DNA of 32,595 bases from Thermoflexales bacterium (GTDB taxonomy: Bacteria; Chloroflexota; Anaerolineae; B4-G1; DUEL01): contig JACIWQ010000027.1 in the NCBI GenBank assembly GCA_014360895.1, positions 1 to 32,595 of the forward strand. Reading direction: 5' to 3'. The stretch's first letter is position 1, and each line of letters begins with the position of its first letter. The notes beneath the pieces are model-generated. The model was not told the origin of the DNA. It made no database searches and saw nothing but the letters and a program-made list of their open reading frames with translations. A program made the position numbers and the translations under genes. Positions 1-32,595 of the stretch are shown here, in pieces.

Positions 1-1421
1 AGTTCGTTGGCCCGGTCTATCAATTCGTCGTACTGGGGATTGCAGTAGTAGCCCAGGTTGAAGAGCGTCTCCTCCTCGCAGTGGAACATGCTGTAGAGGA
101 AACTGTAGGGGGAGACGTAGTCGGGCCACCAGTACATCACGAAGATGTCCTGGGCCTGCATTGGGTCGGATTTGCCCAGGTCCCACTGGGCCTCCCAGGC
201 CATCCCGCGCACCTCCAGGTCAATCCCCAGTTTGGCCAGTTCGGCTTTCCAGACCTCGCCGACCTGCCGCTCGTCCAGGTCCCCCGCAACGTGGGTCATC
301 ACCAGTTTGAAGCCGCCGTTGGGGTACCCGGCCTGAGCCAGCAGTTCCCGGGCCTTATCCAGGTCGTAGGTGTACTGGAAGAGTTTGTCGCTGTGGCCCC
401 ACATCCCCAGGGGCACCGGACCGTGGGACTGGACAGCATAGCCGGAAACCACCGTCTGGATGAACCGGTCGTAGGGGAACGCATAGGAGATGGCCTGCCG
501 GACCAGTTTGTTATCCAGCGGGGGCTTGCGGACGTTCAACAGGCCCACCAGGTTCTGGAACGCGGGGTTGGTGTAGACGACGACATCGGGGCGGGCATCC
601 AGCGCGGCCAGGTTCTCCCGGGGGAGGTCGTAGGTCACGTCGGCGGTCCCGGCCTCTATCATCTGCTGCCGGACCGTCGGGTCCTCCACAATCTCAAAGA
701 CGACCTTGTTGAACTGGCCCGGCTTCCAGCTGCCCCAGTAGTCATCAAAGCGGGTGATGACCAGCCGGCGGCCCCGTTCGTAACTCTCTATGGTGTACGG
801 GCCGCTCCCGCAGTCGTGGCCCTCGTTGAACCACTCGCTGGCCTTCTCCCCCTGGGCTTCCACGCAAGCGGGACTGAAAATCCAGGAGCCGTAACCGGAG
901 GCGGCAATCAGGTCCAGAGGGGCGGAGTACTTGAGTTTGAAGCGGACGGTGTAGTCGTCCACCGCCGTGATTTCCTCCACCGGGTCCCAAATGTAGGACG
1001 CCCCCATGCCCAGGTTGATGGTGCGCTCAATGGAGTACTTGACGGCCTGGGCGTTCAGATTGGTGCCGTCGTGGAACTTCACCCCTTTGCGCAGGTAGAA
1101 GGTCCACTCGGTGGCATCCGCGTTGGATTCCCACCGCTCGGCCAGGCCGGGCCGGAGCAATTGGGGATGCATCGGCGGGTTGTACCAGACAAGGGTCTCG
1201 TAGAGGTTGGAGACGACTGCCGAGTCGTTGGAGTAACTGATGCTGGGGTCAATATCCGGGAAGGAGGTGGGGTGGGCATAGACGGCCACGTTCTCCTTCG
1301 GTGGGGCCGGAGTCTCCCCTGCGGCCGGCGTGGGCGTAGACGGGCGACAGCCGGTCAGGAAAAGGGTCAGGATAACGACCATCAGGGGAGCCAGGGTGTA
1401 GAGCCATCGTTGAGTGCGCAT
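1..1421 (-). CDS. ABC transporter substrate-binding lipoprotein, peptide/nickel type (SBP family 5), 3'-truncated by window edge
   Basis: About 473 residues are visible; the C-terminal end runs off the left edge. The N-terminus has a basic start, a hydrophobic stretch and a lipobox ending in FLTGC, so Cys25 is the probable lipidation site and the mature protein sits on the outer face of the membrane. A Thr/Pro/Ala-rich linker follows. The body has SBP_bac_5 hallmarks: 'LVWYNPP', 'LAERWESNADATEWTFYLRKG' split around a 'VKFHDG' motif, 'AVKYSIERT', 'SGPYTIESYERG', and 'VRQAISYAFPYD'. The family captures oligopeptides, nickel chelates or sugars for an ABC importer; permease and ATPase genes are not in the window. 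The ATG at 1421 follows GGGAGGAGAC, a good ribosome site, and a strong promoter lies upstream. The substrate cannot be read from sequence, but two M29-like genes next door make peptides plausible. Confidence 0.9.
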   Translation of the reverse strand, partial: MRTQRWLYTLAPLMVVILTLFLTGCRPSTPTPAAGETPAPPKENVAVYAHPTSFPDIDPSISYSNDSAVVSNLYETLVWYNPPMHPQLLRPGLAERWESNADATEWTFYLRKGVKFHDGTNLNAQAVKYSIERTINLGMGASYIWDPVEEITAVDDYTVRFKLKYSAPLDLIAASGYGSWIFSPACVEAQGEKASEWFNEGHDCGSGPYTIESYERGRRLVITRFDDYWGSWKPGQFNKVVFEIVEDPTVRQQMIEAGTADVTYDLPRENLAALDARPDVVVYTNPAFQNLVGLLNVRKPPLDNKLVRQAISYAFPYDRFIQTVVSGYAVQSHGPVPLGMWGHSDKLFQYTYDLDKARELLAQAGYPNGGFKLVMTHVAGDLDERQVGEVWKAELAKLGIDLEVRGMAWEAQWDLGKSDPMQAQDIFVMYWWPDYVSPYSFLYSMFHCEEETLFNLGYYCNPQYDELIDRANE

Positions 1422-1541
1422 GTCTCCTCCCTTTTACTAAAAACGTGGAAAGGGTACAATTGGGGCGGTGGGTAAACTGCGCGGTCGGGGAGCCACTGCC
1501 CTTCTTCCGTGCAGGAAGCCGGTGCGCTGGGCGTTGCTGGC

Positions 1542-1570
1542 ATTATAAGACGTTCCGGCGGATGTGTCAA
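1542..1570 (-). promoter_or_regulatory. sigma70-type promoter of the substrate-binding protein gene
   Basis: On the minus strand TTGACA (1565-1570) and TATAAT (1542-1547) are both perfect consensus hexamers separated by 17 nt. Transcription should start near 1534, giving a leader of about 110 nt before the ATG at 1421. The promoter lies just downstream of the stop of the M29-like gene, so the transporter protein is probably expressed independently of the sucC operon. Confidence 0.8.
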
Positions 1571-1591
1571 ACCATCCTGGAAAGGGGGAAA

Positions 1592-2617
1592 CTACATCAA
1601 CCTTTCCCCGTCCAGCCACAGTTCCGCCTGGGGGATGACGAAATCTTCGTGGAAATCGGCCGTCACCGTCCCGCCCATATGGGCGTTGTCGCCGATGGCG
1701 ATGTGGACTGTCCCCCGAATCTTTTCTGCCTCCAGGATGTTATCCGGCCGACGGGCGTTCGGGTTGGTCCCCACGCCCAGTTCCGCCAGGTTGCGCCGGG
1801 CCAGATAGAGGGGCGCATCGTCGCCGGGGCGCAGGAACCGGCGCAGTTCCTCCCCTGCCATACCACCCCCCACGATCTCCACCGCCTGCCCGGCGCGGAA
1901 CACCAGGCGCATCTCCTCGGTCAGGCCGGGGTGCCATCCGGCCTGGACGACCAGGACCCCCTCCGCCGTCCCCTCCACGGGAGCAATGTAGGCCTCCCCC
2001 GCCGGAAGATTGCCCCACTCTCCCTTCTGCAGGTAGAGACCGGTATCGGCCATCCCGGCGCGTCCGGCCAGGGAGAAGCGCACGTCCGTGCCAGCGGGGG
2101 AACGGACACGCGCTTCCCGGGCATCGGTGAGCCGCCGGGCAGTGGCCTCGGCCTCCGCGGCTACCTGATGGTAGTCCACCGCCATCGGGCCATCGGGGTA
2201 GAACATTTCGGCCATAAAGCCGGGCATACTGGCCAGCCGGGCTCCGGCCTGTGTGGCGGCCTCCCGCGCGTCGGTGTGGGAGAGGGAATAGGTCGTCAGG
2301 GCAATGACCACATCGGCCTGCAAGAGGCGCGCGGCCAGGTCCGCCGGGGGCTCCGCCCCGTGGCTCCCCGTGGCCGGGTAGACGACGAAGTCCACCGCTT
2401 CCCCAGGCCGCAACCGGCGCGCGACCTCCGCCACCTGCCGCGCCAGCACGCTCCGCTCCAGCATCGCCCTCAGCGCGGGGATGGGCATCCCGGCCCAGTC
2501 CTCCGGTCGGGGAACGTCGGTGACCACCAGCAACCGCTCGCCCGGATGCCAGCCCATGTTGACTTCCAGCATGGTGCGGACTCCAGCGGTGATTTTCTCC
2601 TCATCGGCCCATGCCAT
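1592..2617 (-). CDS. M29-like aminopeptidase (leucyl aminopeptidase / aminopeptidase T family)
   Basis: A 341-residue cytoplasmic protein related to the M29 (AmpS/AmpT, COG2309) metallopeptidases. The C-terminal half shows the family pattern: 'NLPAGEAYIAPVEGTAEG' supplying a metal-ligand Glu, 'ELGVGTNPNARRPDNILEAEK' with a second Glu, then 'GTVHIAIGDN' and 'ADFHEDFV' with His/Asp ligands. M29 enzymes are dimetal exopeptidases that remove N-terminal residues; the family also contains non-peptidase relatives such as NicX ring-opening dioxygenases, so the reaction is not certain. The start at 2617 is chosen because AGGAGGCGAAAC precedes the ATG; an upstream in-frame start lacks this. It is the last gene of the sucC-sucD-DUF917-M29-M29 run, 68 bp after the preceding paralogue. 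Confidence 0.82.
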   Translation of the reverse strand: MAWADEEKITAGVRTMLEVNMGWHPGERLLVVTDVPRPEDWAGMPIPALRAMLERSVLARQVAEVARRLRPGEAVDFVVYPATGSHGAEPPADLAARLLQADVVIALTTYSLSHTDAREAATQAGARLASMPGFMAEMFYPDGPMAVDYHQVAAEAEATARRLTDAREARVRSPAGTDVRFSLAGRAGMADTGLYLQKGEWGNLPAGEAYIAPVEGTAEGVLVVQAGWHPGLTEEMRLVFRAGQAVEIVGGGMAGEELRRFLRPGDDAPLYLARRNLAELGVGTNPNARRPDNILEAEKIRGTVHIAIGDNAHMGGTVTADFHEDFVIPQAELWLDGERLM

Positions 2618-2685
2618 GTTTCGCCTCCTGAAGCCATTACATCCGGGGGGAGCGACAGCGGCCTTTGCGCCGCCAACTCCCATCC

Positions 2686-3729
2686 TCAATACCCCGGCAC
2701 GCCCATCTCCCGGCAGAGGGCCACCAGGTCGGGGTGGACGTACCGGCCCTCTTCCTCAATCGGCACCCCGTCCAGATAGACGGTGGGGTTCAGCACCACT
2801 CCATCCGTGTGGGATGGCGCGCCCCAGTCGCTGGGGCCGATGCCGAATTGCATACAGCCAAAGATGCGCTCGTCCTCCAGAATCCGGCCGCTGGGCCGGG
2901 TGACGCCCGGATTGAAGCCGTAGCAGGCGTGGTCCATCTGGAACATCGCCGGATGCCCAAAGGATTCCAGCCACCGCCGGAAGACCTGCGCCTCATGCCC
3001 ACCCTCTATGGAGACGACGCGCCCGTTCTCAATCGTCAGTCGCACCGGTTGGTGCAGGACGCCCAGTTCGGCCGGGGGCCAGAGCGCGCCGTCAAAGACC
3101 AGCACGCCCTCAAAACTCTCCCGAATCGCCATGAAGCCGGATTGTCCCCCCAGCATCTGGGGATAACCACCGGACTCCGGCGGCGGTTCCCAGAACGGGT
3201 CCCCGGCCTTGTCCACCCGCATAGTCAGGTCGGTGCCGGAGGGGGCCGTGACCCGGACGACATCGGCGGCCTGGGATAGACGGTAGAGCTGGTCGGCCAT
3301 CTCCCGGAGGGGCCGATAGGGCACCTGCCCGACTGTCCGCACCATCATATCGGCGTCCATTCCGGTCAGGCAGACGTAGATGCATCCGGCGGCAACGGCG
3401 GCGTGGTAGGCCGGACTGTAGAGGTGATAGGCGACGGCGAAGTCTGTCCAGACGTCCGCCCGGGGGAGCCCGGCGGCGACGGGAGCCGGGGGGTCCATAC
3501 AGGGCTGCGGGTTGGCCGGATACCGGAAAACGGAGGGGATGCCGCCGACCGCGTAGACGGCCCGGGCGGTCGCCTCCACGGCCCGGAGGTCGGAGAGGGT
3601 GTCGGCGGTGATGGCGACCTGCTGGCCCGGCCGGATGGGGCGCATCTCGGTGACCAATCGGTGGGCGGCGGCGGCCAGTTCAAAACTGTAGAATTCGGGG
3701 CGCGGTTCGGTGCCGTAGGCCAGAATCAT
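2686..3729 (-). CDS. M29-like metalloprotein (diverged aminopeptidase / NicX-like)
   Basis: A 347-residue protein with the same two-lobed layout as its downstream neighbour but strongly diverged. Visible family features are an N-terminal domain beginning with a 'RPGQQVAITAD' strand, a central 'VTAPSGTDLTMRV' segment, and a C-terminal 'SGRILEDERIFGCMQFGIG' followed by 'APSHTDGVVLNPTVYLDG', which aligns with the M29 Glu...His...His/Asp metal site. The N-terminal metal Glu seen in the neighbour ('PAGE') is not obvious here: 'GGYPQMLGGQSGF' occupies that place. The metal centre may therefore be altered and the substrate different. The ATG is preceded by GAGGTGACCGCCG. It starts 11 bp after the DUF917 stop, so the two are probably cotranscribed and translated together. 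Family assignment is fairly safe; the reaction is unknown. Confidence 0.72.
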   Translation of the reverse strand: MILAYGTEPRPEFYSFELAAAAHRLVTEMRPIRPGQQVAITADTLSDLRAVEATARAVYAVGGIPSVFRYPANPQPCMDPPAPVAAGLPRADVWTDFAVAYHLYSPAYHAAVAAGCIYVCLTGMDADMMVRTVGQVPYRPLREMADQLYRLSQAADVVRVTAPSGTDLTMRVDKAGDPFWEPPPESGGYPQMLGGQSGFMAIRESFEGVLVFDGALWPPAELGVLHQPVRLTIENGRVVSIEGGHEAQVFRRWLESFGHPAMFQMDHACYGFNPGVTRPSGRILEDERIFGCMQFGIGPSDWGAPSHTDGVVLNPTVYLDGVPIEEEGRYVHPDLVALCREMGVPGY

Positions 3730-3740
3730 CGGCGGTCACC

Positions 3741-4868
3741 TCAGGCCATTAATTTCTCAATGGGCACGTAGTCTATCTCAAAGCCGAAGTAACGCGGGCC
3801 GGCGGCGGCCAGTCCCCGTTCACTGCGGAACGCCTCCAGCCCTTTCACCCCCACCACCGCCACCCGCATCCCGGCATCCAGGTCGGTGTTGGTGATGCCC
3901 TCGCCCGTCTCCCGGTCCACCACCACGATGAGGTCAGGGCTGCAGACGAAGGGTTGGCCGTCCCGCCAGGAGACGTGGTTCTCGTTCTTGAACCAGATGT
4001 CCATCGTGTGTCCGGCGTAGTCGCCGGTGCCCTGGATATGGGAGGTGCCGAACATGTAGCCTTCCCGGTCCTCCCAGTCCTTTCCGGTGACCACGCCCTC
4101 AAAGAGGAGCCAGCCGCCGGTGAAGCGCACCGCCGCCTGGACGGGGTCCTCGCCGGCCTCCCGCGCCACCCGGATGGCCCGCCCCAGTTCCAGACAACGG
4201 GTCAGGGTTCCCGGGACGATGATTTCCTTCATCTCCCGACCGGGGAGCAGGGTGGCCGCGATGTTGCAGGTGCCGAACGCGGCGACGGCCAGCATCTTGC
4301 CGATGCGCTCCAGCATATAAGGGTTGCAGGTCTCTTTGACGATGGCGACGTTCCCCCATTTATCCACGCTGGCGAAGGGCCAACTGTTCTTGCCGTAGAG
4401 GTACGGCGTCCCCTGCATCTCCTCCGGGATCGCCCGACCCGCGTAGTCTCCGTCCACGACGGGGATGCCCAGGCGGGCGCCGGCGACCAGCGGGGCGGGG
4501 GTGTTCCCGGCGCCCAGTTCGGAGGGAACAATCGCGCCGATCTGGACTCCGGCATAGGCCGCCAGTTCCCGGATGGCCATCTCCATTGCCTGGTCGCCGT
4601 AACGGTCGGTCAGGCCCAGGCGGCGGATGAGTGCTTTGGTCTCCTCGGAGACGGGCGCAATGGAACCCATTCCATACGCTGTGCAGGTCCAGGCATCATC
4701 GGGGATTTCCGAGGGGTCCACCCACTCCAGTTTCAGCCCGTCCTCCAGGGCCTTCTCCAGCACCCGACGGCCCCACTGCGGGCCTCCTCCCCCGCCGGTG
4801 CCCATCCACAGGCAACCGCGCAGGAAGTCCTCACAGTCCTGACGGTTATACAGACCTCTCTGTGACAT
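3741..4868 (-). CDS. DUF917 family protein (S-methyl thiohydantoin desulfurase-like domain)
   Basis: A 375-residue protein of the DUF917/COG3535 family, recognised by the N-terminal glycine-rich '[15 protein letters not shown]', the '[12 protein letters not shown]' segment, '[26 protein letters not shown]' (split here by family-conserved glycines), '[17 protein letters not shown]' and a C-terminal '[21 protein letters not shown]'. The family is often encoded beside hydantoinase-type or amino-acid catabolic genes, and the N-terminal domain has been named after S-methyl thiohydantoin desulfurase; the substrate here is not known. The start at 4868 is chosen for AAGGAGG five bases upstream of the ATG. 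It sits between sucD (78 bp upstream, spacer filled by a heptamer array) and two M29-like genes (11 bp downstream). Confidence 0.82.
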
Positions 4869-4895
4869 CGTTGCCTCCTTCGTAGATAGCGAGCC

Positions 4896-4951
4896 ATTCA
4901 CGATTCACGAATCACGTTTCACGGTTCACGAATCACGAATCACGATTCACG
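4896..4951. repeat. Heptamer array A (8 x 7 bp, ATTCACG/AATCACG)
   Basis: Eight contiguous 7-bp units in perfect phase. On the plus strand they read ATTCACG, ATTCACG, AATCACG, TTTCACG, GTTCACG, AATCACG, AATCACG, ATTCACG; on the sucD sense strand the core is CGTGAAT. The last unit (4945-4951) contains the sucD stop codon (4947-4949). The other end is about 27 bp from the DUF917 start. There are no spacers of the kind a CRISPR array has. Confidence 0.9.
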
Positions 4952-5822
4952 ATATAACCTCCGCCACCATCCGGGCAATCTGCTCGGGGTGCTCCGCCAC
5001 GCGGACCCCGGCGGCCTCCAGCGCGGCGATTTTCTCCGCCGCCGTCCCGGTACCGCCCTCAATGATGGCCCCGGCGTGGCCCATGCGCTTCCCCGGCGGC
5101 GCGGTCCGACCGGCGATGAAGGCGACCACCGGCTTGGTCATCCGCTCGGCGATGAAGCGGGCGGCCACCTCCTCGTCGTTGCCGCCGATTTCGCCGATGA
5201 GCACTACCGCTTTCGTCTCCGGGTCCGCCTCAAAGAGGGCCAGGACGTCCACAAAACGGGTGCCGATAATGGGGTCGCCGCCGATGCCGACGCAGGTCGT
5301 CTGCCCGATGCCCAGCGCGGTGAGTGCGTAGACGACCTCGTAGGTGAGGGTGCCGGAGCGGGAGACGACGCCCACCGGCCCCGGCATGGCGATGTGGCCG
5401 GGCATAATGCCCACTTTGGCCTGCCCGGGGGTGAGCAGACCCGGACAGTTGGGCCCCACCAGCTGCACGCCCTTCATATCCAGGTACGCCTTGACCCGAA
5501 TCATCTCGTTGACCGGGATGCCCTCGGTGATGCAGACGACCAGGCCGAGCCCGGCGTCCGCCGCCTCTATGATGGCGTCCGGCGCGAAGGGGGCCGGGAC
5601 GTAGATGACGGATGTGTTGGCGCCGGTGGCCTCTACGGCCTCCCGGACGGTGTCAAAGACGGGGACGCGGCCGTCGCAGGCGAACTGTCCGCCCTTGCCC
5701 GGGGTGACGCCCGCGACGACGTTCGTGCCATAATCCAGCGTCTGTCGGGTGTGAAATTCGCCCTCGCGCCCGGTCACACCCTGCACGACCAGGCGGGTGG
5801 TTTGATCTACCAGAATGGACAT
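4947..5822 (-). CDS. sucD: Succinyl-CoA synthetase alpha subunit (ADP-forming acyl-CoA ligase)
   Basis: A 291-residue protein of normal SucD length. It has the N-terminal Rossmann CoA-binding domain ('[14 protein letters not shown]', 'TPGKGG'), '[12 protein letters not shown]' near residue 125, the '[10 protein letters not shown]' loop and the phosphohistidine motif 'MGHAGAI' with active-site His near residue 249. With SucC it interconverts succinyl-CoA, ADP (or GDP) and phosphate with succinate, CoA and nucleoside triphosphate in the cytoplasm. The ATG at 5822 follows GGAGGCACC. It lies downstream of sucC, separated by a 7-bp repeat array. In an amino-acid fermenter the pair could also drain acyl-CoA esters to ATP; this is inference. 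The TGA stop is embedded in heptamer array A. Confidence 0.95.
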
Positions 5823-5837
5823 GGTGCCTCCGATGGG

Positions 5838-5907
5838 GTGAAAAGTGAAAAGTGAAAAGTGAAACGTGAAAAGTGAAACGTGAAAAGTGAAACGTGAAAA
5901 GGGAAAC
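5838..5907. repeat. Heptamer array B (10 x 7 bp, GTGAAAA/GTGAAAC)
   Basis: Ten contiguous 7-bp units without an indel: GTGAAAA and GTGAAAC alternate irregularly on the plus strand, and the last unit is GGGAAAC. The array fills the space between the sucC stop (5914-5916, 6 nt away) and the sucD ribosome site (about 5826-5831). Read in register, the core CGTGAAA resembles arrays A and E. Confidence 0.9.
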
Positions 5908-5913
5908 GTGGGG

Positions 5914-7056
5914 TCAGTGGGTGCGGGCGGCGGCGACGGCTTTCTGCGCGGCCTCCGCCAGGGTGGTGGCGGTGATGATGCCGTAGCCGGAACTCTCCAG
6001 AATCTGCCGCCCCTCCGCCTCGTTGGTTCCCACCAGACGGGCCACGATGGGGAGATTGGGCCGGACTTCATCCAGAACGGAGACGATGCCCCGGGCAACC
6101 TCGTCGCAGCGGGTGATGCCGCCGAAGATGTTGAAGAGGATGGCCTTCACCCGGGGGTCCGCCAGGATGAGCCGCAGCGCGGTCGCCACCCGGTCGGCGC
6201 GGGCGCCGCCGCCGATGTCCAGGAAGTTGGCCGGCATCCCGCCGAAGTGCTGGATGATGTCCATCGTCGCCATCGCCAGACCGGCGCCGTTGACCATGCA
6301 GCCGATGTCGCCGTCCAATTGGACGAAGGAGAGGCCGGCCTCGCGCGCGGCCCGCTCGGAGGGCGTCTCTTCGTCTATGTCCCGCAATTCGGCCAGGTCG
6401 GGATGGCGGAAGAGGCCGTTATCATCCAGGACGATTTTGGCGTCCAGCGCCAGCAGGGTCCCCTCCGGGGTGATGACCAGGGGATTAATCTCCGCCAGCG
6501 ACGCGTCGCACTCCACGAAGGAGCGATAGAGCCCTTGGGCGATGCGGCCAAAGTCCCGGTGCAGCGCCGGGGGCAGGCCGATGCCCTTGGCCAGCCAGAG
6601 AGTCTGATAGCCCCGCAGGCCGACGAAGGGGTCTATGTGCACCTTCTTGATGGCTTCCGGGTGGGTGCGGGCGACCTCTTCTATCTCCACGCCGCCCTCG
6701 GAAGACGCCATCATCACCGGACGGGCCGCCGCCCGGTCCACCACGATGCCCAGGTAGATTTCCTGCTGGATGTCTGCCGCGCGGGCCACCAGCACTTTGC
6801 GGACCGGCAGGCCTTTAATCTGGAGGGCGAGGATGCGAGCGGCGACCTCCTCCGCCTCCTGAGGGGTGCGGGCCAGTTTGATGCCGCCGGCCTTGCCTCG
6901 CCCGCCCACCAGGACCTGAGCTTTGACGACGACGGGGCAGCCCATCTGTTCCGCCAGGGAACGCACTTCCTGAGGGGTGCTTGCTACCTCCCCCTCCTGG
7001 ACGGGGATGCCGTACCGGGCAAAGATACGCTTGGATTGATATTCGTGGAGTTTCAC
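5914..7056 (-). CDS. sucC: Succinyl-CoA synthetase beta subunit (ADP-forming)
   Basis: A 380-residue ATP-grasp protein of normal SucC length. It begins with the family signature '[18 protein letters not shown]', followed by '[15 protein letters not shown]' (nucleotide binding), 'INPLVIT' with the metal-binding 'EINP', '[15 protein letters not shown]', '[17 protein letters not shown]' and '[15 protein letters not shown]'. It binds the nucleotide and succinate and partners SucD. The start codon is GTG at 7056, preceded by GGAGGTAAAACCC; an upstream extension would be unlike the family, and the promoter at 7108-7135 leaves only about 45 nt of leader. It is the first gene of the sucC-sucD-DUF917-M29-like-M29-like run. 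Confidence 0.95.
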
Positions 7057-7107
7057 GGGTTTTACCTCCAAACCGGGTCGGGATTTGCCGAGAAGAAAGA
7101 CGCTGTC

Positions 7108-7135
7108 ATTATACCACACTCAGGGAGTATGCCAA
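7108..7135 (-). promoter_or_regulatory. sigma70-type promoter of sucC
   Basis: Minus-strand TTGGCA (7130-7135) and a perfect TATAAT (7108-7113) with a 16-nt spacer. The predicted transcript starts near 7101, about 45 nt ahead of the GTG start of sucC. Confidence 0.72.
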
Positions 7136-7152
7136 CTTTGTGGCGCGTGCCG

Positions 7153-7300
7153 AGTCTCGTAAAATCGTATCGGGTGAAAGTCCTGAACAGTTTCTCCCCC
7201 TTCTCCTCCCCGTTTCGGGGAGGAGAAGGGGGCCGGGGGGAGGAGGAGGGGACCACGCGCTGCCCGAAAGCGGCGTTATCCGGTACGATTTTGTGAGACT
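7153..7300. mobile_element. MITE-like noncoding element with imperfect 21-bp terminal inverted repeats and a 17-bp internal hairpin
   Basis: The left end (7153-7173) and right end (7280-7300) are inverted copies matching at 18 of 21 positions, core CGATTTT / AAAATCG. In the middle, 7196-7212 and 7216-7232 form a perfect 17-bp stem with a TTT loop (left arm CCCCCTTCTCCTCCCCG). No ORF lies inside. Just outside the right end, 7306-7320 repeats the first half of the right terminus (CCGGTACGA then TTTA). The layout resembles a miniature inverted-repeat element or a large REP-type repeat. No target-site duplication was identified, so mobility is inferred. The element occupies most of the 350-bp noncoding gap 7057-7406, which otherwise holds only the two flanking promoters. 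Confidence 0.55.
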
Positions 7301-7337
7301 TTAAACCGGTACGACTTTATAGGATTCAACAACGCGT

Positions 7338-7367
7338 TTGACGCTTTGTAGACCGCTGTAGTAAAAT
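7338..7367 (+). promoter_or_regulatory. Candidate promoter of the Lit/DUF1461 gene
   Basis: TTGACG (7338-7343) and TAAAAT (7362-7367) with an 18-nt spacer, about 40 nt upstream of the ATG at 7407. The hexamers are near consensus; the spacer is at the long end. Confidence 0.55.
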
Positions 7368-7406
7368 CTTAGCCGTCTGAAATCCAGAGGAATATGGGGA
7401 GGGAGG

Positions 7407-8081
7407 ATGAAAACTTGGCCCCGAGTGGTTTCGGTGTTGGTCAGCCTGGCGTTGCCGGTGGTGGTGCTGGCGGTCGCGCTGCGCGTCGTTACGGCCCCCT
7501 GGTTGGTGCGGTGGGAGTACGGGAAGCCGGATTTCCCCCCTGACCCCTATGGCCTGACCACCAAAGAGCGCATCCGGCTGGCAGAGGTCTGCGTGGAGTA
7601 CCTGGCGACGGGCGCCGGGATAGAGTTGCTGGCGGACCTGGAACTGGAGGGGCGTCCGGCCTTCAACGAGCGGGAACTGGCGCATATGGTGGATGTCCAG
7701 CGGGTGTTCTGGGCCATTCTGCGGGCCGGGATGGCGGCGGGCGGGGTGGTTCTGGTGGGGATGGCGGGGCTGCTGGCCCGCCGCACGACGAGGCCCCTGG
7801 CCGCGAGCGCTTTGCAGGGTGGGGCGGTCCTCACGCTGGTGCTCCTGGTCGTCGTCGCGGCCTTGATGCTGACCTCGTGGGAGGTCTTTTTCACGGGTTT
7901 CCACGAACTGTTCTTCCCGCCGGATACCTGGACCTTCCCCACTTCGGATACGCTCATCCGTCTCTATCCGGAGCGGTTCTGGATGGACGTGGGGATAACG
8001 ATTGTGGGGGTGGTCTTGATTCAGGCCGGGCTGGTGCTGGTAGTGGCGTCTGTCTTGCGGAGACTCAAGCCCGGGCAATAG
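7407..8081 (+). CDS. Integral membrane protein, DUF1461 / Lit (lipoprotein intramolecular transacylase) family
   Basis: A 224-residue protein with four predicted membrane spans (about 8-28, 103-124, 138-155, 192-214) and a large loop between spans 1 and 2. The DUF1461 hallmarks are present: 'FNERELAHMVDVQRV' in the loop and 'FTGFHELFFPPDTW...DTLIRLYPERFWMD' between spans 3 and 4. Characterised members (Lit of Firmicutes) move an acyl chain within lipoproteins to give a lyso form with N-acyl-Cys, and conserved histidines are needed; His93 and His166 are the natural candidates here. Whether this homologue has that activity is unproven. The ATG at 7407 directly follows a GGGAGG site. It is monocistronic and converges with the PfkB gene, whose stop is 5 bp away. 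Confidence 0.75.
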   Translation: MKTWPRVVSVLVSLALPVVVLAVALRVVTAPWLVRWEYGKPDFPPDPYGLTTKERIRLAEVCVEYLATGAGIELLADLELEGRPAFNERELAHMVDVQRVFWAILRAGMAAGGVVLVGMAGLLARRTTRPLAASALQGGAVLTLVLLVVVAALMLTSWEVFFTGFHELFFPPDTWTFPTSDTLIRLYPERFWMDVGITIVGVVLIQAGLVLVVASVLRRLKPGQ

Positions 8082-8086
8082 AGGGT

Positions 8087-9004
8087 TTACACCACCAGCG
8101 TCTCGTACAGTCGCTCCAGGCTGATGTCGGGGCAGACGGTGTGGCGGCACTGGAGGGTGAGGGCGGCGGCGGAGAGGCCCAACCGGACCGCTTCGGAGGG
8201 CGGAAGACCTTCCAGCAGGCCGAAGATGACGGCGGCGGTGAGGGCATCCCCCACGCCGGTAGGGTCCACGATGGGGACCGAGATGGCGGGCAGATTACCG
8301 CTCTCGTTGAGGGTGGCGTAGCAGAGCCCTTTCTCCGCCAGCGTGATGACGGCCAGTTGGACCCCTTTTGCCACCAGCCGTCGGGCGAGGCGGATGGGGC
8401 GGCCGCTGCTCCCACCCACTTCGCCCAGCAGGGCATACGCCTCCTGCAGGTTGGGGGTCACCAGGTGGAGTTGGCCCAGGAACGGTTGCAGGCGGACGGC
8501 CAGCGGCGCGGAGGTCGGGTCGGCGCAGACGGGACGACCATATTGGGCCGCCAGGCGGAAGACCATCTCCAGCGCGGCCGGGGAGAGGTTGGCGTCTATG
8601 ACGACCATTTCCGCTTCCCGGAAGAGCCGTCGTCGGTCGTGGAGGTAGCGCGGAGTGATGGCCTGGATGGCCCCCATGTCGTCCAGCGCGACGATGAGTT
8701 GTTTCTCCTGGTCCTGCAGGGCCAGGTAGGTGCCGGTACGGAAGTCCGGGCGGACCAGGACGTGTTCGGTGTTCACCCCGGCCTGACGGGCATGCTCCAG
8801 GATGTACCGCCCGGGCCAGTCGTCTCCCAGGGCGGTGATGAGCGCCACGTCCACCCCCAGGCGGGCCAGGTTTTCGGCGATGTTGCGCGCCACCCCGCCA
8901 GGACTCTGGCGGATAACGCCGGGATTGGAGGTCCCCATCTGCAGGGGGCCTCCCACCTGTCCCTTCACATCCAGACCCGCCGCACCGATGACCAGAACGT
9001 CCAT
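8087..9004 (-). CDS. PfkB-family carbohydrate kinase, pseudouridine kinase-like
   Basis: A 305-residue ribokinase-fold protein. It has the N-terminal 'SPGGVARNIAENLARLGVDV' sugar-binding glycine motif (PfkB signature 1), which in this exact form is typical of pseudouridine kinases, 'DANLSP', 'VTPNLQEAYALLG', and PfkB signature 2 'DPTGVGDALTAAV' near residue 245, whose Asp in GVGDA is the catalytic base. The reaction would be ATP-dependent phosphorylation of a nucleoside or sugar. No pseudouridine-5'-phosphate glycosidase gene is nearby, so the substrate stays tentative; ribokinase or adenosine kinase-like activity is possible. GGAGGAGAACCA precedes the ATG. It follows prfA by 52 bp and may share its promoter. 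Confidence 0.8.
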   Translation of the reverse strand: MDVLVIGAAGLDVKGQVGGPLQMGTSNPGVIRQSPGGVARNIAENLARLGVDVALITALGDDWPGRYILEHARQAGVNTEHVLVRPDFRTGTYLALQDQEKQLIVALDDMGAIQAITPRYLHDRRRLFREAEMVVIDANLSPAALEMVFRLAAQYGRPVCADPTSAPLAVRLQPFLGQLHLVTPNLQEAYALLGEVGGSSGRPIRLARRLVAKGVQLAVITLAEKGLCYATLNESGNLPAISVPIVDPTGVGDALTAAVIFGLLEGLPPSEAVRLGLSAAALTLQCRHTVCPDISLERLYETLVV

Positions 9005-9056
9005 TGGTTCTCCTCCCCCGATTCGGTGAAAGGCTACTTCCCGCAGGCTGGCAGGC

Positions 9057-10130
9057 TCAGTCTTCCTCGCCGCCGGTCTGCAAGCGCTCCGCCTGCTCCT
9101 GAGCGATCAACTCGTCAATGAACGGGTCCAGGTCCCCATCCAGCACGTCGGGAAGCCGGTAGAGGGTGAGGCCGATGCGGTGGTCGGTGACCCGGTTCTG
9201 GGGGAAATTGTAGGTGCGGATTTTCTCGCTCCGTTCCCCGGTGCCGACCTGAGCCCGTCGGGTCTCGGCGATTTCCGTCTCCTGCTTCTGGCGTTCCATC
9301 TCGTAGAGGCGGGCGCGCAGGACGGCCAGCGCGCGGGCCCGGTTCTGGGTCTGCGACCGCTCCGATTCGCAGGTCACCACCATCCCGGTCGGCTTGTGGA
9401 TGAGGCGGACGGCGGTGGCGTTCTTCTGCATGTGCTGGCCGCCCGGACCGGAAGAGCGGTACACTTCCATCTCTATGTCGTTGGGGTCAATGTACACTTC
9501 CACCTCGTCCGCTTCCGGGAGGACGGCGACGGTGGCGGTGGAGGTGTGGATGCGTCCGGAAGATTCGGTGATGGGCACCCGCTGGACGCGATGGACGCCG
9601 CTTTCAAATTTGAGGCGCGAGAAAGCGCCCCGGCCCCGGACCTCAAAGATGACCTCTTTAAAGCCGCCCAGGTCGGTAGGGTGGGCGCTGAGCAACTCCG
9701 TCTGCCAGCCACGCCGTTCAGCGTAACGGGTGTACATCCGGTAGAGGTCGCCGGCGAAGAGCCCCGCCTCTTCTCCGCCCGTCCCGGCGCGGATTTCCAC
9801 AATCACATCCCGCTGGTCGCGGGGGTCCCGAGGGAGGAGCAATTGCCGCAGTTGCGCTTCCAGGTCATCCAGGTGTTCCCGCAGACGGGCCACCTCTGCT
9901 TCCGCCAGTTCCCGAAGTTCGGGGTCGCTATCTTCCAGCAGGGATTCCGCCTGCTCCAGTTCCGTCCGGGCCTGGCGGTACTGGCGGTAAAGGGCAACAA
10001 TCTCTTCCAGTTCGGCGTGTTCGCGCGCCAGTTCGGCCAACCGGTCCGGGTCGCTGACGACCTCCGGGTCGGCCATTCGTTGGGCAATCTCTTCGTATCG
10101 GCTCTCAATCCCTTCTAACTTTTCCCACAT
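9057..10130 (-). CDS. prfA: Peptide chain release factor 1
   Basis: A 357-residue class I release factor. It has the helical N-terminal domain starting '[15 protein letters not shown]', '[15 protein letters not shown]', the anticodon-like tripeptide '[14 protein letters not shown]' (PxT type, as in RF1; RF2 has SPF), and the universal GGQ loop '[17 protein letters not shown]', which triggers peptidyl-tRNA hydrolysis. It should read UAA and UAG in the ribosomal A site. The ATG at 10130 is chosen by similarity to the family N-terminus; an in-frame ATG at 10142 would add four residues, and neither has a strong ribosome site. The usual partner prmC does not follow; a PfkB kinase does. A strong promoter lies at 10180-10208. 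Confidence 0.95.
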
Positions 10131-10179
10131 ACTCTGTCCCATCGGGGGAGGTTACCTACAGTTTGTGCTACTGATGGCT

Positions 10180-10208
10180 ATTATAACCGACCCTGGGGAT
10201 ACCGTCAA
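10180..10208 (-). promoter_or_regulatory. sigma70-type promoter of prfA
   Basis: Minus-strand TTGACG (10203-10208), 17-nt spacer, perfect TATAAT (10180-10185). The predicted start is near 10173, about 40 nt before the prfA ATG. It is back-to-back with the plus-strand promoter at 10223-10250. Confidence 0.78.
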
Positions 10209-10222
10209 ACATCCGCGGCGGC

Positions 10223-10250
10223 TTGTCTGATACCCGACTGGGTGTATAAT
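10223..10250 (+). promoter_or_regulatory. sigma70-type promoter of the SRPBCC-nif3 pair
   Basis: TTGTCT (10223-10228) and perfect TATAAT (10245-10250) with a 16-nt spacer, about 40 nt upstream of the ATG at 10298. Only 14 bp separate its -35 from the -35 of the divergent prfA promoter. Confidence 0.75.
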
Positions 10251-10297
10251 CTGAAGTGCCAGCCAAGTTCCCCCGTTGATTGAGAAAGGAGGATGTC

Positions 10298-10726
10298 ATG
10301 GCCGTCATTGAACGCTCTTTCACCGTGGCGGCGCCGCCGGAGAGGGTCTTCGCTTTTTTGACCGACCACGCCAATGATCCCCAATGGCTCCCGGGCCTGG
10401 TGGACAGTCGCAACTTCACCGGCGAGGGGACCGAATACCACTGGGAGTGGACGTACCGGATGGCCGGTATTTCCTTTGACGGCACCGGCCATGTGTTGGA
10501 GCACGACCCGCCCTACCGCCACGTCGTTCAGACGCGCGGCGGCGTGGTCAGTACCTGGGCCTGGACGCTGGAGCCGGAGGGGACCGGAACGCGCATTTAT
10601 CTGCGCCTGGAATACACCGTCCCGGTAGCTGTGCTGGGAAAACTGGCCGAAAAACTGCTCCTGGCGCAAAATGAGAAGGCCGCTGATGAGGGAATGGCCA
10701 ACCTCCAGCGCATCTTCAGTTCATAA
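10298..10726 (+). CDS. SRPBCC (START/polyketide cyclase-like) domain protein
   Basis: A 142-residue single-domain protein of the SRPBCC fold: an N-terminal strand 'VIERSFTVAAPPERVFAFLTDHANDPQWLPG' (split by family prolines), a central run of antiparallel strands ('EWTYRMAGISFDGTGHV', 'TWAWTLEPEGTGTRI') and a long C-terminal helix ('KLAEKLLLAQNEKAADEGM'). The fold makes a deep hydrophobic cavity for lipids or other ligands; no catalytic residues can be assigned. The start at 10298 has AAAGGAGG six bases before the ATG; an earlier in-frame ATG at 10280 overlaps that ribosome site. It is followed after 6 bp by the Nif3-like gene, so the two form an operon. Ligand unknown. Confidence 0.82.
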   Translation: MAVIERSFTVAAPPERVFAFLTDHANDPQWLPGLVDSRNFTGEGTEYHWEWTYRMAGISFDGTGHVLEHDPPYRHVVQTRGGVVSTWAWTLEPEGTGTRIYLRLEYTVPVAVLGKLAEKLLLAQNEKAADEGMANLQRIFSS

Positions 10727-10732
10727 GCTCTC

Positions 10733-11488
10733 ATGGAAACCGGAAAACTGATCACCTACCTGGATGAGTACCTGCGGGTACGGGAGATAGAGGACACTTC
10801 CCAGAACGGTCTGCAGGTGGAGGCGCCCGCAGAGATGCGCAAAGTGGCCTTCGCTGTGGATGCCTGCCAGGCCGCCGCCGATGGCGCCGTCGCCGCGAAG
10901 GCCCAGTTGCTCGTTGTTCATCACGGCCTCTTCTGGGAGAAGCCCCGGCGGCTGGTCGGGCCGCTGTTCCGGCAGGCCCGAACGCTGATCCTGGGCGGCT
11001 GCGGCCTCTACGCTGCCCATCTGCCGCTGGACGCGCATCCGGAAGTCGGCAACAACGCGGAACTGGCGCGGCAACTGGGCCTGCGGGATGTTCGCCCTTT
11101 TGGCCGTTACCACGGGGTGGAGATTGGCGCGGCGGGCACGCTGGAGCCGCCCCTTCCGATTCCCACGCTCATCGGTCGGCTGATTCAGGTTCTGCGGGTG
11201 CCGCCCGTGCGCGTCCTGGCCCACGGGACCCCCGAGGCCCGCCGCGTCGCCGTCATCTCCGGGGACGCCGTCTCTATGTTAGAGCAGGTGGCGGAGGCGG
11301 GATTGGATACCTTCATCACCGGCGAGGCCCGCCACGGGGCTTTCCACTCCGTGGCGGAACTGGGGGTGAACGTCCTCTTCGCGGGCCACTACGCCACGGA
11401 GGCGGTGGGCCTCCAGGCGTTGGCCCGCCACCTGGAGGAGAAGTTCGGCCTGGAGACGGTCTTCCTGGACCTGCCGACGGGGATGTAG
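10733..11488 (+). CDS. Nif3-like dinuclear metal-centre protein (YbgI / GTP cyclohydrolase 1 type 2 homolog)
   Basis: A 251-residue protein, the short form of the Nif3 family without the central PII-like insert. The metal-ligand motifs are clear: 'LVVHHGLFW' with His63-His64, 'AAHLPLDAHPEVGNN' with Asp100, and the C-terminal 'FAGHYATEAVG' with His and Glu. Members form toroidal hexamers with two metals per subunit; enzymatic reports vary and the true function is unsettled. Translation probably depends on coupling with the SRPBCC gene, since the ATG lies 6 bp after its stop and no ribosome site is visible. A strong hairpin starts 8 bp after the stop. Confidence 0.9.
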   Translation: METGKLITYLDEYLRVREIEDTSQNGLQVEAPAEMRKVAFAVDACQAAADGAVAAKAQLLVVHHGLFWEKPRRLVGPLFRQARTLILGGCGLYAAHLPLDAHPEVGNNAELARQLGLRDVRPFGRYHGVEIGAAGTLEPPLPIPTLIGRLIQVLRVPPVRVLAHGTPEARRVAVISGDAVSMLEQVAEAGLDTFITGEARHGAFHSVAELGVNVLFAGHYATEAVGLQALARHLEEKFGLETVFLDLPTGM

Positions 11489-11495
11489 GCCTGGG

Positions 11496-11532
11496 GGCTG
11501 GGGGCGGGCGGCTTTGCCGCCTGCCCCCAGCC
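11496..11532 (+). terminator. Hairpin terminator-like repeat after nif3
   Basis: Arms 11496-11512 and 11516-11532 form a 17-bp stem with one G:T pair and a TTT loop (right arm GCCGCCTGCCCCCAGCC). No clean T-run follows, only TATCTATAAA, so it may act as a 3' end-protecting structure or be a dispersed repeat. Confidence 0.55.
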
Positions 11533-11607
11533 TATCTATAAACTTCATCGGAAATAGGACGCGGATGAACGCGGACGAGCGCAGATTTTCCCTTTGAAGA
11601 AGATACG

Positions 11608-11669
11608 TGCTGCGCCACCTGGCGCTATTCCCGATAAAGTCTTATGAAGGCGCCAGGCACGTGGCAGCA
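11608..11669. repeat. Imperfect palindrome in the nif3-DUF3592 gap
   Basis: CCTGGCGC (11618-11625) pairs with GCGCCAGG (11650-11657), and the outer flanks (11608-11617 with 11661-11669) pair with a bulge. The GCCAGGCAC core resembles the palindrome at 17065-17096. The rest of 11533-11719 carries no gene I can support; it includes a GGACGCGGATGAACGCGGA stretch typical of dispersed bacterial intergenic repeats. Confidence 0.4.
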
Positions 11670-11719
11670 TAAACTCAGGAGTTGGGTGCGTTAGTCAGAT
11701 TTGGCCTGGAGAGTAGCGC

Positions 11720-12310
11720 GTGGGAAAAACATGGTTAAATCTGAAGCGACGTATCTCGCAAGAACTTAATGCTCTTGACAGGGATACTCAAACGATAATT
11801 GGCATCTGCCTTGCAGCATTCGTGTTGATTGCAAACTTTTTGTTATTCGTTACATGGAGAGAGACAGGCACAAAACTGCCAGTCATTATGACATTGTGCG
11901 TGATTGCAGCAAATGTATGGCTGGGGAGTGTTGGTTTTTATTACTCCTGCGATACCTGGAAGGAAATGCGTGCTTTCCGGCTCAACGCAAAGGAGACAAC
12001 AGGGAGAGTAGTTAAGGTAGAGTCCAACTGCTGGGACGATATTGGCCTTGTGTACTATCCCATCATTGAATATGAAGCCGAAGGACGCGTTTATGTCCTA
12101 CGGCATCATCTTTACAGTGCTGTTGTCAATCGCTACAAATTGGGCGACATATATCGCCTGGTTTATTGCCCAGAAAGACCAGGACGGGCAGAATTTTATC
12201 CGTATCCCGTGTGGAAGAAGGGCATCAAGTTATTTGTATATGGATTAGCAGGAGTTATGGCTAGCGGTAGTTTGGTTGGACTTTTGTGCTTGTCGATTTT
12301 TCCAGGATAG
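11720..12310 (+). CDS. DUF3592-like membrane protein, AT-richer than its neighbours
   Basis: A 196-residue protein with two N-terminal membrane spans (about residues 26-45 and 55-75), a globular middle and one C-terminal span (about 172-192). The middle part matches the DUF3592 pattern: 'ETTGRVVKVESN' opening strand, 'VYYPIIEYEAEGRVYVL' and 'YKLGDIYRLVYCPERPGRAEF'. The role of this domain is unknown. The start is GTG at 11720 with GGAGAG eight bases upstream; a nearby ATG at 11731 is out of frame. Base composition is clearly lower in GC than flanking genes (many AAT, AAA, TTA and ATA codons), and repeats lie on both sides, so recent acquisition is plausible. No promoter was recognised. Confidence 0.62.
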   Translation: MGKTWLNLKRRISQELNALDRDTQTIIGICLAAFVLIANFLLFVTWRETGTKLPVIMTLCVIAANVWLGSVGFYYSCDTWKEMRAFRLNAKETTGRVVKVESNCWDDIGLVYYPIIEYEAEGRVYVLRHHLYSAVVNRYKLGDIYRLVYCPERPGRAEFYPYPVWKKGIKLFVYGLAGVMASGSLVGLLCLSIFPG

Positions 12311-12483
12311 TTGTGCCAGGGGGAGTTGCACCTGACGCCGCTCCGATGCGCTTCGCGGCGCAGGTGAAGCGCCAGTCGTTAGGCAGTTGGCCTTCCAGGA
12401 TGAGATTGCCACCATGCTTCGCTCGTGGTGAACTTCGCGACTTTGCCGCTCGCAATGACCCTGCAAATGCGTGAGTCCTGAAA
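12311..12483. repeat. Noncoding interval with a bulged palindrome and a dispersed-repeat-like segment
   Basis: CACCTGACGCCGC (12329-12341) pairs with GCGGCGCAGGTG (12355-12366) with one bulged base. Further right, about 12399-12460 (containing GAGATTGCCACCATGCTTCG and GCTCGCAATGACC) resembles a class of noncoding repeats common in environmental bacterial genomes. It separates the convergent DUF3592 and GT39 genes and holds no supportable gene. Confidence 0.45.
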
Positions 12484-14598
12484 CTATCGCACGGGGACGC
12501 GGATTTCCACGCCCACGGGGTTTCCCGCCTCGTCCAGCACGGAGAGGTACTCGCCGGTCTGGGGGTTCCAGAGGCCGAAGAGGATTTCGTCCCGGCCCGG
12601 TTGGGGCGGACCGACGCCGGGCACGATGTGGTCGTCGTTGAGAATGTCGCCGGGTTGCCAGAGGGTGGTGGGGTAGCGGCCCATGGCCGGGGGGCCATCC
12701 CCCTGGGCGACGGTCTGCCCGTCCCGCAGGTAGTGCAGGAAGACGGTGTACTCTCCGGCGAGGGGGGCGGTAGCCCGCCAGCGCAGCCGTACCCGCACTG
12801 ATCCGTCCTCCAGAGGGGTGACCGTTGCCCCCAGCCACTCCACGCCGCCGGTGAGGCGGGCCTGCGGCGGGGGGATCGGGCCGGGACGGACTGCCAGGAA
12901 GGCCAGGTAGGTAACGTACGGCTCGGTGTCCCGATCGTGCTGGGAGAGGGGGCCTTCCACCACAGTGACCTCGGCGGGATGGGGGAGGAGGGCCCAGGCG
13001 CGGGTCCAGTCGCCGTAGGGCCAGAGGAAGACGGCGATAGGACGCCATTCCGCTTCGCCACACGACGCCTCTACCAGGGCCCCCGCGATCCGGCTAGCTT
13101 CGCACATCGGCTCCTGCTTGGCTTCCAGTCCCACCGTCACCCGCTCCGGCGCGGCGACCAGGAAGCGGACCTGGGGCCAGTCCTCCCAGAGGACCGGCTC
13201 TATGTAGACGCACCCCTCCGGCCCGGCGGTGGGAGTGAGCGGCGATGCCTCCCCCGACCAGCCGATGCCCAGGAAGCGGTTGACGTCCGCCCCCAGCGCC
13301 ACTGCGCCCCGCTCAAACCAGTACCCGGTCATCGGGTCGCGGGCGTAGGGGCCAAAGTAGAGGCGCGCCCCACTTACCAGTTCCAGTCCGATGGCAATGG
13401 TGCTGACCAGAACGCCGATGGTGTTGGAGCCACCGAGATACGAAGACACGAAGGAGGAATCATTCTTCTTCGTGTCTTCGTGTCTTTGTGGTTTGATCGC
13501 CTGAAACTGCTCCAGCCCGAGGGCGGGGAGAAAGGCCAGGACCGGGAGCATGCCCACCGCGCGCAGGAAGTGGGGCGCGTCCTCCGCCAAAATGGTGGGG
13601 AGGGCCATGACCGCCGTCCAGATCAGCACCAGGCCGGCGGCGAAGTTTTGGCGGGCGCGTCGGAGGGCCACGCCGACCCCCAGCAGGAAGGCCGCTCCCA
13701 GCAGCGGGGCAAAGACCGGCCGCCAGGGGACGTTATGGCGCCAGATGCGGTCGCCCCGGACGAAGAACATGCCCAGCGTGCGCAGGATATGGCGGCCCAG
13801 CGTGCCCCAGGGGTCGCCGCCGCTGATGGCCGGATTCCAGATGGAGACCTGGTCGGGGCGGCCCAGGACCACGTCCGGATGGGAGACCGTATAGGCGGCC
13901 AGCGGGGTCAGGACTACCACCGTTGCCAGGACCGCCAGGGCGATTCCCCGCGCGTGGGGCCGGATAGTGCGGGGGCCGGAGGCAATCAAGATGTAGAGGC
14001 CGAACGTTCCCAGGGCGACAGGGGTGAACCGGGCGGCGGTGTAGGTGTAGAAGGAGAGGCCGTAGAGCGCGCCGGCGGCCAGCCAGAGGCGGGTCCGACC
14101 CGTCCGCACCGCCCGGGCTCCCAGCCAGAGGGTCATCGCCAGCATCATGGGCAGGGTGACGGCCCGGAAGCCGACCCGGCTGAGGTGGATATGCCAGAGG
14201 GTGACGGCCAGGACCGCCGCCGCCAGCAGGCCGACGCGGCGGGAGAAAAGGGCCCGTCCCGCCGCCGCCGTCGCCGCGATAGTGAGCATGCCGACGAAGG
14301 CGGAGGTCAGCCGCAGGGCGAAGGGACTTCGTCCCAGGAGGCCAACCGTCCCGGCGGCCAGGTAGATGAAGAGCAGCTCGCGGCCGTTGTTGGCGGGAAA
14401 ATAGACCTGCAGGTGGCCCTGGAGGACGTCCACCGCGTCCAAGCCGTAGTAGGCCTCGTCGTGGTAGAGGCCGGGGGGTATCTGACCGATGGCCGGGAGC
14501 CGCAGCGCGGCGGCCACCAGCAGGATGAGGACGCCGATAAAAATGGCCCTTTGTGGCGGCGAAACCGTCACAAAGGGCATTTTTTCTTTCCCGTTCAC
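12484..14598 (-). CDS. GT39-like polytopic membrane glycosyltransferase with extracytoplasmic beta-rich tail
   Basis: A 704-residue protein. Residues about 18-440 hold roughly ten membrane spans with the GT-C signature 'PPGLYHDEAYYGLDA' in the first outer loop; the Asp47-Glu48 pair is the likely acidic catalytic/metal site of polyprenyl-phosphate-sugar-dependent transferases (ArnT/PMT-like). The last ~270 residues are a soluble outer region ending in a beta-sandwich ('VRVRLRWRATAPLAGEYTVFLH...'). The donor would be a lipid-linked sugar; the acceptor is unknown. The start is GTG at 14598, 9 bp after the CoA-transferase stop; an ATG at 14580 is the alternative. Residues about 367-388 (rich in charged and Ser residues, containing 'RHEDTKKNDSSF') come from a palindromic repeat inserted in frame between two spans. 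Confidence 0.8.
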   Translation of the reverse strand: MNGKEKMPFVTVSPPQRAIFIGVLILLVAAALRLPAIGQIPPGLYHDEAYYGLDAVDVLQGHLQVYFPANNGRELLFIYLAAGTVGLLGRSPFALRLTSAFVGMLTIAATAAAGRALFSRRVGLLAAAVLAVTLWHIHLSRVGFRAVTLPMMLAMTLWLGARAVRTGRTRLWLAAGALYGLSFYTYTAARFTPVALGTFGLYILIASGPRTIRPHARGIALAVLATVVVLTPLAAYTVSHPDVVLGRPDQVSIWNPAISGGDPWGTLGRHILRTLGMFFVRGDRIWRHNVPWRPVFAPLLGAAFLLGVGVALRRARQNFAAGLVLIWTAVMALPTILAEDAPHFLRAVGMLPVLAFLPALGLEQFQAIKPQRHEDTKKNDSSFVSSYLGGSNTIGVLVSTIAIGLELVSGARLYFGPYARDPMTGYWFERGAVALGADVNRFLGIGWSGEASPLTPTAGPEGCVYIEPVLWEDWPQVRFLVAAPERVTVGLEAKQEPMCEASRIAGALVEASCGEAEWRPIAVFLWPYGDWTRAWALLPHPAEVTVVEGPLSQHDRDTEPYVTYLAFLAVRPGPIPPPQARLTGGVEWLGATVTPLEDGSVRVRLRWRATAPLAGEYTVFLHYLRDGQTVAQGDGPPAMGRYPTTLWQPGDILNDDHIVPGVGPPQPGRDEILFGLWNPQTGEYLSVLDEAGNPVGVEIRVPVR
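13440..13481. repeat. Palindromic repeat inside the GT39-like CDS
   Basis: ACGAAGACACGAAG (13440-13453) and its exact reverse complement (13468-13481) make a 14-bp stem with a 14-nt loop; a degenerate continuation (TGTCTTTGTGG) follows on the right. Sequences of the type CGAAGACACGAAG / TTCGTGTCTTCGTG are known to me as dispersed intergenic repeats in many bacteria, so an in-coding copy is unusual. Confidence 0.75.
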
Positions 14599-14607
14599 GG
14601 TTCTTTG

Positions 14608-15924
14608 TCAGATGTAGTTCAACTCTTTCGCCGCCCGGGTCAGTTCGTCCCGGAAATCCGGATGGGCGATGCGGATGAGCGCCTGCGCCCGCTGCCGGAT
14701 GGTCTTGCCGTAGAGGTCCGCCACTCCGTATTCGGTGACCACGTAGTGGACGTGGTAGCGGGTGGTGACGACCCCGGCGCCGGGCTTGAGCATGGGCACG
14801 ATGCGGCTGACCAGGGTGCCGTCCTTCATCGTCGCCGTACTGGGCATAGCGATGATGGGCACCCCGCCCTCGGAGCGGGATGCGCCGTAGATAAAGTCCA
14901 GTTGACCCCCAACGCCGCTATACAGTTTGGGGCCGATGGAATCGGCGCAGACCTGTCCGGTCAGGTCCACCTCTATGGCAGAGTTGATGGCCACCTGCCG
15001 GTAGTTCTGGGCGATGACGAAGGGGTCGTTGACGTACTCGGTCCGGCGCAACTCAATGATGGGGTTATCGTGGGCCCACTCGTAGAGCCGCCGCGTCCCT
15101 AACATAAAGCCGGCGATAATCTTGCCCGGATGCAACGTCTTGCGGGCGTTGGTGATGACCCCGGCCTCTACCAAGTCAATCACCCCGTCGGAGAAGAGTT
15201 CGGTATGGACGCCCAGGTCTTTTTTGTTCCGCAGGAACCGCAGCACCGCGTCCGGAATCTCGCCGATGCCCATCTGCATCGTTGCGCCGTCGGGGACCAA
15301 CTCGGCGATGTACTGGGCGATGCGCAGGACCACATCCGACGGCTCATCGCTGCCCATCGGCAGTTCCATCAGCGGATAGTCCACCGGCACGATGTAATCT
15401 ATGCGGCTCACGTGGATGAAACTATCCCCCAGGCAACGGGGCATGTTGGGGTTGACTTCGGCGATGATAATCCGCGCCGATTCGGCGGGTGTCTTGGTCA
15501 GGCCGGTCTCAATGCCGTAGGAGCAGAAGCCGTGCTCATCGGGCGGGGAGAGATGGACAAAGGCGACGTCCACCGGCAGGATGCCCTTCTGGAAGAGGAG
15601 GGTGAACTCGGAGAGGAGGACGGGGGTGAAATCGGCCCGGCCCTCCTGCACGGCCCGGCGGACGTTGGGGCCGATGAAGAGCGCGTTGGCGCGGATGTGC
15701 CCTTCCATCTCCGGCGCGACGTAGTCGCTGGCCCCGACGGTGAGGGCGTGGCAGATTTCCACGTTCTCCAGTTCACGCGCCCGCGCGACCAGTGCCTTCA
15801 TCAGGACCTGGGGGACGCTGCAGTTGCCGGTCAGAAAAATGCGGTCACCATGCTTGATGACCCGGACAGCTTCCTCGGCCGTTGTCACTTTGCTTTCGTA
15901 AATCCGACTCCATCCTGTAGGCAT
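14608..15924 (-). CDS. Acetyl-CoA hydrolase/transferase family protein, 4-hydroxybutyrate/butyrate CoA-transferase-like
   Basis: A 438-residue class I CoA-transferase. Recognised segments are 'GDRIFLTGNCSVPQVLMKALV' (split at the family Gly), 'SPPDEHGFCSYGIE', 'GATMQMGIGEIPDAVL', 'LGVHTELFSDG', and the C-terminal CoA-binding 'VTEYGVADLYGKTIRQRAQALI'. Glu242 in HTELFSDG aligns with the catalytic Glu that forms the glutamyl-CoA thioester in 4-hydroxybutyrate CoA-transferase. It would exchange CoA between short-chain acids, which suits recycling of acyl-CoA made by the nearby oxidoreductase. The ATG at 15924 follows AAGGAGTGCTCT; longer in-frame starts lie inside ald and are unlikely. It lies 13 bp after the ald stop and 9 bp before GT39. 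Exact acid specificity cannot be told from sequence. Confidence 0.85.
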   Translation of the reverse strand: MPTGWSRIYESKVTTAEEAVRVIKHGDRIFLTGNCSVPQVLMKALVARARELENVEICHALTVGASDYVAPEMEGHIRANALFIGPNVRRAVQEGRADFTPVLLSEFTLLFQKGILPVDVAFVHLSPPDEHGFCSYGIETGLTKTPAESARIIIAEVNPNMPRCLGDSFIHVSRIDYIVPVDYPLMELPMGSDEPSDVVLRIAQYIAELVPDGATMQMGIGEIPDAVLRFLRNKKDLGVHTELFSDGVIDLVEAGVITNARKTLHPGKIIAGFMLGTRRLYEWAHDNPIIELRRTEYVNDPFVIAQNYRQVAINSAIEVDLTGQVCADSIGPKLYSGVGGQLDFIYGASRSEGGVPIIAMPSTATMKDGTLVSRIVPMLKPGAGVVTTRYHVHYVVTEYGVADLYGKTIRQRAQALIRIAHPDFRDELTRAAKELNYI

Positions 15925-15937
15925 AGAGCACTCCTTC

Positions 15938-17038
15938 TCACTGAGGTTTTGAGGCGTTGAACGACGCAGCCAGGGCCTCGTTGACAATCTGGCCCCCCCG
16001 CAGGGCCAGCCCCCGGGCCAGCGCGGGCATGTCCGCGACGGCCTGTTCCAGTCCCACATCGGCGATGTGGCGGATGTAGGGCCAGGCGGCGTTGTTGAAG
16101 GCGTGGGTGGACGTGCGGGGGAGCACGCCGGGGGCGTTAGGGACGCAGAAGTGGACCACCCCCTCTTCCACAAAGACGGGGTCCCGCAGGGTGGTCGGTC
16201 GGCTGGTCTCCACGCACCCGCCCTGGTCTATGCTGAAATCCAGGATGACGGCGCCTTTTTTCATGGAGCGGACCATCTCGCGGGTGACCAGGATGGGCGC
16301 CCGCGCGCCGGGGACCAGGACAGCGCCGACCAGGACCTCCACGAAGCGGACGACCCGGGCGATGTTGAAGGGATAGGCCACCATTGTGGTGACGCGACCC
16401 TCAAACATTTCGTCAATGCGGCGCAGTTTTTCCTGGTTCTGGTCCAGGATGTAGAGGGTGGCACCGAGGCCGTAGAAAGCGCGGGCGGCGTTGGTGCCCA
16501 GGACGCCCGCGCCCAGGATGGCGACGCGGGCCGCCGGGACGCCGGGGACGCCGCTCAGGAGCACGCCTCGCCCGCCCCAGTTGCTCTGCAGGAAGGTCGC
16601 GGCCAGTTGCGGCGCCATCCGCCCGGCCACCTCGCTCATCGTCCGCAACACCGGCAGCGTGCCGTCGTCTTCCTCTATCGTCTCGTAGGCGACGGCGCTG
16701 ACTCCCTTCTCCAGCATCATCTGGACGGTTTCCCGGCGGGCCGCGGCCAGGTGTAGAAAACCGCAGATAATCTGGCCCTCGTGGGTCCATTCCAGTTCCT
16801 CGCGGGTGGGGCGAACGGCTTTCAGGACCATATCGGCGCGCCGGTAGACCTCTTCGGTGGAGTAGACGATGCGACCGCCGGCCCGTTCGTAGTCGTAGTC
16901 GGAAAAGCCGGAGCCTTCACCAGCCCCCTTTTCCACGTAGCAGACGTGCCCGGCTCGGGTGAGCAGGTTGACGCCGTAGGGGGTCAGCCCAACCCGCATC
17001 TCCAGTTCCCGTCGTTCTCTGGGGATACCGATAATCAT
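15938..17038 (-). CDS. ald: Alanine dehydrogenase
   Basis: A 366-residue NAD-dependent amino-acid dehydrogenase of normal length. Visible features are Arg15 in 'ELEMRVGLTP', catalytic Lys73 ('LKAVRPT') and His96 ('FLHLAA'), the Rossmann motif GAGVLG at 176-181, and 'ILDFSIDQGG' carrying the conserved Asp. It interconverts L-alanine, NAD and water with pyruvate, ammonia and NADH. The ATG at 17038 has AAAGGAGTCTCGC upstream; an in-frame upstream start lies in the palindrome region and is not supported. It sits between vorC and the CoA-transferase in the same transcription unit, consistent with amino-acid catabolism or with disposal of reductant as alanine. Identification is firm; the physiological direction is inferred. 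Confidence 0.93.
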   Translation of the reverse strand: MIIGIPRERRELEMRVGLTPYGVNLLTRAGHVCYVEKGAGEGSGFSDYDYERAGGRIVYSTEEVYRRADMVLKAVRPTREELEWTHEGQIICGFLHLAAARRETVQMMLEKGVSAVAYETIEEDDGTLPVLRTMSEVAGRMAPQLAATFLQSNWGGRGVLLSGVPGVPAARVAILGAGVLGTNAARAFYGLGATLYILDQNQEKLRRIDEMFEGRVTTMVAYPFNIARVVRFVEVLVGAVLVPGARAPILVTREMVRSMKKGAVILDFSIDQGGCVETSRPTTLRDPVFVEEGVVHFCVPNAPGVLPRTSTHAFNNAAWPYIRHIADVGLEQAVADMPALARGLALRGGQIVNEALAASFNASKPQ

Positions 17039-17064
17039 GCGAGACTCCTTTCGTATTCCGGAAC

Positions 17065-17096
17065 CGTGCCGGGCACTTCCAAAAGTGCCTGGCACG
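17065..17096. repeat. Palindrome of the GTGCCxGGCAC type between vorC and ald
   Basis: CGTGCCGGGCACTT (17065-17078) pairs with AAGTGCCTGGCACG (17083-17096) with a single G:T pair and a CCAA loop. It begins 11 bp after the vorC stop. It lacks a T-run, so a terminator role is uncertain; it may stabilise or attenuate the polycistronic message. Confidence 0.6.
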
Positions 17097-17107
17097 TCGT
17101 CGCCACA

Positions 17108-17644
17108 TCACAGGGCGAATTCTGCGCCCTTGCGCAGCGCCTCTTTGTTCAGCGGGAGCCACTTCCGGTGGCGTTCCGCCAGGTGGTGATCCAGCGCCTG
17201 CTCCAGCGCCTCCAGCGGCAGGACGCCCAGGGCCTTCGTCAGCGCGCCCAGACAAATCATGTTGGCGACCCGCGCGTTGCCCATTTCCGTCGCCAGTTCC
17301 GTTGCCGGGACGTAGAGGACGCGGATGTCGTCCCGTTCGCTCCGACGGGGGATCAGGGACTGGTTGACCACCAGGAGGCCGCCGGGTTTGACCATCGGCT
17401 CAAAGGCCTCAAAAGAGGGGATGTTCATCACAATCGCCGCGCTGGGGCGGCGAACCAGGGGCGACCCGATTTCCTGGTCGGAGATGATGACGGTGCAGCG
17501 GGCTTTGCCGCCGCGCATTTCCGGGCCGTAAGAGGGAATCCAGGTGACGTGAAAGTCGGCGTCCATCGCGGCGTAGGCCAGCACCTGTCCGGCGAACAGG
17601 GTCCCCTGGCCGCCGAAGCCGGAGATAATGATTTCTTCCTGCAT
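17108..17644 (-). CDS. vorC: 2-oxoacid:ferredoxin oxidoreductase gamma subunit (VorC/KorC type)
   Basis: A 178-residue gamma subunit: 'IIISGFGGQGTLFAGQVLAYAA' (split at the conserved glycines), 'HVTWIPSYGPEMRGGKARCTVIIS' with the family YGPEMRGG motif, and 'VANMICLGAL'. In four-subunit enzymes it packs against alpha and forms part of the CoA site, helping oxidative decarboxylation of 2-oxoacids to acyl-CoA with ferredoxin as electron acceptor. The ATG at 17644 follows GAGGAGGCAACCC. It lies 48 bp after vorA, the spacer being largely a perfect palindrome, and 69 bp ahead of ald. Branched-chain specificity is inferred from the alpha and beta subunits rather than from this one. Confidence 0.88.
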   Translation of the reverse strand: MQEEIIISGFGGQGTLFAGQVLAYAAMDADFHVTWIPSYGPEMRGGKARCTVIISDQEIGSPLVRRPSAAIVMNIPSFEAFEPMVKPGGLLVVNQSLIPRRSERDDIRVLYVPATELATEMGNARVANMICLGALTKALGVLPLEALEQALDHHLAERHRKWLPLNKEALRKGAEFAL

Positions 17645-17664
17645 GGGTTGCCTCCTCAAATATG

Positions 17665-17699
17665 GAGGTGACAGTCACCTTCCAGGTGACTGTCACCTC
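17665..17699. repeat. Perfect 16-bp palindrome containing the vorA stop codon
   Basis: GAGGTGACAGTCACCT (17665-17680) and its exact reverse complement (17684-17699) with a TCC loop. The vorA TGA stop (17693-17695) lies inside the right arm. The same core recurs at 24466-24495. Confidence 0.85.
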
Positions 17700-18484
17700 T
17701 CCATCAGCGCGCGCACGCTGTCGGCCACTTTGGTGTCCCCCAGCGGGTAGTAGGGCACCATATTCTGCTTTGCCCACTCCAGCGCGTCCAGCGGCGACAG
17801 GCCCCAGTTGGTGTTGCAGGTGGAGATGATTTCCACCATAGAGAAGCCCAGGCCGGCCAGTTGAACCTGGAACGCCAGTTTGATGGCCTTTCTGGTGCGC
17901 CGGATGCTGGGCACATCCAGCACCGACTGCCGGGTGACGTAGGCCGCGCCAGGGAGCATGCCGATGAGTTCGGCCATCTTCATCGGCCAGCCCGCCGTCT
18001 CCACGTCCCGCCCACGTGGGGAGGAAGTCGTGACCTGTCCGGGCAGGGTAGTGGGGGCCATCTGCCCGCCCGTCATCCCGTAGATGGCGTTGTTGACGAA
18101 GATGGTGGTGATGAGTTCACCCCGGTTGGCGGTGTGGATAATCTCCGAGGTGCCGATGGCGGCCAGGTCGCCGTCCCCCTGGTAGGTGAAGACCACCTTA
18201 TCCGGGCTGACCCGCTTGATGCCGGTGGCCATCGCGGGAGCTCGTCCGTGGGCCGCCTCGCAGAAGTCCATGTTGAAATACTCGTAGGCCAACACCGCGC
18301 ACCCCACCGGCGCCACGCCAATCGTCCGCTCCCGAACCCCCAGTTCATCTATCACCTCGGCGATGAGCCGGTGGATGACCCCGTGGGTGCAGCCGGGGCA
18401 GTAGTGGGTGACCTTCGGCGTCAGGCTTTCCGGGTACGCGTAAACCAATTCCATGTCAGGGGGAACTTCAAGGATGGTATCCAT
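17693..18484 (-). CDS. vorA: 2-oxoacid:ferredoxin oxidoreductase beta subunit, thiamine diphosphate-binding (VorA-like)
   Basis: A 263-residue beta subunit. It carries '[14 protein letters not shown]' with two Cys of the [4Fe-4S] site, '[11 protein letters not shown]', '[15 protein letters not shown]', and the ThDP/Mg motif '[15 protein letters not shown]' continuing to '[18 protein letters not shown]'. This wording matches the VOR-type (3-methyl-2-oxobutanoate) beta subunits I recall better than pyruvate enzymes, though 2-oxoglutarate cannot be excluded. The start at 18484 is chosen for GGAGG five bases upstream; an ATG at 18496 overlaps the end of the KAP gene. In ordinary operons this gene directly follows the alpha subunit; here about 2.7 kb with two unrelated genes intervene. 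Confidence 0.9.
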
Positions 18485-18495
18485 TGAAACCTCCA

Positions 18496-19929
18496 TTATT
18501 CAGAAATTGGAACCAATACGTTTTCACGAACCAGTCTTAACAGATGACCCATCACTTCTGGAGAAGGCATCTGAAGGCTGTATCCTGTGGTCTTGGCTAA
18601 ATGGCGTGCGAACTGGCAGAACTCTTTCAAAGGAGAGGGGGATCTTTCTATGTCCTCATCTGTCGCATTTTGTCCCTGAAAGCAAGCGTGAAGCGGGCTT
18701 CTCCCCTGAACAAACGCGATTAACTCTTCCGGATCCAACCGATAGTACATAGCGATCAGGAAAAGGAGCCAGAATGGAAAGGAGGCGGGCAGTCTGGAAC
18801 GCAATTCTTCAGCAGAAGGATCTTGGAGAAGTTGCAATAGATTTTGGAATTTATACACAATTTTCAGCATAGTGCGTGGAGTGCCCAGGGATGGGATGGA
18901 AAGCAATCTGTCTATCTCCATCCACCCGGGAAAATCATCTCCGTACCAATCTCGCGCCGCGTCGCTCAGCCGGCGCCAGGGGAAACCCCGGAAGACTTGC
19001 CGCACTGCCATAGTTTCCGCTGCGGTGGTGAGGCCCAATTCGTATTCAATATCTACAAGTTTTTCCAGATACCGGAAACCATAAGCGAGGTCTCTCTCCT
19101 CCCCCAAGTACTCCCGATATCGGCCTACTATAGCCCGTGCTGCGGCGATGTGATCCAGAGCCAGCACATAAGTGCATTTTTCAGTTTGGAGATGGACCTT
19201 CATCCATTCAAACATACGGACCATATTCTCAGGGGAGCAGCGATCCAGATCGTCTATGAAAATAGCCAATCGGTATTGTTTCGTTGAATCCATGGCCTCC
19301 GCTGCGTTCAAGATGCTCTCTACCAGGTCGTCCATTTTTTGGTGAATTTTGTCGGTAACTGATGCCAGTGTATCACGAGGTTCTGCGACCTGGGTTTCCA
19401 CCCATTGCCGAGCCGCTTTGACGGCGTCTCCCACGGGTCTGGCAACAGGGGTGAACAGAGATGCGATTTCTGGGCCAACTTCCAGGATCAGGTGAACCAA
19501 ATCGCGGGCGATATCTTTGTAAGAGGGGCCTTCCGACGGCAATTTCAGTTTAGGGTGACAGCACCCCCGGACCCGGCAGAATTTGTCAACGTTTTCTTCA
19601 ATGCGGCCCAGGGATTTGATCAGCCCTGCGGCCAGATCTCCCTCCATCTCATATTTCCATGCTTCAAACACACAGATCAAGACCTGAGTTTTTTCTTGAC
19701 AGTTCTGTTCCAATAGAGAGCGAATAACCTGGCTCAGCAGATAAGTTTTACCGGAACCCCAAGAGCCGTATACACCGATGACGCTTGGTCGCTCAGGTCC
19801 ACGGATGCGGCGAGCAATATCTTGAGCGATTGGTTGCCGTCCCAGTTCATCCGTCAGACTTCCGATTTCTTCAATCTGCCAGGAAAAGCGTGGAAAGGTG
19901 GATTGCCGTCTGTGCGCTGTGGTTGTCAT
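18496..19929 (-). CDS. KAP-family P-loop NTPase
   Basis: A 477-residue KAP-type NTPase. Walker A is GSWGSGKT at 55-62; '[17 protein letters not shown]' (about 89-104) is the KAP-typical segment after it; Walker B '[20 protein letters not shown]' spans about 221-240; 'YVLALDH' and '[15 protein letters not shown]' follow, as in KAP proteins. Many members carry membrane spans between the Walker motifs; here that region (about 105-215) has none that is convincing, suggesting a cytosolic form. KAP NTPases include PifA, the F-plasmid phage-exclusion protein; their mechanism is little known. The ATG at 19929 overlaps the TPR gene stop (ATGA), implying translational coupling. GC content is visibly lower than in the flanking vor genes. 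Function unknown; a defence role is a guess. Confidence 0.82.
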
Positions 19930-21125
19930 GTTCCCTCCAGGCGGCTGCACACCATGGCCAACGTTTTTCTGATTTGAGGGTAGTGCCTGGCCACTTCTTC
20001 CAGCAGCCGTCCGTCCTCGGCGAAGAGCAAGTTAACGGCTTCATTGAGTGCATTTGGGCTTGTTCCTGGACTCACCGTACCTTTTGGGATGCCGAGAATC
20101 TCTTCCAGTTCTTCCAGCGATTGCCCAGTGCTGCGAGCGGCCCGTTCCCACATAATCGCTGGGGAGAAATCCTGTCGGATCCGCCCTCGCAACGTATAGC
20201 GTAAGCTCTGGATGAGTGAGAGAGCTTCGCCGTATTTGCGTTGGGCCATCAAAATCCGAAAGCGCTGCTCATATATGGGTGTAATGGGGTGATTGAGATC
20301 ACCTGTATATAATTTTTCGGCCAGTTCCAGATAGTGCAGGGCCTTTGCTAAGTAATTTTCTCCTACTCGTTCTCCGGCATCGGTGGCTCCTTCCTCCACG
20401 TGTTCAGGGTAGCGGAGATTTTCCCGCCCTGCCTGCTCCTGATACAATTGGGCCAGTTCGGAAGCCAGCACATACCCGTTTTCCAGGCCCAGGCGAAGCC
20501 CCATTAGATATCGCTCTTCTAGGGTCTGTAGGACCCATCTATGGTACTCTTCCAGGTCCTTCTCGTCTTGGATTTCCCTCACAGGCGCACTATCTACCAG
20601 CACCCTGCGATAGTTTCGCAGAATGTCCATTACGCTGTCCCTTCGGACGTATTTTAATCCTTCATCCAAAAACTCCAAAGCACGTTGAGGGTCGTGCAAG
20701 AAACGCCCATAGTATATGGCCATATACACCCAATATCGCCAGTATGGAGCCTTCTTGGGAAGTTCCATCTCCTCAAGCGTGCGCGCAATGTCACGGGCAC
20801 GTTGTGGGTGATAATGCGAAGTGATTCGTAATTGAAGTTCATCGCACAACAGATCCACATTTTCCGGCCATTCATCCAACCCGCACTGGATCAACCGGAG
20901 CTCTGCTTCTCTATGACCCACGCGAGCAGCAACCATTGAGGTATTATGCCATTCATCAGGATTGCCTGTGTAATTGTCCAGGTCCTCCCATACTTGTTCA
21001 AATACCTCAAAAGCCCGATCAGGATTCACATATTCGTACTGGGTTACCTCGCGATAGAGACGCCAGAGGGGTTTCTCCCGCCGACGCCGGGAATCCGGTA
21101 ATTGAGTCATATTTAGGAAGTCCAT
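19926..21125 (-). CDS. TPR-like helical-repeat protein, partner of the KAP NTPase
   Basis: A 399-residue soluble protein without signal or membrane spans. Helix pairs with TPR-like spacing are visible: 'NPDRAFEVFEQVWEDL', 'AELRLIQCGLDEWPENVDLL', 'DPQRALEFLDEGLKYV', 'AKALHYLELAEKLYTGD' and 'RKYGEALSLIQSLRY'. The C-terminal part ('SLEELEEILGIPKGTVSPGTSPNALNEAV', split at prolines) looks like a separate small helical domain. No enzymatic motif was found. The ATG at 21125 follows AGGAGGCAAACT. It starts 35 bp after the vorB stop and overlaps the KAP gene by 4 bp, so it probably acts with that NTPase, perhaps as sensor or scaffold. Its GC content is lower than that of vorB or vorA, fitting insertion as a two-gene cassette. 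Confidence 0.68.
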   Translation of the reverse strand: MDFLNMTQLPDSRRRREKPLWRLYREVTQYEYVNPDRAFEVFEQVWEDLDNYTGNPDEWHNTSMVAARVGHREAELRLIQCGLDEWPENVDLLCDELQLRITSHYHPQRARDIARTLEEMELPKKAPYWRYWVYMAIYYGRFLHDPQRALEFLDEGLKYVRRDSVMDILRNYRRVLVDSAPVREIQDEKDLEEYHRWVLQTLEERYLMGLRLGLENGYVLASELAQLYQEQAGRENLRYPEHVEEGATDAGERVGENYLAKALHYLELAEKLYTGDLNHPITPIYEQRFRILMAQRKYGEALSLIQSLRYTLRGRIRQDFSPAIMWERAARSTGQSLEELEEILGIPKGTVSPGTSPNALNEAVNLLFAEDGRLLEEVARHYPQIRKTLAMVCSRLEGT

Positions 21126-21160
21126 AGTTTGCCTCCTAAAATGCAGAGGGGCGAAGATGC

Positions 21161-22225
21161 TTAACGGGTTTCCTGGTGTAGTTCCTCCAGTTTGGGCAGA
21201 ATCTCATCCGGCAGGGGGATGATGCCGCCCATGCGGCCGTAGAAGCGGACGGGGCAGCGGCCCTCCACCGCCAGCCGGACGTCCTCCACCATCTGCCCGG
21301 CGTTCATCTCCACCACCAGGATGCCCCGGACCTGCCGGGCCAGTTCGGCGATACGGGCCGAGGGGAAGGGCCAGACGGTGATGGGGCGCAGAAGGCCAGC
21401 CTTCAGCCCCTTCTCCCGCGCTTCCCGCACGACAGTCTGACAGACCCGGCCCACGGTGCCGAAAGCCACAATCAGCAACTCGGCGTCTTCGGTGGAATAC
21501 TCCTTCCAGCGGACCTCGTTGGCCGCGATTTCCCGCAGTTTGGCCTGCAGCCGGAGGTTGACCTTTTCCAGTTCCTCCTCCACCAGGTAGAGGGAGGTGA
21601 TGATGTTAGGTTTGCGGCCTTTTGCCCCGGTCAGCGCCCAGGCGGGCCGCTCTTCCGGTTTGCGGACGGGGCGCATCGGCGGCATCTCCGCCGGCTCCAT
21701 CATCTGGCCCAGGGAGCCATCGGCCAGGACCATTGCAATGGTGCGGTACTTGTCCGCTAGGTCAAAGGCCAGGACGGTCAGGTCAATGGCCTCCTGAATG
21801 TTGCCCGGGGCCAGGACGATGGGGTGGAAGTCGCCGTGGCCGGCCATCTTCACGGCCTGGAAGTAATCCCCCTGGGAGGGGGCGACGTTCCCCAGGCCGG
21901 GCCCGCCCCGCATCACGTTGATGATGACGGCGGGTACTTCGGAGCAGGCGATGTATGAAAAGCCCTCCTGCATCAGGCTGATGCCGGGGCTGGAGGAAGA
22001 GGTCATCACCCGGGCGCCCGCGCAGGCCGCGCCGTAGACCATATTGATAGATGCCACCTCGCTCTCGGCCTGCAGAAAGACCCGTCCCAGTTCGGGCAGA
22101 CGGTGGGAGAGGTGTTCCAGAATCTCGGTCTGAGGAGTGATGGGGTAGCCGAAAAAGGCCTCCACGCCGGCCCGGACAGCGGCCTCGGCGATGGCAGCAT
22201 TGCCTTCCCAGAGTTCTTTTGCCAT
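21161..22225 (-). CDS. vorB: 2-oxoacid:ferredoxin oxidoreductase alpha subunit (VorB-like)
   Basis: A 354-residue alpha subunit: '[27 protein letters not shown]' (split at the family GYPITP motif), '[27 protein letters not shown]', '[21 protein letters not shown]' (split), and '[19 protein letters not shown]'. The [16 protein letters not shown] wording is typical of branched-chain 2-oxoacid (VOR-type) enzymes as I recall them, unlike the RxGPSTG motif of many 2-oxoglutarate enzymes. With beta, gamma and delta it converts 2-oxoacids plus CoA to acyl-CoA, CO2 and reduced ferredoxin. The ATG at 22225 follows TGGAGGGAAC. It is 60 bp after vorD. The beta gene, normally next, is displaced by the TPR-KAP pair. 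Confidence 0.9.
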
Positions 22226-22285
22226 GTTCCCTCCAGAATCACTCGCTGACGCGGAAAGTCAGTTTGTTGGCCCGACAGGCCCGTC

Positions 22286-22567
22286 CTACCAGCGCACGGT
22301 ACGAGGTTCCGTGCGGGCCGGTTCTGCGGCGGGTTGCTCCCGGCGCGCCCTCCGGCGGTAGACGGTGAAGACCACGTCGGGGCAGATGGTGGCGCACATC
22401 GCGCAGCCGATGCAGGCTTCGGGGTCCGTCACCTCTACGGGCCGGTACCCCCGGATATTGAAGCGGCCGTCGGCCAGTTTCAGAATGTGCACCGGGCAGA
22501 CAGAAACACAGAGTCCGCATCCTTTGCAGCGGTTCTCATCTATGATAACTATGCCTTTTGCGGCCAT
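22286..22567 (-). CDS. vorD: 2-oxoacid:ferredoxin oxidoreductase delta subunit, 2[4Fe-4S] ferredoxin (VorD-like)
   Basis: A 93-residue dicluster ferredoxin. Two complete binding motifs are visible: CKGCGLCVSVCP near residues 13-24 and CIGCAMCATICP near 52-63, followed by a basic, proline-rich tail of about 25 residues that is longer than usual. It passes electrons from the catalytic subunits to soluble ferredoxin. The ATG at 22567 follows ACGGAGGAAAT. It is the first gene of the vorDB-TPR-KAP-vorAC-ald-CoA-transferase run. Its ribosome site lies directly against the end of heptamer array C, and no sigma70 promoter is recognisable between it and the upstream gene. Confidence 0.9.
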   Translation of the reverse strand: MAAKGIVIIDENRCKGCGLCVSVCPVHILKLADGRFNIRGYRPVEVTDPEACIGCAMCATICPDVVFTVYRRRARREQPAAEPARTEPRTVRW

Positions 22568-22576
22568 ATTTCCTCC

Positions 22577-22681
22577 GTCGGTAGTCGGTAGCCGGTAGTC
22601 GGTAGTCGGTAGCCGGTAGTCGGTAGTCGGTAGTCGGTAGTCGGTAGTCGGTAGCCGGTAGTCGGTAGTCGGTAGTTGTTA
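22577..22681. repeat. Heptamer array C (15 x 7 bp, GTCGGTA/GCCGGTA)
   Basis: Fifteen contiguous 7-bp units in perfect phase on the plus strand: GTCGGTA with interspersed GCCGGTA, and a final degenerate GTTGTTA (22675-22681) that contains the TAA stop codon of the four-helix-bundle gene (22679-22681). The other end touches the ribosome site of vorD. Confidence 0.92.
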
Positions 22682-23059
22682 GTGGCGGGATTTGTTGGTG
22701 ACCGTGGCGAGAAGGCCAAAGAGCATTTTGATGATTTCTGCCAATTCGCTCTGAAGGGTCTGATAAACCGATTCCGGGAGATAGCTCACGTCTCGGGCAA
22801 TTTCCAGTTGTGTGCTCAGTTCGGCGGCTGATCCCAGCGCGATGTCTATGTGCCGGGCGAAGACTTTGGAGGAACGGCGAATATGACCTTCAGCAATGTT
22901 GGAGGGGATGGAAACAGCCGCCCGACGCATCTGGTCTGCCAGGCCGTACTGTTCCCGCTGAGGGAATGCCTCCGTGACCCGATAAATCTCCACCGCCAGG
23001 GCTTTAGACCTCTGCCAGACCTGGAGGTCTCGGTAATTCCTGACCTTTTCTCTCTCCAT
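22679..23059 (-). CDS. Four-helix-bundle protein (S23 / bAvd-like, 23S rRNA intervening-sequence protein family)
   Basis: A 126-residue helical protein of the S23 family: 'NYRDLQVWQRSKALAVEIYR' opens helix 1, 'QYGLADQMRRAAVSIPSNIAEG' (split at SIPSNIAEG) is the family signature, and 'FARHIDIALGSAAELSTQLEIA' the third helix. Relatives are encoded inside 23S rRNA intervening sequences, and the Avd protein of diversity-generating retroelements shares the fold and forms a basic pentamer that binds nucleic acid. Here there is no rRNA or reverse transcriptase. The ATG at 23059 follows GGAGAGGAGGGGCAAGCAG. The gene stands alone between two 7-bp repeat arrays, one ending 22 bp before its start and the other containing its stop codon. 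Function unknown; a link to the repeats is a hypothesis. Confidence 0.9.
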   Translation of the reverse strand: MEREKVRNYRDLQVWQRSKALAVEIYRVTEAFPQREQYGLADQMRRAAVSIPSNIAEGHIRRSSKVFARHIDIALGSAAELSTQLEIARDVSYLPESVYQTLQSELAEIIKMLFGLLATVTNKSRH

Positions 23060-23081
23060 CTGCTTGCCCCTCCTCTCCCTT

Positions 23082-23382
23082 CCGGCTATCCCCTTTCGGC
23101 TTCCGGCTAATCCCTTCCGGCTTCCGGCTAATCCCTTCCGGCTTCCGGCTAATCCCTTCCGGCTTCCGGCTAATCCCTTCCGGCTTCCGGCTATCCCCTT
23201 CCGGCTTCCGGCTACCCCCTTCCGGCTTCCGGCTATCCCCTTCCGGCTTCCGGCTATCCCCTTCCGGCTTCCGGCTATCCCCTTCCGGCTACCGGCTACC
23301 CCCTTCCGGCTTCCGGCTATCCCCTTCCGGCTTCCGGCTATCCCCTTCCGGCTACCCCCTTCCGGCTACCCCCTTCCGGCTA
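23082..23382. repeat. Heptamer array D (43 x 7 bp, mostly 21-bp superunits)
   Basis: A 301-bp array of exactly 43 heptamers with no indel. On the plus strand the units are CCGGCTT, CCGGCTA and TCCCCTT (or ATCCCTT, CCCCCTT), mostly in the fixed order CCGGCTT-CCGGCTA-xCCCCTT to give 21-bp superunits; near the right end the order shortens to CCGGCTA-CCCCCTT. The last unit (23376-23382) contains the TAG stop of the RmlA-type gene (23380-23382). The stretch 23060-23379 holds nothing else except the ribosome site of the four-helix-bundle gene. Confidence 0.93.
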
Positions 23383-24447
23383 CAAAACTCCCACCTGACT
23401 ATAATCCCCTAAGTTCATCTTGAAGGCTTTGGGCTTCATCGGGGAGCGGGTCAGCACCGCGTTGCGCCCGATGAGGCTATCCTGGAGGCGCGCCGGGAGG
23501 TCACGGATGACGCTGTGCTCCAGGACGATGGAGCGCTCAATCTCGCTGTTCTCCACCACCACGTCGTGGTAGATGGAGGTGAAGGGGCCGATGTAGGAGT
23601 TGACGATACGGGAGCGCTCACCGATGATGGTCGGCCCCCGCACCACGCTGTTGATGATTTCCGCGCCCTTCTCCACCGTCACCCGGCAATCCACCTCGGA
23701 GTCCCGGTCCACAAACCCCTCTATGACCGGGGTCAGTTCCTGGAGGACCATACTGTTGGCTTCCAGCATATCGCCGGGCTTGCCGGTGTCTATCCACCAG
23801 CCGCGATGGATGTACGGGAAGACTTTGTAGTCGTGCTCCACCAGCCATTGGATGGCGTCGGTGATTTCCAGTTCGCCCCGCCAGGAGGGTTTGATTTCGT
23901 CCACCGCCTGGTGGATGTGGTGGTCAAACATATAGATGCCTACCAGGGCCAGGTCGGAGGGGGGCTCTTTGGGCTTCTCTATCAGCCGCACCACCCGGCC
24001 CTCGCCGTTGAGGACGGCGACGCCGTACTGCTCCGGGTGCTCCACCCGGGTCAGCACAATCTGGGCGTTCCAGTCCGATTCCTGGAACTGGCGGACCAGT
24101 TCGGTGATGCCGCCCTGGATGACGTTATCGCCCAGGAACATGACGAAGGGCTCGTCGCCCAGGTAGTCCCGGCTCACCTTGACCGCGTGGGCCAGGCCCA
24201 GGGGTTGGGGTTGATGGATGTAGGTGATTTTGATCCCCCAGCGGTTGCCCCGCCCGACGGTCGCTTTGATCTCCTCGGCGGTGTCGCCGACGACGATGCC
24301 GATGTCGGTGATGCCCGCGTCCCGGATGGCCTCAATGACGCGGAAGAGGATGGGTTTGTTGGCGACGGGGATCAACTGCTTGGCGCGAGTATAGGTCAGC
24401 GGGTAGAGACGGGTGCCCTTGCCGCCGCTCAGAATCAGTCCCTTCAA
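23380..24447 (-). CDS. Glucose-1-phosphate thymidylyltransferase, long form (RmlA-type nucleotidyltransferase)
   Basis: A 355-residue protein. The N-terminal nucleotidyltransferase domain has 'LKGLILSGGKGTRLYPLT', 'AKQLIPVANKPI' and 'FVMFLGDNVIQGG'; 'EKPKEPPSDLALVGIYMF' and 'RGELEITDAIQWLV' follow. The C-terminal ~110 residues form a left-handed beta-helix ('VEKGAEIINSVVRGPTIIGE', split). Long-form members activate glucose-1-phosphate with dTTP for deoxysugar synthesis. The best start is TTG at 24447, as GGGAGG lies five bases upstream and it gives the family N-terminus; upstream GTG codons overlap that site. No rmlBCD genes are present. The TAG stop is embedded in heptamer array D. Sugar specificity is inferred from the family. 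Confidence 0.85.
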   Translation of the reverse strand: MKGLILSGGKGTRLYPLTYTRAKQLIPVANKPILFRVIEAIRDAGITDIGIVVGDTAEEIKATVGRGNRWGIKITYIHQPQPLGLAHAVKVSRDYLGDEPFVMFLGDNVIQGGITELVRQFQESDWNAQIVLTRVEHPEQYGVAVLNGEGRVVRLIEKPKEPPSDLALVGIYMFDHHIHQAVDEIKPSWRGELEITDAIQWLVEHDYKVFPYIHRGWWIDTGKPGDMLEANSMVLQELTPVIEGFVDRDSEVDCRVTVEKGAEIINSVVRGPTIIGERSRIVNSYIGPFTSIYHDVVVENSEIERSIVLEHSVIRDLPARLQDSLIGRNAVLTRSPMKPKAFKMNLGDYSQVGVL

Positions 24448-24465
24448 GGTCACCTCCCTAAAAGA

Positions 24466-24495
24466 GGTGACAGTCACCCTGGGGTGACTGTCACC
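24466..24495. repeat. Palindrome GGTGACAGTCACC / GGTGACTGTCACC
   Basis: Perfect 13-bp arms (24466-24478 and 24483-24495) with a CTGG loop; shares its core with 17665-17699. It lies 6 nt after the stop of the ferritin-like gene and upstream of the RmlA-type start. Confidence 0.8.
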
Positions 24496-24501
24496 GGATG
24501 A

Positions 24502-24990
24502 TTATGCCTGGCCCCGGGCGCCTCCCAAAAGGCCGGCAAGCCGCCGGACGTGGGCCTTTTCCTCGCGGATGATTTCGTTGACGACGGGCCGGTCGGCCTC
24601 GCGCATCATCTCCCGCAGGTCGTAGTAGAAGAGCAGGGTGTCTTTCTCAAACCCCAGCGCCATGCGCAGCGCCTCCTTCGGGTCGGCGACCGATTCCGCC
24701 AGCGCCAGCGCCTTATCCGGCCCGGCGAAGATGGCGTTATCCACCGCCACCTGGAGGTACTGGGCGTATTCTTCCCATTCCTGCTGGGAATGGGACGGCG
24801 GTTCAGAGACGTACCCGCTCAGTTTCATAAACGCGTTGTAATGCCGCCGTTCCTGAACGGCCAGGTCTTCCATCACTGCTTTCACGGCGGGGTCCTGAAC
24901 CTTTCCGGCGACGGTCTTGTAGAAGACCTCCCCGGTCTCCTCAATCCGCAGTGCCATGTTGACGGCTTCCGCTGCTGTAAATACGGCCAT
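24502..24990 (-). CDS. Rubrerythrin-type ferritin-like diiron protein (no rubredoxin domain)
   Basis: A 162-residue four-helix protein. The diiron ligands are recognisable as 'RIEETGEVFY' (about 16-24), 'VQERRHYNAF' (about 45-54), 'GFEKDTLLFYYDL' and 'IREEKAHVRRL'. A C-terminal rubredoxin domain is absent. The family reduces peroxide or handles iron in anaerobes. The ATG at 24990 follows AGGAGAGAT. It is the last gene of the rubredoxin-flavoprotein-rubrerythrin-ferritin set and lies 36 bp after rubrerythrin, so it probably takes electrons from the same rubredoxin chain. Identification of the fold is firm; substrate preference is not. Confidence 0.85.
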   Translation of the reverse strand: MAVFTAAEAVNMALRIEETGEVFYKTVAGKVQDPAVKAVMEDLAVQERRHYNAFMKLSGYVSEPPSHSQQEWEEYAQYLQVAVDNAIFAGPDKALALAESVADPKEALRMALGFEKDTLLFYYDLREMMREADRPVVNEIIREEKAHVRRLAGLLGGARGQA

Positions 24991-25026
24991 ATCTCTCCTT
25001 TTCTTTCACGTTTCTCTTTTTGCGTT

Positions 25027-25530
25027 TCAGTCTATTCGCACGAACCGCTCCCGCTTCGCCCCGCAGATGGGACATTCGTCGGGGGGTTCGCCTTCGGCCA
25101 CGTAGCCGCAGACGTCGCAGACGTAGTAGGTGCAGGGCTCCTCCCGGAGCATGCAACTGATGGCCCGCTTGTAGAGGGCGGCGTGGGATTCCTCCACGTC
25201 CCGGGCCCGGCTGAAGACCAGAGCGGCCCGCCGGTCGTCCTCTTCCTCTGCTTCCTGGATGAAGCGGGCATAGGCGATGCCGCTGGCGAACCGCTCCCGC
25301 TCAAAGGAGGATTGCAGGTTCTCCTCGGTGGAGCGAACCACGGCCTCACCCAGGAGTCGCAGGGCCATGTCGGCGTGGATACCCTCCGCGTAGGCGACGG
25401 CGCGGAAGAGCCGCGCGACGTCCGGGTATCCCTCCTCCTCGGCCTTGCGGGCGAAGGCCAGTAACCGCCGATGGGCTTTCGCCTCGCCGACGAAGGCTTC
25501 GTAGAGGTTGCGTTGGGTCTTTTCTCCCAT
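25027..25530 (-). CDS. rbr: Rubrerythrin
   Basis: A 167-residue protein with an N-terminal ferritin-like diiron domain ('NLYEAFVGEAKAHRRLLAFA', 'AYAEGIHADMAL', 'ARDVEESHAALYKRA') and a C-terminal rubredoxin-like Fe(SCys)4 domain, 'CDVCGYVAEGEPPDECPICG' (about 138-157). Rubrerythrin reduces hydrogen peroxide to water using electrons from rubredoxin and NADH:rubredoxin reductase in the cytoplasm of anaerobes. The reductase gene ends 10 bp upstream, and a rubredoxin gene precedes that. GAGGAGAACCCG before the ATG fixes the start. Length and domain order are normal. Confidence 0.93.
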   Translation of the reverse strand: MGEKTQRNLYEAFVGEAKAHRRLLAFARKAEEEGYPDVARLFRAVAYAEGIHADMALRLLGEAVVRSTEENLQSSFERERFASGIAYARFIQEAEEEDDRRAALVFSRARDVEESHAALYKRAISCMLREEPCTYYVCDVCGYVAEGEPPDECPICGAKRERFVRID

Positions 25531-25540
25531 CGGGTTCTCC

Positions 25541-26758
25541 TCAGGCGGCGGTCACCCGATTCCAGTCCGGGTTTTCCTCCATCAGGAGGTCGGTATAGGC
25601 GGAGACGTCGGTGCCGCGCTCCATCAACTGGCGGATGGGGGAGGTGTGCTCCCGCTCGTTGAGGAGGATGGCGCCGACGATGCGGCCCTCCCGCAGGGCC
25701 AGTTTGCGGTAGCGGCCGTTCTGCGGGTCGGCGCGCCGGAGTTGGAGCAGGTCTGTGCCCTCTGCCACACACTCGCCCAGCGAGGTCAACTCCGCGCCGA
25801 CGACTTTGAGGGTGGTGGCGGGGAGGGTGCCGGAGTAGGTGGCGCTCCCCGGTGCTACCATATTAGCGGCAGCGACGCGCGCCTGCTCTATGGCGGCGGG
25901 GACGATGCCGTAGACGATGCCCCCGGCCTCTGCCACGTCCCCGGCGGCGTAGACGTCCGGCGCGCTGGTCTGGAGGTTCTCGTCTACCACCACGCCCCGG
26001 TTCACCGCCAGGCCGGCCTGGCGGGCCAGCGCGACGTCGGAGCGGATGCCGGTGGAGCAAACGACCAGGTCGGCCGGGAACTCGCGCCCGTCTTTCAGGC
26101 GCACCCCCCGCACCGCGCCGTCCCCCAGAATCGCCTCGGTGACCGCGCCGGTGACCGTCTGGATGCCCATTCTATGGAGCAACGTTTCCAGCACCGCCGC
26201 CCCTTCCCGGTCCAACTGGCGGGGCATCAGGTAGGGGGCGAACTCCAGGACGGTCACTTCCAGCCCCAGGGTGCGCAGCGCCCGCGCCGTCTCCAGCCCC
26301 AGGAGGCCGCCGCCGACCACCACGCCCCGGCGGACGGACCGGGCGAACTGGCGGATGGCCCGGGCATCGTCCAGCGTGCGCAGGGTGAAGACGCCCCGGC
26401 GGTCGGCCCCCTCTATGGGCGGCATCCAGGCCAGACCGCCTGTGGCCAGGAGGAGCTGGTCGTAGGGGACGATTGCGCCGTCGGCCAGCCGCAGACGGTG
26501 GGCGGAGGGGTCCAGTTCGGCCACCGGCGCGCTCAGATGGACGCGGATGCCCTGCTGCTCGTACCACTCAGGGGGACGGTAGAAGATGTCGGCCTCGGCG
26601 ACGATGCCGGCGATGTAATCGGGCAATTGAGGGCGGCGGTAGTAGGGGTACGGCTCCGCCGCGTAGATGTGGAGGTCGGCCCCGGGCCGGGCGCGCGCGA
26701 TAGACTGGGCCGCAGTGACTCCAGCGACGCCGTTGCCGACGATGATGTATCGGTCCAT
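25541..26758 (-). CDS. NADH:rubredoxin reductase-like FAD-dependent oxidoreductase
   Basis: A 405-residue flavoprotein of the pyridine nucleotide-disulfide oxidoreductase fold. It has the FAD motif 'IIVGNGVAGVTAA' at the N-terminus, 'LLLATGG', the NAD(P) motif 'VVVGGGLLGLETARAL' near residue 147, and the second FAD motif 'VYAAGDVAE'. No redox-active CxxC pair or flavin-reactive Cys is seen, as expected of rubredoxin or ferredoxin reductases. The stop-to-start spacing to rubredoxin (15 bp) and to rubrerythrin (10 bp) argues that it carries electrons from NAD(P)H to rubredoxin. The ribosome site is weak (GGCGGACC), so coupling to rubredoxin translation is likely. A nitrite-reductase-type flavoprotein is a less likely alternative. 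Confidence 0.85.
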   Translation of the reverse strand: MDRYIIVGNGVAGVTAAQSIARARPGADLHIYAAEPYPYYRRPQLPDYIAGIVAEADIFYRPPEWYEQQGIRVHLSAPVAELDPSAHRLRLADGAIVPYDQLLLATGGLAWMPPIEGADRRGVFTLRTLDDARAIRQFARSVRRGVVVGGGLLGLETARALRTLGLEVTVLEFAPYLMPRQLDREGAAVLETLLHRMGIQTVTGAVTEAILGDGAVRGVRLKDGREFPADLVVCSTGIRSDVALARQAGLAVNRGVVVDENLQTSAPDVYAAGDVAEAGGIVYGIVPAAIEQARVAAANMVAPGSATYSGTLPATTLKVVGAELTSLGECVAEGTDLLQLRRADPQNGRYRKLALREGRIVGAILLNEREHTSPIRQLMERGTDVSAYTDLLMEENPDWNRVTAA

Positions 26759-26773
26759 AAAGCGCCGGTCCGC

Positions 26774-26932
26774 CTACACCTTCTCAAACATATCCTTCGT
26801 CGCGCCGCAATCGGGGCAGGACCAGTCCTCCGGCAGGGCTTCAAAGGGGGTTCCGGGAGGAATTCCGCGACTGGGGTCGCCTTTAGCGGGGTCATAAATG
26901 TAGCCGCAAACCATGCACTCCCATTTCTCCAT
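26774..26932 (-). CDS. Rubredoxin
   Basis: A 52-residue rubredoxin: '[20 protein letters not shown]' holds CxxC number one, '[20 protein letters not shown]' the second, and the conserved aromatic and Asp residues of the family are in place. The Fe(SCys)4 centre carries single electrons, here most likely from the adjacent flavoprotein to rubrerythrin. The start at 26932 follows GAGGAGGCAACAGC; an in-frame longer version would begin inside the leader hairpin. It is the first gene of the operon, driven by the promoter at 27026-27054. Confidence 0.95.
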
Positions 26933-26969
26933 GCTGTTGCCTCCTCGTGCAGAGATGCGAACCGGGATG

Positions 26970-27014
26970 GGGATTTGGGGGTAGGCAGTTTCCCTGCCCA
27001 TCCCCAAATCCCCC
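26970..27014. repeat. Long hairpin in the rubredoxin leader
   Basis: Arms 26970-26989 and 26995-27014 form a 20-bp stem with two G:T-type mismatches and a 5-nt loop (right arm contains ATCCCCAAATCCCC). It lies just downstream of the predicted rubredoxin transcription start and about 40 nt before the ATG. It could stabilise or attenuate the message, or be a dispersed repeat. Confidence 0.6.
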
Positions 27015-27025
27015 TTCTAACGAAA

Positions 27026-27054
27026 AGTATAACCGATGCCGGAGAAATTGTCAA
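27026..27054 (-). promoter_or_regulatory. sigma70-type promoter of the rubredoxin operon
   Basis: Minus-strand TTGACA (27049-27054, perfect) and TATACT (27026-27031) with a 17-nt spacer. Its -35 shares five bases with the -35 of the divergent promoter at 27048-27075. Confidence 0.78.
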
Positions 27055-27075
27055 CCGGTGAAGTCGTGGTATAAT
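27048..27075 (+). promoter_or_regulatory. sigma70-type promoter of the bifunctional nuclease-dnaB operon
   Basis: TTGTCA (27048-27053) and perfect TATAAT (27070-27075) with a 16-nt spacer, about 40 nt upstream of the ATG at 27123. Confidence 0.78.
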
Positions 27076-27122
27076 GAGCAAAAGCCCTCAGTTTCGCCGT
27101 GAGTGTCCGGGGAAGGAGAGAG

Positions 27123-27611
27123 ATGATTGAAGTCAAGATTGCCGGTATCCAGGTCAGCCTGATGTCCCAGCATCGGGTGGTCCTCTTGAAGGAGCTGGGC
27201 TCGGAGCGGTATCTCCCCATCTGGATCGGGCCCTATGAAGCCGAAGCTCTCAGCATAGAACTTCAGCAGGTGACGGTGGCCCGCCCGCTGACCCATGACC
27301 TGCTCCGAAACGTCATTGAGGCGATGGGGGGCGTGGTGCAGTACATCGTGGTCTCCGACCTGCGGGACGATACCTTCTACGCCCGCATCGTCATCAACCT
27401 CAACGGCCGGACGATAGAGGTGGATTCCCGTCCCTCGGACGCGATGAACCTGGCCGTCCGCACCCGGGCCCCCATCTACGTCGCCGAAGAGGTGATGGAC
27501 GCGGCCGGAGTGGTGCCCGAGCAGGACCTGGGCGAAGAAGGTGAGGGAGAGGAATCCGCCTTTGACGAGTTCCTGCGCGGCCTGAACCTGGACGACCTGC
27601 CCATCCATTAA
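27123..27611 (+). CDS. Bifunctional nuclease family protein (BFN/DUF151)
   Basis: A 162-residue protein. The DUF151 core runs from '[20 protein letters not shown]' through '[19 protein letters not shown]', '[17 protein letters not shown]' and '[21 protein letters not shown]', all conserved family blocks. The tail of about 25 residues is acidic. Plant and bacterial members have been described as having both RNase and DNase activity, but the cellular role in bacteria is unclear. The ATG at 27123 is preceded by GGGGAAGGAGAG. It leads an operon with dnaB, which starts 20 bp after its stop. Confidence 0.9.
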
Positions 27612-27631
27612 TTCTGGATTCCTTTCCAGAG

Positions 27632-28975
27632 ATGATTGCTCCCGAGAAGACCGTCCCCCACGATATAGAGGCCGAAGAGGCGGTCTTGGGTTCTCTGCTG
27701 ATTGACCCGGAGGCGCTGTATCGGGTCGCGTCGTTTCTCCGCCCCGAGGACTTTTATATCCAGAAGAACGGCTGGATTTACGAGGCCATCCTGGCCCTCC
27801 ACGAGCGCCGGGAGCCGGTGGACTTCGTGACCCTGCGCAACGAACTGGAAGCGCGGGGCATTCTGGAGGAAGTGGGGGGCGTGGCCTACCTGGCCCGTCT
27901 GATAGATACGGTTCCCACCGCCATTCACGTGGAAGCCTACGGGCGGATTGTGGAAGAAGCGGCCATTCGCCGGCGCCTCATCAGCGCGGCCAGCGACATC
28001 GCCCAACTGGCCTACCAGGAGGGCCAGGAAATCGGCGAAGTCCTGGACCGGGCGGAGCAGTCCCTCTTCGCCATCTCCCAGCGGCGCATCACCCGCGACC
28101 TGGTGCCCATCCAGGAGGTGGTCCGGCCATTCTACGACCGGATAGAGTATCTCTACACCCATCAGGGGGAGCCACTGGGAGTGCCCACCGGCTTCATAGA
28201 CCTGGACAAGTTGCTGGGGGGCCTGCAGAAGTCGGATTTGATTATCGTCGCGGCCCGGCCCGGTGTGGGGAAGACTTCCCTGTGCCTCTCTATCGCCCGC
28301 AACGCGGCCCGATTGGGCCGGCATGTGGCGATTTTCAGCCTGGAGATGTCCGCCGAGCAGGTGGTGCAGCGGCTGGTCTCCGCCGAGACGGGGATTGACG
28401 CCCAGCGGCTCCGGCTGGGACAACTGCGCGAGGAGGAATGGCCCCTCCTGGTCCAGGCCACCGGTGTCCTCTCCGAACTCCCCATTTTTATTGACGACAC
28501 ACCCGCCATCTCCGCGCTGCAACTGCGCACCAAAGCGCGGCGGATCCACGCCGAGTACGGCCTGGACCTGATTGTGGTGGACTACCTGCAACTGATGACC
28601 AGCGACGTGCGGGTGGAGAACCGGGTCCAGGAGGTTTCTTACATTTCCAGGATGCTTAAGAGCCTGGCGCGGGAACTGGACGTGCCGGTCCTGGCGGTCT
28701 CCCAGCTCTCCCGCGCGGTGGAGCAGCGGACGGATAAGCGGCCGGTTTTGGCAGATTTACGCGAGAGCGGTAGCCTTGAGCAGGACGCCGACGTGGTCAT
28801 GTTCATCTACCGCGAGGAGATGTACCGGCCGGAGACGGAGAAGCAGCACATCGCTGACATTATCGTCGCCAAACACCGGCACGGCCCGACCCGAACGGTC
28901 CAACTTTTCTTCCGCGAACAACTGGCCCAATTTCTGGATGCCGAGACCCGCATCCGACCCGTGGAATTGGCATAA
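27632..28975 (+). CDS. dnaB: Replicative DNA helicase DnaB
   Basis: A 447-residue DnaB of normal length without intein. The N-terminal domain begins '[18 protein letters not shown]'; the RecA-like motor has Walker A '[11 protein letters not shown]' (about 208-218), '[14 protein letters not shown]', Walker B '[11 protein letters not shown]', '[20 protein letters not shown]' and '[14 protein letters not shown]', and ends with '[16 protein letters not shown]'. It forms the hexameric helicase that unwinds DNA at the replication fork. There is no strong ribosome site before the ATG at 27632 (CCAGAG only), so translation is probably coupled to the nuclease gene 20 bp upstream. Confidence 0.96.
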
Positions 28976-28996
28976 TTTACCCCGAAGGAGATGCTG

Positions 28997-29428
28997 ATGA
29001 GCACGGAATGGAACCCGCCGCCTCCACTCTCTCCCTCCGACGAGCGCACGTGGGCGATGCTGGCCCATCTGAGCGTCCTCCTGAACCTGGTCACCGGGAT
29101 GTTGGGACCGGTGGCCGCGCTGGTTATCTACCTAGTCTTTAAAGACCGCTCCCGCTATGTGGCCTACCAGTCCCTGCAATCCCTCATCTTCCAGTTGATT
29201 ACCTGGGTGGGTGGGGGAGTTCTGATCGGGGTGACGGCCGCCGTCGCGGGGATTCTCACTGTTGTGCTGGTGGGCTTCTTGCTTTTTCCCCTTGTTGCCC
29301 TGCTGGCGCTCATCCCGCTGGCGGGCCTGGTCTACGGGGTCATCGGCGGCATCCAGTGCAGCCAGGGGCAGGATTTCCGCTACTGGCTGGTCGGCGACTG
29401 GGTGCGGGGCACGCTGACAGGGGCGTGA
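28997..29428 (+). CDS. DUF4870 small membrane protein
   Basis: A 143-residue protein with a proline-rich cytoplasmic start, then 'RTWAMLAHLSVLLNLVTG', the family opening of DUF4870, the conserved 'YVAYQSLQSLIFQL' segment, and three membrane spans (about 23-45, 64-90, 95-118). The function of the family is unknown. The start at 28997 is preferred because AAGGAG lies six bases upstream; an ATG at 28991 overlaps that site. It lies 21 bp after dnaB in the same direction. Its TGA stop (29426-29428) falls in the first unit of heptamer array E. Confidence 0.82.
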   Translation: MSTEWNPPPPLSPSDERTWAMLAHLSVLLNLVTGMLGPVAALVIYLVFKDRSRYVAYQSLQSLIFQLITWVGGGVLIGVTAAVAGILTVVLVGFLLFPLVALLALIPLAGLVYGVIGGIQCSQGQDFRYWLVGDWVRGTLTGA

Positions 29429-29499
29429 GGCGTGAGGCGTGAAACGTGAAGCGTGAAGCGTGAGGCGTGAGGCGTGAAGCGTGAAGCGTGAAGCGTGAT
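29423..29499. repeat. Heptamer array E (11 x 7 bp, GCGTGAA/GCGTGAG)
   Basis: Eleven contiguous 7-bp units in phase: GCGTGAG, GCGTGAA, one ACGTGAA and a last GCGTGAT. The first unit (29423-29429) contains the DUF4870 stop codon; the last ends just before the GAGGG ribosome site of lipA. Confidence 0.92.
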
Positions 29500-29512
29500 T
29501 AGAGGGTGGGTT

Positions 29513-30727
29513 GTGACCCAGGGTGTTGCTCCTACAGGGTTGCTGCGCCGTCCGGAATGGCTGCGGGTGCCGCGCCGGGAGGGGCCGGAGTATCACCGCC
29601 TCAAGCAGCTGATGCGGACCCAGCGCCTGCATACCGTCTGCGAGGAGGCCAACTGCCCCAACATCGGCCGGTGCTGGGAGGAGCGCACGGCCACTTTTCT
29701 CATCCTGGGGGATACCTGCACCCGGGCCTGTCGCTTCTGCAACGTCCGCAGCGGGCATCCCGCACCCCCCGACCCGGACGAGCCCCGGCGGGTGGCGGAA
29801 ACGGTGGCCGCAATGGGACTCTCCCATGCGGTCATCACCTCGGTCACCCGGGATGACCTTCCCGACGGCGGCGCCTCGGCCTTCGCCCAGGTGATCCGGG
29901 AAATCCGCGCCCGCGTTCCGGAGTGTACGGTGGAGGTATTGATCCCCGACTTCCAGGGCGACCCGGAGCTCCTGCGGGTGGTGATGGAGGCCCGCCCCGA
30001 CGTCCTCAACCACAATGTGGAGACGGTCCCCCGGCTCTTCCCGCGCGTCCAGCCCCGCAACCGCTACGAGTGGTCGCTGGCAGTGCTGGAGAATGCCCGT
30101 CGGATGGCTCCCGATGTGCTGACCAAGAGCGGCCTGATGGTGGGGTTGGGAGAGACGGCCGATGAGGTGCTGGCGGTGATGGCCGACCTGCGCGGGGTGG
30201 GGGTGGACATCCTGACAATTGGTCAGTACCTGCAACCGACCCGCCATCATCTGCCCATTGAGCGCTATTATACCCCGGAAGAGTTTGAGGAATTCCGGCG
30301 GCGCGGGTTGGAGATGGGGTTCCGGTGGGTGGAGAGCGGCCCGCTGGTGCGCAGTTCGTTCCACGCGGCTCACCAGGTGGAAACACTGAGAGGGAAGTTG
30401 ACGATGGACTTCTTCACCGTCCGCGAACTGCCTGCGACCGAAGTGATGCCCGGCGTCCTGCGCCGGGCGGTCTATCTGGACCACGCGATGGTCACCTTTT
30501 TTGAGTTTGCCCCCGGCAGCGTGCTCCCCGAACACGCCCACCCTCACGAGCAGATTACCTACGTCGTTCGGGGCGCGATGGAGTTCACGCTGGGGGAGGA
30601 GACCCGCACCCTGCGCGCGGGGGACGGGGTCTGCGTCCCCTCCGGCGTGCCCCATAAAGCTGTTGTCCTGGACGAGCCCACGTTCGTCCTGGATGCCTGG
30701 TACCCGCAAAGGGAGGATTATCGGTAA
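29513..30727 (+). CDS. lipA: Lipoyl synthase fused in frame to a C-terminal cupin domain
   Basis: Residues up to about 297 are a complete radical-SAM lipoyl synthase. The auxiliary cluster ligands [12 protein letters not shown] (C-x4-C-x5-C), the SAM cluster CTRACRFC (C-x3-C-x2-C), and the terminal '[10 protein letters not shown]' with the conserved RSS serine are all present. LipA inserts two sulfurs into protein-bound octanoyl groups. A further ~107 residues (from the ATG codon at 30404) form a cupin with '[16 protein letters not shown]' and '[15 protein letters not shown]', a full set of metal-binding His and Glu. Lipoyl synthases normally end soon after RSSYHA, so the fusion is unusual. 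GTG 29513 is chosen for the GAGGG upstream; a GTG at 29495 lies inside the repeat array. Internal translation of the cupin from 30404 is possible (GAGAGGGAAG upstream). Confidence 0.85.
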
Positions 30728-30740
30728 CTCAGGAGGCCCC

Positions 30741-32423
30741 ATGCCCATCGGCGCCTTTACCTTTGTCCTGCATAGCCATCTGCCCTACTGCCGGATGGCC
30801 GGCCGCTGGCCCCACGGCGAGGAGTGGATCCACGAGGCGATGGCCGAGACTTACATCCCCCTCCTCAACGCCCTCACGGACCTCCACGAGGAGGGAGTGC
30901 CCGTCCATCTGACCCTGGGGCTCACGCCCATTCTCTGCGAGCAACTGGCGGACCCCCTGGTCCAGGACCACTTTGAGGCCTACGTAGAAGAGCGTATTCA
31001 GGCTGCCGAGGCGGACATCCCCCGCTTCCAGGAAGAGGGGAATCCCCACGCGGCGTACCTGGCCTCCTTCTACCGGAACTGGTACTCGGGCCTGCTGGAC
31101 GCCTTCCGCCAGCGGTACGGGCGGGACCTCCTGGGCGGCTTCCGGCGCCTGCAGGATGCGGGGGTGATAGAAATCATCACCTCCGCTGCCACCCACGGCT
31201 ACCTCCCCCTCCTGGGCACCGACGCGGCGGTCCGGGGGCAACTGAAAGCGGGTATTGCCTCCTACCGCCGGCTCTTGGGACGGGCCCCCCGGGCCATCTG
31301 GCTCCCGGAGTGCGCCTACCGCCCCGCGTACATCGCCCCCGACGGTACCGTCCGTGCCGGGATAGAGACCCTGCTGGCCGACGAGGGGCTGGGTTGCTTC
31401 TTTGTGGAGACCCACGCCATTGAGGGCGGGCGTCCGGTGGGAAAGGCGGCAGGGGAGGCCATCGGCCCCTACGGCGCCATTGTCCGCCGCTACGTCCTCC
31501 CGCTGGAGGAACTGGCCGTGCCGGAGAAGCCCCGCACCACCTACCGGCCCTACTACGTCGTCAACACCACGCCCGGCGTGGAGCGGGAGCACTCCGGTGT
31601 CGCCGCCATCGGCCGCAACAACCGGACCGGCATGCAGGTCTGGTCCGCCGATTGGGGCTATCCCGGTGACTTTGACTACCGGGAGTTCCACAAGAAAGAC
31701 CATCGCTCCGGCCTCCAGTACTGGCGGGTTACCGGCGCGCGGGTGGATCTGGCCTTCAAGGACTGGTACCACCCGGACTGGGCCCAGTACAAGGTCCGGG
31801 AGCACGCCCGCCACTTCGCCTGGCTGGTGACCGACCTGCTGGAGCAATATCACGCCGAGACCGGGGGGTTCGGCCTGATTGCCTCCAACTACGACACCGA
31901 ACTCTTCGGCCACTGGTGGTTTGAGGGGGTGGACTGGATTCGGGAGGTCCTGCGGTTGCTGGCCGCTTCCGACCGGGTGGCGCTGACCACGGCGAGCCAG
32001 TACCTGGAGGCCCATCCGCCGGAGGAGGTCCTGGCGATTCCGGAGAGTTCCTGGGGCCTGGGCGGCGGCCACTGGACCTGGGACAATCCGGAGACTCACT
32101 GGATGTGGACGCCCATCCACGAGTGCGAGGCGCGGATGACCCGGCTGGCGCGCGAAAAGGCAGAGAGCGCGACGGCCGACGAGACCTTCGTCCTCCACCA
32201 GGCGGCGCGGGAACTCCTGCTCCTGGAGGCCTCGGATTGGCCCTTCCTGGTCACGACGGGGCAGGCGCGGGAGTACGCGATCCAGCGTTTCACCGCCCAC
32301 GTGGAGCGCTTTGAGAAATTGGTCGCCAGCGTGGAATCGGGCCGCCCCGACCGCGCCTTAGCGGAGGAACTCTGGGAACTGGATAAGGTGTTCCCGGATG
32401 TGGATTTCCGGTGGTGGGGGTAG
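30741..32423 (+). CDS. GH57 family 1,4-alpha-glucan branching enzyme
   Basis: A 560-residue GH57 protein. It has the N-terminal 'FTFVLHSHLPYCRMAGRWPHGEEW' (split; first GH57 region with HSHLPY), 'IWLPECAYRP' with the nucleophile candidate Glu190, and 'NYDTELFGHWWFEGVDW' with the acid/base candidate Asp385; the C-terminal helical domain follows. These motifs match branching enzymes of the Thermus/Thermococcus type rather than GH57 amylases. The enzyme would cleave alpha-1,4 bonds and make alpha-1,6 branches during glycogen synthesis. The ATG at 30741 follows AGGAGGCCCC, 13 bp after the lipA-cupin stop, so it is probably cotranscribed. Length is normal for the family. Confidence 0.92.
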   Translation: MPIGAFTFVLHSHLPYCRMAGRWPHGEEWIHEAMAETYIPLLNALTDLHEEGVPVHLTLGLTPILCEQLADPLVQDHFEAYVEERIQAAEADIPRFQEEGNPHAAYLASFYRNWYSGLLDAFRQRYGRDLLGGFRRLQDAGVIEIITSAATHGYLPLLGTDAAVRGQLKAGIASYRRLLGRAPRAIWLPECAYRPAYIAPDGTVRAGIETLLADEGLGCFFVETHAIEGGRPVGKAAGEAIGPYGAIVRRYVLPLEELAVPEKPRTTYRPYYVVNTTPGVEREHSGVAAIGRNNRTGMQVWSADWGYPGDFDYREFHKKDHRSGLQYWRVTGARVDLAFKDWYHPDWAQYKVREHARHFAWLVTDLLEQYHAETGGFGLIASNYDTELFGHWWFEGVDWIREVLRLLAASDRVALTTASQYLEAHPPEEVLAIPESSWGLGGGHWTWDNPETHWMWTPIHECEARMTRLAREKAESATADETFVLHQAARELLLLEASDWPFLVTTGQAREYAIQRFTAHVERFEKLVASVESGRPDRALAEELWELDKVFPDVDFRWWG

Positions 32424-32560
32424 CGCCGATTGGAAATCGGTCTGCTTGGGCCTTCGGCCTTGCGTCCGCCTGCGCGGACGCAGAGGCCACCCATCGGCGA
32501 AGGCCGACTGTTGGCCGCAGGTCCAAGGAGGCTGACTTCTTGCAACTTGAAAAATTAATC
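32424..32560. other. Noncoding tail with small palindromes
   Basis: No supportable gene. TGCGTCCGC (32461-32469) and GCGGACGCA (32474-32482) form a 9-bp stem, preceded by GGCCTTCGGCC. Interspersed GATTGGAAATCGG and CGGCGAAGGCCG look like dispersed-repeat debris. Confidence 0.4.
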
Positions 32561-32578
32561 CGGCAATCTGCCGTTTTT
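32561..32578 (+). terminator. Weak rho-independent terminator candidate after the GH57 gene
   Basis: CGGCA and TGCCG pair around an ATC loop (32561-32573), followed by five T. The stem is short, so confidence is moderate. It would end the bifunctional nuclease-to-GH57 transcript. The last bases of the window (CCCTCACCCCTCCCC) resemble the start of a pyrimidine-rich hairpin repeat like that at 7196-7232. Confidence 0.45.
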
Positions 32579-32595
32579 CGCCCTCACCCCTCCCC

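Follow-up and report, generated by a model that had tools for sequence, protein, structure and literature searches.

Within the window, the whole stretch of 32,595 nucleotides analysed here from a Thermoflexales bacterium, two genes lie between the alpha and beta subunit genes of a 2-oxoacid:ferredoxin oxidoreductase. The genes of this neighbourhood follow one another on the minus strand in the order ferredoxin, alpha subunit, TPR, KAP, beta subunit, gamma subunit, alanine dehydrogenase and a CoA-transferase of the acetyl-CoA hydrolase/transferase family. Since the alpha gene scores as VorB, the name VOR is reasonable for the enzyme. The features of the locus are the following.

22286-22567, minus strand: vorD-type ferredoxin (4Fe-4S domains; adjoins the alpha gene in relatives)
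21161-22225, minus strand: vorB, alpha subunit, adjoining the TPR gene (NF005507 VorB, 537 bits against a cutoff of 399)
21132-21137, minus strand: AGGAGG ribosome site of the TPR gene (sequence)
19926-21125, minus strand: TPR-like alpha-solenoid protein of 399 aa, first cassette gene (open reading frame and predicted solenoid model)
19934-19938, minus strand: GGAGG ribosome site of the KAP gene, within the 3' end of the TPR gene (sequence)
18496-19929, minus strand: KAP P-loop NTPase of 477 aa, second cassette gene (PF07693 at E 4e-30, Walker motifs, RdrA-like fold)
18496-21160, minus strand: inserted segment from the vorB stop to the vorA ribosome site, with approximate borders (absence in relatives, shift in GC and codon use)
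18490-18494, minus strand: GGAGG ribosome site of vorA, right behind the KAP stop (sequence; identical placement in relatives)
17693-18484, minus strand: vorA, beta subunit, adjoining the KAP gene (PF02775 at E 3e-18)
17108-17659, minus strand: vorC, gamma subunit (PF01558, TIGR02175)

The KAP start is the ATG of a four-base ATGA overlap with the TPR gene. The vorA start homologous to that of relatives is the ATG at 18484, and a further ATG in the same frame, at 18496, shares bases with the stop codon of KAP (TAATG). The vorA product is 76-95% identical to the beta subunits of relatives from nearer families. A sequence-only reading of this DNA had described a cassette that keeps the direction of the operon, brings its own ribosome sites and leaves that of vorA intact, and this description is accurate: all of the genes lie on the minus strand, with AGGAGG, GGAGG and GGAGG ahead of the TPR, KAP and vorA genes. 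A scan of the insert for promoters and terminators gave signals at chance level, and an Rfam scan of the window returned no RNA family.

Other features of the window lie outside the cassette. Upstream of the ferredoxin gene, within 22577-23423, a gene for a 23S rRNA-intervening-sequence (four-helix bundle) protein (22679-23059) is flanked by two tandem-repeat arrays with units of 7 and 21 bp, and a partial homologue of this gene occupies the equivalent place in a relative of the same genus (L036). Intergenic tandem arrays of 7-bp repeats with differing units occur at 4896-4953, 5838-5910, 22577-22676 and 29423-29498. A second stretch of low GC (0.45) at 11720-12310, with a weak DUF3592 match, is possibly an acquired gene too.

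The first cassette protein matches no Pfam family at E 0.1. Its AlphaFold model is a TPR-type superhelix (mean pLDDT 76, with low confidence in the C-terminal quarter), Foldseek ranks TPR superhelices highest for this model (E values of 6e-5 or weaker, probability 1.00), and the protein is conserved in five other pairs. The second protein matches PF07693 (KAP_NTPase) with 105.4 bits against a cutoff of 20. Its Walker A (GSWGSGKT) and Walker B (IFIDDLDRC) motifs are intact, and their positions are invariant or nearly so among five sequences. KAP NTPases typically, although not universally, carry transmembrane segments within the NTPase domain. Here the insert region is mildly hydrophobic, with a best 19-residue hydropathy of 1.37 in the window protein, 1.78 in that of Chloroflexus islandicus and lower values in the others.

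The model of the KAP protein has medium confidence (pLDDT 71). Its closest solved fold is RdrA of the RADAR system (Z 18.8), followed by BrxC of BREX (13.8) and ORC/Cdc6 (12.8). The RdrA match spans the NTPase domain only (residues 7-300; rmsd of 3.5 over 235 residues, 15% identity), and may reflect common ancestry of the domain rather than common function. The helical residues 300-477 matched no fold when compared within the complete model and correspond to no known effector domain, and neither the TPR nor the KAP protein contains a nuclease, deaminase, TIR or other effector domain. The best sequence matches by the KAP domain are PifA, PDC-S20 and QatA, the last also recovered with NCBIfam. 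Its KAP relatives PifA, QatA and Tmn are anti-phage proteins or components of anti-phage systems, and RdrA is the nearest fold.

The composition of the two genes sets them apart from their surroundings. The TPR and KAP genes have a GC content of 0.51-0.53, compared to 0.60-0.66 in the flanks. Taking the other genes of the window as the reference for codon use, GC3 is 0.54 and 0.52 for the TPR and KAP genes against 0.79-0.89, and codon adaptation is 0.34 and 0.35 against leave-one-out values of 0.63-0.73. Two coupled genes of lower GC between vorB and vorA had been noted from the sequence, and the ATGA overlap, GC, GC3 and codon adaptation all agree with it. We aligned the vor loci of relatives, as had been proposed. 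No orthologue of either gene occurs in any of 60 relatives, in which KAP matches were short and distant, short of any counterpart to the pair. Alpha and beta share a contig in 29 relatives, and in every one of them vorB adjoins vorA with no TPR-KAP pair. The pair would have been an old metabolic component had it been present in all relatives with matching codon use; it is present in 0 of 60, and its codon use deviates. The cassette is thus inserted and foreign, as the sequence-only reading had held, and the window's genome has indeed acquired a rare, self-contained pair of genes horizontally.

The aligned gap between vorB and vorA measures 8-136 bp in relatives, with three exceptions, all from the same genus (L035, L036 and L052). 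These exceptions hold a DUF2283 gene (257 bp), an apparent decayed remnant of DUF2283 (246 bp) and a DUF4258-DUF2283 pair (680 bp). The inserts in sister species indicate that the gap took up DNA at least two times in the genus and is a recurrent landing place.

The search for other TPR-KAP pairs, also proposed at the outset, recovered five further intact pairs and one decayed copy. The six intact pairs belong to the window, C. islandicus, two other MAGs of Chloroflexota (MAG 629H.12 and Centralia MAG_675), Dethiosulfatarculus sandiegensis and a contig of a viral catalogue; the decayed copy belongs to an uncultured Chloroflexus. A search with the TPR protein in 400 genomes of the phylum revealed two more carriers (G263, which is C. 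islandicus, and G091, which is Centralia MAG_675), in both of which a KAP gene follows the TPR gene with a 4-base overlap. A scan of a collection of species genomes with a KAP alignment recovered both of these again and added D. sandiegensis (Desulfobacterota), MAG 629H.12 and the uncultured Chloroflexus with its broken copy. The pair of MAG 629H.12 is split on two contigs, L180 ending and L070 starting within one TPR gene with edge residues common to both. Note that Centralia MAG_675 (L071) is titled Proteobacteria, yet what seems to be the identical contig (G091:C198) belongs to a genome that the genome collection places in the phylum of the window. A single KAP sequence against genome and viral contigs, and a single TPR sequence against viral contigs, retrieved no orthologue, and alignments were required there. 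The TPR profile also had weak matches elsewhere, of about 20 bits across 50-75 residues; these resemble ordinary TPR motifs of large proteins and were discarded.

Among the 400 genomes of the phylum, the TPR protein (by its search) and an intact KAP (by its profile) occur in exactly the same three. The KAP profile additionally matched the broken copy (G144), and its scores fall from more than 600 bits to 120 bits at the next KAP. Gene order is identical in all pairs, and the 4-base overlap is present in five of the six. Paired KAPs form a single clade with a support of 100/100, and none of about 75 other KAP loci has a recognisable member of the TPR family of the cassette. Plasmid and phage records yielded distant KAPs only, with no TPR gene on plasmids. 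The TPR and KAP genes constitute an exclusive, overlapping partnership and a real unit. The intact pairs of the six carriers are 37-51% identical, and the GC of the pair is 0.51-0.57 in every carrier, irrespective of the host. The KAP of D. sandiegensis is 47% identical to that of the window, compared to 41-42% for two KAPs of Chloroflexota, and this greater proximity of a desulfobacterial protein points to transfer between phyla. Among the literature passages recovered, none describes a TPR-KAP pair.

The genus Chloroflexus shows the gain and loss of the pair at the level of single bases. The insert of C. islandicus measures 2985 bp (L068:6521-9505), and precisely this site is empty in the closest relative (L165), where the flanks meet within 3 bp. 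A third, uncultured Chloroflexus (L072/L170) retains an insert that has lost an internal part, so that the start of the TPR gene is joined to the middle of the KAP gene, the end of which is broken. The genus consequently offers a natural test set of intact, decayed and empty sites. No terminal inverted repeats or target duplications of at least 9 bases were found at the ends of the C. islandicus insert, none of note were found in the window, and no transposase was seen with the insert. Neighbours in the other carriers, some of which were named by eye from translations, include dnaE and a secreted-looking protein, TRAP and ZIP transporters, nusA/infB and galT, and a murF-like gene; the pair of the viral contig is flanked by a VIT1 gene and a phage head protease. 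Since these neighbours are unrelated, the linkage to vor is accidental, and the combination of a one-clade unit, unrelated neighbours and an empty site indicates that the cassette is horizontally mobile and independent of VOR. As a separate observation on the viral-catalogue contig, an apparent 80-kb prophage lies within another phage gene (phrog_13692, split at about position 107-117; L156:6025-6456 and L163:6361-7533), directly beside the TPR-KAP pair and a head protease gene.

Our favoured explanation is a cassette of two genes that spreads horizontally without a transposase and acts as a unit, most likely as an anti-phage or other conflict module, and we give this explanation about an even chance of being correct. 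A role in conflict is suggested by the relatives of the KAP protein (PifA, QatA, Tmn), by RdrA as its nearest fold, and by a distribution that is sporadic and mobile, as is typical for conflict genes. The pair of the viral-catalogue contig stands beside phage head genes, which counts in favour of such a role; the remaining neighbours resemble housekeeping genes, which counts against it. No PADLOC family was recovered at E 1e-5 in ten neighbour proteins of four loci. The pair lies in no recognised defence island, and it fits none of the known system models that were tested.

A narrower proposal, which we put forward tentatively and with some doubt, is that TPR-KAP represents an undescribed two-protein immune module, a split-design counterpart of TPR-sensor STAND/NLR-like proteins, which spreads as a transposase-less cassette into housekeeping neighbourhoods instead of defence islands. 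Under the favoured explanation of a conflict module, the cassette, which has no clear promoter of its own, would be read from the vor operon, and vorA would stay translatable through its own ribosome site. The TPR solenoid could serve as a sensor or docking subunit that holds the KAP NTPase in an inactive state or sets its position. Once triggered by a phage product or by stress, the NTPase would bind ATP and form a ring like those of RdrA or STAND proteins, and this assembly would harm the phage or the infected cell. The candidate toxic or blocking part is the last third of the KAP protein, which is helical (roughly residues 300-477). If confirmed, the pair would be a two-gene system that current defence catalogues have missed, lying outside defence islands and matching no specific model.

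Several other explanations have to be weighed against these data. The pair could be a mobile accessory module for stress or signalling with no role against phage, in which the KAP ATPase and the solenoid remodel or localise a cell component under stress. The housekeeping or transport neighbours of several carriers would suit such a module, as would tested neighbours devoid of defence genes and proteins devoid of effector domains; however, a distribution this sparse, with its mobility and decay, is more in keeping with conflict genes than with a generally useful stress function, and we regard this explanation as unlikely. Two overlapping genes inserted with no apparent promoter could also constitute a selfish addiction pair, one protein being toxic and the other restraining it so that loss harms the cell, and the DUF4258-DUF2283 pair in the vorB-vorA gap of a sister species does resemble a toxin-antitoxin unit. 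Yet proteins of 399 and 477 aa are large, unlike those of classical toxin-antitoxin pairs, and the copy of the uncultured Chloroflexus decays with both genes damaged at once, which makes addiction a distinctly unlikely account. It is improbable, too, that the pair is neutral DNA merely passing through, expressed only because of where it happened to land: one copy has decayed and many sites are empty, but the intact frames, the conserved motifs and six distant intact carriers (37-51% identity) show long-term selection on the pair.

The position of the pair between both catalytic subunit genes in the window genome raised the thought that it might regulate the 2-oxoacid:ferredoxin oxidoreductase or sense the metabolic state of the cell through that enzyme. 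The enzyme, however, does without the pair in 29 of 29 relatives, and the pair is away from vor genes in all other carriers. Monitoring of metabolism through VOR, as the sequence-only reading had entertained, is thus not supported, given the unrelated genes around the pair elsewhere, and a link of this kind is very improbable. The insert could finally be an assembly chimera misjoined into the operon, considering that the genome is a draft of 262 contigs and that GC shifts sharply at the borders. Both borders nevertheless lie precisely in the interval from the alpha stop to the ribosome site of beta, no repeat of at least 9 bases is common to both ends that could mislead an assembler, and C. 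islandicus, an independent isolate genome, carries this pair as an insert too, so that a chimera is hardly credible.

The preferred reading, a mobile conflict cassette, can be set against known systems. PifA of the F plasmid, like Tmn, shares with the window protein the KAP NTPase domain, Walker A and B motifs and a sporadic distribution (PADLOC PifA, E 2e-22), but the likeness to PifA is not full-length, as residues 26-313 match positions 16-265 only of a profile of 720. Neither PifA nor Tmn is known to have a separate TPR partner. QatA is the KAP NTPase of the qatABCD defence operon, and the window protein scores 83.6 bits to NF041923 over residues 26-299; this score is far under the curated cutoff of 600, the C-terminal part is not common to both, and no QatB, QatC or QatD lies beside any TPR-KAP pair. 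Tmn is a defence KAP NTPase (PMC11846954). It has two clear transmembrane segments, whereas the window KAP has only a mildly hydrophobic insert.

RdrA forms a heptameric, two-layered AAA+ ring (PMC9994260). It has about 835 aa compared to 477 aa in the window KAP, residues 300-477 of which have no match in it. The partner of RdrA in RADAR is the RdrB adenosine deaminase, while that of the window KAP is a TPR-like solenoid, with vor genes on both sides. Membership in PifA, qatABCD and RADAR was rejected on full-length similarity, score cutoff and partner genes.

TPR-sensor STAND NTPases (MalT, PH0952 and NLR-like immune proteins) resemble the pair in combining an AAA+-related switch ATPase with a TPR sensor, and are kept off by sensor contacts and multimerise once triggered (PMC6468293). 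They are single chains with a STAND NTPase, whereas in the window the solenoid and the ATPase are separate proteins and the ATPase is a KAP.
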